From contig NZ_CP139960.1 of NCBI RefSeq assembly GCF_034424215.1, forward strand, positions 3,906,001-3,970,000: a DNA stretch of 64,000 nucleotides, in the 5' to 3' direction. Positions 1-64,000 of the stretch are shown piece by piece (position 1 is the first letter of the stretch; each line of letters begins with the position of its first letter). The notes beneath the pieces were generated by a model. That model saw only the letters and a list, made by a program, of their open reading frames with translations, had not been told where the DNA came from and made no database searches. The DNA is from Niabella yanshanensis (GTDB lineage Bacteria; Bacteroidota; Bacteroidia; Chitinophagales; Chitinophagaceae). A program made the position numbers and the translations under genes.

Positions 1-6
1 CGATTT

Positions 7-178
7 TTGGTCTCCGCGGTTAGCGGAGTTAAAAGGGAAGTCCGGTGTGAGTCCGGCGCTATCCCCGTAGCTGTAAGGTTTACGGATTTCTAGAATCCAG
101 TGTTTCGCTCATATCCACTGTGTGCCGGCCGGCGCATGGGAAGGGAGCCGGAATGAAGCCAAGCCAGAAGACCTGCCA
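7..178 (+). promoter_or_regulatory. Cobalamin (B12) riboswitch
   Basis: The leader before the BtuB-like gene carries the conserved cobalamin aptamer elements in order. A GGGAAGTCCGGTG block and its GAGTCCGGCGCT partner lie near 37-60, CCCCGTAGCTGTAAGG follows near 63-79, then a CCACTGT segment near 115-121. The B12 box AGCCAGAAGACCTGCC is at 162-177. GGTCT (8-12) and AGACC (169-173) can close the outer stem. In this class adenosylcobalamin binding lowers expression of the downstream transport gene. The promoter lies outside the window. The 5' boundary is approximate. Confidence 0.93.
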
Positions 179-284
179 ATTTTCGCATTATATTATTCAG
201 GCTTTCGGGTGAAAAGCGTGAAATGTAACCGCTGCTGCGTTTATGTTTCCTTTTGCCCCGCCATTCAACTAAAACACTTTACAA

Positions 285-2162
285 GTGAAAAAAGTAATTC
301 TATCGATGTTGGCATTTGCATCAGCCACATCATTAAAGGCGCAACAAGAGGTGATGAATCAGGATCTGGAGAAGGTAACAGTAACAGCAACGAGATTTCC
401 CAAAAAGCTGAGCGAAACAGGTAAGGTGGTGAATGTTATCAGCAGGGCTGATCTTGATAAGGCAGGAGGCAAAGACCTGTCCCAGCTATTGAACGAAAAG
501 GCAGGGGTGATTATTAATGGCGCTAATACTAATCCGGGAAAAGATAAAAGTGTTTTTTTACGGGGAGCAGCTAATGCCTATACTGTTATTCTTATCAACG
601 GTGTTCCGGTAAACGATCCTACTGGTGTAGGTGGCGCGTTTGACCTGCGAGTGCTGCCGGTTGAGTCAATAGAACGGGTGGAGATTTTAAAAGGAGCACA
701 GAGCACTTTATACGGCACCGATGCAATAGCAGGGGTCATCAATATAATTACCAGGAAGGGGGAAGGAAAAGCCGCGAACTTGTACGGTGGAATTAGTTAT
801 GGAAGGTATAATACGCTCAAAGCGAATGCCGGATTAAACGGTAGCTTTAATGAATCTTCCTATAACATCTCTTTTATGCATGATGAAACCGGAGGTATTG
901 CCGAAGCGAAAGATAAAATAGGCACACAAAGTTTTCCCCGTAATGGCATGTTGAGAAATTCCTTGAGTATTGATATAGATGGTGCGGTTACCAGTAACTT
1001 TCATGTTAAGCCATTTTTCAGGTATGCATACTTTAAAAGCAGCTTTGCCAATGATGCTTTTATCGGCGGAGGCAATCGTTTTGCGAGCGAGTTGCTTTCT
1101 GCGGGAACCCAGGCTCAGTATAGTTTCGACAAGGGATCGGTAACCGGTATTTTTTCTTTTGATAATGTAAAACGTGCCTATCCCGATGGATTTGTAAAAG
1201 CTTTTGAAGGAAATAAAAAAACAGCTGAGCTTTTTAACAGGGTGGATTGGCACCGGCATTTTCAAACCTTGTTAGGATTACGGTACGATGATATTACGAT
1301 GAAAAATCCTAATGCAACCAGCCTCGACACCAGTATACAAATGATCAGTCCTTATCTCTCTTTATTTCTGAAAGACTGGAACGGTTTTAACCTTGAACTG
1401 GGCGGACGCCTTAATAACCATTCTAAATTTGGTAACACATTTACTTATTCCGTCAACCCATCCTACCTGGTTAATGATCAGTTTAAGGTTTTTGTAAATT
1501 ACGGAACTGCATTCAGGGCACCGGCTTTGTCAGAATTGTATGGATCGTTTGGTGCAAATCCGCTGCTGAAACCTGAGGAGTCCAGAACACTTGAAGGGGG
1601 GATACAGTATATAGGCGTTGACGAAAAATGGAACATAAGAGTAGTTGCATTTAACCGTAATACAAAAAATATTATTGCCTATCAAAATCGACAATACACT
1701 AATTATAACAGGCAAAAGGACCATGGTATTGAAATTGAACCTACCATTAATATTAATGATGATATCCAGTTAAAATTATTCTACACTTTTGTTGAAGGTA
1801 AGGTAACAACAGCAGCGGTAAACGGCGATACCACTTATAATAACTTATTTAAGCGCCCCAAACACACATTGGGATTGAGCCTGGGTTATCAGGTAACACC
1901 AGCGCTATTTGTGAGCACAAACTTCCAGAATTTTGGTAAAAGAGCCGATCTTTATTTTGAATCTATTCCACCTTATGGACAGCAAACCGTGCCGCTTGCC
2001 TCCTACAGCCTTTGGGATATCTACAGTGAGTATTCTTTCCTGAAGTCGAGATTAAGGGTATTTGCGCAGGTAAGCAACCTGCTGGATGCGGATTACTATG
2101 AGGTGTATGGGTACAGTGTTTTAGGCAGATCGTTAAATGCGGGAATAAGGTTCAGACTGTAA
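285..2162 (+). CDS. btuB: TonB-dependent cobalamin receptor, BtuB-like
   Basis: Outer-membrane TonB-dependent receptor of 625 residues, the likely vitamin B12 importer. The protein starts with a signal peptide ending around LKAQ (residue 20). A TonB-box-like segment (EKVTVTATR, about residues 29-37) follows, then the plug domain with RVEILKGAQSTLYGTDAIAGVINI (read in two parts: RVEILKGAQSTLYG and TDAIAGVINI). The C-terminal barrel ends in an aromatic or hydrophobic strand (NAGIRFRL). The cobalamin riboswitch directly upstream supports a B12 role over other substrates. The start is a GTG at 285, which gives a proper signal peptide; no ATG fits as well. It would depend on the ExbB/ExbD/TonB proteins encoded at 8-11 kb. 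Length is close to the family norm. Substrate assignment rests on the riboswitch. Confidence 0.9.
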   Translation: MKKVILSMLAFASATSLKAQQEVMNQDLEKVTVTATRFPKKLSETGKVVNVISRADLDKAGGKDLSQLLNEKAGVIINGANTNPGKDKSVFLRGAANAYTVILINGVPVNDPTGVGGAFDLRVLPVESIERVEILKGAQSTLYGTDAIAGVINIITRKGEGKAANLYGGISYGRYNTLKANAGLNGSFNESSYNISFMHDETGGIAEAKDKIGTQSFPRNGMLRNSLSIDIDGAVTSNFHVKPFFRYAYFKSSFANDAFIGGGNRFASELLSAGTQAQYSFDKGSVTGIFSFDNVKRAYPDGFVKAFEGNKKTAELFNRVDWHRHFQTLLGLRYDDITMKNPNATSLDTSIQMISPYLSLFLKDWNGFNLELGGRLNNHSKFGNTFTYSVNPSYLVNDQFKVFVNYGTAFRAPALSELYGSFGANPLLKPEESRTLEGGIQYIGVDEKWNIRVVAFNRNTKNIIAYQNRQYTNYNRQKDHGIEIEPTININDDIQLKLFYTFVEGKVTTAAVNGDTTYNNLFKRPKHTLGLSLGYQVTPALFVSTNFQNFGKRADLYFESIPPYGQQTVPLASYSLWDIYSEYSFLKSRLRVFAQVSNLLDADYYEVYGYSVLGRSLNAGIRFRL

Positions 2163-2265
2163 TTGAGGAGTTGACAGGAGGAGCTCCTTTAACTATCCGA
2201 ATACCGGGAACAATGGTTTATATTCGTATGGCATTTGCTATTGGTAACCAAACAAACCGGCTGAT

Positions 2266-2847
2266 ATGAATTTTAGCTATAAAGAAATTCTTACTGTTGC
2301 ATTCACCCTTTTTGCGATTATAGACATCATTGGTTCTGTGCCGATACTGATTTCTATAAAAAATAAAGCCGGGGGCATCCGGGAATTTCGGGTTACCATT
2401 ATTGCAGGGGCTCTGATGCTTTTGTTTTTATTTTTGGGCGGGCCGATACTGAACATATTAGGACTTGATGTAAAATCCTTCGCGGTGGCCGGTTCTATTG
2501 TGATCTTTATACTGGGATTGGAAATGGTTTTGGGTATAGAATTTTTTAAATCAGATGGCGATGTAAAAGCTTCAACGGTAGTGCCACTGGCATTCCCTTT
2601 AATTGCCGGTTCCGGAACCCTAACAACTATTATGTCATTAAAAGCCAACTATGGTGTGTATACTATTCTTATTGCAATTGTACTGAACCTCATTGTTATT
2701 TACACGGTTTTAAAATCCTTAAGTGGCATATCAAAACTACTGGGACCCAGCGGGCTGATCGCCATCAGGAAGTTTTTCGGCGTGATTCTCTTAGCGATCT
2801 CGGTGAAAATTTTCGCGGCAAACGCAGCGGGATTACTTAATCACTAA
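2266..2847 (+). CDS. MarC family integral membrane protein
   Basis: A 193-residue protein made almost entirely of hydrophobic segments, about six transmembrane helices. Family features are the N-terminal FTLFAIIDIIGSVPI stretch and the central PLAFPLIAGSGTLTTIM segment (about residues 106-122), both typical of MarC (UPF0056). The family sits in the inner membrane. Its early link to antibiotic resistance was not confirmed and its substrate is unknown. It lies 103 bp after btuB on the same strand and ends at a strong bidirectional hairpin, so it could be the last gene of that transcript or have its own promoter. Confidence 0.88.
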   Translation: MNFSYKEILTVAFTLFAIIDIIGSVPILISIKNKAGGIREFRVTIIAGALMLLFLFLGGPILNILGLDVKSFAVAGSIVIFILGLEMVLGIEFFKSDGDVKASTVVPLAFPLIAGSGTLTTIMSLKANYGVYTILIAIVLNLIVIYTVLKSLSGISKLLGPSGLIAIRKFFGVILLAISVKIFAANAAGLLNH

Positions 2848-2864
2848 AAGTATAATGCTAAAGC

Positions 2865-2891
2865 AAAAGCTACCGGAATTCGGTAGCTTTT
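2865..2891. terminator. Bidirectional intrinsic terminator
   Basis: A perfect 11-bp inverted repeat, AAAAGCTACCG / CGGTAGCTTTT, with a 5-nt loop. A-rich and T-rich ends make it usable from both strands. It separates the convergent MarC-family gene and DUF6496 gene. Confidence 0.85.
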
Positions 2892-2910
2892 GTGTTTATA
2901 TGGAGTCGGA

Positions 2911-3714
2911 TTATTTCCTGTTATCCCAAAGCGGTTTTTTACCCGAAGGCTTTTGGGAGGTTTTCGCTTTAGAAGGATTTATATTACCGTGATAGGGATC
3001 TTGTGCCGATGCCTTGAAATCTTCCGGCATGTATTGCTGGTTGGGTACTGTGGCTGAAAAGACCGCCTGATCACTCTCGGTTTCCGGTGTAACAATATTA
3101 TTAACATCTGCATTGGTTACAGGATCATTTACATTATCTGTTGTTGGAGTGCTGATGAATTCTCCTGTATCTGAAGTTTCGCCCGGCATTTTTGCCTTCG
3201 CCTTCGAAGGCTTTTCCTTAGCCTTGCTTTTTGATACTGCTTTGGGTGTTGTGGATTTTGCACCGGATTTTTTAGGCGCTGCTTTTTTAGCAGGCGATTT
3301 CGACGGTGCGCTCTTTTTGCCACCGGTCTTCTTCGCAGCCGTACGAGCAGATTTTTTAGGCGCTGCTTTTTTCTTTACAGCTGCCTTCTTTGTTGCTGCT
3401 TTCTTCAAAGGAGTCCCCTTGGACTTTTTTGCCGCAGTTTTTTTTGCCGCGACCTTCTTTTTAGGCGGGCTTTTCTTTTTCGCTGCTCCCCCGCCTGCTG
3501 GACGGGCAGGCTTTTTAGGAGCAGCCTTCTTCGCTGCGGTTTTTTTAGCAGGTACTTTGGCGCCTTTTTCACGGGCTTCTGAAAGGCCGATGGCTATTGC
3601 CTGTTTTTTACTGGTTACTTTTTTATCCGATTTGCCGGATGTGAGCGTGCCTTTTTTCATTCTTTTTACTGCACTTTTAACAGATTTGCCGGCAGCTTTT
3701 GAATATTTAGCCAT
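2911..3714 (-). CDS. DUF6496 / histone H1-like Lys-Ala-rich protein
   Basis: A 267-residue basic protein. The N-terminal 55 residues (MAKYSKAAGKSVKSAVKRMK, then GTLTSGKSDKKVTSKKQAIA and IGLSEAREKGAKVP) match the DUF6496 module found in many Bacteroidota and Proteobacteria. About 150 residues of KKAAPKK/AAKK-type repeats follow, like the tail of histone H1, and then an acidic, low-complexity C-terminus. This composition suggests DNA or RNA binding, but no function is established. The ATG at 3714 is chosen because the conserved module starts there; an in-frame extension upstream looks non-coding. A GC-rich palindromic element (3490-3510) is read in frame as PARPAGG within the Lys/Ala tail. It ends against the shared terminator with the MarC gene. 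Confidence 0.82.
   Translation of the reverse strand: MAKYSKAAGKSVKSAVKRMKKGTLTSGKSDKKVTSKKQAIAIGLSEAREKGAKVPAKKTAAKKAAPKKPARPAGGGAAKKKSPPKKKVAAKKTAAKKSKGTPLKKAATKKAAVKKKAAPKKSARTAAKKTGGKKSAPSKSPAKKAAPKKSGAKSTTPKAVSKSKAKEKPSKAKAKMPGETSDTGEFISTPTTDNVNDPVTNADVNNIVTPETESDQAVFSATVPNQQYMPEDFKASAQDPYHGNINPSKAKTSQKPSGKKPLWDNRK
3490..3510 (-). repeat. GC-rich palindromic element, type 1, inside the DUF6496 gene
   Basis: On the minus strand the 21-bp element begins CCTGCCCG and ends CAGGCGGG. It lies in frame within the Lys/Ala-rich coding region and adds a Pro/Gly-rich stretch that breaks the local repeat. The same termini occur at 4339-4412, 6991-7035 and 24784-24800. Confidence 0.65.
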
Positions 3715-3869
3715 AATGTTGGAATTTAATGCGAGGTTAGAAAATGAATGAGAAGTATTCGTAAATAAGAAGAATTTCAAAAAGTGTACCACTAATATAG
3801 AGGTAGCTTTCATAAAATTGCGCAGGAGTAACCTTTTTCCTTTAATTTTGCGCGCTGCCAGATATAGCC

Positions 3870-3938
3870 GGCCCCGTAGTACAATGCCCGCCCGGCTGAA
3901 CGCCGTTCGGACGGGGATAGTATAAGATCGGTCCGAAA
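3870..3938 (+). pseudogene. Partial 5' copy of tRNA-Arg with a palindromic insert
   Basis: Bases 3870-3886 match the first 17 bases of the intact tRNA-Arg at 3987 with one mismatch. A GC-rich insert of 29 bases (3887-3915) then interrupts the D-loop. The tRNA sequence resumes at GATAGTATAAGA (3916-3927) and diverges in the anticodon arm, although TCCGAA is still visible. No T-arm or acceptor 3' strand follows, so this is a tRNA fragment and not a functional gene. Confidence 0.75.
3887..3915 (+). repeat. GC-rich palindromic element, type 2
   Basis: This insert in the partial tRNA copy contains CCGGCTGAACGCCGTTCGG. A near-identical unit is at 7059-7088, with two changes in the core. The ends CCCGCCCGG and TTCGGACGGG are partly complementary. 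Confidence 0.65.
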
Positions 3939-3986
3939 TATGTTTGGAATAGGAACAACCCAAGGGGTATTAGTTCTTAAAATAAT

Positions 3987-4058
3987 GGCCTCGTAGTACA
4001 ATGGATAGTATAAGAGTTTCCGAAGCTCCAGATCCCAGTTCGATTCTGGGCGAGGCCA
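3987..4058 (+). tRNA. tRNA-Arg (anticodon CCG)
   Basis: A 72-nt cloverleaf. The acceptor stem GGCCTCG pairs with CGAGGCC. The D-arm is GTAC/GTAT, and the anticodon loop is TTCCGAA with anticodon CCG. The T-arm is CCCAG-TTCGATT-CTGGG. The discriminator is A, followed by an encoded CCA (ending at 4061). The anticodon stem has one A-C mismatch at its outer pair and a T-G wobble next to the loop. This is the only complete copy of the three related segments at the locus. Confidence 0.93.
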
Positions 4059-4182
4059 CCAAAAAACACAGCCTGCGTTGTATTATGCCTATGTAATAAA
4101 AAGTGTAGCCTTTGATTATTACTGCAAGGGTCACTGTGCAGATCTTCAGATACGTCTTCGGGAGCATAACGCAGGTAAAACT
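4015..4182 (+). repeat. Duplicated unit, copy A (tRNA 3' half plus downstream flank)
   Basis: From the anticodon arm of tRNA-Arg to 124 bases past its end, this segment is repeated at 4312-4552. Inside the flank a hairpin, GTAATAA (4093-4099) with TTATTAC (4116-4122), is preserved in both copies, as is TCGGGAGCATAACGCAGG near 4158-4175. Confidence 0.85.
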
Positions 4183-4311
4183 TCTTCTATATTCCATTTA
4201 TCATAGTTTATTTTGAAGCATTTGAAACCCGGGCAGAAGCCGTGGCCCGTGAGAAGTATTTTAAAACAGGTGCGGGGAGACGTTATCTGAAAGATAAAAT
4301 AGAGGGCTTCT

Positions 4312-4552
4312 AGTTTCCGAAGCTCCAGATCCCAGTTCCCTGCCCGACTTAGCTTGGCAGGCTGCCGGACTATGTCATTCAGATGGGCTTGCCCGGCCGC
4401 ACAGCAGGCGGGGATTCTGGGCGAGGCCACCAAAAACACCACCAATTTTGTATGATGCCTAGGTAATAAAAAGTGTAGCTTTTGATTATTACTGCAAGGG
4501 TCACTGTGTAAATCTTCAGATACGTTTTCGGGAGCATAACGCAGGTAAAACT
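4312..4552 (+). pseudogene. Partial 3' copy of tRNA-Arg plus flank, split by a 74-bp insert
   Basis: The segment 4312-4338 repeats the anticodon arm, variable loop and T-stem 5' strand of the tRNA. A 74-bp GC-rich insert (4339-4412) then sits exactly in the T-loop, between TTC and GATTC. The T-stem and acceptor 3' strand resume at 4413 (GATTCTGGGCGAGGCC, then ACCA), and the duplicated downstream flank runs to 4552. Without the insert, copies A and B are 168 and 167 bases long. The 5' half of the tRNA is missing here. Confidence 0.85.
4339..4412 (+). repeat. GC-rich palindromic element, type 1, long form
   Basis: The insert begins CCTGCCCG and ends CAGGCGGG, the same termini as the 21-bp element at 3490-3510, but with a longer interior holding further self-complementary words (CTTGGCAGG, GCCGG, GCCCGG). 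It splits the T-loop of the duplicated tRNA fragment. Confidence 0.7.
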
Positions 4553-4694
4553 GTCTTTGGTCTTACTGTATTCTTTCTCAGTCGGTTTACATACTGTTGC
4601 GTTTGTAATTATTCACGCGTTTCAATAGATAGTAATCCTGATTTTTAAACCTCTGTTACGAAAAATGGATGCTCGTAACCTTAACAAATGCAAT

Positions 4695-5267
4695 ATGAAT
4701 CAAAAACTTTCTGTCCTGGCTTTGTCATTATCAGCGCTATGCGCCATCATTGTTATCTATTCCTGTAATAAAAGTAATGCTGCTGAAACGGGCAATTATC
4801 CTAAGGCGCTTGCGAATTATGGCGACTTCAAAGGGCTGGTAAGCCAGGTAGAGCAATACCGGCAACAAAGATTAGTAAGCCTCAATGATTTTTTAAAGAT
4901 GCAAAAAGAACCGAACACCGTTGTTTTGGATACCCGCTCGGCAAACCGTTATACAGCCAGGCACATGAAGGGCGCCATCTCCCTTCCTTTCACCGATTTT
5001 ACACAAACGAACCTGGCCCGGCTTATACCCGATGCTAATACGCGCATATTGATTTACTGTAATAATAATTTTATGGGCGACCAGGTGAACTTCGCCACCA
5101 AAACAGCAGCACCCTCTGCGGCTAATAACCATACACCGCTTACACTGGCTTTAAATATTCCTACCTATATTAACCTGTATGGTTATGGCTATAAGAATAT
5201 TTATGAATTGGATGAATTGGTAAATATGTCGGATAACCGGGTTCAGTTTGAGGGAACTGTAAACTAG
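4695..5267 (+). CDS. Rhodanese-like lipoprotein
   Basis: A 190-residue protein with an N-terminal signal sequence ending in a lipobox-like VIYSC, so it is probably an outer-membrane or periplasmic lipoprotein. The rhodanese domain follows: VVLDTRSANRYTARHMKGAI is the substrate-binding strand-helix part, and LIYCNNNFMGDQ carries the likely catalytic Cys. The loop after this Cys (CNNNFMGD) differs from the usual CxxGxR, so thiosulfate activity is uncertain. Single-domain rhodaneses move sulfane sulfur or act as redox scaffolds. The ATG at 4695 is chosen because it starts the signal peptide; an in-frame ATG 30 bases upstream only adds charged residues. It follows the tRNA repeat region and appears to be transcribed alone. 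Confidence 0.8.
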   Translation: MNQKLSVLALSLSALCAIIVIYSCNKSNAAETGNYPKALANYGDFKGLVSQVEQYRQQRLVSLNDFLKMQKEPNTVVLDTRSANRYTARHMKGAISLPFTDFTQTNLARLIPDANTRILIYCNNNFMGDQVNFATKTAAPSAANNHTPLTLALNIPTYINLYGYGYKNIYELDELVNMSDNRVQFEGTVN

Positions 5268-5390
5268 TATTCGCTTTTCAAATTGGCTGGCTCCCTGAAT
5301 TATTGGGAAAGAGCCCATTCCGGAAAGAGGCTCTGCCAGACTGCTTCGTTCCGGCGGGGAGGCCCTCGCTACCTGTTTTTGCGGAATCGG

Positions 5391-6677
5391 TCACGCTCTA
5401 CCGGGCATTTTCGGTATTTGGTTTTTTTGCGCACCGTATATACCGGTATGACCGCTAAAATAATAGGCAGTAAAGCAAGCAATGGCATAATATACAATAT
5501 TGTCTGCGCCGAATAATTCGGCTCCCATTATGGTGCAGGCAAGAGGTGTATTGGTTGCGCCGGCAAATACCGCAATAAAGCCTAATCCGGCCATTAAATC
5601 AACTGGTGCGCCTGTTATCATAGCGATAGTGTTTCCCAGGGCGGCGCCAATAAAAAACAGGGGCGTAACCTCGCCGCCTTTAAAGCCCATACCCAGGGTT
5701 ATCGTCGTAAATAAAATTTTCCATAACCAGCTAAAGGGTTTCGCGCCACCGTCTTTGAAACAGGTCACTATTGAAACAGCGCCGGGATCGGGATTGCTGA
5801 CGCTGAGGCTCAGGTAGTCAGGACTAATTAAAAAGCTTAACACGATAATGATCAGTCCGCCGGTTACCGGTATCAGCCATTTTACTTTTATCAGTTGATT
5901 GCTATATCTTTTTATAGCATGAGACAGCCTGACGAAAAGGTAGGCAGCAAGGCCAAAAGCGATACCGGCGCCAATTGCTTTTGCCATCAATAACAGGTTA
6001 AACCCAAACGAGCCCAAGCTAAGCAGGTGTTGACTTACGAAGCTAATTTGGTAGTTGGTGTGATGAATGCCCCAGGCGCTGCAAACAATATTGGATAATA
6101 TGCTGGCCATCAGGCAGGGCAGTAACGCATTATATTTCAGCTTACCCACAACCAGCACTTCTAATGCAAAAATAGCCCCGGCAACAGGTGTTCCAAATAC
6201 GGCTCCAAATCCACCGGCGATACCGGTCATTAATAATATACGCAGGTTTTCTTTGGAGAGGTGCATGTGTCTTCCTAAAAAATGAGAAAGGCTGCCTCCC
6301 ATCTGTACAGCGGTGCCTTCCCGCCCCGCGGACCCTCCAAAGAGGTGCGTAATAATAGTGGAAAATAGTACCAGCGGGGCCATTCTCAGCGGAACACCGG
6401 TATCGGGTTTATGTATTTCATCGATGATCAGGTTATTACCCGCTTCCGCGTTTTTTCCCGAATACCTGTAAAGAAAATGTATAACAATGCCGGCCAGTGG
6501 TAAAAAATAAAGTAACCAGTTATAATGGAACCTTATTTCAATGACCGTTTCGAGCAACCACAGGAACAGCGCTACGAGGGAGCCTGTTAACAGTGACACC
6601 GGTAAAACCCAAAGGGTCCATTTGACCAGGTAGATAATAACTAAAAAAGGATGAAAAGATGTGCGGAACTTTTGCAT
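5391..6677 (-). CDS. CLC-family anion transporter, probably the fluoride (CLC-F) type
   Basis: A 428-residue multi-helix membrane protein of the CLC family. Visible motifs are GGSAGREGTAVQMGGSL (about residues 114-130), which carries the gating Glu, GAVFGTPVAGAIFALEV, and GFKGGEVTPLFFIGAALGN near residues 335-350. GREGT in place of GKEGP and the GGEVTPLF signature are, as I recall, features of the CLC-F fluoride/proton antiporter clade; this is knowledge of the family, not a computed placement. No fluoride riboswitch could be recognised upstream. The product would export fluoride or chloride across the inner membrane. It is a single gene, divergent from nothing nearby, with a GC-rich repeat region behind its promoter side. 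Confidence 0.85.
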   Translation of the reverse strand: MQKFRTSFHPFLVIIYLVKWTLWVLPVSLLTGSLVALFLWLLETVIEIRFHYNWLLYFLPLAGIVIHFLYRYSGKNAEAGNNLIIDEIHKPDTGVPLRMAPLVLFSTIITHLFGGSAGREGTAVQMGGSLSHFLGRHMHLSKENLRILLMTGIAGGFGAVFGTPVAGAIFALEVLVVGKLKYNALLPCLMASILSNIVCSAWGIHHTNYQISFVSQHLLSLGSFGFNLLLMAKAIGAGIAFGLAAYLFVRLSHAIKRYSNQLIKVKWLIPVTGGLIIIVLSFLISPDYLSLSVSNPDPGAVSIVTCFKDGGAKPFSWLWKILFTTITLGMGFKGGEVTPLFFIGAALGNTIAMITGAPVDLMAGLGFIAVFAGATNTPLACTIMGAELFGADNIVYYAIACFTAYYFSGHTGIYGAQKNQIPKMPGRA

Positions 6678-6990
6678 GACCTACAATTTGAATTTCAGGA
6701 TACTAAAATACCATTCATTTGCAGGCGCCATTATTCCACCCATGAAGGTGAACGGTTCAAATAGGAAGACACCATTTCCTTAAATCTGTACCCAACAAAA
6801 ATAATGTTTTTATAATCCTGTCAACCCTTAGGACTTGAAAAAGATTCGATCAAATCATTATAAAAACGCACAATGTACGGGGTAATAAACCCTGAAAGGG
6901 TGACATAGATGCAGTATTTGCCTGGCCAAACAGCTTTAGGTTCGATTTAAGCCTCTGGGGTCGAAAAGTTTTTCACCGCTACATAGGATA

Positions 6991-7035
6991 CCTGCCCCGT
7001 CCGTGCCGGCACGGGCGGGCGTCCGGTCAGGCGGG
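6991..7035 (+). repeat. GC-rich palindromic element, type 1
   Basis: A 45-bp unit starting CCTGCCCCG and ending CAGGCGGG, with an internal palindrome CCGTGCCGGCACGG. The termini match the elements at 3490, 4339 and 24784. Confidence 0.65.
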
Positions 7036-7058
7036 CTTTGCGTATTCTCCGCGTACTC

Positions 7059-7088
7059 CGCCCGGATGAACGCCGGTCGGACGGGCGG
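7059..7088 (+). repeat. GC-rich palindromic element, type 2
   Basis: Contains CCGGATGAACGCCGGTCGG flanked by CGCC and ACGGGCGG. It is nearly identical to the insert at 3887-3915, here in intergenic DNA 24 bp after a type 1 element. Confidence 0.65.
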
Positions 7089-7184
7089 TAAAAAATATTA
7101 TAATGCGAAAAACTTTTTAACGCGCCCCATAAAAAATCCCTGACCAATAGTGGTACAGGGATGAAGAAAGTGATTGATGCGATT

Positions 7185-7682
7185 TTATTTCAATGCAGCC
7201 AGTGCCGCTTCGTAGTTGGGCTCCTGGGCGATTTCAGGTACCTGCTCTGTGTAAACGATCTGTCCTTCTTCATTGGCAACGACTACAGCACGGCTTAATA
7301 AGCCTTTCATGCCCGAATCTGCTATGGTAACACCGTAATCAGCTCCGAAGTTTCCGCGAAAATCCGACAGGTTTTCTACATTATTCAATCCTTCTGCAGC
7401 GCAAAAACGCTTCAATGCAAAAGGAAGGTCTTTGGATACATTGATTACCACCGTGTTCTCCAGGGCGCTGGCTTCTTCGTTGAATTTTCTTGCTGAAGCG
7501 GCACAAATACCGGTATCTATGCTCGGAAAAATATTCAGCACTATTTTCCTGCCTTTATAGTCGGACAGGCTTTTTTCGCTAAGGTCATCCTTAACCAGGG
7601 TAAAATCTTTCAACGGACTACCCACTTCAGGCAAAGTGCCCGTTGTATTTACTGCATTACCTTTTAATGTAATTGTCGACAT
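7185..7682 (-). CDS. tpx: Thiol peroxidase (Tpx), peroxiredoxin
   Basis: A 165-residue Tpx-type atypical 2-Cys peroxiredoxin that reduces hydrogen peroxide and alkyl hydroperoxides with electrons from thioredoxin. The peroxidatic Cys lies in DTGICAASARKFNEE (about residues 56-70). The resolving Cys is in LPFALKRFCAAEGL (about residues 85-98). The usual PVC before the catalytic site reads GIC here. The N-terminal MSTITLKGNAVNTTGTLPEVG is typical of the family when read as MSTITLKGN plus the GxLPxVG motif. Length equals the family norm. It is a single gene with a good -33/-7 promoter upstream. Confidence 0.94.
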   Translation of the reverse strand: MSTITLKGNAVNTTGTLPEVGSPLKDFTLVKDDLSEKSLSDYKGRKIVLNIFPSIDTGICAASARKFNEEASALENTVVINVSKDLPFALKRFCAAEGLNNVENLSDFRGNFGADYGVTIADSGMKGLLSRAVVVANEEGQIVYTEQVPEIAQEPNYEAALAALK

Positions 7683-7724
7683 GTTTGTTGTTTTTGATTA
7701 GTTGAGTATTGAATTTACTTCTAA

Positions 7725-7756
7725 CAAAAGTATTGTTAATTGCGGTTGTACTCCAA
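7725..7756 (-). promoter_or_regulatory. Promoter of tpx
   Basis: On the minus strand a TTG (-33 element, 7754-7756) and TACTTTTG (-7 box, 7725-7732) are separated by 21 bases. This fits the Bacteroidota primary-sigma consensus TTG-N19-21-TAnnTTTG and lies 43 bases before the tpx ATG. Confidence 0.65.
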
Positions 7757-7855
7757 AGGGAAAAAAACAAATTTGTATTGGTTATAAATTTCATATATTC
7801 ATGCCTTATTAACGAGGGCTGTATTACAGAAAGCAAGGTGTTTTTATAAATTTAA

Positions 7856-7872
7856 TGGTTATTTAATAACCA
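7856..7872. promoter_or_regulatory. 17-bp palindrome between tpx and exbB
   Basis: TGGTTATTTAATAACCA is a perfect inverted repeat (8-bp arms, 1-base centre) in the 335-bp AT-rich divergent region. It could be an operator for the exbB operon or for tpx. No regulator gene is near, and the rest of this gap shows no gene. Confidence 0.35.
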
Positions 7873-8017
7873 TCCGGAGGCGTTAAATAATCATTAAACA
7901 TGAGGTCTTAAATCAGAAAAAAATAACAAAGAAAAATTTTGTTATAAATTATTTTTTGTTAGAATTGTAATCTATTTCACAAGCTTTAATATTTAAAAAA
8001 CTAAAAAAACTAAGATC

Positions 8018-8875
8018 ATGGCTGAAAATCAAGCTAAGCCGGTAGCGGCAGCAACGACATCTGTGCAACCCAAAAAAAGCAGTAATGCAATTTCGTGGAT
8101 AGCACCTATCCTGTGTGTAGTGGCAGGTTATTCTATTTGGAGATTTATTATGGGTGATCCAGCGGGTTTTGATGTACCTGATGCAGCAGGCGGATTTTGG
8201 CCTCACCACAAAGGTCCTAAAGGAGCATTTAATGCCATTTATGAAGGTGGTATCATTGTACCTCTTCTGATAGGAATGTTATTGGTAGTGATTGTATTTG
8301 CGATTGAAAGATTCTTAACAATCAGCAAAGCGTTAGGTAAAGGAAACATCAGCAACTTTATCCGCAAAGTACAGTATCATCTGGCTAATAAAAATGTTGA
8401 CGCAGCTATCGCTGAGTGCGACAAACAAAGAGGTTCAGTTGGTAATGTAATGAAAGCTGGTCTTCGTCGTTACAAAGAAATGATCAACGAAACCGGTTTA
8501 GAAACCGAGCAAAAAGTAGTGGCTATCCAGAAAGAAGTTGAAGAAGCTACAGCGCTGGAGCTGCCTATGCTTCAGAAAAACCTGGTATTCCTTTCTACTA
8601 TCGTATCAGCTGGTACGCTTGTGGCGTTATTAGGTACGGTAATGGGTATGATCCGTTCTTTCGCAGCCTTAGGTTCTTCTGGAGGCGGTGGCGATTCTTC
8701 TGCTCTTGCGGTTGGTATCTCTGAGGCTCTGTATAATACAGCTATTGGTATCGGTACTTCAACACTGGCTTTGATTTTCTATAACATGTTAACAACAAGG
8801 ATCGATAGTATTACTTATGGTATCGACGAGTCTGGATTTACTTTAACTCAGTCTTTTGCTTCTTTGTACAAATAA
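8018..8875 (+). CDS. exbB: ExbB/TolQ-family proton channel subunit
   Basis: A 285-residue MotA/TolQ/ExbB protein. It forms the inner-membrane proton-conducting motor with ExbD and drives TonB. A membrane segment lies near residues 25-45. A second is near 76-98 (IIVPLLIGMLLVVIVFAIERFL), with paired helices in the C-terminal third around STIVSAGTLVALLGTVMGMI and ALYNTAIGIGTSTLALIFYN. The GTVxGMxxxF and AL-TxxGLxxA-like patterns are family marks. It is the first gene of a four-gene operon with two exbD genes and tonB. The extra N-terminal membrane segment is common in Bacteroidota homologues. Confidence 0.93.
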   Translation: MAENQAKPVAAATTSVQPKKSSNAISWIAPILCVVAGYSIWRFIMGDPAGFDVPDAAGGFWPHHKGPKGAFNAIYEGGIIVPLLIGMLLVVIVFAIERFLTISKALGKGNISNFIRKVQYHLANKNVDAAIAECDKQRGSVGNVMKAGLRRYKEMINETGLETEQKVVAIQKEVEEATALELPMLQKNLVFLSTIVSAGTLVALLGTVMGMIRSFAALGSSGGGGDSSALAVGISEALYNTAIGIGTSTLALIFYNMLTTRIDSITYGIDESGFTLTQSFASLYK

Positions 8876-8953
8876 TAAATTGTAACAAAGACGAAAGTTG
8901 ATTTTATGGAAATTCCGAATTAAATCGTCTCATATCAAAATAATAAATTCAAT

Positions 8954-9604
8954 ATGCCTAAAGTTAATATAGCCAAGAAGTCGACTGATACGGACATGAC
9001 GCCCTTCGTGGACATCGCGTTCCTTATCCTGTCGTTCTTTATCATGGCTACTAAGTTCAAACCGGCTGAGGCAGTTCCCATTCAGACCCCTAATTCGGTT
9101 TCATCTCAAAAATTGCCGGAAAATGATGCGGTGATGATCAGCATTGATAAAGATGATAAAGTATATTTCTCTATCATGGCGCAGAAAGATCCACAGCAGG
9201 CAAGAGATATCATTAAAGCTGCTGCACAGGCAAGAAATATTCCTGTAACCGATGCACAGGTAGCCGGTTATTTTCCAGGCGATATGATCGGTGTTCCTTT
9301 TAATAAATTAGGAGCGTTCCTCGCATTGCCGGCAGATCAGAAGAAAACTTACGTACAGGAAGGTATTCCGGTTAAAGATTCAGCAAATAATGAATTATAC
9401 TACTGGATCGCAGCTTCGCGTAGTATTTTTGCCGGTCAGCCTTTAAAGTATCTGATTAAGGGGGATAATGTATCTAAATATCCTGCTTTCAAAGCAATTA
9501 TAGATGCTTTAAAGAAGAACGACGAGCAGAAGTATAACCTGGTTACCATGCCTGAAGGTGCTCCTACCGGAACAGAATTGTGGGTAGAGCGCAACAGCAA
9601 ATAA
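8954..9604 (+). CDS. exbD: ExbD-family biopolymer transport protein (first copy)
   Basis: A 216-residue single-pass membrane protein. The N-terminal DTDMTPFVDIAFLILSFFIM holds the membrane segment with the conserved Asp needed for proton flow. The periplasmic domain is longer than in E. coli ExbD (about 140 residues). It contains a lineage-typical insert around residues 75-150 before the C-terminal fold. It lies 78 bp after exbB and 31 bp before a second exbD, an arrangement frequent in Bacteroidota TonB systems. It is expected to act with ExbB in the inner membrane. Confidence 0.9.
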   Translation: MPKVNIAKKSTDTDMTPFVDIAFLILSFFIMATKFKPAEAVPIQTPNSVSSQKLPENDAVMISIDKDDKVYFSIMAQKDPQQARDIIKAAAQARNIPVTDAQVAGYFPGDMIGVPFNKLGAFLALPADQKKTYVQEGIPVKDSANNELYYWIAASRSIFAGQPLKYLIKGDNVSKYPAFKAIIDALKKNDEQKYNLVTMPEGAPTGTELWVERNSK

Positions 9605-9635
9605 TAAGTATTAAATTTTTTAAACAGAATTAGTT

Positions 9636-10274
9636 ATGGCAAGTTTAGATACCGGCGATGGCGGCGGCCACAAAAAAGGCCCCGGCGTTAAGAAGGCCAA
9701 GAAGCTAAGCACCAGGGTAGATATGACGCCGATGGTGGACCTCGGTTTCCTGTTGATCACCTTTTTCATATTTACTTCTACTATGAGCTCTCCAACAACT
9801 ATGGATCTCAATATGCCGAAGGATACAGAGAAGAAAGAAGAAGAAACAAAGGTTAAAATGTCAGGTGCGCTTACTATCATGGTGGGCCGTGATAATAATA
9901 TCTTCTATTATGAAGGTGAGCTGACGAATGAAAATGCCAGCCAGGCGTTTAAGTCGTCAACGCTTACAGACATCAGAGATGTAATTATCAAGAAAAAGAA
10001 AGAAGTTGAATCCAGGTACGTAACCGATGCTGCCTGTGAAGCAAAGGCAAGGCAGGAGGGTAAAAATCCGAATGACTGCCGGCAGAAAGATTTCTTTGTG
10101 CTGATTAAGCCAACTGAGGAAGCCAATTATAAGGATGTAATTGATCTGTTAGACGAGATGACCATTAATAAAGTAGCACGCTATGCGTTATTGGAGCCAT
10201 TCGACACAGAGAAAGATCTGATCAATGCTTCGCAAGGCGGGGCTCCGGCAGCAGCAGCCCCCGCAGCTCAGTAA
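9636..10274 (+). CDS. exbD: ExbD-family biopolymer transport protein (second copy)
   Basis: A 212-residue paralogue of the preceding protein with membrane segment RVDMTPMVDLGFLLITFFIF at about residues 27-46, again with the conserved Asp. A glycine- and lysine-rich cytoplasmic start (GGGHKKGPGVKKAKK) precedes it. The periplasmic part contains a segment with two Cys residues (around AACEAK... and NPNDCRQK) that could form a disulfide; this is inference. The C-terminus is Ala/Pro-rich. It is part of the exbB-exbD-exbD-tonB operon; the two ExbDs probably form a heteromeric or alternative motor. Confidence 0.9.
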   Translation: MASLDTGDGGGHKKGPGVKKAKKLSTRVDMTPMVDLGFLLITFFIFTSTMSSPTTMDLNMPKDTEKKEEETKVKMSGALTIMVGRDNNIFYYEGELTNENASQAFKSSTLTDIRDVIIKKKKEVESRYVTDAACEAKARQEGKNPNDCRQKDFFVLIKPTEEANYKDVIDLLDEMTINKVARYALLEPFDTEKDLINASQGGAPAAAAPAAQ

Positions 10275-10341
10275 AAAACTGATGTTAGTTGTGTGGAATT
10301 TTCCAACACCCGCATCTTATAATTAACAAATTAAAAGAACA

Positions 10342-11172
10342 ATGGACGCCAATAAAATTTTAAGTACCGACTTTTTGGATCTTCTGTTTGAAGGCCGCAA
10401 TAAGAGTTATGGTGCCTACGAACTTCGTAGAGGCTATAATAAAAGATTGTGGATTGCTATCGGTGGTACTGCTCTTGGCTTTGCTTTAATTGCAGGAGGT
10501 ATTTTCCTGAAAAGCCAGATGACGCCGGCGGTAGACGAGGATGCAGTAAAGATCAATGAAGTTACTATACAACAAATTGAGCAGGAGAAACCGGAAGAGC
10601 CACCGCCACCTCCGCCGCCGCCGCCGCCAAAGCAGGCGCCGCCTCCAAAAATTGAAATGAAGGCATTTACTCCTCCGAAAATTGTAAAAGATGAGGAAGT
10701 AAAAGAACCCCCACCCGCAGTAGAAGAGTTGAAAGAAACCAAAATTGGTACGATCAGCCAGGAGGGTATCAAAGATATCGGTATCGTTACACCGCCTGCA
10801 GCCGCAGATGGAGGTAAGGGCCTTGTTGAGGCAAAGCCGGTTGAAAAAGAGCCTGAAGTTTTTACCAAAGTTGAGGTGGATGCAAAATATCCTGGTAACT
10901 GGCGTTCTTTCCTTGAAAGAAACCTTGATGGCCAGGTAGCTGTTGACAACGGAGCTTCTCCCGGAACCTATACTGTAATTATCCAGTTCATTGTGGACGT
11001 TGCAGGAAACGTAAGTGATGTAAAAGCGTTAACAAGCGTTGGTTTTGGAATGGAGCAGGAAGCTACCAGGGTAATTAAAAAATCTGGTAAATGGAACCCG
11101 GCCATTCAAAATGGCAGAGAGGTAAAGGCCTACAGAAAACAGCCTATTACCTTCCAGGTGACAGATCAATAA
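10342..11172 (+). CDS. tonB: TonB energy transducer
   Basis: A 276-residue protein. A cytoplasmic stretch with the Bacteroidota-typical DLLFEGRNKSYGAYELRR (about residues 13-30) comes first, then one membrane helix (IAIGGTALGFALIAGGIFL). A proline-rich periplasmic linker (EEPPPPPPPPPPKQAPPPK) and the C-terminal TonB domain follow (YTVIIQFIVDVAGNVSDVKA to the end). It links the ExbB/ExbD motor to outer-membrane receptors such as BtuB and SusC in this window. It is the last gene of the operon and is followed by an intrinsic terminator. Confidence 0.94.
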   Translation: MDANKILSTDFLDLLFEGRNKSYGAYELRRGYNKRLWIAIGGTALGFALIAGGIFLKSQMTPAVDEDAVKINEVTIQQIEQEKPEEPPPPPPPPPPKQAPPPKIEMKAFTPPKIVKDEEVKEPPPAVEELKETKIGTISQEGIKDIGIVTPPAAADGGKGLVEAKPVEKEPEVFTKVEVDAKYPGNWRSFLERNLDGQVAVDNGASPGTYTVIIQFIVDVAGNVSDVKALTSVGFGMEQEATRVIKKSGKWNPAIQNGREVKAYRKQPITFQVTDQ

Positions 11173-11199
11173 TCTGACAGTACTTGTACAGCAAATATT

Positions 11200-11227
11200 A
11201 AAACCCGTCGTAAAAGGCGGGTTTTTT
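11200..11227 (+). terminator. Terminator after the exbB-tonB operon
   Basis: AAAACCCG and CGGGTTTT pair around a 10-base loop, followed by a T-run, 28 bases after the tonB stop codon. Confidence 0.8.
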
Positions 11228-11490
11228 GCGCTGTGTACCCCCCCTGAAGTATTATTAGTTGGGATCTATTAATTAGGGATTATGGGGAGTATGGCTGCTT
11301 CTTTAATAACCAGAAGCCTCAATCGACTGATGGTAGGTTGATGAGTATGCAACGCCAGATGATAGGCGCATGGAAGGCAGTTTTCGGAATGTATGTTTCC
11401 TGTAGGTGATAAAAGGAATATCAGCAGACTAATTCGACGCTCACATATAATAAGAGTTAGGGGACGAGCAGGTATGGGACTGCGGAAATT
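11228..11490. other. Intergenic region, no feature recognised
   Basis: About 260 bp between two convergent transcripts, bounded by terminators on both sides. No ORF, RNA or repeat pattern was recognised. A C7 run is present near 11239. Confidence 0.5.
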
Positions 11491-11513
11491 AAAAAACCGC
11501 CGATGGGCGGTTT
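11491..11513 (-). terminator. Terminator after the lytic transglycosylase gene
   Basis: AAACCGCC (11494-11501) and GGCGGTTT (11506-11513) pair around a GATG loop. Read on the minus strand the stem is followed by a T-run, 25 bases after the stop of the transglycosylase gene. Confidence 0.82.
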
Positions 11514-11538
11514 CAAAATGTTTGTTGTAAATATGATA

Positions 11539-12591
11539 TTAGTTCCTGTACTCAGGGTTGATCAGCATTTGGATGGATTCGTTCAGCATCTCATTTTTTT
11601 TGGATAAAAACAGGTCCATTTTCTCTAAAGGCAATTTGAGCTGGTAGGTAGCATTAGACGCTAAAACCTTATCCATGCTCGGATTGAGGCTGCTAAATTC
11701 TTCAATGCTCATTTCCAGGTATTTTACAATAGCTTTCGAGTTATATCGACCGCTGATCGTCTGTACTTTTACATCCTTATGTGTTACTTCGTCTTTTACG
11801 GTGGTCATCATTGCCAAAGCCTGTTGTTTCGATACGGTAGTAATACCTCCTTCACCCTCCATGATGTAGTGGGTAGCAATGAATTTTTTTACATGATTGC
11901 GGCTTTCAGTTGGTAAATGATACTGAAGTTTCCAGAAGTCACTGCTGCCGGCCTTGGCTATAGCAGAATTTACCCGCCCGGGCCCGCAATTATAAGCGGC
12001 AACTACCAGTAACCAGTCCTCGTAAATATTATAGAGGTAATTCAGATATTTACTGGCAGCCTTGGTGCTCTTAAGATAGTCTCTTCTTTCGTCTACGCCA
12101 CGGCCTACACGAAGTCCCATAGTAGTAGCCGTGCCGGGCATAAATTGCCAGGGACCTACCGCACCTACCCAGGATACCGCAGACGACTTTAAATTCGATT
12201 CAATCACCGCCAGGTATTTCAATTGCTTGGGGATGTTATTTTGAGTTAAAATATCATCCATCATATCAAAATAAGGTTTTCCCCAGGTTTGAAGCTCCTT
12301 TAGGTCTTCAGAATATTTCTCCATATAATCCTGAACGAAACTCAATGCCTGTGGATTCAGGTGTTCCATACTAACACCCTTCAATGTTGCTACTTTTGCT
12401 GATGAGCTGCCCGAAGCCTCAAAAAGATTCTTAAAGGCTCCCTTCGGATCTGCTTTTTTAACGGCGTCGGCATTATTATTGACACCAGAAGATATAACTA
12501 AAGGATTTATTTGCCCGAAAGAAATGTAAGACAGAGAAGAGAAAAGAATCACCATGCCGCAATGCTTCACTACCAGTTTTTTATTAATCAT
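11539..12591 (-). CDS. Lytic transglycosylase (SLT domain, MltD-like)
   Basis: A 350-residue secreted murein lytic transglycosylase (GH23 fold) that cleaves peptidoglycan glycan strands. A signal peptide ends near SYISFGQ. The SLT domain covers about residues 100-260: YLAVIESNLKSSAVSWVGA carries the catalytic Glu, then GPWQFMPGTATTMGL and LLVVAAYNCGPGRVNSAI. The region after it, to the C-terminus, resembles a degenerate LysM-type segment (residues 285-340), only weakly. The ATG at 12591 is chosen; a TTG 30 bases upstream would add a short basic extension. It is the last gene of a minus-strand run that includes gatA and tatA. Confidence 0.88.
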   Translation of the reverse strand: MINKKLVVKHCGMVILFSSLSYISFGQINPLVISSGVNNNADAVKKADPKGAFKNLFEASGSSSAKVATLKGVSMEHLNPQALSFVQDYMEKYSEDLKELQTWGKPYFDMMDDILTQNNIPKQLKYLAVIESNLKSSAVSWVGAVGPWQFMPGTATTMGLRVGRGVDERRDYLKSTKAASKYLNYLYNIYEDWLLVVAAYNCGPGRVNSAIAKAGSSDFWKLQYHLPTESRNHVKKFIATHYIMEGEGGITTVSKQQALAMMTTVKDEVTHKDVKVQTISGRYNSKAIVKYLEMSIEEFSSLNPSMDKVLASNATYQLKLPLEKMDLFLSKKNEMLNESIQMLINPEYRN

Positions 12592-12671
12592 TCTTTGTAA
12601 AATGTTTTTAAAAAAGGTCAATTAAAAGTCTATGGTTTGGTTGTAGTAGTTATTTGAATTCTTAATAACGT

Positions 12672-14096
12672 TTAATTCTCTAAAATATTGTTGCAAAAAG
12701 AAAGCAAAGATAATTCATTAAAATGAGCAGACATCAGTTGCAGGCCGAATGGCATATGGTTGTCCGGGTGGGAAAACAGGGGCACAGCGATACCCGGTAC
12801 ACCGGTTAGATTAGCTATAACCGTATAAATATCAGCTATGTACATAGCTACGGGGTCTTCCATTTTTTCACCTATCTTAAAGGCTACCGATGGAGAAGTG
12901 GGTAAACATAGGAAGTCGAAATCGTTGAAAATCAACGATAATTTATTTGTTAAAGTTCTCCTTACTTTTTGAGCCTGGGTAAAATAAGCGTCGTAATACC
13001 CCGAACTTAATACAAAGTTCCCCAGCATAATTCGTCGCTTAACCTCCCATCCAAAACCCTGGGAGCGGTTCTCTTTATAAAAAGTATCCAGGTCTGTAAT
13101 AGCCCCCTTATTGGCTCTGAAACCATATTTTACACCATCATACCTGGAAAGATTAGACGTTGCTTCAGCAGTGGTGAGAATATAATATGCCGGAACAATA
13201 TATTCCAGCAGGTCAAAATGCACTTCTTCAACCGTATGACCCTGGCTTTTCCAGTCTGCCAGCTTACTCTTAACTGCGTTCGAAATTTCGGGATCGAGCC
13301 CGGGATGAGAAAGTGCTTCGGGAAAGTATGCTATCTTGTATTTTTTGCCCGTTTCCAGTTCCCTGGAATAAGCCGGAACAGGGGTGTTGGATACGGTGCT
13401 GTCAAAATCATCAGCGCCGGCCATTACCTCCAGTAAAAGGGCTGCATCAGCTACTGTAGTAGAAAAAATACCGATCTGGTCAAAAGACGACGCATAAGCA
13501 ATAAGGCCAAACCTTGAAATGCGCCCATAAGTTGGTTTTAAGCCAATAATACCGCAAAAATCTGCCGGCTGCCTTACCGAGCCGCCGGTGTCGCTTCCCA
13601 GCGATACCATACAAAGTCCGGCCTGAACAGCAACTGCCGATCCCCCGGATGATCCACCCGAGATACGTGTTTCATCTGCAGCATTTAGTACTTTCCCGTA
13701 TACAGAATTTTCGTTGGTCGACCCCATTGCAAATTCATCACAGTTCAAACGCCCGATAATGATCGCACCTTCCGCCAGCAAGCGTTCAACTGCTGTGGCT
13801 GAGAAGATAGAAGTAAAACCTTCGAGGATGCGGGATGCAGCGGTTACCTCATGTCCCTTGTGGCAAATAACGTCTTTTATTCCTATAACAACCCCGTGGA
13901 GTTTCCCCTGGGGCGTTTCCAGCTGATCCAGTTCTTTTGCCCGGGTTCTCGCTTCTTCAGCATAAACTTCCACAAAAGCATTCAGCTGCTTTTGGGCTTC
14001 AATTTTTTGAAGATAAGTTTCAACGGTAGTTAAGCAAGATGTTTTACCCTCTGTTAAGTCCTGATGGTAACGGGCAATAGAAATGAAATCTAGCAA
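12672..14096 (-). CDS. gatA: Asp-tRNA(Asn)/Glu-tRNA(Gln) amidotransferase subunit A
   Basis: A 474-residue amidase-signature enzyme. It releases ammonia from glutamine for transamidation of misacylated Glu-tRNA(Gln) or Asp-tRNA(Asn), together with GatB and GatC encoded elsewhere. The Ser-cisSer-Lys triad is visible: Lys in GVVIGIKDVICHKG, and the Ser residues in GGSSGGSAVAV and GSDTGGSVRQPADFCG. Length equals the family norm. The start is a TTG; an in-frame stop 18 bases upstream rules out an extension, and LDFISIARYHQ begins the expected domain. It lies 44 bp after tatA, probably cotranscribed. Confidence 0.95.
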   Translation of the reverse strand: MLDFISIARYHQDLTEGKTSCLTTVETYLQKIEAQKQLNAFVEVYAEEARTRAKELDQLETPQGKLHGVVIGIKDVICHKGHEVTAASRILEGFTSIFSATAVERLLAEGAIIIGRLNCDEFAMGSTNENSVYGKVLNAADETRISGGSSGGSAVAVQAGLCMVSLGSDTGGSVRQPADFCGIIGLKPTYGRISRFGLIAYASSFDQIGIFSTTVADAALLLEVMAGADDFDSTVSNTPVPAYSRELETGKKYKIAYFPEALSHPGLDPEISNAVKSKLADWKSQGHTVEEVHFDLLEYIVPAYYILTTAEATSNLSRYDGVKYGFRANKGAITDLDTFYKENRSQGFGWEVKRRIMLGNFVLSSGYYDAYFTQAQKVRRTLTNKLSLIFNDFDFLCLPTSPSVAFKIGEKMEDPVAMYIADIYTVIANLTGVPGIAVPLFSHPDNHMPFGLQLMSAHFNELSLLSFCNNILEN

Positions 14097-14140
14097 AAGG
14101 ATGGCTTTTGTAAGTCAGAAAAAAAATATGGGATGGCGGT

Positions 14141-14356
14141 TTATTCGGCTCTTTTTGGCTCGCTTGTGATAGAGTTTGCGCTTTCTTCTATTTCTTTTTT
14201 AACGTTGTCCTTTGCATCATTAAACTCGCGCATACCTTTACCCAGGCCTCTCATCAATTCCGGAATTTTACGACCTCCGAATAACAGCAGCACAATAACC
14301 AATATAATGATGATTTCATTTGTACCCAAAGCGCCCAATAGTTGAATTTGTGTCAT
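14141..14356 (-). CDS. tatA: Twin-arginine translocase subunit TatA/TatE
   Basis: A 71-residue protein with one N-terminal membrane helix ([20 protein letters not shown]) followed by the [20 protein letters not shown] amphipathic helix and a charged C-terminus, the standard TatA/E layout. It oligomerises into the protein-conducting unit that exports folded Tat substrates. The start is the ATG at 14356; a TTG two codons upstream is less likely. A perfect TATCTTTG -7 box lies 21 bases upstream. Confidence 0.93.
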
Positions 14357-14376
14357 GATCAATAAAAATTAGTTAT

Positions 14377-14384
14377 CAAAGATA
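14377..14384 (-). promoter_or_regulatory. -7 box of the tatA-gatA promoter
   Basis: TATCTTTG on the minus strand, a full match to TAnnTTTG, 21 bases before the tatA ATG. A clear TTG at the right distance upstream is lacking. Confidence 0.5.
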
Positions 14385-14460
14385 CGAGAAGAATACAAAA
14401 GCAGATGTGAACTTGTTTAAAAAATCGGCAATCGTATTTATTTAAAGAAAGTAAAGTAAC

Positions 14461-14491
14461 AAAAAATCCCGCCGCTTGGGCAGGATTTTTA
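14461..14491 (-). terminator. Terminator after rplS
   Basis: AAATCC-C-GCC and GGC-A-GGATTT form a stem with one mismatch around GCTTG. Read on the minus strand the stem is followed by T6, 19 bases past the rplS stop. Confidence 0.72.
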
Positions 14492-14509
14492 TCAATATTA
14501 TTAACTGTA

Positions 14510-14905
14510 TTATGCTTTTTCTGCAGCAGCTTTCTTAGCGCTTTTAGCACCAACAGCCATACGTTTTTCACGGATACGTGCGCTTTTACCGCTTCTTTCT
14601 CTTTGGTAAAACAGTTTAGCCCTGCGAACCTGGCCAACTTTGTGTAATACGATCGAGTCGATATTAGGAGAAGTGAAAGGAAATAATCTTTCAACACCTA
14701 TACCGTCAGAAATTTTTCTAACTGTGAAGGTTGCAGTAGCTCCGCTACCTTGTTTTTTGATAACGTCTCCTTTAAAAGACTGGATACGTTCTTTATTTCC
14801 TTCTATAATTTTATAGTTTACAGTAATATTATCACCGGCTTTAAAAGCTGGAAATTTTTTTGTCTGTGTCAATTGCTCGTGAACGAAAGCTATCGCGCTG
14901 CTCAT
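14510..14905 (-). CDS. rplS: 50S ribosomal protein L19
   Basis: A 131-residue L19, located at the 30S-50S interface. Family features are [40 protein letters not shown], and [20 protein letters not shown] followed by [20 protein letters not shown]. The Ala/Lys-rich tail ([13 protein letters not shown]) is longer than in E. coli (115 residues). It is a monocistronic unit with a TACCTTTG promoter box upstream and a terminator downstream. Confidence 0.97.
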
Positions 14906-14926
14906 AACTTATTTTTTTAAGGACTG

Positions 14927-14934
14927 CAAAGGTA
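14927..14934 (-). promoter_or_regulatory. -7 box of the rplS promoter
   Basis: TACCTTTG on the minus strand, 21 bases before the ATG. A TTG lies 23 bases further upstream, slightly beyond the usual spacing. Confidence 0.55.
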
Positions 14935-14991
14935 AGGAGAAATTTTAAATTTTGATACAAGTTGAATAAAGTTTTTCTTCAGTACGGGGTA

Positions 14992-16233
14992 TTATAATTC
15001 GGTGATCATGTCTACCGTGCTTTTTTCTACCTCGGCCTTACGGGCCCGGTAGCGTACAATACCCTTCCCGGTTAAGAGTATCGATAGCGCGATTATAGCA
15101 CAAAAGCCCATTACCAGACCCAGTGGGGTAGCTGTTTTATCATGAAAAACGCTGACCATCGCCGAAGAAAATGCTCCCGTTGCCATTTGAATACAGCCCA
15201 GAAGTGCAGAAGCGCTTCCCGCGTTTTGCTCGAAAGGAGCGAGCGCCAGAGCCGAAGCATTGGGAAATGTAAATCCCTGGCAGGCCAGGAAAATACTACA
15301 AAGGATAATACTGCTGGTCATACCCCACCAGCTATACGCAAAGCCAACAAATAGTAAAATACCGGCGCAGGTTTGGAAAAATATAGCCCTGGGAATAATT
15401 TTTTCGCTGGAGGTAACTCTCAGTATCTGCGCATTTATTTGCGTTGCTACAATGAGCGCCCCTGCAATCATAGCGAATATCCAGCCATACAAGGTATCAC
15501 TGGCGCCAAAAACTTCCATAAATACATGTGGAGATCCTGCTACATAAGCATATAAACCCGCCGCAGTAAATGCGCTGGCGAAAGTGTAAATTACAAATTG
15601 AGGCTGTTTAAACACATCAGCAAATCTTTTAAGTATAGCCGCAGGTGCTAATGAGTAGTCCGGGGCAGGTTGTTTACTCTCGGGCAGGAGAAAAATGCAC
15701 AGCAGCAAAATGATAAGTACGATGCCCAGCAGAATAATAAAAACATAGCGCCACCCGATGGCGGCCGTAACATATCCACCGATAGTAGGTGCCAGGAGAG
15801 GAGATACCCCTATTACCAACATTAACAGTGAAAAAACTTTGGCGCTTTCTTTCACATCAAAAAGATCGCGTACCATGGCGCGGGATGCTACCATACCGGC
15901 ACAGCCTCCTAACGCCTGGAGAAACCTGAAAATAATGAGCATGTTTACAGAAGCAGACATCGCACAGCCCAGAGATGCCAGGATATACAGGCTAAGGCCA
16001 AAATAGAGCGGTTTTTTTCGTCCGTATTTATCCAGCAATGGCCCGTATAAAAGCTGCCCTGCCGAGATGCCTATAAAAAAACTGGAAAGTGTAAGCGATA
16101 CATTGCTTACATCAGTATGCAGCTCTTTAGCGATATTAGGGAATCCCGGCAGGTACATGTCAATTGAGAATGGACCAATGGCACTGAGGAGTCCCAAAAG
16201 AAGTATTTTTAAAAATTTATTATTGCCCTTCAT
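14992..16233 (-). CDS. MFS multidrug transporter, Bcr/CflA type
   Basis: A 413-residue, 12-helix major facilitator. Marks of the Bcr/CflA drug/proton antiporter group are the GPFSIDMYLPGFPNIAKEL start (residues about 16-34), GQLLYGPLLDKYGRKKPLYF (motif A, loop 2-3) and RFLQALGGCAGMVASRAMVR. Substrates would be drugs or small metabolites, exported at the inner membrane. The start is the ATG at 16233; the upstream 17 codons begin with another ATG but contain charged and Cys residues not expected in this family. It is transcribed alone, with a TAGCTTTG box upstream. Confidence 0.9.
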   Translation of the reverse strand: MKGNNKFLKILLLGLLSAIGPFSIDMYLPGFPNIAKELHTDVSNVSLTLSSFFIGISAGQLLYGPLLDKYGRKKPLYFGLSLYILASLGCAMSASVNMLIIFRFLQALGGCAGMVASRAMVRDLFDVKESAKVFSLLMLVIGVSPLLAPTIGGYVTAAIGWRYVFIILLGIVLIILLLCIFLLPESKQPAPDYSLAPAAILKRFADVFKQPQFVIYTFASAFTAAGLYAYVAGSPHVFMEVFGASDTLYGWIFAMIAGALIVATQINAQILRVTSSEKIIPRAIFFQTCAGILLFVGFAYSWWGMTSSIILCSIFLACQGFTFPNASALALAPFEQNAGSASALLGCIQMATGAFSSAMVSVFHDKTATPLGLVMGFCAIIALSILLTGKGIVRYRARKAEVEKSTVDMITEL

Positions 16234-16281
16234 AAAATATGATATCAGTTTGGGCAAGCAAGAGTATGGGTAAATGAGCCG

Positions 16282-16289
16282 CAAAGCTA
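16282..16289 (-). promoter_or_regulatory. -7 box of the MFS transporter promoter
   Basis: TAGCTTTG on the minus strand, 48 bases before the ATG. The -33 element is weak (TTT in place of TTG). Confidence 0.45.
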
Positions 16290-16375
16290 AGGCAAATTTT
16301 CGGGAACCTGGAAATGGGATAGTTGGAGTGATATACCCCGGTACTTTTCGGCGTTATTATAAAGAACATTCATTT

Positions 16376-16407
16376 TTGGGGTAATATAGGATACAGCTCT
16401 AATTTTG
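16376..16407 (+). promoter_or_regulatory. Promoter of the 16429 gene
   Basis: TTG (16376-16378), 21 bases, then TAATTTTG (16400-16407): a full match to the Bacteroidota -33/-7 consensus, 21 bases before the ATG. Confidence 0.7.
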
Positions 16408-16428
16408 CGGGCATTAAACTAAATTTTG

Positions 16429-17565
16429 ATGCGTTTATTACTGACTTTATCGATCTTATATGTCTTTGCTTGTCCGGCCCTGGGACAGAATCAGTATATC
16501 GACTCTTTGATCGGACGTATCAGTGATCTGCAGGTGACAGGAGCCGATACTAATTATCCTGCAGGCTTGTTCCCCTCTCAAAGAGCTTACCTGCCGGGAA
16601 GGAAGGCTGCCAAAGCAGATGATAATATTTTTTTTACAGGGTTGATCGCCTGGACATTGAAAAGCATAAAGACAGATTTATCCGCAAAAAACCAGGCAGT
16701 TGTAGATGCCATGATGGCAAAAGCAGCTGCTAATTACCACCGGTACCGCAATAAAGATGGCGGGCCCGTATATAATTTCTGGCAGACCCAACCCTCCCGG
16801 CATTTTCCCAATAGCCGCTATTTCTCTCAGCGTAAAAAGTATATTATACCCGACGATCTGGATGACACGGCTATATTGTACTTATCTGCTGATTTCAGTG
16901 ACAGCCTGAAGCTGGAAGTGAAGAAGCTGATGGCCGAAAATGCTAACGGCCAAAAGAGGCGGATCAGGAATACTTTCAGGCGGTACAAAAAGGTGCCTGC
17001 TTACTCTACCTGGTTTGGTAAAAATATGCCGGTTGATTTTGATATTTGCGTACAGGCCAACGGAATGCGGTTTGTGCTGGACAACCAACTTGAATTAAAC
17101 CAGTTCGATAGTGCTACCATATGGCTGATGAAGGATATGTTGGTGGCCCGCAAGCACATTAAGCGTCCTCATTATATCTCGCCACATTATCAGAATACCA
17201 GTATTATCTTATATCACCTGGCGCGGCTGGTTGCAGCTCATTCACAGCATCCGCTTTTAGTTGATTTTAAGCCTTTGCTAATAAAAGACCTGAAAAGAGA
17301 AATGCAAAGGACCGATAACGGGATGGAGAAAATACTATTACAAACTTCTTTATCCAGGTTAAATAATTCAGCCGGGGCGAAAATTGAACTAAGGCAGGAA
17401 GATTGGGATGATTTTTATTTTTTTGTAGCCAATATGACTTCTGTATTCCCTAATCCTGTAAAAGGAATTTTTGCCAACAGCAGGAAAACCAATTTTTTTT
17501 ACCGGTCGGAGGCCTATTATCTAACATTGTTATTAGAGAACGAAATAGGGAGGCTGGCGCAGTAA
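16429..17565 (+). CDS. Secreted protein of unknown function with a DDLDDT motif
   Basis: A 378-residue protein with a signal peptide (MRLLLTLSILYVFACPALGQ). I do not recognise a named family. The body is helical and contains YIIPDDLDDTAILYLSADF (about residues 140-158), a pattern seen in alpha/alpha-toroid proteins such as terpenoid cyclases and related repeats, as well as HYISPHYQNTSIILYHLARL near 243-262. This hints at a toroid of helical hairpins in the periplasm, which is inference. ATG at 16429; a TTG directly before it is unnecessary. It has a textbook promoter and is monocistronic, divergent from the MFS gene. Confidence 0.75.
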   Translation: MRLLLTLSILYVFACPALGQNQYIDSLIGRISDLQVTGADTNYPAGLFPSQRAYLPGRKAAKADDNIFFTGLIAWTLKSIKTDLSAKNQAVVDAMMAKAAANYHRYRNKDGGPVYNFWQTQPSRHFPNSRYFSQRKKYIIPDDLDDTAILYLSADFSDSLKLEVKKLMAENANGQKRRIRNTFRRYKKVPAYSTWFGKNMPVDFDICVQANGMRFVLDNQLELNQFDSATIWLMKDMLVARKHIKRPHYISPHYQNTSIILYHLARLVAAHSQHPLLVDFKPLLIKDLKREMQRTDNGMEKILLQTSLSRLNNSAGAKIELRQEDWDDFYFFVANMTSVFPNPVKGIFANSRKTNFFYRSEAYYLTLLLENEIGRLAQ

Positions 17566-17616
17566 TAGGGCAGCCTGACTTTCGGCCTGCTCAAATAGTG
17601 TAAGAAATGCTAACTA

Positions 17617-18261
17617 TTATTGGTTAAACAGTTGTTTCTTTTTCTCCGCCTTTTCTACATCTATATTTTCCCGCATTTCCCTGAATTCATTTCTTTCTGG
17701 CTGTGGCTCCCCGATATAAGCCAGCAGCGCTTTTTTAACATGCCCTTTCTTCGCCTGCTTATAAGCGTCTTTGTTTTCTTTTACCAGGCCAATGATATCT
17801 TCTTTGGTAGCAATCCGGAATTTATTTTTTTCTTTTATAAACAGCAACTCATCCTCACTTTCGGCCTGGTAAAATTGCTCTACATTTTTATTGAGTTTTG
17901 ACAGCCAGTATTTGTTGTCGAAGTTGATGAGTACCTCCATGCCTCCGGGTGCGTTGCGGCTGAGTTGTTTTAGCTGGAATGGGGTATACGTCAGTTCTTT
18001 GCCTTCAGGCGTTTTTATTTCTACTGTTGCAAGATCATTTTTAAATTTTATTACCCCACTCCCGGTAATATTGGTGCCATCTTGTAATTCAGCTATAAAG
18101 AAATTACCCGATGGCACATTTTTAAACTGTCCGGTAGGCGGCCCTCCGGGTCTGTCGCCGCCGCCGGGACGTCCCCCACCCATGCCACCACCCTTACCCA
18201 ATTGTGCGTGTAAAGTAGAAAGGGTAAAAAGGGTAATTACCAACGGAAGAAAACGCTTCAT
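17617..18261 (-). CDS. Secreted hypothetical protein with Gly/Pro-rich N-terminus
   Basis: A 214-residue protein, not assigned to a family. A signal peptide (ending at TLHAQ) is followed by a GGGMGGGRPGGGDRPGGPP stretch and then a beta-rich region (NFFIAELQDGTNITGSGVIK, later LATVEIKTPEGKELTYTPFQ). The C-terminal third is basic and helical (KEDIIGLVKENKDAYKQAKK). It probably lies in the periplasm or outer membrane. A TACTTTTG box occurs at 18282-18289 upstream, without a clear -33 element. It is convergent with the 16429 gene. Confidence 0.7.
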   Translation of the reverse strand: MKRFLPLVITLFTLSTLHAQLGKGGGMGGGRPGGGDRPGGPPTGQFKNVPSGNFFIAELQDGTNITGSGVIKFKNDLATVEIKTPEGKELTYTPFQLKQLSRNAPGGMEVLINFDNKYWLSKLNKNVEQFYQAESEDELLFIKEKNKFRIATKEDIIGLVKENKDAYKQAKKGHVKKALLAYIGEPQPERNEFREMRENIDVEKAEKKKQLFNQ

Positions 18262-18431
18262 GGAAGATGGATTTAGGGCATCAAAAGTACTGACGCCCCG
18301 GCTTGTTAGGACATGGCATATGATAAAGTAATATTAAACTTTAACAAAAATAGCATTGCTTAATACCCCGGTTTATGTAACCAGAACAAGTATACCACCC
18401 TTGCGCTAACAGTAGCTAGGATTATAAAAGC

Positions 18432-18466
18432 AAAACAGCCGGTCCTGCAAAGGGACCGGCTGTTTT
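18432..18466 (-). terminator. Terminator after rny
   Basis: A perfect 14-bp stem, AAAACAGCCGGTCC / GGACCGGCTGTTTT, with a 7-base loop, 17 bases past the rny stop codon. Confidence 0.88.
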
Positions 18467-18482
18467 ATCTTTATTCGAGTGA

Positions 18483-20051
18483 TTATCTTGCTACGTTCAC
18501 CGCTCTTTTTTCGCGGATCACAGTTACTTTAATCTGTCCGGGAAAGGTCATTTCGGTCTGGATCTTCTGAGCAATTTCAAACGATAGTTTATCGCTATCC
18601 TGATCAGTTACTTTATCTGACTCTACTATTACACGCAGCTCGCGGCCGGCTTGTATCGCATATGCTTTTTCAACGCCGGGATAGCTGGTTGCCAGGTTCT
18701 CCAGGTCTTTAATACGCTGCAGGTATTGCTGCATGATCTCCCGGCGTGCACCGGGGCGTGCACCGCTGATGGCATCGCAGGCCTGTATGATAGGCGAGAT
18801 CACGTATTGCATTTCTGCTTCATCGTGGTGAGCGGCTATTGCATTTACTACGGCAGGGTTTTCACCGTATTTCTCAGCCAGTTTGGCACCCAGCAATGCG
18901 TGGCTTAATTCGCTTTCTTCGTCAGGTACTTTGCCAATATCGTGTAATAAACCGGCACGTTTGGCCAGCTTGGTCATGTTTTGGTTCATACCCAACTCGG
19001 CAGCCATAGTAGCACAAAGGTTGGCCGTTTCGCGACTATGCATTAACAGGTTCTGACCATAAGAAGAGCGGTAACGCATACGCCCTACCATTCTTACCAG
19101 TTCTTTATGCAAGCCATGTATGCCTAAATCGATAACAGTGCGCTCGCCAATTTCCATCACCTGCTCTTCAATCTGTTTGCGGGTTTTTTCCACTACTTCC
19201 TCAATACGTGCCGGGTGAATACGGCCATCCGTTACCAGGCGTTGCAAGCTCAACCGTGCAATTTCTCTACGCAGAGGGTCAAAGCATGACAACAAAATCG
19301 CTTCAGGAGTATCATCAACAATCAGGTCCACGCCTGTGGCAGCTTCGAGGGCGCGAATATTACGGCCTTCTCTACCAATGATCTGGCCTTTTACCTCATC
19401 ACTTTCAAGGTTGAATACAGTGATGGCATTCTCAATGGCCTGCTCTGCAGCAGTACGCTGAATAGTTTGGATGATAATTTTACGGGCTTCTTTGTTGGCC
19501 TTCTGTTTAGCTTCATCAATAATTTCCTGCTGAAGACCAATAGCTTGTGTATGAGCCTCATTTTTAAGACTGTCTACCAACTGTATTTTAGCCTCATCTG
19601 CAGTAAGACCCGCGATTTTCTCCAGGCGGCGTATATGCTCTTCCTGGTGTTTTTCAAGTTCCGTACGTTTTTTGTTAACTACCTCGATCTGTTTGTTCAG
19701 GTTGTCTTTGATAACATCATTATCTTTTACCTGCTTTTCAAGATTTGCTTCTTTTTGGCTTAAAGACTGTTCCTTTTGTTTAATACGGTTCTCGCTTTCA
19801 GACAGTTTGCGGTTACGTTCGTTTACTTCTTTGTCATGAGCCGATTTTAAGGAAACAAATTTTTCTTTGGCTTGCAATTCTTTTTCCTTTCTGACGTTTT
19901 CTGCACTTAATTCGGCTTCTTTTACAATGGTTTGCGCTTTTAAATTAGCTTCGTCGATTTTTTGTTGTGTGTTTTTAGCGAAAATAAATTTACCCGCCAC
20001 GATGCCCAACACCAGGGCCACTGCCGCTACAATAATTATTGTGGATTCCAT
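18483..20051 (-). CDS. rny: Ribonuclease Y
   Basis: A 522-residue membrane-anchored endoribonuclease that starts mRNA decay. The N-terminal membrane helix ([20 protein letters not shown]) is followed by a long coiled coil (residues about 30-200). The KH domain contains [20 protein letters not shown]. The HD domain contains the metal-binding H in [12 protein letters not shown] with the upstream [10 protein letters not shown]. The C-terminal [12 protein letters not shown] and [19 protein letters not shown] are conserved. Length equals the family norm. It is downstream of zapA in the same direction. Confidence 0.96.
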
Positions 20052-20259
20052 TAAAAGTCATTTGCTTTTTCTTTCGAAAAATGGTTCTATAATTCTAAAT
20101 ATCAAAAAAATACCCAACCAACGGGATGGGTAGTGGGCGAAGATAAAAATAAATTTGGTATTTAAGATTCAGATTTGCTATTTGGCCTACCGATCTTAAA
20201 ACCAACGACGGATAAATTTACAGAATAACAGGTGAATCAATTTTTAGGTGAGCAGTTCA

Positions 20260-20550
20260 CTACTGCAGTTCGCTGTCAATTAATGACTCTAACTGCTCCA
20301 GTTTACCCATCAGGTGGTTTTCATCGGCAATGGAAACATTTTTGTTCTTACTTTCTGTTACAAACCAAACCAACACCATGGATATGTAATCCTGCATGTC
20401 TTTGCCCGGTATTTTAGTCTTAAACTCTACAATTTTATCGTTAATGATACGCACCGACTGGCGAACGACCTGCTCGTCTTCGGGAGACATTTGCACCCGG
20501 TAAATCCTGTCGGCTATATTAATGTTGGCGGGAATAAGGTTTTCTTGCAT
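20260..20550 (-). CDS. zapA: Cell division protein ZapA
   Basis: A 96-residue ZapA, which binds and cross-links FtsZ filaments at midcell. The order is a beta-hairpin head (NIADRIYRVQMSPEDEQVVR), then QSVRIINDKIVEFKTKIPGK, and a C-terminal coiled coil (DYISMVLVWFVTESKN to the end). The ATG at 20550 matches the usual family start; an 18-residue upstream extension is encoded by the tandem repeat tract and is unlikely. An IS3 element lies 48 bp upstream, so its native promoter or operon link to the genes beyond has been disturbed. Confidence 0.88.
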   Translation of the reverse strand: MQENLIPANINIADRIYRVQMSPEDEQVVRQSVRIINDKIVEFKTKIPGKDMQDYISMVLVWFVTESKNKNVSIADENHLMGKLEQLESLIDSELQ

Positions 20551-20562
20551 AATAACGAAATG

Positions 20563-20598
20563 GTAAATAGTGAGTAGTGAATAGTGAGTGGTGAATAG
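20563..20598. repeat. 7-bp tandem repeat in the zapA leader
   Basis: Degenerate copies of TAGTGAG/TAGTGAA run in series from 20567 to 20598 and stop at the IS boundary. TAGTGAG continues on the other side of the element at 21974, so the IS landed inside this tract. Confidence 0.7.
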
Positions 20599-20725
20599 TG
20601 TCATGTCCTGAAAAAAGTGGACATTTTTCTTGTTAATAATATTGTTTCAAATTTCATTATTTAATAAAAGTTAACCTTAGAATTACACCGCCCGCGCGGC
20701 GAGCGCATCTTCCTGGTTTGACATA

Positions 20726-21562
20726 CTATGCTGCATTGTGTAACTGTATAGGTATTCTTAAATTTAAAGACCAATGGGGACGGCGGTAATTATAAGTATA
20801 TATGGCCTCTTTCACTGCTTTAAATGCTTCCTGCTTATCGGCAAATACACTATCTAAAAGAAATTCCTGTTTCAATATCCCATTTACCCTTTCTGCCTGT
20901 GCATTCTCGTAACAATGATTTTCTTCAGTCATGCTAATTTCCATTCCGGCCTCCTGTAGTGCTGACACATAAGCATCACAACAATACTGGATGCCCCGAT
21001 CGGAATGGTGGATCGTTCCCAGCGTCGAAGGATACTGCCGGATACTCATCTCAAGAGCTTTTAGTGCTCCAGCAATACCCAAACTCTCACTCAAATGCCA
21101 GCCGGTGATCTTTCGAGACCAGGCATCTGTTTGCAAAAACAGGTATACAAACCCGCTCGACGTCCTCAAATAAGTAATATCACTTACAATTACCTGGCCG
21201 GGTCCTGTAAGTAATTGATCTTTAACCTTATTGTTATACTTGCGAAAGCGATGATAAGAATCCGTTGTAGTAACATACCTCCTTCTTCTTTTTATCAGCA
21301 ACTTCTGCTTGCGTAGTATATCAAAGAACTTATCGCGACCAACTCTACTGCCCGGTTTTGCCAAATCAGCTTTTAATAACGAATACAGTTTTTTACCTCC
21401 TATCATCGGCTGATAACGCCGAACCGAACCTACTAAATCTACCACTACAGCCTCTGTTAAATCCGATTGAATAATTGTTCTCAGCGATTTATAATAACCC
21501 GAACGGCTGTAACCAAAGTACAAACACAGCCGATTTACTTTTTGCCCTTTCTCCCCACACAT
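20726..21562 (-). CDS. IS3-family transposase OrfB (DDE integrase core)
   Basis: 278 residues as read from its own ATG. The HTH_21-type N-terminal part is followed by the rve core, with catalytic residues in VIVSDITYLRT (D), TIHHSDRGIQYC (D) and NAQAERVNGILKQEF (E). The reading frame stays open upstream of the ATG to the A9 run, so the functional product is probably the OrfA-OrfB fusion made by -1 frameshifting; the ATG itself may be used less. The protein cuts and joins the IS ends. Confidence 0.92.
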   Translation of the reverse strand: MCGEKGQKVNRLCLYFGYSRSGYYKSLRTIIQSDLTEAVVVDLVGSVRRYQPMIGGKKLYSLLKADLAKPGSRVGRDKFFDILRKQKLLIKRRRRYVTTTDSYHRFRKYNNKVKDQLLTGPGQVIVSDITYLRTSSGFVYLFLQTDAWSRKITGWHLSESLGIAGALKALEMSIRQYPSTLGTIHHSDRGIQYCCDAYVSALQEAGMEISMTEENHCYENAQAERVNGILKQEFLLDSVFADKQEAFKAVKEAIYTYNYRRPHWSLNLRIPIQLHNAA

Positions 21563-21924
21563 GCGGATGACTGCTGTGCGAAATTTTTTTTTACATCTGT
21601 ATCATAATGCTCATCCACTATGTCGATTAGTGTTTCCAAAGCTTGCTTCTCCAACATGCTGTCTGCCAAGGCCAGCTTCAGCTTTTTTACTTCAGCTTCC
21701 AATTCTTTTAAACGGTCTTTTTCTTCAAGCGTCTCCACTCTTAACACTTTACTTAATAAATGTTTACCAAATTGTCTGATCCAATTTTGAATAGTACTGC
21801 CCCCGCCGATATTATACCGCCTGCGAACAGACTCTACTGATAACCCTTTCTCCACTTCTCTGACAACTTTTTGCTTAAAGCTAATACTATACCGAACCTG
21901 TTCTCTAATGGATATCTTCGTCAT
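21535..21924 (-). CDS. IS3-family transposase OrfA (DNA-binding)
   Basis: 129 residues. A helix-turn-helix lies at about residues 13-50 (SISFKQKVVREVEKGLSVES and VRRRYNIGGGSTIQNWIRQF). A leucine-zipper-like coiled coil follows (LEEKDRLKELEAEVKKLKLA). It binds the terminal repeats. Its last 28 bases overlap OrfB in the -1 frame, downstream of the A9 slippery run. Confidence 0.9.
   Translation of the reverse strand: MTKISIREQVRYSISFKQKVVREVEKGLSVESVRRRYNIGGGSTIQNWIRQFGKHLLSKVLRVETLEEKDRLKELEAEVKKLKLALADSMLEKQALETLIDIVDEHYDTDVKKNFAQQSSACVGRKGKK
21584..21592 (-). other. Slippery run for -1 frameshifting in the IS transposase
   Basis: Nine consecutive A residues on the minus strand, in the OrfA frame GTA AAA AAA AAT. 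Shifting by -1 here continues directly into the OrfB frame without a stop. Confidence 0.7.
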
Positions 21925-21986
21925 CTGTCAGTTTTTTAATATAAAAACTGTCAACCTATACCAGGACAAGACATAGTGAGTATGAA

Positions 21987-22020
21987 ATTGGCCATGAACT
22001 ATGACTAATTGGCCATGAAC
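21987..22020. repeat. Direct repeat next to the IS element
   Basis: ATTGGCCATGAAC occurs at 21987-21999 and again at 22008-22020 in the short gap between the IS and the coiled-coil gene. Confidence 0.7.
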
Positions 22021-22026
22021 CTGTAG

Positions 22027-22317
22027 CTACACACTCAATAATGCAATACATTTATCAATTTCCTTGATGTATCCGTTGATCTTTTTTTCAAAAGCTTTTT
22101 TTTCTTCCGGATCCATTATTGCCTGGCTGTACTTTTTGGCATCCAGCTGATGCTGCAAAGCCTCAGCTACATCGGCTGCCTCATTAAACTGCAGCCGCGT
22201 TTCTGCCAGGGTTTCTTTTAACGCCTGATTTTCTTTCTTTATAGCTGCGTTTTGCTTTGCCAGCAATTGCAGTTTTTCCTGTATCTGCTTAATTTTATCT
22301 TCAAGAATCTGCGACAT
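22027..22317 (-). CDS. Small coiled-coil protein between pheT and zapA
   Basis: 96 residues, almost entirely alpha-helical with heptad-like spacing from residue 3 to 70 (ILEDKIKQIQEKLQLLAKQN and AAIKKENQALKETLAETRLQ). A short C-terminal helix pair follows. No family is assigned. Its size, coiled-coil build and position just before zapA resemble ZapB-type or FtsB-type division partners; this is inference from context only. It lies 68 bp after pheT on the same strand. The IS element now separates it from zapA. Confidence 0.75.
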   Translation of the reverse strand: MSQILEDKIKQIQEKLQLLAKQNAAIKKENQALKETLAETRLQFNEAADVAEALQHQLDAKKYSQAIMDPEEKKAFEKKINGYIKEIDKCIALLSV

Positions 22318-22385
22318 GAGAAAAGTTTAAAATTCTATATTCAATGCCCGCGGGCACACTGAATGAAGTCTACACACTCCCTAAA

Positions 22386-24836
22386 TTACTTCCTGATTTC
22401 AGCTTGAAATTCCTTTTCAAGACCCTGCATAATCTTTTTCATCCAGCCATCAATTTCACCGTCCGTCAATGTTTTTTCCTCATCCAGGAAAGTGAAATTC
22501 ACTGCAATGGATTTTTTCTCCGGGCCGAGCTTTTCACTTTCGAATATATCAAATAGCTGAACCGATTGTAATTTTTTCAGGTTCAGCTTTTTTACCTGCT
22601 CTTCAACCGCCGAATATTTCAGTTCTTTCGAAATAATGACTGCAATATCTCTTTGTACTGCCGGGAATTTGGAAAGCGGCTTGAACTGAACTGTATCGGA
22701 TTTTGATTTTTTAAGGATCAGGTCCCAGCTGAGATCTGCAAAAAATACAGGTTGTTTGATGTCAAATCGTTCCTGCATTTTTTTGCTTACCAATCCTATC
22801 TGACCTATTGCTTCTTTTCCCGCTAAAATGGTTAATCCATATTGAAACTGCTCACCGGCAGCAGCTTCATCATAGCTCATCCCATGAAGGCCCGCGAGAG
22901 CCAATATTTTATCAACAGCTCCCTTTAAAGTATAAAAATCACTTGCGGCTCCTTTACCCTTCCATGCGTCAGCCTGTTTTTTGCCTGTAAGGTATAAACA
23001 AATATGTTCCGGCTCCTCAAATCCTCCTTTACTGTTAACCGTATATGTTTTTCCGTACTCAAACAACCGGAGATTGTCATTCTTGCGATTGAGATTATGT
23101 GCCACAATTTCAAGCCCTGTTTCCAGCATTTGCGGACGCATAATGTTTAACTCCGTACTCAGGCTGTTCTTCATCTTTACAACACTGGCCAGTTCATCTT
23201 CACTAAAGTAGGCTTTGTTAGTGATGGAATTGGTCAAGGTTTCGTTAAAACCAAGGCCCACCAGGTAATTAGCTATTTTTTCTTTCAGCACCTCAGCTGT
23301 CCTGTTTTCCTCCACTGCCGGTGTCATTGTAATAGAAGAAGGAATATCGATGTTGTCCAGTCCATCTATACGTAATATTTCCTCAACAATATCAGCCGGC
23401 AGGCTAATGTCGGGTTTGTGATAAGGTACCGCTATTTTGAGCGAGTCGATATCTTCTTTTTCAATAACAAAACCCAGGGCGGTGAGTATTTTTTTTACTG
23501 CATCAGGGTGATAATTTTTACCACTTAACTTTTTAAGATAATGATATTTAATTGTTACAGATGTTTTGGGTTTCTCTTCAGGATAAATATCAATAATTCC
23601 TGAAGCTACTTCACCCCCGCAGAGTTCGAGAATAAGTTCGGTAGCTCGTTTTAACACATTAACCGTTGCTGAAATGTCGGTTCCTTTTTCGAAACGGGTA
23701 GCGGCATCGGTTCGCAGGCCATGTGAGAAAGAGGTTTTGCGAATGTTGATGGAATCAAAACAGGCACTTTCCAGGAAAATGTTTTTAGTAGTTGCTGTAA
23801 CACCGCTGTTTAAACCGCCATACACGCCGCCAATGCACATACCTCCTTTTTCATCACATATCATGAGATCGTAACTGTTCAATTTCCGCTCTTTCCCGTC
23901 GAGGGTAACGAAAAGCGTGTCTTGCGGCAGGTTTTTTACGATAACTTTTTTGCCCGCAATCTGGTCGGCATCAAAAGCATGAAGTGGCTGGCCGGTTTCG
24001 TGTAATATGAAATTGGTAATGTCTACTATATTACTGATCGGCTTTACGCCAATTGCTTTTAATTTATCCTGCAGCCATTGCGGACTTGGGGCAATGGTTA
24101 CATTATTAATGGAAATACCGCTATACCTTGGACAAGCGGCAGTGTTTTCAACCGTAACTTCCAGCGGATTTTTACCTTTAAAAGCCGGTAGCGCTTTTAT
24201 TGCCGGCAACCTGGGGCCTCCGTTTTTCTTATCATGATGTGCCAGATAGGCAGAAACGTCCCGCGCTACGCCCCAATGGCTCATCGCGTCCATACGATTG
24301 GGCGTAAGACCAATTTCAAATATAGTATCGGTATATATATTAAATAGCTCTGCAACCGGTGTTCCGGGTTTGGAGGTTTCCGGAAGTACCAATATCCCCT
24401 CGTGAGAACTACCCAGTCCTACTTCATCCTCGGCACAAATCATTCCCTGGCTTTCCTCACCGCGTATTTTGGCGGCTTTCATGGTTACCGGCTCTGCATT
24501 AAGCGGGTAAATGCTAGTACCAATGGGTGCTACTATCACTTTTTGCCCAACAGCAACATTCGGGGCACCGCAAACTATTTTCAGTGGTTCAGCGGCTCCT
24601 GTGTTTACAGTGGTTAATTTTAACTTATCAGCATTCGGATGTTTTTCGCAGGTAAGTACTTCACCCACTACCAGGCCTTTCAAGCCCCCTTTATGCGATT
24701 CATAAGATTCAACCGCTTCTACTTCCAGCCCGATACATGTCAAAATCTGGCTCAGTCTTTCAGATTGCACTTTTTCCGGCAGGCCCGCCTGTCCGGCAGG
24801 CAGATACTCGCTCAGCCAATTATAAGAAATGGTCAT
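22386..24836 (-). CDS. pheT: Phenylalanyl-tRNA synthetase beta subunit
   Basis: An 816-residue PheT of the alpha2-beta2 enzyme that charges tRNA(Phe). Domains in order are a B1 N-terminal domain, a tRNA-binding OB fold (residues about 45-155, GLVVGEVLTCEKHPNADKLK), B3/B4 editing domain, B5 and a catalytic-like core, and the C-terminal ferredoxin-fold anticodon-binding domain (LSKFPAVQRDIAVIISKE). The residues AGQAGLP at about 13-19 are an in-frame insertion from a GC-rich mini-element (24784-24800); the neighbouring sequence YNWLSEYLP...EKV reads normally once it is removed. Length is otherwise standard. It has its own promoter and leader hairpin. Confidence 0.96.
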   Translation of the reverse strand: MTISYNWLSEYLPAGQAGLPEKVQSERLSQILTCIGLEVEAVESYESHKGGLKGLVVGEVLTCEKHPNADKLKLTTVNTGAAEPLKIVCGAPNVAVGQKVIVAPIGTSIYPLNAEPVTMKAAKIRGEESQGMICAEDEVGLGSSHEGILVLPETSKPGTPVAELFNIYTDTIFEIGLTPNRMDAMSHWGVARDVSAYLAHHDKKNGGPRLPAIKALPAFKGKNPLEVTVENTAACPRYSGISINNVTIAPSPQWLQDKLKAIGVKPISNIVDITNFILHETGQPLHAFDADQIAGKKVIVKNLPQDTLFVTLDGKERKLNSYDLMICDEKGGMCIGGVYGGLNSGVTATTKNIFLESACFDSINIRKTSFSHGLRTDAATRFEKGTDISATVNVLKRATELILELCGGEVASGIIDIYPEEKPKTSVTIKYHYLKKLSGKNYHPDAVKKILTALGFVIEKEDIDSLKIAVPYHKPDISLPADIVEEILRIDGLDNIDIPSSITMTPAVEENRTAEVLKEKIANYLVGLGFNETLTNSITNKAYFSEDELASVVKMKNSLSTELNIMRPQMLETGLEIVAHNLNRKNDNLRLFEYGKTYTVNSKGGFEEPEHICLYLTGKKQADAWKGKGAASDFYTLKGAVDKILALAGLHGMSYDEAAAGEQFQYGLTILAGKEAIGQIGLVSKKMQERFDIKQPVFFADLSWDLILKKSKSDTVQFKPLSKFPAVQRDIAVIISKELKYSAVEEQVKKLNLKKLQSVQLFDIFESEKLGPEKKSIAVNFTFLDEEKTLTDGEIDGWMKKIMQGLEKEFQAEIRK
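24784..24800 (-). repeat. GC-rich palindromic element, type 1, inside pheT
   Basis: On the minus strand it begins CCTGCCGGA and ends CAGGCGGG (17 bp) and is followed by a second CCTGCC. It accounts for a 21-base in-frame addition near the start of PheT. Confidence 0.7.
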
Positions 24837-24853
24837 TTAGATAAGATATTTTG

Positions 24854-24884
24854 CCCGAAGAACCCCTTCGGGAGCGCAAAGATA
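24854..24884 (-). promoter_or_regulatory. pheT -7 box and leader hairpin
   Basis: TATCTTTG (24877-24884, minus strand) is a full -7 match, with a TTG 23 bases further upstream. Between it and the ATG the leader can form a 7-bp hairpin, CCCGAAG / CTTCGGG (24854-24860 and 24866-24872), which leaves a 5'UTR of roughly 35 bases. Confidence 0.5.
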
Positions 24885-25703
24885 CGCAATGTTTAAAGTT
24901 TGGGTAGCAATTGATCACCTGGTATTCCCAATAAAAAACTCTTTGGTATTTACCAGGGAGGCGGTTTGAATAATGGGGAATTTTTAAAATGGTTCTCTCT
25001 AAAATTATTTTTTTGGCAGGGCGGTTCATAAACTTTGAGTCAGTGACTGATCATTGTCCTCTTAAAAAGTTTAAAGAAATGGAAAGAAAAATCCGTGAAG
25101 GCACTGGCCAGGAGAGCCGCCAGCTCAATAGGGTTTGTACATCGGATTGTTGTTGGGTTTCCCCTTCCACTTCTGGCGTGCTTTTTTTGCTACAGCTGGT
25201 AGCGGTCAACAGGAGGCTGGCAACGGCAACTAAGCAATGTATTTTATTTATTCGCGGCTTTTTCGTTTATGTGTGTTGGTTACATATATTCCCGATTAGT
25301 GCTTCAAAGCCTTAAGCGATTTGGGTTTAAGACGTAGCAGGTACGCAGTACGCAACACACGTATTAATTTTTTTTAGAAATATATCTCTTTGTTTGTAAA
25401 GGGATGCATATACCTGACCGGTTGGTTACCCGACTGGAGAGAATGATTGTCCTGTAACGCAGCGGGTTGTGCTCAATCAGCACCGCACACGGGCTGAAAT
25501 GTGTATAACCTGTGTTTTCGTGTAAGGAAAATGTTTGGAAATAAAGATTTTTTTCTACCCTTTTTCGGGTCTAAATTCGCCCTTTGGTTTTAACGGGTAG
25601 GTACACCTCAACTAAATAATTTAACAGAATTACAAGTAGGATTGCACCCAGTGAATCGTTGGTAATAACTGATGACAGGACCTTTTATCGTTTGAATTGA
25701 ACA
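24885..25703. other. Intergenic region before dnaB, no convincing gene
   Basis: More than 800 bp with no recognisable protein gene. Blocks able to pair are CCGCCAGCT (25117-25125) with AGCTGG..GCGG (25194-25205). A possible stem around GGTTGTGCT / AGCAC lies near 25465-25485. A small untranslated RNA is possible, but none of the common ones (RNase P RNA, tmRNA, SRP RNA) could be identified. An ORF of 108 codons here (from 24989) lacks protein-like character. Confidence 0.45.
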
Positions 25704-27293
25704 ATGGACCCCATTAACTTAAATAAAGACAGGAAGCAAAAACGCAGAACCAGCGCTGGTTCTGCGGCTGATGTAGGTACCCTGGTATACGGCAAAGTGC
25801 CACCCCAGGCGCGTGAGCTGGAAGAAGCGGTTTTAGGAGCGATCATGCTGGAGAAAGGTGCTTTTGATGCCGTGATCGAAACTATACGCAACCCGGAATG
25901 CTTTTACGTAGACGCGCATCAGCGCATTTTCCGTGCTATACAATCGCTGGCTAATAAAAGCCAGCCTATTGATATCCTCACTGTAGTGGAAGAGCTGCGT
26001 ATGAAGGAAGAGTTAGATATTGTTGGTGGCCCTTATTATGTAACTAAGCTTACTAATACCGTGGTATCGGCTGCTAACGTAGAGTCGCATGCCCGTATTA
26101 TCATGCAGAAATTTATACAGCGCGAATTAATACGGATCAGCGGTGAAATACTTTCGGATGCTTATGAAGATAGTGCGGATGTTTTTGATTTGCTGGACGA
26201 TGCTGAGTCTAAACTTTTTGAAATAACCAACTCACACATGAAGAGTACGATGCAATCCATCGACTCTGTACTGGTAGATACTATTAAACGTATTGAAGAT
26301 CTGCGTCACCGGAATGAAGATGTTACCGGTGTTCCTAGTGGGTTTAAGCCTTTGGATAAAATCACTTATGGTTGGCAGAATAGTGATTTGATCATCCTGG
26401 CGGCAAGGCCGGCAGTAGGTAAAACAGCGTTTGCCTTAAACCTGGCCCGTAATGCTATTATGAATCCTTCGAAGCAAACTCCGGTGGCTTTCTTCTCTCT
26501 GGAGATGAGTGCCGCCCAGCTGGTACAGCGGGTATTATCTGCCGAAAGTGAGATCATGCTGGAAAAAATTGCCCGGGGCAAAATGGAAGAGCACGAGATG
26601 AAGCAGTTATATACCAAGGGTATACAACGACTATCACAGGCCCCGCTTTTTATTGACGATACAGCAGCCCTGAATATATTTGAGCTACGTGCCAAATGCC
26701 GTAAGCTTAAGAACAAGCACAATATAGGGATGGTGATCATCGACTATTTACAGTTGATGAGCGGAGGGGGAGATAATAAAAACGGTAACCGTGAGCAGGA
26801 GATCAGCACCATCAGCCGAAATCTGAAAGGTCTGGCAAAAGAGCTGAACATTCCCATTATCGCCCTGTCGCAGTTGAGTCGTGCTGTGGAGCAGCGGGGT
26901 ACGAAAGAGGGTAGCCGGGTTCCGCAATTGAGTGATCTTCGGGAATCGGGAGCGATCGAGCAGGATGCGGATATGGTGATGTTCCTTTACCGTCCAGATT
27001 ATTACGATATTAATACCAATTCGGAAGGCGAAGATCAAAAAGGTTTGACCGAGGTAAAGATCGCCAAGCATCGTAATGGTTCGCTTGACACAGTAAAGCT
27101 TAAAGCCTTGCTCCATATCCAAAAATTCATTTCCTGGGATGAGGATCCTTATAATGCGGTCGGATTAGGAGGTGGTACCTGGCGCCCGGTAAACGATGAC
27201 GCGGATGCCGGAGGTGGCGGTGCCAGACTCTTCCAGGCGCAAAGCAAGATGAACAATATGAGTGATGATGAGCTGGATGAAGCGCCGTTTTAG
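25704..27293 (+). CDS. dnaB: Replicative DNA helicase DnaB
   Basis: A 529-residue hexameric 5'-3' helicase of the replication fork. The N-terminal domain starts at VPPQARELEEAVLGAIMLEK (residues about 32-51). The RecA-like C-terminal domain has Walker A in ARPAVGKTAFALN, then SLEMSAAQLVQRVLSAES, Walker B in IGMVIIDYLQLM, and REQEISTISRNLKGLAKELN. No intein interrupts it. A glycine-rich low-complexity tail (DADAGGGGARLFQ) ends the protein. Length is slightly above E. coli DnaB (471). Followed by rsmE and nagA in the same direction. Confidence 0.96.
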   Translation: MDPINLNKDRKQKRRTSAGSAADVGTLVYGKVPPQARELEEAVLGAIMLEKGAFDAVIETIRNPECFYVDAHQRIFRAIQSLANKSQPIDILTVVEELRMKEELDIVGGPYYVTKLTNTVVSAANVESHARIIMQKFIQRELIRISGEILSDAYEDSADVFDLLDDAESKLFEITNSHMKSTMQSIDSVLVDTIKRIEDLRHRNEDVTGVPSGFKPLDKITYGWQNSDLIILAARPAVGKTAFALNLARNAIMNPSKQTPVAFFSLEMSAAQLVQRVLSAESEIMLEKIARGKMEEHEMKQLYTKGIQRLSQAPLFIDDTAALNIFELRAKCRKLKNKHNIGMVIIDYLQLMSGGGDNKNGNREQEISTISRNLKGLAKELNIPIIALSQLSRAVEQRGTKEGSRVPQLSDLRESGAIEQDADMVMFLYRPDYYDINTNSEGEDQKGLTEVKIAKHRNGSLDTVKLKALLHIQKFISWDEDPYNAVGLGGGTWRPVNDDADAGGGGARLFQAQSKMNNMSDDELDEAPF

Positions 27294-27359
27294 TTGACAG
27301 ATGACAGTTGTAAGTGCGCGGGTTAATACCTGGATGTTCAACAAAACCCAATCAATAGT

Positions 27360-28205
27360 TTGTTACCTTACTTTTATATACAGCAGCTTGAAATTAGTTC
27401 TGAAGTTTCCAAAGGTCAGAATGGAGAAGGTTGGTTTGCAGGATTCCCGGTGGATCAGCCCAATGTTTTTTTCAATGATGAAAAACAAAAGAATGCGAAA
27501 GGTGTAAGACTGACTTTAGGGCAGGAAAATGATCTTAATTCAGGCATGACCATTTCTCTCGATGAAACCAATTCCAAACATGCGATCCAGGTGTTGAGAA
27601 TGAAAATCGGTGATCGAATGCACCTGACCGATGGTAAAGGCCACCTGATTACTGCAACTATTGTTAACGATCACCGGAAACATTGCCAGGTTTCGGTTGA
27701 TTTTATAGAACCTAAAGCTAAACAAGGAGCCGATGTAGCCATTGCGATCGCCCTCACCAAAAATACCAGCCGCTTTGAGTGGTTCCTGGAGAAAGCAGCA
27801 GAACTGGGCGTAAGCAGGGTAATCCCTCTTATTACCAAACGAACCGAAACAGGGAAGTTCAAAGAAGAGCGTCTTCAAAATATATTAATAAGTGCCATGC
27901 TGCAAAGTCAGCAAACCTGGCTGCTGCAAATGAGCGCCCCGGTTGATTTCAATAAATTTATAGCTGACGCTGAACTTGAGCCTGCTAAAAAGTATATTGC
28001 CCATTGTATTGAAACTGATAAGCAGTCTTTAGAATATTCCCTGTCTTCTTCTCTCATTTTAGTGGGACCTGAAGGTGATTTCACCCCGGAAGAAATTGAA
28101 GCCGCTCTGAATAACGGTTACCAGCCTGTTACATTGGGTGAAACCCGCCTGCGAACCGAAACTGCCGGGATGGTTGCGGCAACATTACTACGCATCGGTA
28201 ATTAA
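27360..28205 (+). CDS. rsmE: 16S rRNA m3U1498 methyltransferase RsmE
   Basis: 281 residues. The SPOUT methyltransferase that modifies U1498 in the ribosomal decoding region. The SPOUT core is clear: AIALTKNTSRFEWFLEKAAE, LGVSRVIPLITKRTE, then LVGPEGDFTPEEIEAA and LGETRLRTETAGMVAAT (the knot). The N-terminal PUA-like domain starts LPYFYIQQLE and resumes the family pattern at ISLDETNSKHAIQVLRMKIG. About 50 residues in between (roughly 12-62) appear extra compared with the family, which is usually near 235-245 residues. The start is a TTG that keeps the FYI motif. 18 codons would be lost if a later start were used. It is in an operon with nagA. Confidence 0.9.
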   Translation: MLPYFYIQQLEISSEVSKGQNGEGWFAGFPVDQPNVFFNDEKQKNAKGVRLTLGQENDLNSGMTISLDETNSKHAIQVLRMKIGDRMHLTDGKGHLITATIVNDHRKHCQVSVDFIEPKAKQGADVAIAIALTKNTSRFEWFLEKAAELGVSRVIPLITKRTETGKFKEERLQNILISAMLQSQQTWLLQMSAPVDFNKFIADAELEPAKKYIAHCIETDKQSLEYSLSSSLILVGPEGDFTPEEIEAALNNGYQPVTLGETRLRTETAGMVAATLLRIGN

Positions 28206-28243
28206 CGCCGATAACTTTATTATGTTTGCCGAAAATCCGTATC

Positions 28244-29356
28244 ATGCAGCAGGCAATTATCAATGCTACCATTTTTACCGGTTCTGAAATTGTAAAAGAT
28301 GCTTCCATTCTTATTGAGAATGGAAAAATCATTAAGATAGATGCGTCTATGCCCGATGGTGTTCAAATAATAGATGCCGCCGGTAAGAATATTGCTCCTG
28401 CTTTCATTGATATACAGCCTAACGGAGGCTACGATTTGTATTTTTCTAAAGAGTTATCTGACGCTTCTTTGCAGGACATGTACCAGGCCAGCATCGATCA
28501 TGGTACAGGGTATATATTACCCACATTAATCTCATCAGGTTTTGAAACAATTCTAAAGGGAATTGAAACTGTCAAAAACTTTATGCAGCAGCAACCCGGT
28601 GTATTGGGCATGCACCTGGAAGGACCCTTTATAAACGTTGACAAACGGGGTGCCCATCCTGCTACTATCATTCGGAAGCCAACAGATGAAGAGTTGAAAC
28701 AGATCATTGCTGCAGGTAAAGAAGTAATCAAGATCATCACTATAGCTCCGGAGTGTTTTACGGATGATCAGTTACAGTTATTGCTGGATAGCGGTATTAA
28801 TATAGCCATTGGCCATACTGCGGTTACCTACGAGCAGGCACAGTACTATTTTTCAAAAGGCATTCAACTGGTAACTCATTTGTACAATGCCATGAACCAG
28901 ATGGGCCATAGGGAATGTGGTTTGGTTGGAGCGATATTCGATAATGAAAATGTGTATGCTCCTGTTATCCTGGATGGAGGACATTGCCACTACGCCGCAG
29001 CCCGGGTGGCCTATAAACAAAAGGGTGATAAACTGATTTTATTATCAGATGCAGCCTTCCTGGGAAGAAGAAAACAGGTATTTGACTGGGAAAATCTGAG
29101 TATAAAAATGGTAGACGGTTATTACCGGGACGGCGCAGGTAATTTAGGCGGCGCTGCCATATCAATGATTGATGCTGTTAAAAATGCGATGGTCCATTTA
29201 CATGTTACATTACAGGAGGCTATTGAAATGGCTACCGGCCGGGTGGCTAAAGCTATAAAAATGGATGGGCGCATCGGCTTTATACAACCCGGCTATGATG
29301 CAAGATTTGTACTATTTGATAACGAGCTGAGTTCGGTAGAATTTTTAGCCGGCTAA
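28244..29356 (+). CDS. nagA: N-acetylglucosamine-6-phosphate deacetylase
   Basis: A 370-residue amidohydrolase that deacetylates GlcNAc-6-P to glucosamine-6-P in amino-sugar recycling. Metal and substrate motifs are visible: MHLEGPFINVDKRGAH (Glu ligand), INIAIGHTAVTYEQA and VTHLYNAMNQMGHRE (His ligands), and LLSDAAFLG (catalytic Asp). The ATG at 28244 is chosen; a TTG six codons upstream is less likely. It starts 38 bp after rsmE, so it is probably cotranscribed. Convergent with the dCMP deaminase gene, only 3 bp apart at the ends. Confidence 0.92.
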   Translation: MQQAIINATIFTGSEIVKDASILIENGKIIKIDASMPDGVQIIDAAGKNIAPAFIDIQPNGGYDLYFSKELSDASLQDMYQASIDHGTGYILPTLISSGFETILKGIETVKNFMQQQPGVLGMHLEGPFINVDKRGAHPATIIRKPTDEELKQIIAAGKEVIKIITIAPECFTDDQLQLLLDSGINIAIGHTAVTYEQAQYYFSKGIQLVTHLYNAMNQMGHRECGLVGAIFDNENVYAPVILDGGHCHYAAARVAYKQKGDKLILLSDAAFLGRRKQVFDWENLSIKMVDGYYRDGAGNLGGAAISMIDAVKNAMVHLHVTLQEAIEMATGRVAKAIKMDGRIGFIQPGYDARFVLFDNELSSVEFLAG

Positions 29357-29359
29357 TGA

Positions 29360-29857
29360 TCAGACATCGCCTTCTTCAAATGAAAGCGCGATATGCTTTT
29401 GCTGTGCTTCCATCTTTCTCATCGCAATACCAGCTTTTTCCAACATTTTTTTAGAAGCTACAAAACTATCTTGCGTAGCATATTTATCCGACAGGTAAAT
29501 TACCTCGCCGATGCCAGATTGTATAATAGCTTTGGTACACTCGTTACAAGGAAATAGTGCGGTATATATTTTACAACCATGAAGGCTGATGCCGATATTG
29601 TTGAGTATGGCGTTCAATTCCGCATGGCAAACATAGGGGTACTTCGTTTCTAAAAAACTACCCTGCTTTTGCCAGGGAAACTCATCGTCGCTGATACCGA
29701 TAGGTAAACCATTGTATCCCACACCTACTATTTTATTTTGGGTGTTTACGATACAGGCGCCTACCTGGGTTGAAGGATCTTTGCTACGTTTGCCCGAGAG
29801 CAATGCTACGCCCATAAAATACTCATCCCAGCTAATATAATTCTCTCTTTTTGACAT
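29360..29857 (-). CDS. Deoxycytidylate (dCMP) deaminase
   Basis: A 165-residue zinc-dependent deaminase that converts dCMP to dUMP for dTTP synthesis (ComEB-like). Zinc ligands are visible: His and catalytic Glu in CHAELNAILNNI, and the two Cys in LFPCNECTKAIIQ. GACIVNTQNKIVGVGYNGLP is the typical N-terminal strand region. It has a TAATTTTG box upstream and is monocistronic. Confidence 0.92.
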   Translation of the reverse strand: MSKRENYISWDEYFMGVALLSGKRSKDPSTQVGACIVNTQNKIVGVGYNGLPIGISDDEFPWQKQGSFLETKYPYVCHAELNAILNNIGISLHGCKIYTALFPCNECTKAIIQSGIGEVIYLSDKYATQDSFVASKKMLEKAGIAMRKMEAQQKHIALSFEEGDV

Positions 29858-29879
29858 TGCCGAACTTTAACGGTTTCTG

Positions 29880-29887
29880 CAAAATTA
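29880..29887 (-). promoter_or_regulatory. -7 box of the dCMP deaminase promoter
   Basis: TAATTTTG on the minus strand, a full match to TAnnTTTG, 22 bases before the ATG. No clear TTG at -33. Confidence 0.45.
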
Positions 29888-29930
29888 TTGGAATTAGACT
29901 ATTGGGTTATAAGAAAACGATGTGGTTTCC

Positions 29931-30503
29931 TTACGCGCGTTTGATAGCGTTGGTAGCTTCCAGGTATAAATTGTATACTTTTTGAGCACCCTGTAAAGCG
30001 CTATCATGATCTTCGTATTGATTAATGAGTTCCAGGAATTGCTTCCACATCACTCCGGTATCACCAGCATAAACATTGTAATACGCCAAAGGCAAGTCAG
30101 CGAATGCTTCATTTTTTTTCAGTCTTTTTATAATAACCTGCCCGCCTAAGGTAGCGCCTTCCAAAACATATAAAGCGCCCAGGGCCTCAACTTTACTATG
30201 AAAAGAAGGTTGATTTACCGGCAGATGTTGGTCCTCCGAAAGATTGATTTCTGAGGCCTTCATATCGGCTTCAAGGGCGGGCAGTTTTTTTCTTTTGCCG
30301 GGCTCAATTTCCTGGCCTGTTCTTTTTCCTAATACATCGAAGATGATTGGCTCCAGTAACTGGTGTACGAAATAATTAACACGCAATACCTTGTTATAAT
30401 CAGCAAGAGTAAAGCTCCCGTCCATAATCGCATTAGCAAACATCGCCTCCTCCAGCCGGGTATGCAGTGGAGCGGTAGTTGTTTTAATAATAGTACTCAG
30501 CAT
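29931..30503 (-). CDS. bphO: Heme oxygenase (biliverdin-forming)
   Basis: A 190-residue all-helical heme oxygenase of the BphO/HemO type that opens heme to biliverdin, CO and iron. The N-terminal helix STIIKTTTAPLHTRLEEAMF carries the proximal His (in LHTRLE). The distal helix holds ALGALYVLEGATLGGQVI (the GxxxG pattern). It follows the phytochrome gene immediately: the kinase stop codon TAA and this ATG are contiguous, which suggests translational coupling. The likely purpose is to supply biliverdin to the phytochrome. Confidence 0.9.
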   Translation of the reverse strand: MLSTIIKTTTAPLHTRLEEAMFANAIMDGSFTLADYNKVLRVNYFVHQLLEPIIFDVLGKRTGQEIEPGKRKKLPALEADMKASEINLSEDQHLPVNQPSFHSKVEALGALYVLEGATLGGQVIIKRLKKNEAFADLPLAYYNVYAGDTGVMWKQFLELINQYEDHDSALQGAQKVYNLYLEATNAIKRA

Positions 30504-32720
30504 TTAAGATGGCGTATTTTGAAAAACGAGGTAGAAAGCGGTCCCCTCGCCAAGGTTACTGATGCACCAGGCATAACCTTTGTGTTTTTCAAGGATGGTT
30601 TGTACAATGGGCAGACCTATACCAGAACCCTCAAATTCACTGGCATTCTGGCAACGGTTGAACAGGTCAAATATATGCGCATGATCTTCAGGCGGAATGC
30701 CGATCCCGTTGTCCAATATTTTGTAACAGGTATAGGCATCCTTTTTAAATCCACTGATCTCAACCTTTGGGTTGCTGGTTTTAGAACTATATTTTAGCGC
30801 ATTGCCAATAATATTAGAGAAGCAATGATAAATAAGATGATGGTCGCCCAATATTTCGGGTGTATTGCCAATAAGAATCTTTGTTTTATGGTACTCATGG
30901 GCGATGGTGTGATCGCTTACAATGTCATTAATGAGTTTAGAAACATCTACTTCCTTAAAAGTGATCTCATTCTTATTAATACGGGTAAGTTGATTAACGC
31001 CCGATATCATCTCGTTCATTTTGTCAACACTGGTCATGATCTTTTTAGTGATCTCCTTTTCTTTCGGACTCATCGAATCACCTGCCAGTAATAATAGCTG
31101 GGCGTAAGACCTGATCACAGTTAACGGGGTTTTCAGATCGTGAGAAACCGTATAGCTAAAAAATTCCAGGTCCTTAGTTATACGATTCAACTTGCTGTTA
31201 TAATCAGAGATCTGTCTTCTTTCTTTCTCGAAAGAAGAGTCTATCAGCAGCGCCACCCGTTGCGCCGAGCTGATTTCTTCATTCGTCCAGCTTTCAGATT
31301 GCTGTGTTATGTTCTCTCTCCAAACCGCAAATGACTTACGGGGAACATATTGTTTTAATTGATGGTTATCCTTCACCGGTTGTGTATCTTTATCATGAGG
31401 GTTGCCCGCCCATTGAACCACGTACCGGTTTTCCTTTTTGAACCAGATTAAATAGCTTCCTTCAACAGTCAATGGTGCAATGAGTATACCGCTGGCTCTT
31501 TTATAGTAGTCCACTGCTTTCTCATCTTCCTTCGAAAACTGCTGTGTATAATACAAGCCGTAAATACGTTTCGTTTTATGCCATTCGATGATGGACAGTA
31601 TCTGGTCTCTTTCGGGCACCAGACCCTGGCTGTACAACTGCCCGTCAAACATCATGGCAAATCCTGATGCACTGGTTGTCTGTAGTAAATGTTGTAAACC
31701 TTTATTAAGACTGGATTTAAAGTTGTGTTCCTGTATAATCAACTCCTGGAGCCTTGAATAATTGCTGGTGTATTTCCGCTCAGCCTGCTTGGAAAGGTCT
31801 TTTAATTTTTCAGAAATCCTCGACATCATCACTTTAGCAATAAGTAAAGTAGCTTGCCGAACCTTAAAGTCAATTATTTTACGCGTACTGTGATGGCAGG
31901 ATACCAGGCCCCAGAGCACATTGTCATCCATTATAGATACACTATAACTGGATGTTACGCCCATGTTTTTAAGGTACTCAATATGTGTTGGAGATACTGC
32001 CCGTAACACAGAATACGTAAGATCAAGAGGGGCCGGGGTAGATGAAATCACCGAAGGGGTAGCACCTCCTGCTTCGTGCACCAGGCGAATATGATTTTTT
32101 TTATAAAGCTCCCGTGCTTGTCTGGGTATATCCGTTTCAGGATATCGCAATCCCATAAAGGGTTCCAGCTCCTCATCTATAGCTTCTGCTACTACCTGCC
32201 CACTTCCGTCCTTATGGAACTGGTACACCATAACCCTCTCAAAACCGGTGATCCGTTTTATCTCCGAAACAGCTGCATCCATAATATCCGCAATAATATT
32301 CTGGCCAATGACAGTGTCTACTATCTCGAAAATTTTATCAGAAACATCTCCTTCCTGCAAAACAGGTTCTGTTTCAAATATCAGGTAGTTATTGCTGAAA
32401 GAGTGAATAAGGTAATAAGTGATACCATTGCAGGTTACAACCGGATAATGATTGGGCAGGCTTACATCGCCCTTGCTAAGGGATGCCGCGTAATGGGAGA
32501 ACAAAAAGCCAGGTGCAGTAATAAGCTTATCTAAAATTCTGCAGTGTCTTCCAATAAGGTCATTGGCATCTGCCAATAATAAACTGTTTACATTTTCACT
32601 GGCATGCGTAACCTGTTCCTTCTCCTTCTCTATTCCAATCAGGAAACCCCTATCCTGAATTTTACCAAGAATGTGAATGGGTTCTGTGTGGCACTGAAGT
32701 ATTGAAGAAGGACTACTCAT
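30504..32720 (-). CDS. bphP: Bacteriophytochrome histidine kinase
   Basis: 738 residues with the PAS-GAF-PHY-kinase order. The chromophore Cys is Cys10 in ILQCHTEPIHILGKIQ. The GAF domain shows LRYPETDIPRQAREL (the PASDIP motif, here PETDIP) and WGLVSCHHSTRK. The PHY tongue has YVPRKSFAVWRE. The kinase part has FFSYTVSHDLKTPLTVI (phospho-acceptor His), the N-box IIGNALKYSS and G-box GSGIGLPIV. It should absorb red/far-red light with biliverdin and pass phosphate to a response regulator not encoded directly next to it. It is followed without a gap by the heme oxygenase gene. Confidence 0.95.
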   Translation of the reverse strand: MSSPSSILQCHTEPIHILGKIQDRGFLIGIEKEKEQVTHASENVNSLLLADANDLIGRHCRILDKLITAPGFLFSHYAASLSKGDVSLPNHYPVVTCNGITYYLIHSFSNNYLIFETEPVLQEGDVSDKIFEIVDTVIGQNIIADIMDAAVSEIKRITGFERVMVYQFHKDGSGQVVAEAIDEELEPFMGLRYPETDIPRQARELYKKNHIRLVHEAGGATPSVISSTPAPLDLTYSVLRAVSPTHIEYLKNMGVTSSYSVSIMDDNVLWGLVSCHHSTRKIIDFKVRQATLLIAKVMMSRISEKLKDLSKQAERKYTSNYSRLQELIIQEHNFKSSLNKGLQHLLQTTSASGFAMMFDGQLYSQGLVPERDQILSIIEWHKTKRIYGLYYTQQFSKEDEKAVDYYKRASGILIAPLTVEGSYLIWFKKENRYVVQWAGNPHDKDTQPVKDNHQLKQYVPRKSFAVWRENITQQSESWTNEEISSAQRVALLIDSSFEKERRQISDYNSKLNRITKDLEFFSYTVSHDLKTPLTVIRSYAQLLLLAGDSMSPKEKEITKKIMTSVDKMNEMISGVNQLTRINKNEITFKEVDVSKLINDIVSDHTIAHEYHKTKILIGNTPEILGDHHLIYHCFSNIIGNALKYSSKTSNPKVEISGFKKDAYTCYKILDNGIGIPPEDHAHIFDLFNRCQNASEFEGSGIGLPIVQTILEKHKGYAWCISNLGEGTAFYLVFQNTPS

Positions 32721-32905
32721 AAACGGTTTCGGGGATTATTCCTTAAACGCGGGAGAAGGTAAATGTAACCATTGTTTACGACATACGATCTATAAACGTT
32801 TTACAGGAGTATTTAGTATTGAGTTTCATGTAAGTAGATTGTTAAAGTTGTGGCAACAGGTATGGAATGCAGGTTAGTTCGTGTCATATTTAAAATAATG
32901 CTGCG

Positions 32906-33670
32906 ATGAAAACAGGTTTAGTAACCCTGCTGTTTTTATGGGGATGTGACCAGGTTTCGGTTCGTTCTGCTCCATACGACGAGCCTGCAACGCAGGGTTT
33001 AAAAGTGGATGCTTTTAGAAATGTGGGCGCAATCAGGGCACCTGCCGGTTTCACACGATTGCCCTGTAAGGAAGGTTCTTTCGGACACTGGCTGAGGACG
33101 GTTGCGCTAAAACCTGATAACCGGGTTTATCTGTATGATGGCCGGCTAAAGTCAAATCAGCAGGTACAGTATGCGGTCATAGACGTATCTGTAGGAAACA
33201 GGGATTTGCAGCAATGTGCCGATGCCATTATGAGGCTTCGCGCTGAATTCCTGTTTGAACAAAAACGCTTTTCTGATATTGTCTTTATTGACAACCTGAG
33301 TAAAAGATATACATGGACAGGCGGGAGTAATAAAACTAGTTTCCAGAAATACCTGGATCGTGTATTTGGTATGTGCGGAACCGCTTCATTGGAAAAGCAG
33401 CTGAACCCGGCATCAATGAAAAATATTGAACCCGGCGATGTCCTCATCAAAGGTGGTTTTCCCGGTCATGCTATGATCGTTGTAGATGTGGCCGTCAACG
33501 CAAAAGGTGAAAGACGGTTTATGCTGGCACAGAGCTATATGCCTGCACAGGATATACATATTGTTAAGAACCCCAATGCTAACAATAGCCCCTGGTATAA
33601 AGCAGATGAGCTGCAGCCGGTTACGACGCCTGAATGGACTTTTGTGCCCAGCCAGTTAAGAAAGTGGTAA
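32906..33670 (+). CDS. DUF4846 lipoprotein
   Basis: 254 residues. The N-terminus LVTLLFLWGCDQ contains a lipobox-like WGC, so it is likely a lipoprotein. The body fits DUF4846: GSFGHWLRTVALKPDNRVYL, YDGRLKSNQQVQYAVIDVSV, and DLQQCADAIMRLRAEFLFEQ. A later DVLIKGGFPGHAMIVVDVAV segment resembles an NlpC-like or transglutaminase-like His strand, but this is only suggestive. Function unknown. Divergent from the phytochrome gene. Confidence 0.82.
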   Translation: MKTGLVTLLFLWGCDQVSVRSAPYDEPATQGLKVDAFRNVGAIRAPAGFTRLPCKEGSFGHWLRTVALKPDNRVYLYDGRLKSNQQVQYAVIDVSVGNRDLQQCADAIMRLRAEFLFEQKRFSDIVFIDNLSKRYTWTGGSNKTSFQKYLDRVFGMCGTASLEKQLNPASMKNIEPGDVLIKGGFPGHAMIVVDVAVNAKGERRFMLAQSYMPAQDIHIVKNPNANNSPWYKADELQPVTTPEWTFVPSQLRKW

Positions 33671-33781
33671 GGTGGCTAAAAAAAAGATAGCCGCCACTAT
33701 TGATTAGAATCAGCATTTCAATTGAGTTTTGTCATAAGTGGCCTAAAAAGCAAGAGCTAGTTTTACGTCATCTTGGCTAAA

Positions 33782-34135
33782 ATGCAACTATATATTTCTG
33801 AAGGCACCCGCCCCGAGGATGTAAAGAATTTCTTTTCATCCTGCTATCCTTTTCTAAAAATCGAATTATATAAAATAGGAAATGAAAATAATCCTGGTCG
33901 GTTTAAAAAGCTGAGCCCGGTTACAGATAAGTTTGTTGATCTGCCGGGAGAAGGCATTGTTGATATTCATAGCGACATAACTGTGGCCGAATTAGGAAAC
34001 AGCTTCGCCAGCTTGGGCTTAAGAACCGAGGTATTCAGAAAGAGCGGCAATGTATGGGTGGCTACTTTACTTACCGATAGCTGGACGCTTCAGCAACAAA
34101 ATAATGCCGGAGAAGAGATCACTAATAATACCTGA
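33782..34135 (+). CDS. Hypothetical protein
   Basis: 117 residues, no family recognised. Soluble, no signal peptide or membrane segment. It has alternating strand and helix pieces: MQLYISEGTRPEDVKNFFSS, IVDIHSDITVAELGNSFASL and GLRTEVFRKSGNVWVATLLT. The small alpha/beta fold and the closing SWTLQQQNNAG segment tell little about function. The ATG at 33782 is preferred over a TTG three codons upstream. Convergent with the regulator gene, 8 bp apart. Confidence 0.7.
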   Translation: MQLYISEGTRPEDVKNFFSSCYPFLKIELYKIGNENNPGRFKKLSPVTDKFVDLPGEGIVDIHSDITVAELGNSFASLGLRTEVFRKSGNVWVATLLTDSWTLQQQNNAGEEITNNT

Positions 34136-34143
34136 GCTAAAAT

Positions 34144-35211
34144 TTAATAGGGCAGGTTCTTTAATTTGCTTTCGTTTAGTATAATAATACTCCCCCCTTT
34201 TATATCAACCAGCTTTTCTGCTTTAAAATCGGATAAGGTCCTGATCAGCGATTCCGTAGCAATTCCTGTAACCTGGGCGAGATTATCCCTGGATAACCTG
34301 ATCTCTTTAGTGTCGGGAGATTCTGCTTTAAATTTCTCCAGCATGGCGGTTAACTGGTAAGCTACTTTTTTACGTAGCGAGTTGTACGCAATATTCAATA
34401 AAGATTCTTCCTTCTCCAGTACATTGTGCGTGATCAGTTTAATGAACTGCCTGGCAACCTGCATGTCAGCCGACATTAATACCAGAAAATCATCCTTGGG
34501 TATCGTCATGATCTCCGCGTCCTCCAATACTTCTGCACTTTCTTTATACACGATGTTTTCAAGTATGTAGGTATAACCCAGAAAATCTCCTTTACCCAGC
34601 ACGTTTGTGATGAGTTCTTTTCCGTCATCATTTGATTTGAAGGTTTTTACCTTGCCGGATTTTACGTAGTATACTGCTTTCGGTCTTTGTCCTTCCGCAT
34701 AAATCTGCTGCTTCTTTTTATAATTATAAACCTCCCTTTCTTCTGAGATCAGCTGAACATGGCTTACTTTTTTAACGTTGGTCAAAAAGCTGTTGAGCGA
34801 GTCGGCACCTTCAATATCACGGGCCAGCTGCTGTTTTACCGCTTCCGACTTATGTAGCCGCATCTCCACAGCTTTCAGTAATTCTATTCCTTCAAAAGGT
34901 TTGGTAATATAGTCGTCTGCACCCAGCTCCATTCCTTTCCTGAAATCTGTTTTTTCAGATTTGGCCGTCAAAAAAATAAAGGGAATACTATTGGTGTTAG
35001 GGTTTTGATTTAACAGGTATACAACGCCATAGCCATCCAGTACAGGCATCATTATATCGCAGATGATCAGGTCCGGAAGCTGTTGCACAGCTATTTCAGT
35101 TCCCACTTTACCATTCTCGGCAGCAACCACTTCATAGCCGGATAGCTCCAGTATCTCTGCAATATTGTCTCTTACTTCATCGTTATCTTCTATTACCAAA
35201 ATTTTTTTCAT
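34144..35211 (-). CDS. Response regulator fused to a CRP/FNR-type DNA-binding module
   Basis: 355 residues. A receiver domain comes first (residues 1-120) with the phospho-acceptor Asp52 in LIICDIMMPVLDGYG and the conserved Lys in DDYITKPFEGIELL. A cyclic-nucleotide-binding-like domain follows (about 160-260, QQIYAEGQRPKAVYYVKSGK). The C-terminal Crp-type winged helix contains LSRDNLAQVTGIATESLIRT. The start is the ATG at 35211, where the receiver begins. It follows a histidine kinase gene by 13 bp, so the two are a probable cognate pair. Confidence 0.92.
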   Translation of the reverse strand: MKKILVIEDNDEVRDNIAEILELSGYEVVAAENGKVGTEIAVQQLPDLIICDIMMPVLDGYGVVYLLNQNPNTNSIPFIFLTAKSEKTDFRKGMELGADDYITKPFEGIELLKAVEMRLHKSEAVKQQLARDIEGADSLNSFLTNVKKVSHVQLISEEREVYNYKKKQQIYAEGQRPKAVYYVKSGKVKTFKSNDDGKELITNVLGKGDFLGYTYILENIVYKESAEVLEDAEIMTIPKDDFLVLMSADMQVARQFIKLITHNVLEKEESLLNIAYNSLRKKVAYQLTAMLEKFKAESPDTKEIRLSRDNLAQVTGIATESLIRTLSDFKAEKLVDIKGGSIIILNESKLKNLPY

Positions 35212-35224
35212 CCTTTGCTTAGGT

Positions 35225-36484
35225 TTATTGGGGGATATGTATGGTGAACACAGAGCCTTTCTCCAGTTCACTCTTAAATTCAATAGATCCATTCATCAGT
35301 TCAATATAGCGCAATACAATATTTAACCCCAAACCGGTACCCTGTATATTTACCGCATTTTGGGCCCGGAAGAATCTTTCAAATAAATGAGCCTGATCTT
35401 CCTCAGAAATGCCAATTCCGCTGTCCTTTACAGACACCCGCAATTCCTCAGAAGAGGTCTGGCATGTTAACTCAATGGAACCATTTTCGGGAGAAAATTT
35501 GATTGCGTTGGAGAGCAGGTTAATGCAAATGTTTTTCAGCAATCTTTCATCGATCACCACCGGAGTATCACCTTTGAAATCAGTTCGAATCTGCTGGCCG
35601 GGCTTACAATGTACCGACATCTCGTATACCACATCACTCAGCGCTTCAAAACAGGCTTCAGCGCTAAGTGTTTCGGGTTTTGCGTGTACAATGCCCTCAT
35701 CCAGTTTATCCAGTGATAAAAAATCATCCAGTATCATCTTCATATCATTAACCGCATGTTTAATACGGTTAATATGCTTGGTTCTTTTGCCAGGTTCATC
35801 CAAATCGTTATATTTTTCCAATAAAAACGATGAAGACAGGATCGTGCTGAGCGGCGTTTTAAATTCATGCGAGGCCATCGATACAAACTTGGATTTCATT
35901 TCTCCCAGGTCCTTCTCGGTTTTTAAAGCTTCACTTAATTCCAGCTTCGATTGTTCAAGGGCCGAAAGCGTTTCCCGCAGCATTTTGGTACGGTCGTCTA
36001 TCTTTTTTTCAAGAGATATATTGAGCTGGGTGATCTCTTTGGTGACCTGCTCCAGCTCTTCTTTTTGCCTGACTACTATTTCTTCCTGGTGTTTTCGAAC
36101 CGTTATGTTGATGACAAAAGCAATTACAAAGAGCTCGTTGTTTACCGTATAACTACTTAAACTTACCTCTACCGGGAATACGCTGCCATCCTTTCGTTGG
36201 GCATACAGGTCCCTGCCATGCCCCATAGAGCGGGGTGTAGGATGCTCGTAATAGCCTTCCCTGTAATTTTCATGCCTGGCTTTTATAGCCGGTGGTAAAA
36301 GTATTTCCAATGACCGGAGAATCACTTCTTCTTTGGCATAACCAAAATCCCGTTCAGCCTGCTTATTAAAATTGATGATCTGCCCGTTCCGGTTAGTTAC
36401 CACAATCCCGATAGTGGCATGATCGAACAGGGCTTCTATCCAGTTACGCTGATCTTCATTGGTATGTTCGAAAAACTGATGCAT
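35225..36484 (-). CDS. PAS-domain histidine kinase
   Basis: 419 residues. An N-terminal PAS domain (residues about 15-125: ALFDHATIGIVVTNRNGQII) is followed by a coiled coil, then the HisKA region FVSMASHEFKTPLSTILSSS with the phospho-acceptor His. The ATPase domain carries ICINLLSNAIKFSPENGSIE and GTGLGLNIVLRYI. No membrane segment is visible, so the kinase is probably cytoplasmic. It sits 4 bp after terC and 13 bp before the response regulator gene, in one likely operon. Confidence 0.93.
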   Translation of the reverse strand: MHQFFEHTNEDQRNWIEALFDHATIGIVVTNRNGQIINFNKQAERDFGYAKEEVILRSLEILLPPAIKARHENYREGYYEHPTPRSMGHGRDLYAQRKDGSVFPVEVSLSSYTVNNELFVIAFVINITVRKHQEEIVVRQKEELEQVTKEITQLNISLEKKIDDRTKMLRETLSALEQSKLELSEALKTEKDLGEMKSKFVSMASHEFKTPLSTILSSSFLLEKYNDLDEPGKRTKHINRIKHAVNDMKMILDDFLSLDKLDEGIVHAKPETLSAEACFEALSDVVYEMSVHCKPGQQIRTDFKGDTPVVIDERLLKNICINLLSNAIKFSPENGSIELTCQTSSEELRVSVKDSGIGISEEDQAHLFERFFRAQNAVNIQGTGLGLNIVLRYIELMNGSIEFKSELEKGSVFTIHIPQ

Positions 36485-36488
36485 ACCC

Positions 36489-37313
36489 TTAGTGCTTTTC
36501 TGATTGTTGAAACGGTTTTTTAGTTTCCAAAGACGGAGCGTTTAACTTAACGACCCTGGTAGCCCGCTTCCGCATTACCATATTAAGTAGCTCTACAATA
36601 AACGAAAATGCCATTGCAAAGTATATATAGTTTTTAAGATGCAGTTCATGCGCCATATCAGAGTTCCAGCCTTCAACAATAAGACTAACTCCTATCATTA
36701 CCAGGAAGGATAGCGCCAGCATTTTTAGCGTAGGATGCTTTTCAATAAATGCGGCGATTTTGGGACTGAAGGTAAACATCACGATCATAGCTACAATAAC
36801 CGCAGCTACCATGATCTCCAGGTGCTTGGCTGTACCACCGGCAGTAATCACACTGTCAAAAGAAAAAACGGCATCAATTACTAATATCTGCGCGATGGCT
36901 TGTCCAAAACTTAGCTTTTTTTGATTTTGTGTATGGGCTGACGGATCTTCACCTTCCAGCTTATGATGTATTTCTTTAACCGATTTATAAATAAGAAATA
37001 GACCGCCCACCAGCATTACAATGCTCGCCAGGTCGAAACCTTTGCCAAACCAGGATTCGGGAATAATGTGTTTACCTTTTTGAGCCAGCAACCAGCTTAA
37101 TGCCGCCAGCAAAAGGCAGCGGCTTAGTATACCGGTAACCATCCAGGTGCGCCTGGCTTTCTTTTGCAAATTAACCGGTAGCCGGTTTAAAATAATGCTT
37201 ACAAAAATTACATTATCTATACCCAGCACTACTTCAAGTACCACAAGTATTAAAAAGCTAAGCAGAGATTCGAAGGTAAAAAGCTCCGAACCGGAAATGA
37301 ATAAAAGATCCAT
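36489..37313 (-). CDS. TerC-family membrane protein
   Basis: 274 residues, about seven transmembrane helices. Family marks are LVVLEVVLGIDNVIFVSIIL (the conserved acidic residues of TM2), LIYKSVKEIHHKLEGEDP, and VIDAVFSFDSVITAGGTAKH. TerC/Alx proteins move Mn2+ or Ca2+ or act in metal supply to secreted enzymes in some bacteria; the role here is unproven. It starts 8 bp after the pyrD stop and ends 4 bp before the kinase gene. Confidence 0.88.
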   Translation of the reverse strand: MDLLFISGSELFTFESLLSFLILVVLEVVLGIDNVIFVSIILNRLPVNLQKKARRTWMVTGILSRCLLLAALSWLLAQKGKHIIPESWFGKGFDLASIVMLVGGLFLIYKSVKEIHHKLEGEDPSAHTQNQKKLSFGQAIAQILVIDAVFSFDSVITAGGTAKHLEIMVAAVIVAMIVMFTFSPKIAAFIEKHPTLKMLALSFLVMIGVSLIVEGWNSDMAHELHLKNYIYFAMAFSFIVELLNMVMRKRATRVVKLNAPSLETKKPFQQSEKH

Positions 37314-37321
37314 TTTATATA

Positions 37322-38371
37322 TTATAAGGATTTACAGATTTGTTTTACAATATCGGGCCCCTGGTAAATGAAACCGGTCCATACCTGCACCAACGACGCA
37401 CCGGCAGCCATTTTCTCACGGGCATCAACGCCGGTAAAAATACCACCCGAGCCAATAATGGGAATGCTTCCCCTTGTTTGTCGATGCACATATTCAATAA
37501 TGCCTGTACTCTTAGCCCTTACCGGCTTGCCGCTCAACCCACCCGCACCAATTTTTTCCTGTTCGGCAACCGGTGTATTTAATCCATTGCGGTCAATGGT
37601 AGTATTGCTGATCACCAGGCCATCTAATTTTACTTCCGATGCCAGGTCTATGACATCATCAATCTGCGATTGCGTGAGGTCGGGAGCGATCTTTAATAAA
37701 ATAGGCTTAGCCACTGCTTTACCATTGTTGATCATGGCCAGGTTCCAGATGATCTTGCGAAGCGACTCCTTCTCCTGCAACTCCCGTAAACCAGGAGTAT
37801 TAGGGCTGCTCACATTCACTACAAAATAGTCTACATAATGATGCAGTTTATTAAAGCAGGTGGCATAATCCTTCCAGGCATCTTCATTGGGGGTAACCTT
37901 GTTTTTGCCAATATTGCCACCAATAATCAATGGTTGCTTGTCCGTGTTTGTTGCTTTTTTTTCTCTCCACTTTTGCAGTCGTTCTGCAATAATATCCGCC
38001 CCCTCGTTATTAAAGCCCATGCGGTTGATCAGTGCCTTATCCTGGGGCAGGCGAAACAACCTTGGTTTTGGATTGCCATCCTGGGCCAGTGGCGTAACCG
38101 TCCCTATCTCAACAAACCCAAACCCGAGCGCTTCCAGCTCATTCAGGTAGCGGGCATTTTTATCAAATCCGGCGCCCAGGCCAACAGGGTTTTTAAAAGT
38201 CATATTTAAAAACCGGGTTTCAAGACGATTATCTGGCGGTGGTGCCACTATAGCGCTCACCAGCTTTTTCCCGGCTTGGGATGCTGTAAGCAGGCTTAAC
38301 TGGTTCATAGCCATATAATGAGCTTGCTCGGCCGGGAACATAAAGTACAATTTGCGCAGTAATGAATACAT
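37322..38371 (-). CDS. pyrD: Dihydroorotate dehydrogenase (quinone), class 2
   Basis: 349 residues. A membrane-associated flavoenzyme that oxidises dihydroorotate to orotate with a quinone. Class 2 features are the N-terminal helical extension (YSLLRKLYFMFPAEQAHYMA), FKNPVGLGAGFDKNARYLNE, FGFVEIGTVTPLAQDGNPKP, and FVVNVSSPNTPGLRELQ (catalytic Ser). GSGGIFTGVDAREKMAAGA closes the FMN site. ATG at 38371 fits the family start; a TATTTTTG box ends only 6 bases before it. It is first in a likely operon with terC, the kinase and the regulator. Confidence 0.95.
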   Translation of the reverse strand: MYSLLRKLYFMFPAEQAHYMAMNQLSLLTASQAGKKLVSAIVAPPPDNRLETRFLNMTFKNPVGLGAGFDKNARYLNELEALGFGFVEIGTVTPLAQDGNPKPRLFRLPQDKALINRMGFNNEGADIIAERLQKWREKKATNTDKQPLIIGGNIGKNKVTPNEDAWKDYATCFNKLHHYVDYFVVNVSSPNTPGLRELQEKESLRKIIWNLAMINNGKAVAKPILLKIAPDLTQSQIDDVIDLASEVKLDGLVISNTTIDRNGLNTPVAEQEKIGAGGLSGKPVRAKSTGIIEYVHRQTRGSIPIIGSGGIFTGVDAREKMAAGASLVQVWTGFIYQGPDIVKQICKSL

Positions 38372-38377
38372 TGGGTG

Positions 38378-38385
38378 CAAAAATA
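38378..38385 (-). promoter_or_regulatory. -7 box in front of pyrD
   Basis: TATTTTTG on the minus strand (38378-38385), with TTA 19 bases further upstream in the -33 position. The box ends 6 bases before the pyrD ATG, so transcription from it would give a nearly leaderless mRNA. Confidence 0.45.
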
Positions 38386-38524
38386 AGTATTCTGAATATT
38401 GCTCTAAGCTTTCTGCGTCTTATGGTACAAAGAATATCGCAGGGATTGTATTGATCGGTATCATTATTACCGTTAACTACCGGCTAATACACGCCGGGCT
38501 ATATTTTAGATGACTGGAAATACT

Positions 38525-38566
38525 TAAATTTGAGTAATAAAGTTGTTTATGCAACTAATTACTCAA
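38525..38566 (+). promoter_or_regulatory. Thiolase promoter with a nested palindrome
   Basis: TAAATTTG (38525-38532) is a full -7 match. The palindrome overlaps its end: outer arms TTGAGTAAT (38530-38538) and ATTACTCAA (38558-38566), inner arms AGTTG (38541-38545) and CAACT (38552-38556). The inner word AGTTGTTTATGCAACT resembles MarR/TetR-type operators in general form. The site ends 15 bases before the thiolase ATG. Confidence 0.55.
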
Positions 38567-38581
38567 TTCAAATAGTTTGCC

Positions 38582-39754
38582 ATGGAAGCATATATTGTTG
38601 CCGGGTATAGAACGGCAGTCGGAAAAGCAAAAAGAGGTGGATTCCGTTTTTATCGTCCTGATGACCTGGCCATTGAGGTGATCAGGGGGGTGATGAGTAG
38701 TATTCCGCAGTTGGAGCCAGGCAGGGTAGATGATGTGATTGTGGGAAACGCAGTGCCTGAGGCTGAGCAGGGGTTACAGGTGGGCCGGATCATTGCGGCA
38801 CGGGCTCTTGGAATTGATACGCCTGGTATGACCGTGAACCGTTATTGCGCATCTGGTTTGGAAACCATCGCAATAGCGAGCGCCAAGATCCGGAGCGGCA
38901 TGGCCGACTGTATCATTGCAGGTGGTACAGAAAGCATGAGCCTGGTACCTGCTTCAGGATGGAAAACGGTGCCTTCCTATTCTATAGCCAGCGATGCTCC
39001 TGATTATTACCTGAACATGGGATTGACAGCGGAGGCAGTGGCCAAAGATTTTAATATTAGCCGGCAGGCGCAGGATGAGTTTAGTTATAACTCACACCAG
39101 AAAGCCATAGAGGCTATTACGAAAGGTTATTTTAAGGAGGGCATTTTACCGATAGATGTGGAGGAGATTTACCTGGATGAGAAAGGTAAAAAGCAGAAGA
39201 GAAATTTTGTAGTGGATACCGATGAGGGCCCAAGGGCTGATACATCTTTAGAGGCGTTGAATAAGCTGAAACCGGTGTTTGCGGCAGGCGGTACTGTAAC
39301 GGCAGGCAATGCTTCACAAACCAGTGATGGTGCGGCTTTTGTGGTAGTGATGAGCGAGAAGCTGATGAATGAGTTACAGCTTCAGCCTATTGGCAGATTG
39401 GTTGCCTCCGCTGTGGCAGGGGTTGACCCTCGCATTATGGGAATAGGGCCGGTGGCTGCTATACCTAAAGCTTTGCAGCAGGCAGGTAAGAACCTCGGGG
39501 ACATTGATTTGATAGAATTGAATGAAGCTTTTGCTTCGCAGGCCCTGGCGGTTATCCAGGAAGCTAACCTGGATCCGGAAAAAGTAAATATTAACGGAGG
39601 CGCTATAGCATTGGGCCACCCGCTGGGTTGTACCGGTACAAAGTTGACCATCCAGGTGCTGGGTGATCTGAAAAGATTAAACAAGAAGTATGGTATGGTG
39701 ACGGCTTGTGTAGGAGGAGGGCAAGGCATTGCGGGTATTATAGAAAGATTATAA
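38582..39754 (+). CDS. Thiolase (acetyl-CoA C-acyltransferase)
   Basis: 390 residues of the thiolase family, either degradative (FadA-like) or biosynthetic. The three catalytic elements are present: Cys in VNRYCASGLETIAIA, His in NINGGAIALGHPLGCTG (residues about 343-359), and Cys in VTACVGGGQG. IELNEAFASQALAV is the usual pre-His motif. No hydroxyacyl-CoA dehydrogenase (FadB) gene is adjacent, so the pathway cannot be told from context. A nested palindrome at its promoter suggests repression by a MarR- or TetR-type regulator (inference). Followed by its own terminator. Confidence 0.93.
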   Translation: MEAYIVAGYRTAVGKAKRGGFRFYRPDDLAIEVIRGVMSSIPQLEPGRVDDVIVGNAVPEAEQGLQVGRIIAARALGIDTPGMTVNRYCASGLETIAIASAKIRSGMADCIIAGGTESMSLVPASGWKTVPSYSIASDAPDYYLNMGLTAEAVAKDFNISRQAQDEFSYNSHQKAIEAITKGYFKEGILPIDVEEIYLDEKGKKQKRNFVVDTDEGPRADTSLEALNKLKPVFAAGGTVTAGNASQTSDGAAFVVVMSEKLMNELQLQPIGRLVASAVAGVDPRIMGIGPVAAIPKALQQAGKNLGDIDLIELNEAFASQALAVIQEANLDPEKVNINGGAIALGHPLGCTGTKLTIQVLGDLKRLNKKYGMVTACVGGGQGIAGIIERL

Positions 39755-39777
39755 GAAATTCGATTAAGGTTTAAGAT

Positions 39778-39812
39778 AAGGTTTAAAGTTTTAACAGGCT
39801 TTAAACCTTTTT
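39778..39812 (+). terminator. Terminator after the thiolase gene
   Basis: AAGGTTTAAAG and CTTTAAACCTT form a perfect 11-bp stem around a 10-base loop, followed by a T-run. Confidence 0.85.
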
Positions 39813-39834
39813 TATTTACTTCGTTGTTTGCTGT

Positions 39835-39877
39835 CAAACAAAATTGTTTGTTACTATCAAACAATTTTGTATTTTTG
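39835..39877 (+). promoter_or_regulatory. AAA ATPase promoter overlapping a palindrome
   Basis: The palindrome CAAACAAAATTGTTTG (39835-39850) holds TTG (39848-39850) in its right arm as a -33 element. After 19 bases follows TATTTTTG (39870-39877), a full -7 match. A second half-similar site, CAAACAATTTTG, is at 39858-39869, and CAAACAAAG at 39881. An operator that blocks its own promoter is likely. Confidence 0.6.
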
Positions 39878-39899
39878 TAGCAAACAAAGTAAGCAAGCC

Positions 39900-41114
39900 A
39901 TGATAGCGCAAACGCTGATAGCTGAAGTGTTGGATACGCAAAATGAATTCTGGCTTCAGAAAGATACTTCGGTACCAAGGGAGAAATCTGCAGCAATAAA
40001 AGTATATGCGGGCTTTGCTTCTATTATCACAGGCATTCGGCGTTGTGGCAAGAGTACGCTGCTTAGGCAATTATTATCTACTGTTTCGGGGAATACCATT
40101 TTTCTGAATTTCGAAGATCCACGGCTGACGGGTTTTGAAAGAGATGATTTCAGAAGACTGGACTTGGAACTAAAGAACCGGAAAACAAAAAACCTCTTCT
40201 TTGATGAAATTCAGATGCTGGATAACTGGGAATTATATGTCAGGCAGAAATTAGATGAAGGGTTTAATGTTATTGTAACCGGGTCTAACGCCACCTTGCT
40301 AAGTAAAGAAATGGGTACTAAACTTACGGGCAGGCACTTGTCGGGTGAGTTATTCCCATTTTCCTTTTCAGAATATCTGAAGTTCAACAAAAAACGGAAT
40401 AGCGAGAAAGCTTTGCTGGCTTATTTAAAGGACGGCGGTTTTCCAGAGTTTCTAAAACTTAAAAATCCGCAGATATTACAACAGCTGTTGGATGATATTT
40501 TATTAAGAGACATTGCCGTACGCTATGCCGTACGTGATGTAGGTTCTCTGCGAAAGCTGGCGGTATACCTGGTGTCCCATATTGGGAAACCCATATCGGC
40601 TACTAAATTAAAGGATACACTCAATATAAAGGCTACGAGCACGGTTTTGGAGTATTTTTCTTATATGGAGGATGCTTACCTGGTACAGTTTGTATCTAAA
40701 TTTAGTTACTCATTACAGGTGCAGATCCGTAATCCTAAAAAGGTATATGCAATAGACCTCGGCCTGTTTACGCATAACTCTATCACGTTCTCTGATGAAA
40801 ATGGCAGACGCCTGGAGAACCTGGTGTATTTACATTACCGAAGGCAGGGAAAGGAAATAACTTACTTTAGTGAGAAGAAAGAATGCGATTTTATTATTTC
40901 TGAAAAGGGAAAGGTAAAGAGTGCTGTACAGGTATGTTATGAGATCACCCAGGATAATCTGCAACGTGAAATTGATGGTTTGATGGAAGCGCTTCGTTTT
41001 CTAAAGCTAAAAAAAGGAAGTATCATAACACTGAAGCAGTCAGATGTATATCATGTGGATGGAAAGGAAATAGAGTTGATACCGGTTAGCCAACTATTGC
41101 TGGAATTAACGTAG
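39900..41114 (+). CDS. AAA ATPase of the DUF4143 / AAA_14 type
   Basis: 404 residues. The N-terminal ATPase has Walker A in IITGIRRCGKSTLLRQLL and Walker B in KNLFFDEIQML, then VIVTGSNATLLSKEMGTKLT (sensor-like). The C-terminal DUF4143 part includes FPEFLKLKNPQILQQLLDDI, AVYLVSHIGKPISATKLKDT and ECDFIISEKGKVKSAVQVCY, the last being a nuclease-like fold (PD-(D/E)xK type) by form only. The role of these proteins is unknown. The ATG at 39900 is chosen because the promoter lies just upstream and an earlier ATG falls before the -7 box. Stands alone. Confidence 0.88.
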   Translation: MIAQTLIAEVLDTQNEFWLQKDTSVPREKSAAIKVYAGFASIITGIRRCGKSTLLRQLLSTVSGNTIFLNFEDPRLTGFERDDFRRLDLELKNRKTKNLFFDEIQMLDNWELYVRQKLDEGFNVIVTGSNATLLSKEMGTKLTGRHLSGELFPFSFSEYLKFNKKRNSEKALLAYLKDGGFPEFLKLKNPQILQQLLDDILLRDIAVRYAVRDVGSLRKLAVYLVSHIGKPISATKLKDTLNIKATSTVLEYFSYMEDAYLVQFVSKFSYSLQVQIRNPKKVYAIDLGLFTHNSITFSDENGRRLENLVYLHYRRQGKEITYFSEKKECDFIISEKGKVKSAVQVCYEITQDNLQREIDGLMEALRFLKLKKGSIITLKQSDVYHVDGKEIELIPVSQLLLELT

Positions 41115-41204
41115 CTGCAGCGGCTATAAACTATTGCGCAGGTTATAAAAGTTTTTACCAGGAATATCGTCTAATCAGCATTATCCTTAATCCTTATTTA
41201 ATTC

Positions 41205-43010
41205 ATGGCGAAACCTTTTTCTAAAACATTAGACCTCGTAAGCATAGTCAGGCAGCTATGGCCTTTTGTAAGACCCTATCGTACCATGATCTTTGGTACC
41301 CTGGCGCTTACATTAGTAGGTTCGTTGGCGGCCCAGGTAAATCCGCTCGTTCTAAAATATACGGTTGATCATGTGGATGCTTTAATTCAACTACCTGACC
41401 CTATGAAAGAAGGGCTGAGGTTGCTGACCATTATTTCGATAATCCTTTTCACCAAAGAGATCGTCAATATTTTTATCCAGTTCGGGCAGAAGTTTTATGG
41501 CGAAAAGATCCGCATTAACGTAAGTAACAGCCTGGCGCAAAAGGCAATCCGTAGGATACTGACTTATCATATGGGATTTTTTGCGGCGCCTGAAAACCAG
41601 TCGGGCAAACTGCAAACACGCATAGACAGGGGTGTTGAGAGCCTCACGAGGCTGGTTCAGAATTTCTTTATAGACATATTACCCTTATTCTGTAATGCCA
41701 TCCTGGCCCTGGTGATTATGTTTATGGCTAATGTTTATGTGGGCCTGATAGCGATCACCATCCTGCCTGCTTATTTTTATGTAAGCGCCCGGCAGGCAAA
41801 AAAACTGCAGGGAGTAAGGAGGCAATTGCGCGGAGGCCGGGAGAATAAAAGTAACGGCCTGCTCAATATCATTGACTCAATGACAGTGATCAAAAGCTTT
41901 GTAAGAGAAGATGTAGAAGAGAAGAAGCAATTGGTTATTCAACAACAACTCACCGATGATCAGTTGTACACCCGGCGTACCAACTTTACCTATGACGGGG
42001 TAAAGTCTTTTATTGAGCAGATAGGTGTAGTGCTGATCATTATTTTAACGGCTTACCTGGTACTAAACCACCAGATCAGCATTGGCGCTATTATGCTGCA
42101 TATTATGTTATTCAATAACGTATCGGCGCCCATCAGGCAATTGCACCGTATTTATGATGAGGTAAACGACGCCTTTATATATGCCGAAGCTTTTTTCCAG
42201 ATCATTGAAGATGATGAGGAAATTGAGCAAACGGGTACACATGCGGTTACAGAGGCGGAGGGCACTTTTGAAATGAAACAGGTAAACTTTACCTATCCGA
42301 ATGGCACCAGGGCATTGTATGATATCAGCCTTAAAATAGAAAGAGGAAAGACCACGGCGCTGGTAGGCTTAAGCGGTGCGGGCAAGAGCACGATACTCAA
42401 CCTGCTGAACAAATTTTATGAACCCGATAGCGGAGCAATACTATTAGACGGAGTTAACCTCAACGAATATGAAAACGCCTCTTTACGAAGTGAGATAGGG
42501 TTAGTACTTCAGAAAAATCATATTTTTAAAGGAACGATTGAAGATAATATCCGGTATGGAAAAATAGAAGCTACCAACGAAGAAATTGTAACTGCGGCAC
42601 GAAAAGCTTACCTGCACGATCAGATCATGGAACTGCCGATGCAGTACAAGAGCGATGCACAATTGTTGAGCGGTGGTCAGCAGCAACGGATTGCCATCGC
42701 ACGGTTATTCCTGAAAGATCCCCCTATCATATTCCTGGACGAGCCTACTGCCAGCCTGGATGCTATTGCAACAGAACAGATCAAGAACAGCCTGGATGCG
42801 ATCAAACAGAACCGGACTGTGGTGATCATCTCGCATTCCATTTCCCAGATAGTAGATGCGGACATTATCTACGTGCTAAAACAAGGACGACTGGTAGAAA
42901 GTGGTAAGCATGAAGATCTGGTAAAACAGGAAGGGGTATACAAAGAGATCTTTGATGCATCTGCACGAAGCCTTAATATTGCCCGTATTGCACAAACGCT
43001 GAACGCCTGA
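41205..43010 (+). CDS. ABC transporter, fused permease and ATPase (exporter type)
   Basis: 601 residues. Six membrane helices (residues about 25-320) are followed by the nucleotide-binding domain: Walker A GLSGAGKSTILNLL, Q-loop IGLVLQKNHIFKGTIEDN, signature LSGGQQQRIAIARL, Walker B IIFLDEPTASLD and the switch His in VVIISHSISQI. The MsbA/LmrA-type half-transporter works as a homo- or heterodimer. Substrate not predictable. Transcribed after the ATPase gene with a 90-bp gap and likely its own promoter. Confidence 0.92.
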   Translation: MAKPFSKTLDLVSIVRQLWPFVRPYRTMIFGTLALTLVGSLAAQVNPLVLKYTVDHVDALIQLPDPMKEGLRLLTIISIILFTKEIVNIFIQFGQKFYGEKIRINVSNSLAQKAIRRILTYHMGFFAAPENQSGKLQTRIDRGVESLTRLVQNFFIDILPLFCNAILALVIMFMANVYVGLIAITILPAYFYVSARQAKKLQGVRRQLRGGRENKSNGLLNIIDSMTVIKSFVREDVEEKKQLVIQQQLTDDQLYTRRTNFTYDGVKSFIEQIGVVLIIILTAYLVLNHQISIGAIMLHIMLFNNVSAPIRQLHRIYDEVNDAFIYAEAFFQIIEDDEEIEQTGTHAVTEAEGTFEMKQVNFTYPNGTRALYDISLKIERGKTTALVGLSGAGKSTILNLLNKFYEPDSGAILLDGVNLNEYENASLRSEIGLVLQKNHIFKGTIEDNIRYGKIEATNEEIVTAARKAYLHDQIMELPMQYKSDAQLLSGGQQQRIAIARLFLKDPPIIFLDEPTASLDAIATEQIKNSLDAIKQNRTVVIISHSISQIVDADIIYVLKQGRLVESGKHEDLVKQEGVYKEIFDASARSLNIARIAQTLNA

Positions 43011-43078
43011 CACGTTTTATTATTTTATTAACAACCGCAGCTCTTTATAAAAGGTCTTACCAGTAAATCCATTGAACG

Positions 43079-43396
43079 ATGAAAGCAAGAATTACAATTT
43101 TAGCGCTGGTATTTCTTTTATTAGGAGTGGCCAATGCAGACGCACAAAAGCATTATTACAAGGGTAAAAAAATGCATGCCAAGCATGGCTACCATCATAA
43201 AGGCCATCCTCGTCATTACGGCGGTCACAAGTACCACAGGTACAGAAACGTAAGGTATGCCGAGCCGGTACGGCATTATTATTATCCAACCCGTTATAGC
43301 AGGAGAGCTGTGTATGCCCATCCTTATCCAGGCAGGTATTATAGCAGACCAGCTTATAACCGACCCGTTATTCAGGCTTCTATCTTTTTGCCATAA
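43079..43396 (+). CDS. Small secreted His/Tyr/Arg-rich protein
   Basis: 105 residues with a clear signal peptide (ITILALVFLLLGVANADAQ). The mature part of about 82 residues is strongly enriched in His, Tyr, Arg and Gly (KHYYKGKKMHAKHGYHHKGH and PRHYGGHKYHRYRNVRY), with few acidic or aliphatic residues until the last IQASIFLP. No family recognised. Metal binding or a surface coat role would fit but are inference. It lies 68 bp after the ABC exporter gene and is followed by a terminator. Confidence 0.72.
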   Translation: MKARITILALVFLLLGVANADAQKHYYKGKKMHAKHGYHHKGHPRHYGGHKYHRYRNVRYAEPVRHYYYPTRYSRRAVYAHPYPGRYYSRPAYNRPVIQASIFLP

Positions 43397-43417
43397 CAGA
43401 ATTTATTGAAGCTGTTT

Positions 43418-43454
43418 AAAAAGACCGTTGTGTGTTGAGCGCAATGGTCTTTTT
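43418..43454 (+). terminator. Terminator after the His/Tyr-rich gene
   Basis: AAAAAGACCGTTG and CAATGGTCTTTTT pair with one G-T wobble around an 11-base loop. Confidence 0.75.
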
Positions 43455-43780
43455 AATTTGAATGACCACCTTATTTTTCCGGATCTCGTAAACGGTTTTT
43501 CCCGATTTCGAAAATGAATGACAGAGCGCTATGGTATTTTTGTTTTACAAAAGCAATCGGGCTTCTCCGGCTTTTTCTTCCCGCTCCGGTGGTTAGTTTT
43601 TGAGAGCAGGCCCGCCAAGAATTAGTATAGTTTTCCTTAAGCAGATAGTTTTCGAGAGTGCACCGTTTATTTCTATAAGGGGTGCTTTTTGTTTGGGTGA
43701 TAGTAAACTGTTGATAGATGACAGCGTGTAGCTCGCTAACAGGGAGTTGTCAACTGTAAACTGCCATCCGTCAACTTCCA
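43455..43780. other. Intergenic region, no gene recognised
   Basis: About 325 bp between the terminator and the queE stop. It has words like TTGATAGATGACAG, GTTGTCAACTG and CCATCCGTCAAC near 43699-43777, of the same low-complexity style as in other gaps. No gene or stable RNA seen. Confidence 0.5.
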
Positions 43781-44362
43781 CTACGGTACATTAATATACT
43801 TATGTATTTGCAGGCTGAGTTCCCACTTAGGATTTTGTTTAATATACTCAACGATAAGAGGAGTCATTGCATCCGCCTTGCTCCATTCAGGTTGGAGGTA
43901 TAATTTACAGGTGTCAGCAACCTGCGCTGCAAAGCTTTCGCCCCAGGCAAAGTCAGATTTATTATAAACAATGATCTTTAGCTCGTTGGCTACAGGAAGG
44001 ATCTCCGGTAACGGAGCTTTGAATTTTTTGGGTGAAAGGCAGATCCAGTCCCAGCTGCCGCTCAGTGGCGAGGAGCCGGAAGTTTCAATATTGGTGGCAA
44101 TACCTTCTTTTTGGATAGCTGCGGTCAGTTCATCCAGGTTATGCATCAATGGCTCTCCTCCGGTGATCACTGCCAATGGTGTATTAGATGCTTTAATCGT
44201 GCTCACAATTGTATCAAGCGGCATCATCGGATGTCCGTCAAACGACCAGCTGTCCTTTACATCGCACCAAACGCAGCCGACATCACAACCTCCCAGTCTT
44301 ACAAAGTAAGCTGCCCGGCCCTGGTGGAAACCTTCCCCCTGTATGGTGTAAAAATGTTCCAT
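43781..44362 (-). CDS. queE: 7-carboxy-7-deazaguanine synthase
   Basis: 193 residues. A radical SAM enzyme of the queuosine/deazaguanine pathway that contracts carboxytetrahydropterin to CDG. The N-terminal EHFYTIQGEGFHQGRAAYFV, then the 4Fe-4S motif LGGCDVGCVWCDVKDSW (CxxxCxxC) and VITGGEPLMHN are family marks. Slightly shorter than many homologues: the frame stays open upstream and FPVMEHFY also reads like the usual family start, so a few N-terminal residues may be missing from the chosen ATG. Partner genes queC/queD are not in view. Confidence 0.88.
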   Translation of the reverse strand: MEHFYTIQGEGFHQGRAAYFVRLGGCDVGCVWCDVKDSWSFDGHPMMPLDTIVSTIKASNTPLAVITGGEPLMHNLDELTAAIQKEGIATNIETSGSSPLSGSWDWICLSPKKFKAPLPEILPVANELKIIVYNKSDFAWGESFAAQVADTCKLYLQPEWSKADAMTPLIVEYIKQNPKWELSLQIHKYINVP

Positions 44363-44389
44363 AACGGGGAAGGATGATACTTGTTGGTC

Positions 44390-44490
44390 GATATTGGATG
44401 TTTGATGCTTGATAACTTGATGTTTGATAGTTGATACTAGATGCTAGATACTGGATGTTTGATGATGATCCCGGATCCGGTATCCCGCAT
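44390..44490. repeat. Degenerate repeat tract before the four-helix-bundle gene
   Basis: Words such as GATGTTTGAT, GATACTAGATGCTAG and ATACTGGATG recur through the tract. ATCCGGTATC (44475-44484) is repeated on the other side of the gene at 44917-44926. Confidence 0.65.
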
Positions 44491-44496
44491 CTGTAT

Positions 44497-44859
44497 TTAC
44501 TTCATGCTCACATGTCCTTCTTCTATGGCTTGTATAAACCTGTTAAGCTTTCTGCCTAATAAATCGATTTTTTCTTTAAGTGATATAAAGGTTCTTTCAT
44601 CGCTAAAAGACCATGTTTCAAGATGATCGATTGTTTCATCATTCGATGCCTGTGCATAAACCAGAAACTTAATAAACTCATTTTTATATCTCCTTCTGCG
44701 ATAACCTTCAACGATAGTTGATTTTACAGACTTGCTGGAACGTCTGACTTGCTGCCCTTCTTCAAACAGCTCGAATTTGGGAAGTTGGAGCGACATTTTG
44801 TGGACTTCGATAACAATTTCTCTGGATACTTGCCAGACTTCTAATTTTCGGTAACTCAT
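44497..44859 (-). CDS. Four-helix-bundle protein (S23 / IVS-protein family)
   Basis: 120 residues with the family pattern [40 protein letters not shown] and [20 protein letters not shown]. Homologues were first found in 23S rRNA intervening sequences and as Avd proteins of diversity-generating retroelements; most copies, like this one, are chromosomal singletons of unknown role. No reverse transcriptase or template repeat is near. The gene lies between two related repeat tracts, which hints at a small mobile cassette (inference). Confidence 0.9.
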
Positions 44860-44897
44860 AGGGTAGATTTTTAATTATTAATAAAGAACATTATTTA

Positions 44898-44945
44898 ATC
44901 TAGTATCCCACTCAGTATCCGGTATCAAATATCCAGCATCCAGCC
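44898..44945. repeat. Degenerate repeat tract after the folD side of the four-helix-bundle gene
   Basis: CTAGTATC, CAGTATCCGGTATC and ATCCAGCATCCAGC recur here. Several words are inverted relative to the tract at 44390-44490 (CTAGTATC against GATACTAG), while ATCCGGTATC is direct. Confidence 0.65.
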
Positions 44946-44950
44946 CTCTC

Positions 44951-45829
44951 CTAATCTCCATTCACGCACGACTTATACGTATTCTTCATCAGCGCTGCGA
45001 TAGTCATAGGGCCTACGCCACCCGGAACCGGGGTAATAAATGAGCATTTAGGAGCTACCTGCTCAAAATCTACGTCGCCTACCAATCTGTAGCCCGATTT
45101 CTTAGAAGCATCTTCCAGGCGGGTAATACCTACATCTATTACAACCGCTCCTTCTTTCACCATTTCAGCCTTCAAAAACTCAGGCTGACCGATAGCTGCT
45201 ACAATAATATCTGCCTGGCTGCATATTTCATTCAGGTTCTGGGTGCGGGAGTGGCAAACGGTAACGGTACAATTACCCGGGTTGGTATTATTGCTTAACA
45301 AAATGCTCATAGGACGTCCTACTATGTTGCTACGTCCCAGCACTACTGCATGTTTACCCTTAGTAGGTATATTATTATGTTCCAGCAGCAGCATAATACC
45401 ATAAGGGGTGGCCGGAATAAAAGCTTCCGCCTCGCCCATGATCATACGACCTATGTTTTCGGGGTGAAAACCATCCACGTCCTTACTGGCTGCAATGGCT
45501 TCAATTACTTTTCTTTCTGAAATATGGGCTGGAAGCGGTAGCTGTACTAAAATTCCATCCACCGACATATCCTCGTTCAGCTCCTGGATCTTGTCCAAAA
45601 GTTTCATTTCACTTACTTCTTCTTCGTACTCTATTAATGTAGAAATAAAGCCAATTTCGTTACAGGCTTTCACTTTAGAGTTGACGTAGGTTTGGCTGGC
45701 GCCGTTAGTACCTACTAATATTGCCGCCAAATGCGGTATTTTTTTGCCTGTTGCTGCCCGCTGGGCTACGTCTATTTTAACTGTGTTAAGAATAGCTTTG
45801 GCCGTCTTTTTTCCATCCAGTAATTGCAT
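44951..45829 (-). CDS. folD: Bifunctional methylene-THF dehydrogenase/cyclohydrolase
   Basis: 292 residues. Interconverts methylene-, methenyl- and 10-formyl-tetrahydrofolate with NADP+. Visible parts are the catalytic Lys in [43 protein letters not shown], and [19 protein letters not shown] (NADP-binding), with [18 protein letters not shown] at the end. The ATG at 45829 starts the expected QLLDGK; two earlier starts would add up to six residues. Monocistronic. Confidence 0.95.
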
Positions 45830-46164
45830 TTTGCAAAGATGCATCAATTTTTTAAGAGGCGCTTAAAATTTGTCAAAAACTAACATTTGTTAGAGTAATG
45901 ATATTTTTTCTTAATTCAAATCAATATTTTGCATACACCCGAAATATAACGTTTAATATGTAAGTATCTGATAGTCAATTAATAAAAATATTATTAGCGG
46001 GGAATGAATTAAAGAGCATTAAGAAAACATTAATAAGACGTGATTATTTTGTTAAAAAAAATATAACTTGCTTGCTGCTAATTGACTGGATGGTTCATTG
46101 AATACGTTGATCCATTCTATTTTTTAATCCGATTTTAATCATTTTTTTAACAAAAAAGTTTTAC
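45830..46164. other. AT-rich divergent promoter region folD / susC
   Basis: 335 bp, strongly AT-rich, between divergent genes. Several near matches to TAnnTTTG exist, but none with good spacing could be called with confidence. No ORF. Confidence 0.45.
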
Positions 46165-49100
46165 ATGAGAAAAATTCTATTGCTTTTGGCAATGTTTATG
46201 GGATTTTCGTTTCTGGCTTTTTCTCAAACCAGGACAGTTACCGGGACAGTGCTTGATGAAGCTGCAGCACCGGTGCCGTTTGCCTCGGTTTCCGTTAAAG
46301 GGACATCAGTAGGTGTTTCTGCAGATGCAGATGGCAAGTACACTATTAATGCGAAGGACGGAGCAGTGTTAGTGTTTTCAGCTACAGGTTACAATACTGC
46401 AGAAGTTACGGTGCGTAACGGTATTGCAAATGCAGTATTAAAAAAAGGTGATGGTGAAGTGATTGATGAAGTAGTAGTAACTGCTTTAGGTATTCAGCGT
46501 CCTCCTAAATCCTTAGGGTATGCTACTGCAAAAGTGGATGATAAAGTGCTAACTCAGGGTAAAGCAGTAAATGTAGCGAACGGTTTGCAAGGTAAAGTTT
46601 CCGGTTTAAATATTACTACTATCAACAGTGGCGTATTTGAAGAAGTGAAGATCAATTTGCGAGGTATCCGCTCATTGTTAGGTAGTAACGACCCTATGTT
46701 GTTGTTGGATGGAGTTCCGGTTGCGCTTAATTATCTTTCGTCATTAAGCCCTAATGATATTGAAAATGTAAATGTGTTGAAAGGGTCATCAGCAGCGGCT
46801 ATTTACGGTGCCGATGCACGAAATGGAGTTATTATTGTGACAACCAGAAAAACATCGGATAGGCCGGTTGTAACATTGAGTAGCAGTGCACAAATGTCAA
46901 ATATTTCATTCTTTCCCAAATTTCAAACGTCTTTTGGTAGTGGTGGATATGGTGATTATATTCCTTATGAAAACTGGTCTTGGGGGCCTGCCTATAATGG
47001 AGAAATGGTTTTAATTGGCGATGAACTTCCTGATGGGTCTAAGCAAATGGTACCCTACTCTCCCAACAATTCAAGAAAAGATTTTTTTAATAAAGGTATA
47101 ACTCTTCAAAACGATGTTTCTTTTGCGACAAAAGATTTTTATATGAGTCTGTCTGATGCGAATATAAAGGGCATTGTACCAGATGATGTGAATCGCAGAA
47201 CAGGTCTGAGAATAAATACTGGGAAGGAATTTGGCCGATTTAAGGTACAGACAAATCTTAACTATGTTCAATCTAACTACGACATTTTTGACGATGATGC
47301 AATGGGTGATTATCACGCTTCACAAAATGTGGGGTTAAATAACGGTTTAATGAACCTTATCTTTAATACTCCTGCACATATTCCGATCACTTCTTATAAA
47401 GATTTTGAGAATAACCCGTTTGCTCAGTATAACAACTACTTTAATCACTACGGTTTAAATCCATATTTTGCAATTGATAACTGGCGTCAAAAAGGTCGCA
47501 TTCAGGACCTTTTGGGTAATCTGGAATTAAGTTACAAAGCAACTGACTGGTTGAATTTCACTTATAGAGCAGGCTTAACATCAAGGTCTGAAGTTTATAC
47601 CCGTACGTCAAAGGGAGAGCAGGTAAACGATTTTGGTGAATCGCGCGATCTGACTTCAATACCAGCAATGGTGAGAGAATATTCCAATAGCAGTTTACGG
47701 TTGTCTTCTGAGGTTTTTGCAAGCGTAAATAAAGACCTGAGCGATGATTTTAAACTTACTGCTGTTTTAGGTAATTACATAAGAGCTACTGAGTCCCGAA
47801 ACACTAATGTGGGTGCTACGAATTTGGTAATTCCTGGTTTATACAATATTTCTCATAGAACTGGTCAGTTGGTAGGTGCTTCCCCATTTGAACAAACTCG
47901 CCTTGTAGCTGCTTACGCCAGTGCGGGGCTGGGTTATAAAGGCTGGGCAAATATCGAATTTACAGGTCGTAACGAGTGGGTGTCAATGTTGGCACAAAAT
48001 CACAACAGCTACTTTTATCCTGGAGTGAGTGCTGCGTTTGTAGCCACTGATGCCATCAACGGTTTAAAAAGTGACGTACTTTCGTTCTTGAAGTTAAGGA
48101 CTGCTTGGAATAGAGTAGGAAGCGCAGATATCGCCCCATACCAGCTAATCTCAACTTACACGCAACCTGCAGGTTTTCCTTTCGGATCTATTCCGGGATA
48201 TACTGCTAACGACAGAGCATTTACAGATCAGTTAAAACCTGAGTTTGTTACCAGTACGGAAGTGGGCGTAGAAGCCGGATTTTTTAAGAACAGAATTAAT
48301 GTAGAAGCTACTTATTTTGTGCAGGATAACTCAGATCAAATTATTCCTATTCAACTATCTTCAGGAACAGGGTATACTTCTTATCTCACAAATGCGGCGG
48401 CCTTTAAAAATAAAGGAATTGAGATGGATTTACGTCTGACTCCTATCGTAAAGTTCAGAGAGGGTGGAGTAGAATTCAGGGCAAATGCTACATATATTGA
48501 TAATAAAGTAACAAAAGTTGCAGATAATCTTGATGAAGTTGGAATAGGCGGCTTTAACAACTTTGCAATGAACTATGTTGTTGCAGGCCAACCGGCATTT
48601 ATCTGGAAGGCGGTAGATTATTTGAGAGATGATCAGGGACGGGTGATTATTGATGCTGAAACAGGTCGTCCGAAAGCCGATCCTATTTTAAAGACATTTG
48701 GACGAACTCAACCTCTGTGGATTGTTGGACTTACACCTTCTGTATATTGGAAAGGGTTTAACTTATCTATTTTAGCAGAGTATAGAGCCGGCCATTATGC
48801 CTATCACGATATTGGACAAGCGATGGCATGGACAGGGGTTTCAGCCTACACTGCAAGGAATAACCGGTATCCGTTTGTGTTCCCCAATTCTGTATATGAG
48901 GACCCCAATAACCCAGGAAGCTACTTGCCTAATACGGATATTGCGCTGAACGATGTAAACGATTTTTACACAGGAGAATATAGAGATGTAGCATCTAACT
49001 TTTTGACCAGCGCTGCATCTTGGAGATTGCGTGAGGCATCTTTATCTTATGAAATCCCGGTAAGTCAATTGTTAGGTAACAGCGTAATTAAAGGGGCAAG

Positions 49101-49263
49101 TTTCGCGCTTACTGGTCGTAATTTGTTTCTTTGGTTGCCCAAAACAAATGTTTATTCTGATCCCGACTTCAATTTTACTACTGGAAATACAGGCGGTGTG
49201 GGAACATCACAGATTAATCCTCCGATCCGAACTTTTGGCGCGAATCTGACTTTGAGATTTTAA
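46165..49263 (+). CDS. SusC-type TonB-dependent receptor (RagA family), locus 1
   Basis: 1032 residues. A signal peptide (to about LAFSQ) is followed by a carboxypeptidase-D-like regulatory domain (RTVTGTVLDEAAAPVPFASV and later TINAKDGAVLVFSATGYNTA). The plug domain contains DEVVVTALGIQRPPKSLGYA and MLLLDGVPVALNYLSSLSPN, with the IYGADARNGVIIVTT motif. A 22-strand barrel ends in ANLTLRF. It imports an oligomer bound by the partner SusD lipoprotein encoded next. No substrate can be read from the sequence. Confidence 0.94.
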   Translation: MRKILLLLAMFMGFSFLAFSQTRTVTGTVLDEAAAPVPFASVSVKGTSVGVSADADGKYTINAKDGAVLVFSATGYNTAEVTVRNGIANAVLKKGDGEVIDEVVVTALGIQRPPKSLGYATAKVDDKVLTQGKAVNVANGLQGKVSGLNITTINSGVFEEVKINLRGIRSLLGSNDPMLLLDGVPVALNYLSSLSPNDIENVNVLKGSSAAAIYGADARNGVIIVTTRKTSDRPVVTLSSSAQMSNISFFPKFQTSFGSGGYGDYIPYENWSWGPAYNGEMVLIGDELPDGSKQMVPYSPNNSRKDFFNKGITLQNDVSFATKDFYMSLSDANIKGIVPDDVNRRTGLRINTGKEFGRFKVQTNLNYVQSNYDIFDDDAMGDYHASQNVGLNNGLMNLIFNTPAHIPITSYKDFENNPFAQYNNYFNHYGLNPYFAIDNWRQKGRIQDLLGNLELSYKATDWLNFTYRAGLTSRSEVYTRTSKGEQVNDFGESRDLTSIPAMVREYSNSSLRLSSEVFASVNKDLSDDFKLTAVLGNYIRATESRNTNVGATNLVIPGLYNISHRTGQLVGASPFEQTRLVAAYASAGLGYKGWANIEFTGRNEWVSMLAQNHNSYFYPGVSAAFVATDAINGLKSDVLSFLKLRTAWNRVGSADIAPYQLISTYTQPAGFPFGSIPGYTANDRAFTDQLKPEFVTSTEVGVEAGFFKNRINVEATYFVQDNSDQIIPIQLSSGTGYTSYLTNAAAFKNKGIEMDLRLTPIVKFREGGVEFRANATYIDNKVTKVADNLDEVGIGGFNNFAMNYVVAGQPAFIWKAVDYLRDDQGRVIIDAETGRPKADPILKTFGRTQPLWIVGLTPSVYWKGFNLSILAEYRAGHYAYHDIGQAMAWTGVSAYTARNNRYPFVFPNSVYEDPNNPGSYLPNTDIALNDVNDFYTGEYRDVASNFLTSAASWRLREASLSYEIPVSQLLGNSVIKGASFALTGRNLFLWLPKTNVYSDPDFNFTTGNTGGVGTSQINPPIRTFGANLTLRF

Positions 49264-49307
49264 GAGTACCAAACAAATTTTTAATTCGTAAGATTTAAAT
49301 ATAAGAA

Positions 49308-50822
49308 ATGAAAAAATTAATTTATATAATGCTGCTTACAACAATGGTATGGGGTGCTACCGGATGTAAGAAGTTTTTGGATGTAAATGAAAACCCGAAT
49401 AATCCCACCGAGGAATCGTTGAAAGACCCTAATCTTCTTTTGTCTTCAAGTTTGACCAGGATTGCGGCGCAGACTGCAACCTCGTATGCTTCTACTGCAC
49501 GTTGGATGGGATACTGGTCCCGCTCTGGTTCTTACGGACCCAACCCTGACGAAGAGGCCTACAGAATTACTACAACTTTTGAAGCTGGTGAATGGACTAC
49601 CTGGTTGGATATAATGTTCGATGTATATAAAATGGAACAAAAAGCAGTAGAAAAAGGTGGTCAGGAGTTTTACATTGGTGCAGCAAAAGTACTGAAAACT
49701 ATAGGGTATATGTATCTTGTAGACCAATATAATAATGTGCCGTATTCAAAAGCTTTTCAGGACATCAGGACTAATCTGTTTCCGGCTTATGATAAAGGTC
49801 AGGATATTTACAACGACCTTTTTGTGCAGCTCGATGAGGCATTGGCTATTTTTCAGGGACTGGATGGTGTGTCAGAGGAAAATGAGAAATTCGATATCCT
49901 GTTTGGAGGTGACTTAGATTTATGGGAAGAGTTTATCAACACTCAAAGATTGAAATTATCACTACGGATGGCAAATGTTTCTGGTTTTAATGCCAGCGCT
50001 CAAATGGCGAAAATAACTACAAAACGCTTTTTGAAAGAAACTGCAAGTGTGCAACCCGGCTATGTACAGGATCAGAATCAACAAAACCCTTATTGGAACA
50101 CTTTTAAGTCGCTTTACGACGGAAGTAATGCCGACAATTTTAACAGGGCGAATAACTATATTTTATCCAAATTCAGGGATAATAATGATCCGCGGTTTAT
50201 GCGTGTTTTTTCTCCAAATGGAGGAACCGGAACCAACTACACTGGCTTCAACTATGGTGAAGTAATTTCCAACGCTCCAACCGCAGGTAATTCAGCTAAT
50301 GTTGCAGGACCAGGCCTGGCAAAAAGCGCAAGCCAGCCCCAGTGGATATTCAGCAGTGTAGAGTCAAAGTTTTTACAGGCTGAAGCCATAGCAAGAGGCT
50401 GGATTTCGGATGATAATGATGCTCATGAGGCATTAATAGATGCTGTTCGGGAATCTTTTGTGTGGCTGGGATTAACAGCTGACGATGCCGATGAATATTT
50501 AGGACAGCCGGATGACGAAAACGTTACCGACTATGATCAGTTATTGAACTGGCCGGCTAGCCAGGCTGATCAGATCAGGTTTATTGGTATGCACAAATAC
50601 TTAGCTTTGATTGGCATTAATAACTTCGAAGCATGGGTGGATTATAGAAGAATAGGTGTACCAACAGACTTGCCACTGTCAATGCATCCTGGACGGGGAA
50701 ATAATATTATTCCATTGAGGTTGCATTATCCCCAGAATGAATACAATTTTAATCCTACAGTTGTAGCGGCAGAAGGTACTATTGATCCGCAATCAAGCAA
50801 GATATTCTGGGATGTAAACTAA
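49308..50822 (+). CDS. SusD/RagB-family lipoprotein, locus 1
   Basis: 504 residues. A lipobox-type Cys (WGATGCKKFLDVNENPNNPT) marks an outer-membrane lipoprotein. The helical SusD fold with tetratricopeptide-like repeats follows (for example YIGAAKVLKTIGYMYLVDQY and LDLWEEFINTQRLKLSLRMA). FNFGE-like family end segments occur near ALIGINNFEAWVDYRRIGVP. It forms the lid over the SusC channel. It starts 44 bp after susC and 24 bp before the DUF1735 gene, in one operon. Confidence 0.93.
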   Translation: MKKLIYIMLLTTMVWGATGCKKFLDVNENPNNPTEESLKDPNLLLSSSLTRIAAQTATSYASTARWMGYWSRSGSYGPNPDEEAYRITTTFEAGEWTTWLDIMFDVYKMEQKAVEKGGQEFYIGAAKVLKTIGYMYLVDQYNNVPYSKAFQDIRTNLFPAYDKGQDIYNDLFVQLDEALAIFQGLDGVSEENEKFDILFGGDLDLWEEFINTQRLKLSLRMANVSGFNASAQMAKITTKRFLKETASVQPGYVQDQNQQNPYWNTFKSLYDGSNADNFNRANNYILSKFRDNNDPRFMRVFSPNGGTGTNYTGFNYGEVISNAPTAGNSANVAGPGLAKSASQPQWIFSSVESKFLQAEAIARGWISDDNDAHEALIDAVRESFVWLGLTADDADEYLGQPDDENVTDYDQLLNWPASQADQIRFIGMHKYLALIGINNFEAWVDYRRIGVPTDLPLSMHPGRGNNIIPLRLHYPQNEYNFNPTVVAAEGTIDPQSSKIFWDVN

Positions 50823-50846
50823 TTTTAAAAGTTTAAAGAGTAAAGC

Positions 50847-51803
50847 ATGAAAAAAGAAAATATTTTTTTACTTCTGGTTATGGTGCTGGCCCTTTTCAGT
50901 TCCTGCCTTAAGGATCCCCAAATCACCGACGACCTGAATTACGGTGATGAGGGGATTGGAAAAGGAAAATTGATTCAGTTTGAATACGAAGGTTTCGGGG
51001 CTAATTTTATTAATAATGCGGCGGAACGGCAGGACGTGGATCTTACAGGAATTAGATTAAACAACGATAATCCATCTACTGAAGATATTACTATTGAGCT
51101 AGCATTCGACCAGGAATTGTTAGACGCTTACAATGAGGAGCATGAAACGGGATATGAGATACCAGCTTCTAGCCGGTATACCTTAGTGAATGGGATGAAA
51201 GCTGTAATACCGAAGGGTGAACGCATCGGATACTTTAAGATCAATGTGTTGCCCAGTGAGTTTTTGGGAGGCGAATATGCATTTCCTTTGAAAATTGTAA
51301 AGGTTACCCCCGATCATACAATTGCTAGTACAAGCCATGAGACAATTACAGCATTCGGAACTAAAAATCAATACGATGGCGTCTATTCGTTAAATATTAC
51401 AACAACAGGGTGGGCCGCATATGGAATATCCGAGAATAAACCAACCAACTTCCCCAATGGGATACAGCTTGTTACAGTTGGTGCTAATACTGTTGGTATT
51501 TGGTCTACTTATCTGAGCTCAAATTTGCAACCGGGCATAACTAACACAAATGGTGTAACTCAATTCGGTAATGCCTCTCCCTTATTCACGTTTGATTTAG
51601 CCACCAATAAGATAACAAATGTTACCAATAGAATTGATGATTCTCCTCGTAACAGAGCATTCGCTTTAAATCCGAACGCTCCAACAACGGATAATATATA
51701 CAATCCGACAACAAAAGAACTAAATCTCAACTACTTGTTTAAACAACCTGGTAGGCCAGATATGATTGTAGTTATGAAGATGAAATATACAGGAGTTAGG
51801 TAG
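50847..51803 (+). CDS. DUF1735 domain lipoprotein, probable SusE-like glycan binder
   Basis: 318 residues. The N-terminus (ALFSSCLKDPQ) has a lipobox Cys. The N-terminal half is a DUF1735-like immunoglobulin-type region with TIELAFDQELLDAYNEEHET and YFKINVLPSEFLGGEYAFPL. The C-terminal half is beta-rich (YDGVYSLNITTTGWAAYGIS, then the end KQPGRPDMIVVMKMKYTG). Such proteins sit beside SusC/SusD and bind ligand at the surface. No enzyme is encoded with it. Confidence 0.82.
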   Translation: MKKENIFLLLVMVLALFSSCLKDPQITDDLNYGDEGIGKGKLIQFEYEGFGANFINNAAERQDVDLTGIRLNNDNPSTEDITIELAFDQELLDAYNEEHETGYEIPASSRYTLVNGMKAVIPKGERIGYFKINVLPSEFLGGEYAFPLKIVKVTPDHTIASTSHETITAFGTKNQYDGVYSLNITTTGWAAYGISENKPTNFPNGIQLVTVGANTVGIWSTYLSSNLQPGITNTNGVTQFGNASPLFTFDLATNKITNVTNRIDDSPRNRAFALNPNAPTTDNIYNPTTKELNLNYLFKQPGRPDMIVVMKMKYTGVR

Positions 51804-51893
51804 AGTGTGTTTTTGCGAATAGGGAGAATGGGAATTATGCCGTTTCAAGTAAAATCTTGAAACGGTTTTTCTTCTTTTTATTAAATAAATGTT

Positions 51894-52595
51894 ATGAAAT
51901 TCTATTATACTTTTATTTTTTTAATTTTATATGTCGCAATTCAAGCTCAGAACGGCTACTCGGCTCCTCAGGCTGTAGGCGCACCTTTGCAAGGAGGCCG
52001 AATAATGGATATGAATATTACCTCCCGGGCTATCGATGTTTCCCGATTTAGTGGAATTGCTGGTACTCCTTTTCTTTCCGTTGACTATAAACAAGCTTTT
52101 GTAAAAACAAAAACGGGAGAGCAATTCAGTAATGCATGGATAAAATTTAGTACTTACAGTAACGAAATCTTGCTTGAAAACGCAAGTCAGTTGGTGGCGC
52201 TAACTAATGTTGATTCGGTGAGTTATGTTGAGCAATCTGACAACCATGAAAAAGCAAATATTATCCTAAAAACCGGATACCCCGGTATCGAAAACAAAAC
52301 ACCTGAAACTATTTATCAAATACTTGCTTATAGGGGAGATCTGCAGTTATTAAAATACTATCAGACCAAGGTTGAACTGGTTAAGAAGATGGGCATGCCC
52401 GATCAGAAAACATTTGTTACAACGCCAATCTATTATATTTATAGATCTGGCAGCAACTCTATAAAACGTGTTAAACTGAACAAGGGCTTACTCGGTGAGC
52501 TTAAAGATTTTCCTGAAGCATCAAAAAAAGCTTCAGATTTGTCAACTAATTTCAGGGAAGAAAAAGAGGTAATAAGGCTTCTGAGTAGTATATAA
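51894..52595 (+). CDS. Secreted hypothetical protein, end of Sus-like locus 1
   Basis: 233 residues with a signal peptide (FYYTFIFLILYVAIQAQ). No family recognised. The body alternates beta and helical segments (LSVDYKQAFVKTKTGEQFSN, WIKFSTYSNEILLENASQLV). The C-terminal third is basic (IKRVKLNKGLLGELKDFPEA, SKKASDLSTNFREEKEVIRL). The gene is notably AT-rich. It follows the DUF1735 gene by 90 bp and precedes a strong terminator, so it may belong to the transcript. Confidence 0.72.
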   Translation: MKFYYTFIFLILYVAIQAQNGYSAPQAVGAPLQGGRIMDMNITSRAIDVSRFSGIAGTPFLSVDYKQAFVKTKTGEQFSNAWIKFSTYSNEILLENASQLVALTNVDSVSYVEQSDNHEKANIILKTGYPGIENKTPETIYQILAYRGDLQLLKYYQTKVELVKKMGMPDQKTFVTTPIYYIYRSGSNSIKRVKLNKGLLGELKDFPEASKKASDLSTNFREEKEVIRLLSSI

Positions 52596-52619
52596 TAAGA
52601 ATTCTGAAAAGTTTATGAC

Positions 52620-52648
52620 GCCGCTACATAATTGTAGCGGCTTTTTTT
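52620..52648 (+). terminator. Terminator after Sus-like locus 1
   Basis: GCCGCTACA and TGTAGCGGC form a perfect 9-bp stem around TAAT, followed by T7. Confidence 0.9.
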
Positions 52649-53011
52649 ATAGATGTAGTGGTCCCAATTGGGGCCGGATGACGGCAATTTGCTCAGGGAA
52701 CCAGAAGAGGGAACATTTTGTGCTTATTATTAAAAATCTGGTGCCCTATCGTACTGCTTAAATTGTATTTAGGCATTAAATATTTATAAAATATATTTTA
52801 GAAATCCTGTTTTTTGAAATAAATCATTTTTGGGGCCATATTTATAGATATTATTCAGAGTATGATTGATGATGTGAAATTTTTCTAAGAACTATGCAGG
52901 ATAATAGTAAAAGATTAAATATACCAGCGTTTGTTGATCAGAGACATTTTTTACCTGTGTTAGTTTTACATATTTTTAACACTTTGATAATTTTAACTTA
53001 AACTACGTTTA
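52649..53011. other. AT-rich promoter region of Sus-like locus 2
   Basis: About 360 bp, very AT-rich, no ORF. It must contain the promoter for the second susC; a specific -33/-7 pair was not found. No anti-sigma or ECF sigma gene is near. Confidence 0.5.
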
Positions 53012-56000
53012 ATGGGAAAACTTAAAGTTGCTTTCGTTGGGATATTGTCATTTCTGACGAGCCTCGCATTTGGACAAGCCAAAACAGTCACCGGAACCGT
53101 AACTGACGATAAGGGCGCTCCAATTCCTGGAGCTACAGTTACCGTAAGCCAAACTAATATTGGTACTGCAACGGACCCTAATGGCCGTTTTACAATTAAT
53201 TTACCAGAAGGCAAGAGAGTTATTGAAGTGACTGCTGTTGGTCGTTCGAGTCAGGCAGTAGACCTGGACGGCAAATCAACAGTAACAATTGTCTTATCTA
53301 TGATAGAGAATCCACTCGAAGAGATCGTTGTTACAGCGTACGGGCGTCAAACGAGAAGAGCGGTTACTGGTGCCATCGCATCCATCAATTCAAAAGACCT
53401 TGAGAAGAGAGCACTTACAAGCGCTACGGGAGCACTAGAGGGTGTTGCTCCAGGTGTTATGGTTAATAATACTTATGGACAACCCGGAACTGCGCCTTCC
53501 ATTCGAATCAGGGGTTTTTCTTCAATTAATGGTAATAATACTCCGTTGGTGGTTGTCGATGGAGTGATTTACGGCGGAAGCATAGCCGATTTGAATTCAA
53601 ATGATATTGAAGATATATCGGTTTTGAAAGACGCTGCAGCTGGTGCCTTGTATGGTAACAAAGCATCAAATGGAGTTGTATTAATTACAACCAAAAAAGC
53701 AAAATCCGGAAAGCCGGTATTTAACGCTGCAATAAACCAAGGGTTTTATACGCGTGGTATGAAAGAGTATACTACTATGTCACCCGATCAATACATGGAA
53801 GCGATGTGGTTGGGATACCGGAATAATTTGCTGTCAACAAGTGCTACCTATAATACAGTGGAAAAAGCTAATGCAAAAGCCAATGAATCGGCTATAACAG
53901 ATAATATCCGCTATAATATATATAATAAAAGTAACACAGAGCTATTTGATGCAAATGGTAAGTTGGTAAGTGATGCAAGGATCAGAGATGGATATTTAGG
54001 TGATTTAGACTGGTTCGAACCTATTTTGCAAACTGGGCACAGACAGGATTACAACATTAACGGAGGTACCAAAAATGATAAAAGTAGCTTGTTCTTTTCG
54101 ACCGGCTACCTGGATGAAAAAGGCTATTTTAAACGGTCAGGATTCCAGAGATTTACCGGAAGGATTAATGGAGATATTACTCCTGTGAGTTGGTTTAAAG
54201 CCGGTGTGTTATTGAACGGAACTCATCAAATCAATAACAACTACAGCGATGGTAATACTTCATTTAACAACCCTATTTATAATGCTAGAATCATTGCGCC
54301 TGTTTTCCCTGTTCATTTACATGATATGGCTACAGGTGAGTATATTTTAGATGAAGAAGGAAAAGTTCAGTATGATGATGGGTCAACCTATAATAGGGGG
54401 CAATATGTAGCCAGACATGCAATTTGGGAAAATGAGCTTAATACAAGGAAGAATATCATAGGTTCTATGCAAGGTCAGGCCTATGCAAATGTAAAATTTC
54501 TGAAGGATTTTTCGTTCACAATACTCGGTGATCTGACTACTAAAAATACGGAGCTGAGAAATTATGAAAACCCGGTGATTGGAGATGGATCAGGTAATGG
54601 AGGGCGTGTAAGTAGAGATATGTACAGGTATAAAGTGTACACTTTTCAGCAGCAGCTGAATTGGAACAGATATTTTAACGATCATAATTTTGACGTATTA
54701 GTCGGACATGAAAACTACAGCTATTTCTATAGCAGGTTGCAAGGCTCAAAGGGTTCCCAGGCTTTCACTGGTTTGGAGAACCTGGATGATTTTACCAGTA
54801 TCATTAGTTTGGGTGAATATGAAGATGTCGTTAAAACAGAAAGCTATTTGAGCCGTGTTAGATATAATTATAGTCAAAAGTACTTTTTAGAAGGTTCTTT
54901 CAGGCGTGATGGATCTTCAAGATTTGCAGCCGCAAATAGGTGGGGTAGTTTTTGGGGACTTTCCGGCGCTTGGTTAATAAGCAGCGAAAATTTTCTGGCA
55001 GGTAGCAAAACCGTAAATAATCTTAAGCTCCGTGCGGGTTATGGACAGGTAGGTAATGACGCGAGTGCGGCATATTACGCATCTCAAACCTTGTACACGT
55101 TCAATCAGAATGCAAATCTAATGGCCGTTTATTTGTCCCAAAACGGTTCACAAAACCTGGTTTGGGAAAAAGTAGGTACATGGGGTGCTGCATTAGAAGG
55201 GCAGCTGTTTAACAGATTTAATTTCTCAGTTGAATATTTCGATAAGCGATCTATAGATCTGATCTTCCCGTTCAATTACCCTCTTTCTGCAGGCGGTACC
55301 TCTTCTACCAGTGCTCAGGCAACTGTTCTTAGAAATATCGGAACACTTTCAAACCGGGGATGGGAGTTAGCTGCAGATTACTTTATTATAAACAAAAAAG
55401 ATTTCACTCTTAATTTGGGTGCAAACGCTACGTTCTTAAAGAATGAGATAGTGAAGCTTCCTAATGAGAATAAAAAAGATGGTATTATTGACGGAACCAA
55501 AAAACTGTTTGAAGGACATGGAATTTATGATTTTTGGCTTTACCAATACGCCGGAGTAGACCAGATGACAGGTACTGGATTATATGTCGCTGACGATGTG
55601 ATCTACAACGGTGGTAATCCTGATAATGCCGGGTCTACAATTCCTGCCGCTAATCTTGTGAAAATAAATGATAAATATTATGTCAATAATGTTACCTACG
55701 CCAAGCGCGACTGGAGCGGGTCTTCTATCCCTAAAGTATATGGTGGTGTCAGCTTAAGGGCAAACTGGAAAAGTTTGTCATTCCAGACATTATTTACTTA
55801 TGGCCTGGGAGGCAAAATGATGGACTATTCTTATTTGGATTTAATGAGTGTATCCGGCACGCCACATAGCTTACATACTGATCTGTTAAAGGCTTGGAAC
55901 GGTGCTCCTGAGGGAATGACGGAATCCTCTGTTAATCGTTTGGATCCTAATGGTATACCAGCAATTGATTATGCTAGAAATGCACAGGCAACACAAACCT

Positions 56001-56245
56001 CAACAAGATTTTTGCAGGATGCAAGTTACGGTGTTTTAAAAAATATTTCTATCGGTTATGGCTTACCATCTACCACTCTGGAGCGAATATCCCTGAGATC
56101 ATGTCAAATAAACTTCACTATTGAGAACCTGGCTACGTTTACCAAGCTTCAAGGCATGGATCCTCAACAGTCTTTTAACGGGGTGCATTACAACTACTTT
56201 ATGACCCCACGTATATTCTCTTTAGGTTTAAACATTGGACTATAA
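53012..56245 (+). CDS. SusC-type TonB-dependent receptor (RagA family), locus 2
   Basis: 1077 residues. A signal peptide (to SLAFGQ) is followed by a carboxypeptidase-like domain (KTVTGTVTDDKGAPIPGATV). The plug domain contains EEIVVTAYGRQTRRAVTGAI, SIRIRGFSSINGNNTPLVVV and SVLKDAAAGALYGNKASNGV. The barrel covers the rest. It is clearly divergent from the locus 1 SusC, so it is not a recent tandem duplicate. Encoded 4 bp before its susD partner. Substrate unknown. Confidence 0.94.
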   Translation: MGKLKVAFVGILSFLTSLAFGQAKTVTGTVTDDKGAPIPGATVTVSQTNIGTATDPNGRFTINLPEGKRVIEVTAVGRSSQAVDLDGKSTVTIVLSMIENPLEEIVVTAYGRQTRRAVTGAIASINSKDLEKRALTSATGALEGVAPGVMVNNTYGQPGTAPSIRIRGFSSINGNNTPLVVVDGVIYGGSIADLNSNDIEDISVLKDAAAGALYGNKASNGVVLITTKKAKSGKPVFNAAINQGFYTRGMKEYTTMSPDQYMEAMWLGYRNNLLSTSATYNTVEKANAKANESAITDNIRYNIYNKSNTELFDANGKLVSDARIRDGYLGDLDWFEPILQTGHRQDYNINGGTKNDKSSLFFSTGYLDEKGYFKRSGFQRFTGRINGDITPVSWFKAGVLLNGTHQINNNYSDGNTSFNNPIYNARIIAPVFPVHLHDMATGEYILDEEGKVQYDDGSTYNRGQYVARHAIWENELNTRKNIIGSMQGQAYANVKFLKDFSFTILGDLTTKNTELRNYENPVIGDGSGNGGRVSRDMYRYKVYTFQQQLNWNRYFNDHNFDVLVGHENYSYFYSRLQGSKGSQAFTGLENLDDFTSIISLGEYEDVVKTESYLSRVRYNYSQKYFLEGSFRRDGSSRFAAANRWGSFWGLSGAWLISSENFLAGSKTVNNLKLRAGYGQVGNDASAAYYASQTLYTFNQNANLMAVYLSQNGSQNLVWEKVGTWGAALEGQLFNRFNFSVEYFDKRSIDLIFPFNYPLSAGGTSSTSAQATVLRNIGTLSNRGWELAADYFIINKKDFTLNLGANATFLKNEIVKLPNENKKDGIIDGTKKLFEGHGIYDFWLYQYAGVDQMTGTGLYVADDVIYNGGNPDNAGSTIPAANLVKINDKYYVNNVTYAKRDWSGSSIPKVYGGVSLRANWKSLSFQTLFTYGLGGKMMDYSYLDLMSVSGTPHSLHTDLLKAWNGAPEGMTESSVNRLDPNGIPAIDYARNAQATQTSTRFLQDASYGVLKNISIGYGLPSTTLERISLRSCQINFTIENLATFTKLQGMDPQQSFNGVHYNYFMTPRIFSLGLNIGL

Positions 56246-56249
56246 ATAA

Positions 56250-57785
56250 ATGAAAATGAAAAAATATATACTTGGCGCTTTATTATTTGTAGTAATATTT
56301 ACTGCTTGTAAAAAAAGCTATTTAGAAACTGCCCCTTCAGATGCAGCTAATCCAGAGACCGTATTTCAAAATACAAGGAACGTCGAATCTGCTGTCAACG
56401 GTTTAGCAAAGATGATGACTATGCAGTATCTCGAATCTCAGGGTTTTAATGGCGAGGGCACTATTAAAATGTTTTATGGTAATTATCCCGGGGCCGACTT
56501 TTATGTAAACCTGACCGGATGGGCACCTATTATTAATGCCACCTACAACCAGCTTTCAACCAGTATTTATGACTACTACCCCTGGTATTATTATTACAAA
56601 ATAATTGGTAATGCCAATACTATAATAGCGAAAGTGGATAATGTAGAAGGCGTTGAGGCGGATAAGCAATTTCTTAAAGCTCAGGCACTGAGTTACAGAG
56701 CCTATTGCTATATGATGTTGGTGCAATTGTATGGACATAGATGGTCTGATTCTCAAAATGGCGCCACCAAAGCAGTAGTTTTGAGACTGGATCAAAGTAC
56801 CGGTGATATTCCTGTGTCAACATTGGGTGACTCATATAATCAGATATATAAAGATTTAGATGACGCTATAGCGCTTTATGAAAGCTCTAAAAATGTTCGC
56901 GGAAGGAATTTTGAAATGGACAAAAGTGTAGCCTATGCGATTTATGCACGCGCTGCCTTAAACAAGCAGGATTACCCTAATGCGGAAAAGTATGCAAAGA
57001 TGGCGAGAACTGGATATGCACTAATGTCAAATACTGAATATAAGAATGGATTTTCTAATCCAACATCAGAATGGATTTGGAGTAGTTATGGAGCATCTGA
57101 TGAAACGTTATACTTTTATTCCTTCCTTGCATATATTGGGTATAATTCAACCGCTGGAGCTGTTAGAACTACTCCTAAATGTATCAATAAGATACTGTTT
57201 GGAAAAATACCTACATCCGACATTCGCAAAAGTTTGTTTTTAAACCCGGCGGGCTATACTTATACCAACGGTACCGGTGTAGCTTCGTCTGCTTTGGCTG
57301 CTTATGGTAGAACTTTGTATCCGGATTTACAATCAAATGCCACACTGTATGCTTTTATGCAGTTTAAATTTAAAGCGAACGACATGCCTGGTGTCGGTCA
57401 TTTGGTACACTTTAGGTCTTCCGAGATGTTGTTAATTGAAGCTGAAGCTAAATACTTCCAAAACAAGGCGGCAACTGAGGTACAGGCGTTGTTGATTGAA
57501 TTAAATAAGACAACAGGCCGTGATCCCGACTACGCAATTTCAAAAACCGGTACCGAGTTGTTAGATGAGATAAAGTTTTACAGAAGTATTGAATTGTGGG
57601 GTGAAGGTTTTGATTGGTTTGATTTAAAGCGTTGGGGGGCAACTATAACCAGAGTTTCTACAGCTCAGGGAGGAAGTTTCCCAGCAGCATTAGCAGTTAC
57701 CATTAAGCCAGAAGATAATAATAAGTGGACATGGGTAATTCCTAACAGGGAGTTTGATTACAACACACGTATAAATGAACAATAA
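56250..57785 (+). CDS. SusD/RagB-family lipoprotein, locus 2
   Basis: 511 residues. Lipobox Cys in VVIFTACKKSYLETAPSDAA. Helical SusD repeats follow, such as ANTIIAKVDNVEGVEADKQF, LKAQALSYRAYCYMMLVQLY and YAIYARAALNKQDYPNAEKY. The family end motif region contains FYRSIELWGEGFDWFDLKRW. It binds the ligand at the cell surface for the upstream SusC. No SusE/F, glycosidase, peptidase or regulator gene follows; a terminator comes next. Confidence 0.93.
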   Translation: MKMKKYILGALLFVVIFTACKKSYLETAPSDAANPETVFQNTRNVESAVNGLAKMMTMQYLESQGFNGEGTIKMFYGNYPGADFYVNLTGWAPIINATYNQLSTSIYDYYPWYYYYKIIGNANTIIAKVDNVEGVEADKQFLKAQALSYRAYCYMMLVQLYGHRWSDSQNGATKAVVLRLDQSTGDIPVSTLGDSYNQIYKDLDDAIALYESSKNVRGRNFEMDKSVAYAIYARAALNKQDYPNAEKYAKMARTGYALMSNTEYKNGFSNPTSEWIWSSYGASDETLYFYSFLAYIGYNSTAGAVRTTPKCINKILFGKIPTSDIRKSLFLNPAGYTYTNGTGVASSALAAYGRTLYPDLQSNATLYAFMQFKFKANDMPGVGHLVHFRSSEMLLIEAEAKYFQNKAATEVQALLIELNKTTGRDPDYAISKTGTELLDEIKFYRSIELWGEGFDWFDLKRWGATITRVSTAQGGSFPAALAVTIKPEDNNKWTWVIPNREFDYNTRINEQ

Positions 57786-57803
57786 TCGAAAATAATTTTC
57801 ATT

Positions 57804-57836
57804 AAAAAGCTGTCTTGATAAGAGACAGCTTTTTTT
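57804..57836 (+). terminator. Terminator after Sus-like locus 2
   Basis: AAAAAGCTGTC and GACAGCTTTTT form a perfect 11-bp stem around a 9-base loop, followed by more T. Confidence 0.88.
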
Positions 57837-57921
57837 ATGCTATCTAGAATTACTTAGAGAACTGGGCATGTCTGCTTTCGGTTTGACTCTCTTTTTCTTT
57901 ATCTTCACTCAAATTAATATC

Positions 57922-58230
57922 ATGAATCAACAAGAAGGAAATCAGCTGAATATTGAGATTTCAGAAGAAGTGGCAGAAGGAACTTACGCCAACCTGGCTA
58001 TTATTACGCATTCTCACGCCGAGTTTGTATTCGACTTTGTGAACATTATGCCCGGAACCCCCAAAAGCCGTGTAAAATCAAGAATTATTTTTACGCCTCA
58101 ACATGCCAAGCGTTTTATGAAAGCATTGGTAGATAATATTGAAAAATTTGAAGCCATGAACGGAACCATTAAAGACCTGGATGAAACGCAGATCCCGGTA
58201 AACTTTGGAGGACCGACCGCTCAGGCTTAA
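57922..58230 (+). CDS. DUF3467 protein
   Basis: 102 residues. The whole protein fits DUF3467: NIEISEEVAEGTYANLAIIT, HSHAEFVFDFVNIMPGTPKS, RIIFTPQHAKRFMKALVDNI. Small, soluble and conserved in Bacteroidota, with no known function. The ATG at 57922 starts the conserved domain; a longer frame upstream reads as a hydrophobic stretch that overlaps the terminator side and is unlikely. Confidence 0.88.
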   Translation: MNQQEGNQLNIEISEEVAEGTYANLAIITHSHAEFVFDFVNIMPGTPKSRVKSRIIFTPQHAKRFMKALVDNIEKFEAMNGTIKDLDETQIPVNFGGPTAQA

Positions 58231-58249
58231 GCCAGGTTAATAGCTGATG

Positions 58250-58296
58250 GTTCATAGATCATGGGGGCTCGATACAATGAACAATGATCTATGAAC
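58250..58296. repeat. Inverted repeat between convergent genes
   Basis: GTTCATAGATCAT (58250-58262) and ATGATCTATGAAC (58284-58296), a perfect 13-bp pair around 21 bases, lie between two convergent gene ends. It could end both transcripts, but it has no T-run. Confidence 0.7.
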
Positions 58297-58302
58297 TATT
58301 CC

Positions 58303-58680
58303 CTATCTGTATCTTTTTCTTCGATTACTGTCCTCTGGTTGTAAAGGCGGATCTGGTTTTTGCTTGATCCATATCGTTGCCTGCCTGGTTTTATCTTTAT
58401 CAGACTTTAAGCTGGCTGTTACGGTAACCTTCACCACATTCGGGTTGTCGGGCAATACCAGGTCGTTACCCTCGAATTTGCCATAATCTGTTTTAAAATC
58501 AATCTCTTTGGCTGTAAGCGGTTTCCAGCTGCCGTCGCTCATTTTGCCATCTACATTAATATAATTATGTGTGCCTTTTTTGAGGCTGTCAGTATATAGG
58601 TGAAAATGAATGCTTTCAACACGCTGTGCGTGTAAAGAACAGATTGAGAAAAAAAATATAGCGGATAAAAAAAGCTTCAT
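58303..58680 (-). CDS. Small secreted hypothetical protein
   Basis: 125 residues with a signal peptide (FLSAIFFFSICSLHAQ). The rest reads as one beta-sandwich-like domain (SIHFHLYTDSLKKGTHNYIN, then LPDNPNVVKVTVTASLKSDK) and a charged C-terminus rich in Arg (NRRKRYR). No family recognised. It lies downstream of nothing obvious on its strand; the pdxJ gene is 60 bp further up. Confidence 0.7.
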   Translation of the reverse strand: MKLFLSAIFFFSICSLHAQRVESIHFHLYTDSLKKGTHNYINVDGKMSDGSWKPLTAKEIDFKTDYGKFEGNDLVLPDNPNVVKVTVTASLKSDKDKTRQATIWIKQKPDPPLQPEDSNRRKRYR

Positions 58681-58739
58681 ATTATGTTGTATACTCAATT
58701 GACGAGTAAACTAATTGAAACGTTGGCATGGCTTCCCTG

Positions 58740-59465
58740 TCAAATGCTTCGCTCCAACTGCCTTTTATAGAGCTGTATCGTGTTTTCAAAACCCAGGTAT
58801 AGCGCATCGCAGATCAATGCATGCCCAATGCTTACCTCGTCCAGCCAGGGAATATGGGTTGCAAAAAACTGCAGGTTATCCAGGTCCAGGTCATGGCCGG
58901 CATTCAGCCCCAGTCCCAATTCCTTCGCTTTCTGAGCAGCCAATACATAGGGTGCAATCGCTTCATTCCTGTTGGTATGGTAATGCCTCGCATAACCTTC
59001 TGTATATAATTCAATGCGATCAGTGCCTGTTGCAGCAGCGCCCGCTACCATGCGCTCATCAGGGTCAACAAATATCGAAACCCTGATACCAGCCTCTTTG
59101 AAAATGCCGATGATGTTTTCCAGATAATTTTTATGTGTAATAGTGTCCCAGCCATGATCACTGGTTAATTGCCCCAATGCATCCGGAACCAGCGTTACCT
59201 GGTGCGGCTTTACTTCCAAAACAAGGTCAATAAATTTCTGCTCGGTGCAATTGCCTTCGATATTAAACTCTGTGCTCAATAGAGGCTTCAGATCCCTGAC
59301 ATCTGCGTAGCGGATATGACGCTCGTCAGGCCTGGGGTGCACCGTAATTCCATCCGCTCCAAACCGTTCGGCATCTTTCGCCATTTTCACCAGGTCGGGA
59401 TTGTTGCCTCCGCGCGAGTTGCGGAGGGTTGCAATTTTATTTATATTTACAGAGAGTTTTGTCAT
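58740..59465 (-). CDS. pdxJ: Pyridoxine 5'-phosphate synthase
   Basis: 241 residues. Makes pyridoxine 5'-phosphate from deoxyxylulose-5-P and aminoacetone-3-P in the DXP-dependent B6 pathway. Family marks are [52 protein letters not shown], and [20 protein letters not shown]. Length equals the norm. Monocistronic or followed by the secreted protein gene. Confidence 0.96.
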
Positions 59466-59571
59466 TCAATATCGCTTTAAACATCGAAGGTACTATTATC
59501 ATTCTTTTACCGGGCTCCTAAAAAGGCTTTCCGTTTTTATTATTCTTCACAGGTATAAATTTATTAGCCGT

Positions 59572-60114
59572 ATGGTTCCTAAATTAGCATTACTGTTCTT
59601 ATTTACCGGGTTTACCATGGTGGTAACAGCACAATCAACACCTGTATCTGCTGACACCATACTAGCAAGGGCTTTTAGCAAAGCAAAAAAAGAGAAGAAA
59701 AACGTATTTATTATTTTTCATGCTTCCTGGTGTGGATGGTGCCGGAAAATGGACGCCGCAATGAGCGACCCGGCCTGCAAACCTTTTTTTGACGCCAACT
59801 ATATAGTTGAACATCTAACCATACTTGAATCGAAAGATAAACGACAACTGGAGAACCAGGGCGCAGAAGCGCTGTTTAAAAAATATGCTCCCGCCGATTC
59901 CGGAATTCCTTTCTGGCTTATTTATGATGCCAAAGGAACCCTCATTGCCGATGCTAAAATGCCTGATGGCAGCAATGCGGGCTGCCCCGCAACAGCCGAT
60001 GAAGTGGCACATCTGATCCATACACTCAAACGTTCCTCCTCTATCGGCGAGGAAACCAGTAAAGCCATCTTTGAGCGTTTTCGCAGGAATGAGTCTGTAA
60101 AACAAGGATATTAA
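59572..60114 (+). CDS. Secreted thioredoxin-like protein
   Basis: 180 residues. A signal peptide (ALLFLFTGFTMVVTAQ) precedes a thioredoxin-like domain with the active site in VFIIFHASWCGWCRKMDAAM (WCGWC, a CxxC). SGIPFWLIYDAKGTLIADAK holds the conserved cis-Pro region. It belongs to the DUF255/thioredoxin_7 style rather than DsbA. A periplasmic disulfide or cytochrome-maturation role is possible. The ATG at 59572 starts the signal peptide; the open frame upstream overlaps pdxJ on the other strand and is not coding. Confidence 0.85.
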   Translation: MVPKLALLFLFTGFTMVVTAQSTPVSADTILARAFSKAKKEKKNVFIIFHASWCGWCRKMDAAMSDPACKPFFDANYIVEHLTILESKDKRQLENQGAEALFKKYAPADSGIPFWLIYDAKGTLIADAKMPDGSNAGCPATADEVAHLIHTLKRSSSIGEETSKAIFERFRRNESVKQGY

Positions 60115-60116
60115 AA

Positions 60117-60142
60117 AGGCATCGCCTATATTAGGGATGCCT
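60117..60142 (+). terminator. Weak terminator hairpin after the thioredoxin gene
   Basis: AGGCATC and GATGCCT pair around a 12-base loop and are followed by GTTATTTT, directly after the stop codon. Confidence 0.5.
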
Positions 60143-60217
60143 GTTATTTTGTAAAACCTTTAACAAAGTTTACTTTTATGTGAACTTATGATATAAAATA
60201 TTATAGAGAAACACCGG

Positions 60218-60256
60218 TATCCGCTGGAGGAATGATTCTTTCAGCGGATATTTTTT
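60218..60256. terminator. Terminator between the thioredoxin and lspA genes
   Basis: TATCCGCTG (60218-60226) and CAGCGGATA (60242-60250) form a 9-bp stem followed by T6 on the plus strand. It lies between the convergent gene ends, overlapping the lspA stop by two bases. Confidence 0.7.
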
Positions 60257-60935
60257 ATTGTAATTGCTGCTCTGCTAAAGGAGCGCTCGTTTCTACTTTC
60301 CGGTAGAAACGTTTTTGAAAAACAAGCAGTGTAATAACGCCAGTAGAGATAGCCATATCGGCTATATTAAAGATAGGGCTGAAAAATTCGAAAGACTCGC
60401 CGCCTACCCAGGGTAACCAGGAAGGATAAGTGGTTTTTACCATAGGGAAATACAGCATATCTACTACACTGCCATGCAGGAAAGAGGAGTAGCCTTTTCC
60501 GCCCAGAGATGCAATTCCTCCGTAACCTACATAATCGCCTACCGCAGGATCGAAATGAAGGCCTTTGTCAAACAGCATCCCGTAAAACATACTATCGATC
60601 AGATTGCCTAAAGCGCCGGCATAAATCAGCGCCACACAAACCATAAATCCGCGTGAATATTTTTCCTTTGCAAATTTTACAATCAGCCAGCTGCCAAAAA
60701 TAACGGCTACCAGTCTGAACAGGGTCAACGCTACTTTGCCGCCTTCATTACCAAACTTCCATCCCCATGCCATGCCACTGTTCTCAATAAAATGTATACG
60801 GGCCCAATCCATACCCAAAATGCGGGTAACTTCACCAACCGGGTAATTGGTTTTGATATATATCTTAACCACCTGATCTACTATGAGAATCAGTAAAATA
60901 ATAATAATAGATGTGCTTAACTTCCCTGCCTTCAT
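60255..60935 (-). CDS. lspA: Lipoprotein signal peptidase (signal peptidase II)
   Basis: 226 residues. The membrane aspartyl protease that removes signal peptides from prolipoproteins such as the SusD and DUF1735 proteins. Catalytic Asp residues are visible: GALGNLIDSMFYG and FNIADMAISTGVI, with VVDMLYFPM between. Four membrane helices. Longer than E. coli LspA (164) because of a loop around residues 125-175, common in Bacteroidota. A promoter with -33 TTG and a CATCTTTG box lies upstream. Confidence 0.94.
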   Translation of the reverse strand: MKAGKLSTSIIIILLILIVDQVVKIYIKTNYPVGEVTRILGMDWARIHFIENSGMAWGWKFGNEGGKVALTLFRLVAVIFGSWLIVKFAKEKYSRGFMVCVALIYAGALGNLIDSMFYGMLFDKGLHFDPAVGDYVGYGGIASLGGKGYSSFLHGSVVDMLYFPMVKTTYPSWLPWVGGESFEFFSPIFNIADMAISTGVITLLVFQKRFYRKVETSAPLAEQQLQ

Positions 60936-60942
60936 AAGGTTA

Positions 60943-60972
60943 CAAAGATGATTTTAAATTTTTAAATTTCAA
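60943..60972 (-). promoter_or_regulatory. Promoter of lspA
   Basis: On the minus strand TTG (60970-60972), then 19 bases, then CATCTTTG (60943-60950), a one-base deviation from TAnnTTTG, 7 bases before the ATG. Confidence 0.45.
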
Positions 60973-61151
60973 TTTTTAATTTCCCCGGGTTTAGACATAA
61001 AAATGCTAAAAATCCGGTGTAAAAGAGGAACTCTTAAATACGTACAATACCTGGGATTGTTCAATAAATCTGTACTATTTCGGCTTCTTCTCTTAATAAA
61101 CCGAGCAACGACAATCAGCAGCATAAGATGACCAGTCGAAAAATAGATGTT

Positions 61152-63620
61152 TTACTCACTCCAATACACTCTTTTTACTCTCTGTGAAATGCCAGTCATT
61201 ATTTCGTAAGGAATAGTACCGATTGCCCGGGCCAGTTCCTCTACCGGAAGTCCATTGCCAAACACGATCACATCATCGCCTTCCTTCACCCCTTTTATAT
61301 GCGTTACGTCAATCATCACCATATCCATGCAAACAGTGCCTATAACCGGGGCTTTTTTACCATGTACCAGCATATAACCTACACCATTACTCAGGCGCCT
61401 GGAGTACCCATCCGCATAACCAATTCTTACGGTGGCAATGGTAGACTTTTGCGTAGCCACTCCCCGGCGGTTATAACTTACGGTTTCGCCCTTCTGAATT
61501 TGTTTTAGTTGTGCAATGGTTGATTTTAACGTAAGGGCGGGCTGTAATTTTTTTGCAACTTTTTTTCCCGCAATGCCATATAAACCAATACCCAGTCTTA
61601 CCATATCCATTTGCAGCTTTGGAAAACGGGCAATAGCTGAAGAATTGGCAATATGCGTAAGAAACGCATAGCCGATCGTTTCTCTTAGCTCTTCTGCTGC
61701 CCGTTGCAGCAAGTTATACTGATGTAGAGTGAAAGCATCTTCAACCACATCTTCACTGGCGGCAAGATGTGAGAAAACAGATTGCACTTTAAGGGAACTA
61801 TTGTTTTTCAGTCTTTGAGCAAGGGCCTGAACGTCGTTTATGGCAAATCCCAACCGGTTCATACCGGTTTCAATTTCAATATGTACAGGATAATGTTTTA
61901 GTCCCGATTGCTGTATATGTTTTTCGAAAGCATCCAGCTGCTCAAAAGAGAAAAGATCCGGTTCGAGCAGGTGCTCAGTAATGGCATCAAACGCATTGGG
62001 TTCGGGGTTTAATACCATAATGGGTATCGATATACCTGCTTTACGGATTTCAACGCCCTCGTCAGCATAAGCTACACCCAGGTAATCTGCCTTATGATAT
62101 TGTAATAAGCCCGCCACTTCAGTTCCTCCGCTTCCATATGCAAAAGCTTTCACCATTACCATTACTTTGGTAGCAGGTTCCAGCATTTGCTGAAATGTTT
62201 TATAATTATGTGCAATAGCATTCAGGTTGATCTCCAGGATGGTTTGATGGGCTTTTTGCTCCAGCAACGACGCAATCTGCTCAAATTCAAATACACGGCC
62301 TCCCTTTATCAAAATAGCCTCATCTTTGAAGCTAAAGGAGTGCAGGTGCTGTATAAAATCGGAGGTCGAAAGAAAAAAGTGATGATCGATCTTTGTCTTC
62401 TTAGCCGTGACCCATGCATGCATCACCGACTGCATTTTTTCTCCGATACCTATAAGCCGGACTATTTTATGTTTTTGCAGCTGCTCCAGGATGTTTCGGT
62501 ATAACAGTTCAGTATCGCCGCCTGTTTGTAAGAAATCGGATAAAATAACGGTTTTTTGAAGCCCTTTAGCCTGTTGTTGTAAAAAATGCAGGGCTATAGA
62601 CAGCGAGTCGATATCGGTGCTGTAACTATCATTGATCAAAATGCAATTATTATTGCCTTTCTTAAACTCCAGGCGCATATTTACAGGCTGGAGTAGTGGT
62701 ATGCGCTCCTGCAAAATCTGACTGTCTATTTTCAGATAAAGAGCCACTGCACAAGCCGTAACTATATTTTCTATGGAAGCTGCGTCTGTAAAAGAAGTCT
62801 GGATTGAGAATTTATCACCTTGATAATTGAGGTTAATCCGGGTTCCGGTACTTTTCTTTTTTATAGAATTTACTTCGAGCTCGAAAGACTTGTTGCTTCC
62901 CCAATAAAAAACCGGTGTTGCCAGTTGGTCCACCTGCTCTTTTATGAGTGGATCATCGCCATTCGCAATAACTATGCGGCTATTTTTAAAAAGCAGCAGT
63001 TTTTCCTTCAGCTTTTCAGTATTGTTTTTGAAGCCTTCGCTATGAGCACTCCCGATGTTGGTAATTACGCCGATGGTGGGCTGTATGATATCCCGCAACT
63101 GTTGCATTTCTCCAGGTTGGCTAATGCCTGCTTCAAATATAGCCAGGTCGTTTTCCGGTTCTATTTCCCAAACGCTCAAGGGCACGCCTATTTGCGAGTT
63201 ATAGCTTTTAGGGCTTCTGACGATCGTTTTATTGGCCTGTAGCAACTGGTAGAGCCACTCTTTTACAATAGTTTTACCATTGCTGCCTGTGATTCCAATT
63301 ACTTCTATATCAAATTTTGACCGGTGAAAAGCTGCTAGTTTTTGCAAGGCCGTCAGTACATTATCTACTGTCAGGAAAATGCCCCCCGGGTAGTTCTTCG
63401 CGTTGATTTTTTCTGAAACCACAAAGTAGCGGAGTCCGGCCTTATATAATTCGGGTATAAAAAGATGACCATCTCTTCGGGGACCCGGCAACGCAAAAAA
63501 TAAAGAAGACTCCGGGTTAACCAGTTTCCGGCTATCGGTGAGTAAGGTATAAATAGATATCCTGGGTATAGGTTGCCCCGATAACCCAAGAGCGCCTGCA
63601 ATATCCTGTAACGTATGCAT
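61152..63620 (-). CDS. murF-alr: Bifunctional UDP-MurNAc-tripeptide ligase / alanine racemase (MurF-Alr)
   Basis: 822 residues in two enzymes. The MurF part (to about 455) adds D-Ala-D-Ala to UDP-MurNAc-tripeptide; it shows VIGITGSNGKTIVKEWLYQL (P-loop) and GVITNIGSAHSEGFKNNTEK. The Alr part (about 460-822) converts L- to D-alanine with PLP: TKVMVMVKAFAYGSGGTEVA carries the PLP Lys, IEIETGMNRLGF the next motif, and IGTVCMDMVMIDVTH the C-terminal barrel part. This fusion is typical for Bacteroidota. Eight bases separate it from the TerC-family gene upstream. Confidence 0.95.
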   Translation of the reverse strand: MHTLQDIAGALGLSGQPIPRISIYTLLTDSRKLVNPESSLFFALPGPRRDGHLFIPELYKAGLRYFVVSEKINAKNYPGGIFLTVDNVLTALQKLAAFHRSKFDIEVIGITGSNGKTIVKEWLYQLLQANKTIVRSPKSYNSQIGVPLSVWEIEPENDLAIFEAGISQPGEMQQLRDIIQPTIGVITNIGSAHSEGFKNNTEKLKEKLLLFKNSRIVIANGDDPLIKEQVDQLATPVFYWGSNKSFELEVNSIKKKSTGTRINLNYQGDKFSIQTSFTDAASIENIVTACAVALYLKIDSQILQERIPLLQPVNMRLEFKKGNNNCILINDSYSTDIDSLSIALHFLQQQAKGLQKTVILSDFLQTGGDTELLYRNILEQLQKHKIVRLIGIGEKMQSVMHAWVTAKKTKIDHHFFLSTSDFIQHLHSFSFKDEAILIKGGRVFEFEQIASLLEQKAHQTILEINLNAIAHNYKTFQQMLEPATKVMVMVKAFAYGSGGTEVAGLLQYHKADYLGVAYADEGVEIRKAGISIPIMVLNPEPNAFDAITEHLLEPDLFSFEQLDAFEKHIQQSGLKHYPVHIEIETGMNRLGFAINDVQALAQRLKNNSSLKVQSVFSHLAASEDVVEDAFTLHQYNLLQRAAEELRETIGYAFLTHIANSSAIARFPKLQMDMVRLGIGLYGIAGKKVAKKLQPALTLKSTIAQLKQIQKGETVSYNRRGVATQKSTIATVRIGYADGYSRRLSNGVGYMLVHGKKAPVIGTVCMDMVMIDVTHIKGVKEGDDVIVFGNGLPVEELARAIGTIPYEIMTGISQRVKRVYWSE

Positions 63621-63628
63621 GAGCCGTA

Positions 63629-64000
63629 TTAATCGTTTGGCTTGTCAGCAATATTTTCGGCTTCATCCGGTACTCCTTTTCGCTTTTTCAAAACGGAGTA
63701 AACAATGCTGCCTGCAATACAAAGTACAATTACCAGGAGCGACACTACTACCTGCTGTGATTTTCCTATCCATTGTGAGATCCAGTGCTCTCCCAGCATT
63801 TTCGCCCCGATGAAAATCAGAACAATGGCAATGCCCTGCTGCAGGTAATCGAACTTGGTAATGGCGCCTCTTAACAGAAAGAACAGCGAGCGCAGGCCCA
63901 ATACTGCAAAAATATTAGAGGTATAGATCACCATTTTATTGGTAGAGATACCCATTACAGCCGGGATAGAATCAACTGCAAAAACAAGGTCGATAACCGA
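63629..64000 (-). CDS. TerC-family protein, 5' part outside the window
   Basis: Only the C-terminal 123 residues lie in the window; the frame runs open to the edge, so the true start is beyond 64000. Visible are VIDLVFAVDSIPAVMGISTN (the TerC/Alx signature with the conserved Asp) and YTSNIFAVLGLRSLFFLL, then two more hydrophobic segments and a charged tail. It is the second TerC-family gene here, closer to Alx-type than the one at 36.5 kb. Likely cotranscribed with murF-alr. Confidence 0.88.
   Translation of the reverse strand, partial: SVIDLVFAVDSIPAVMGISTNKMVIYTSNIFAVLGLRSLFFLLRGAITKFDYLQQGIAIVLIFIGAKMLGEHWISQWIGKSQQVVVSLLVIVLCIAGSIVYSVLKKRKGVPDEAENIADKPND

Follow-up and report, generated by a model that had tools for sequence, protein, structure and literature searches.

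Organization of the tRNA-Arg(CCG) locus

The window, a stretch of 64,000 nucleotides of Niabella yanshanensis DNA (NCBI RefSeq assembly GCF_034424215.1, contig NZ_CP139960.1, positions 3,906,001 to 3,970,000), contains an intact tRNA-Arg(CCG) gene followed by a broken gene for a GIY-YIG nuclease, and this pair stands between two interrupted pieces of a further tRNA-Arg copy. The features are as follows, in window coordinates.

3870..3927, + strand: displaced 5' half of the resident tRNA-Arg, nt 1-29, interrupted by an insert (self-alignment)
3887..3914, no strand: GC-rich imperfect palindrome of 28 bp in the D-loop of the displaced 5' half (same position in relatives)
3928..3986, + strand: stretch from the displaced 5' half to the intact tRNA, containing AGTTCTTAAA
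3987..4061, + strand: intact tRNA-Arg(CCG) (ARAGORN; Rfam, 58.6 bits)
4078..4313, + strand: GIY-YIG nuclease gene, copy 1, broken, start codon assumed (PF01541 pieces; profile of relatives)
4312..4432, + strand: displaced 3' half of the resident tRNA-Arg, nt 29-75, interrupted by an insert (self-alignment)
4339..4412, no strand: GC-rich palindromic insert of 74 bp, placed behind nt 55 in the T-loop of the displaced 3' half
4448..4552, + strand: second copy of the GIY-YIG nuclease gene, reduced to an N-terminal remnant that has an early stop (repeat; profile of relatives)

A tRNA search of the N. yanshanensis genome found a single gene with the CCG anticodon, at 3987-4061. As an earlier note on this sequence had proposed, the flanking pieces derive from the intact tRNA. 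Upstream, 3870-3886 corresponds to tRNA nt 1-17 (94%, one mismatch) and 3915-3927 to nt 17-29 (100%); downstream, 4312-4338 corresponds to nt 29-55 (27 nt, 100%) and 4413-4432 to nt 56-75 (20 nt, 100%). Since the two pieces meet at nt 29, together they make up one complete tRNA. The earlier note was also right that both inserts sit in tRNA loops and belong to two sequence types; the D-loop insert that it gave as 29 bp is present and measures 28 bp, or 29 bp if an ambiguous G is counted.

The sequence behind the intact tRNA recurs behind the displaced 3' half (4062-4182 and 4432-4552; 121 nt, 90% by self-alignment). This repeat had been described as 124 bp of duplicated flank. It is real, but it is the start of the GIY-YIG nuclease gene rather than plain flank, covering the N-terminal part of the reading frame, and the rest of the broken gene, which had been missed, also lies between the two copies. 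Copy 1 is disrupted by a frame shift at about 4183-4206, where about 11 bp are missing relative to Niabella hibiscisoli, and the displaced 3' half begins within its stop codon (4311-4313). In the genome search two pieces, 4081-4236 and 4173-4268, matched PF01541 with scores under the family cut-off, and a profile of relatives matched the window's nuclease with E values of 4.7e-17 and 3.7e-13. The short C-terminal nuclease piece gave no Pfam match when taken alone and was found by the family search of the genome.

The displaced halves are 384 bp apart, and the interval consists of the tRNA and the nuclease gene. The repeats are not due to chance, as exact matches of 27 and 24 nt and a 121-nt match at 90% occur in order; nor is the layout, because two congeners show it at the corresponding locus and other tRNA genes have it too. 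Independent partial duplications of the tRNA with its flank, as first suggested, do not appear to describe the locus, since the two fragments are the complementary parts of a single tRNA and the supposed flank is a nuclease gene. The GIY-YIG gene is most likely the cause of the arrangement.

A group I intron was considered and rejected, as an Rfam search of 3500-5000 gave tRNA only, plus a sub-threshold match to PVT1_7 that was taken as chance. Within this interval the nuclease gene lies outside any intron, which fits a free-standing homing endonuclease gene.

The locus might also be the scar of an integrase-driven element, such as a phage or an ICE, with the tRNA as its attachment site. Such elements often use tRNA genes for attachment and typically leave a displaced 3' tRNA end. 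However, no integrase was found in the eight neighbouring genes scanned (285-9604), the short interval between the halves holds a tRNA and a nuclease gene, and both halves are displaced. Over the loci described below the nuclease is the common partner, though these loci were chosen by their nuclease. We therefore regard an integrase scar as very improbable. The remnant of a tRNA-integrating element that the earlier note offered as an option came close, its reader not having seen the GIY-YIG gene.

The locus in congeners

When the tRNA-Arg(CCG) locus was compared in 14 congeners, two were found to carry the nuclease besides the window genome, a presence/absence polymorphism at one homologous site between species rather than strains. 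At the same locus N. hibiscisoli (G012) has three nuclease frames, two of them open and one truncated, with inserts of 28 and 91 bp at the same T-loop position. A Niabella MAG (G001) has one nuclease copy with a T-loop insert behind it, and its tRNA is cut by the contig end. The element-free congener G003 has a plain tRNA, preceded by MarC and a lysine-rich DUF6496 gene and followed by CLC; the window's rhodanese gene is missing from this locus. The intact tRNA of the window is identical to the G003 tRNA over 73 nt. In another Niabella congener (G006, locus L036, ~1398-1661), both displaced halves, with palindromes and split near nt 30, were seen around an intact tRNA-Arg, and no nuclease was found at the locus.

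The leader was aligned for the window, G003 and N. hibiscisoli. In the window, a match to the promoter-side leader of G003, TTTTGCGCGCTGCC, lies 10 nt upstream of the displaced 5' half, and because of this match the half is read as probably sitting at its native place. The last 20 nt 5' of the G003 tRNA aligned only loosely and were placed by MAFFT before the intact tRNA. The counterpart of 3928-3986 is mostly missing in G003. Inspection by eye revealed an AGTTCTT-like motif at 3972-3986, shortly 5' of the intact tRNA; a similar motif precedes the tRNA in L066, L097, L142 and L147 and tRNA-Gly in L297, and we take it to be, perhaps, a boxA-like leader.

Related loci in the same genome

A PF01541 search of the N. 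yanshanensis genome yielded nine matches, two of which were the window pieces. In four of the other seven the open frame is short (93 to 154 aa), and in three it is long (465 to 621 aa). All but one of the short frames lie directly 3' of a same-strand tRNA, namely Asp(GTC), Phe(GAA) and Ser(GGA); the exception (L007) has no tRNA within its 3.2 kb. Behind each of these three nucleases comes a displaced 3' piece of its tRNA, with a palindrome in the anticodon/variable region for Asp, in the T-loop for Phe and in the variable arm for Ser, and the Ser locus has an additional 5' piece upstream. The check for similar split copies at other tRNA genes of the genome, which the earlier note had proposed, was positive at these three. 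Arg(CCG), Asp(GTC), Phe(GAA) and Ser(GGA) occurred once each among 43 tRNA-family matches, in a search that scored 150 of 315 first candidates, so that a weak further copy is possible.

Palindrome-bearing 5' pieces were also observed upstream of three tRNA-Leu genes that have no nuclease: at ~545-880 in L295 (G000:C1:4604900-4607200), before 743 in L296, and before tRNA-Leu(TAA) in L297 (- strand). One of these three loci has four tandem 5' pieces ~82 bp apart. A TCCCGA-TCGGGA pattern had 16 forward matches in the genome versus 8 in the control, and 6 of the 16 lay just 5' of the three tRNA-Leu genes. Degenerate tRNA-like pieces, one of them above the Rfam cut-off and with no ARAGORN call, were noted at ~4590495-4590614 (L304, G000:C1:4589500-4591700).

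Nuclease loci across Bacteroidota

Matches to the nuclease were detected in 80 of 117 genomes of the taxonomic family and in 192 of 296 sampled Bacteroidota genomes, with tRNA adjacency checked for a subset of the top matches. Of the 95 loci in the first set, 84 had a tRNA on the same strand no more than 300 bp away, which preceded the nuclease in 72 and followed it in 12; 28 of 30 loci in the phylum-search set also had one. From the ranked family matches, the first set took 29 of the 30 at the top, with this genome's Phe locus not counted twice, and 60 hand-picked from the upper list, usually one per array; the phylum set was the best 30 matches. A further set was found only by similarity to the Arg clade (80 of 149 loci kept). 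These named loci come from several orders, and 71 of the 80 are at tRNA-Arg(CCG/CCT), one at Gln and eight at none (four at a contig edge).

In the pooled sets, a same-strand tRNA lay within 300 bp at 185 of 205 loci and an antisense one at none. Nine of the 20 loci without a tRNA are near a contig end; 13 of the 20 hold tRNA pieces and seven none. Removal of 11 duplicates left 194 distinct loci, 176 with a tRNA (141 before the nuclease, 35 after it) and 18 without. Because loci were taken from the top of ranked lists, these adjacency rates hold for good matches and not for a random sample. Evenly spaced arrays of five nuclease genes with equal scores were observed at G376:C1:120132-122171 (450 bp apart) and G431:C1:2945594-2947090 (315 bp apart). 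A single Arg-clade query matched four Listeria phage records at 38% identity, and a single query with an Arg(TCT)-locus protein gave no match in plasmids.

Displaced tRNA copies accompany the nuclease

A displaced copy of the tRNA (score 36 or more) was present in 169 of the 185 nuclease loci with a tRNA and absent from 16. By comparison, it was found at 0 of 34 of the genome's own tRNAs away from a nuclease and at 1 of 21 tRNA-Arg loci of relatives without a nuclease; the score cut-off misses weak 5' pieces at the three Leu genes and in G002, and these control counts are therefore minima. Exactly one ARAGORN-called tRNA of the given anticodon lay near the nuclease in 176 of 185 loci.

Where the tRNA precedes the nuclease (141 distinct loci), 56 loci had an upstream piece, which began at or before nt 3 in 51 cases and reached nt 70 in 4. 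A downstream piece was present in 113 and reached nt 70 in 104 of them; 30 of the 113 began at or before nt 3 and so are nearly whole copies rather than half a tRNA. Where the tRNA stands behind the nuclease, a displaced copy preceded the nuclease in 30 of 35 loci, beginning at or before nt 3 in 29 of the 30. Displaced pieces of this kind are what insertion into a tRNA would leave, although at many loci they overlap or a single one was found.

These counts bear on tandem amplification as another origin of the layout. By that account, the nuclease would cut the tRNA, recombination of the ends would multiply tRNA-nuclease units, and the extra tRNAs would decay (compare SegB of phage T6). It would fit the evenly spaced arrays, in which copies are up to 100% identical, the overlap of the nuclease stop codon with the next tRNA copy in the window and at several Arg loci, and the nearly whole downstream copies. 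End homology of the same kind, a microhomology of the tRNA 5' end with the nuclease 3' end, is reported for SegB (PMC13096335). However, with one called tRNA of the anticodon at nearly all loci, dosage is not raised; 52 of 56 upstream pieces lack the 3' end, 83 of 113 downstream pieces lack the first bases, and the window's two pieces sum to one tRNA. Tandem amplification thus appears unlikely.

A small GIY-YIG nuclease matched to its tRNA

The nuclease is ~80 aa long, and GIY-YIG is its only recognised domain, bar a weak T5orf172 match in one of three relatives. PF01541 matched three intact relatives with E values of 3e-13, 7e-16 and 1e-12, and an AlphaFold2 model of an Arg-clade protein had a pLDDT of 96.2 and a pTM of 0.83. 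The best solved relative was UPF0213 protein BH0048 (sequence E 8e-16; Foldseek E 3e-4, the sole one below 0.001), followed by SLX1 (sequence E 5e-9; Foldseek E 0.009 and up, TM by query ~0.7) and then I-TevI. By domain match and fold, the intact relatives belong to the GIY-YIG superfamily. Residues Y5, Y16, G18, R26 and E62 were invariant in 14 diverse rows; in 39 rows Y5, Y16, G18 and E62 remained invariant and R26 was conserved in at least 90%. We take this Tyr, Tyr-x-Gly, Arg and Glu to be the catalytic positions of GIY-YIG nucleases. The dN/dS ratio was below 0.5 in all 55 usable pairs out of 202 close ones (median 0.17), and ranged from 0.07 to 0.42 in 16 independent pairs, for 212 genes kept after exclusion of those with stops. 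The nuclease is real and under purifying selection.

In a tree of 89 nucleases, tRNA isotype required 19 changes over the 79 labelled rows (minimum, 10), as compared with a mean of 55.2 when isotypes were shuffled, and none of 200 shuffles was as low. Host genus (49 genera) required 81 changes versus a shuffled mean of 79.6, so nuclease clades are not clustered by genus. Ala and Glu were the only single-change isotypes; Leu took five changes, and Phe, with two rows, was unclustered. The tree has few columns and is poorly resolved, with 38 of 86 inner branches open; six loci were dropped for stop codons or shortness, ten unlabelled rows stayed outside the isotype count, and L019 received its label (Arg) by hand, as did L073 and L074 (both Lys). 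Apart from nine loci common to the first set, the finding of 71 of 80 Arg-clade loci at tRNA-Arg is an independent check of specificity. Thus, nuclease clades track tRNA identity and not host genus, and site specificity follows the nuclease.

Palindromic inserts in the displaced copies

Palindromic inserts were counted within 9-130 nt, and their junctions are ambiguous where a palindrome replaces a whole arm; the 184 inserts so obtained had a GC content of 67% and a median length of 28. In distinct loci, the junctions of 145 of 171 inserts touched a tRNA loop, as against 46% expected, and 49 of 62 did so when Arg(CCG/CCT) was left out. In Arg copies 57 of 109 inserts lay exactly at nt 16 and 21 of 109 at nt 55, and inserts at nt 16 or nt 55 were found in Chitinophagaceae, Cyclobacteriaceae, Sphingobacteriaceae and Bacteroidales. 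D-loop inserts were mostly of the type GCCCGCCCGG...CGGACGG, and T-loop inserts of the types CCTGCCCGA...TCAGGCGGG or CCCGCCCGTACC...GGTACGTTCGGGCGGG. Some palindromic inserts were nested. In L048 and L050 (= L192, L224), displaced copies of tRNA-Arg had all three of the D, anticodon and T loops occupied by palindromes.

When folded, 82 of 184 inserts were better than 95 of 100 of their own shuffles, while over half were not. In D-loop inserts (25 of 32 distinct inserts) the hairpin is kept and covariation is weak (term -0.03). A look-alike of the D-loop insert, with 2 mismatches in 25, lies at window 7061-7085, and a cluster of GC-rich palindromes was noted at window 6996-7086, between two genes and away from any tRNA. 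A BLAST search of the same genome for the 74-bp T-loop insert as a dispersed repeat returned no second copy. A loose palindrome pattern gave 124 forward matches in the genome versus 79 for the reversed control, and several of these matches were near-identical.

These observations raise the possibility that the palindromes are themselves active, REP-like mobile elements that insert in tRNA hairpin loops, with the nuclease an independent passenger. The excess of junctions at loops, the related palindromes elsewhere in the genome, the nested ones and the three tRNA-Leu loci that have palindrome-bearing 5' pieces and no nuclease all agree with it. It leaves unexplained the complementary halves and the match of nuclease to isotype, and displaced copies occurred at 169 of 185 nuclease loci versus 1 of 55 controls; moreover, fewer than half of the inserts fold better than 95 of 100 of their shuffles. 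We judge it distinctly unlikely.

A host-serving system is more improbable still. Here the nuclease and the palindrome-bearing tRNA-like RNAs would work for the cell, for example as decoys for toxins that cut tRNAs, or by signalling the processing of the nuclease mRNA. Such a role would be in line with the purifying selection seen for the nuclease, the kept hairpin of the D-loop inserts and the placement of displaced copies on the same strand as the tRNA. Against it, presence is patchy (2 of 14 congeners), many displaced copies are partial tRNAs unable to fold whole, and covariation in the inserts is weak.

Proposed model and its implications

We propose, with a probability of roughly 0.7, that a decayed mobile element of the homing-endonuclease type lies in the window, and that it targeted one tRNA gene and carried a replacement tRNA. 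The split tRNA, the association of the nuclease with tRNA genes, its specificity, its patchy presence, the displaced copies found with it, the selection upon it and the single-gene tRNAs all argue for this reading. The element would consist of a short leader, a complete replacement tRNA and a free-standing GIY-YIG nuclease gene of ~80 aa, and would have inserted into the resident tRNA-Arg(CCG) at about nt 28/29, so that the 5' half came to lie upstream of it and the 3' half downstream. The tRNA that it brought would now be the sole intact gene. The nuclease presumably cuts the same tRNA gene in an element-free genome; repair of the break from the element-carrying copy would bring in leader, tRNA and nuclease, and the carried tRNA would keep the cell alive as a rescue. 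Repeated rounds would stack 5' halves on the left and units of nuclease and 3' half on the right, giving arrays.

The loop palindromes of the displaced halves may represent a later or an accompanying step. They may persist because they break up homology and spoil recombinants, so that loss of the element would mean loss of the sole tRNA; alternatively, they may mark hairpin loops opened by a structure-specific, SLX1-like nuclease. We prefer persistence by blocked recombination, although the two accounts are not separable.

Several findings weigh against the homing-element reading. Both nuclease copies of the window are broken, and the catalytic domain is the only one recognised. The carried tRNA is identical to the plain G003 tRNA, so its sparing must depend on flanks, regulation or repair. 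In the survey, 18 of 194 distinct loci had no tRNA within 300 bp, an upstream piece was found in 56 of 141, 30 of 113 downstream copies were nearly whole, 35 loci had the nuclease first, 16 of 185 had no displaced copy, and the nuclease tree, on which only Ala and Glu take a single change, is poorly resolved.

A broader version of the model would see phylum-wide cut-and-rescue elements, in which each nuclease destroys one essential tRNA gene and supplies the sole working copy, with palindromes making clean loss lethal. We put this forward tentatively, at somewhat less than even odds; the tRNA gene was single in the four cases checked in this genome (Arg, Asp, Phe, Ser).

If the model is right, these would be among the smallest homing elements, spread through a whole phylum by holding tRNA genes, and a natural drive that carries its own rescue. 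They would offer many nuclease-target pairs with enzymes of ~80 residues, whose specificity is open to study from sequence, and they might account for tRNA pseudogenes and small GIY-YIG genes in Bacteroidota. Three questions would become testable: how a tiny nuclease selects a single tRNA gene, how the tRNA that it carries escapes, and what places palindromes at fixed positions in tRNA loops.

Comparison with known systems

A family of tRNA-dedicated homing elements with rescue tRNAs, of which the window would be a decayed member, appears to be undescribed. No account of such bacterial elements was found in the open-licence literature among the matches listed, as judged from titles and the starts of abstracts. 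In a 2006 survey of the GIY-YIG superfamily, a term search found "tRNA" three times, twice in references and once for a methyltransferase fusion, and Bacteroidetes never (PMC1564403). Group I introns with endonucleases occur in bacterial tRNA genes, according to the portion consulted of one report (PMC3984707). The target is alike, but here the intact tRNA is uninterrupted and Rfam finds tRNA only.

Small GIY-YIG proteins of the UPF0213 and SLX1 types (1ZG2, 7CQ2) are the best relatives of the nuclease in sequence and fold, and to our knowledge they have no role as a tRNA-gene element. In fungal mitochondria, mobile endonuclease genes such as that of Allomyces atp6 bring a replacement 3' end of their target gene. 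The likeness lies in a displaced old gene end 3' of the nuclease gene and a functional hybrid or replacement gene upstream; the target there is a mitochondrial protein gene, whereas here it is tRNA genes, with both halves displaced in the window.

Judged from the sections of its report available to us, SegB of phage T6 is the nearest described case. SegB is a free-standing GIY-YIG homing endonuclease with cleavage peaks within tRNA genes; it drives the formation of tandem tRNA-segB units, and segB is often near tRNAs in phages (PMC13096335). In the same sections, it shows no preference for particular tRNA isotypes, and amplification raises tRNA dosage (PMC13096335). Both systems thus have a GIY-YIG nuclease adjoining tRNA genes and tandem tRNA-nuclease units. 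SegB is larger than the nucleases described here. As far as those sections go, the one is phage-borne and the other chromosomal, with a nuclease of ~80 aa; the lack of isotype preference in SegB contrasts with nuclease clades matched to kinds of tRNA; and, in place of a raised tRNA dosage, the loci described here usually keep one intact tRNA together with palindrome-bearing displaced pieces.
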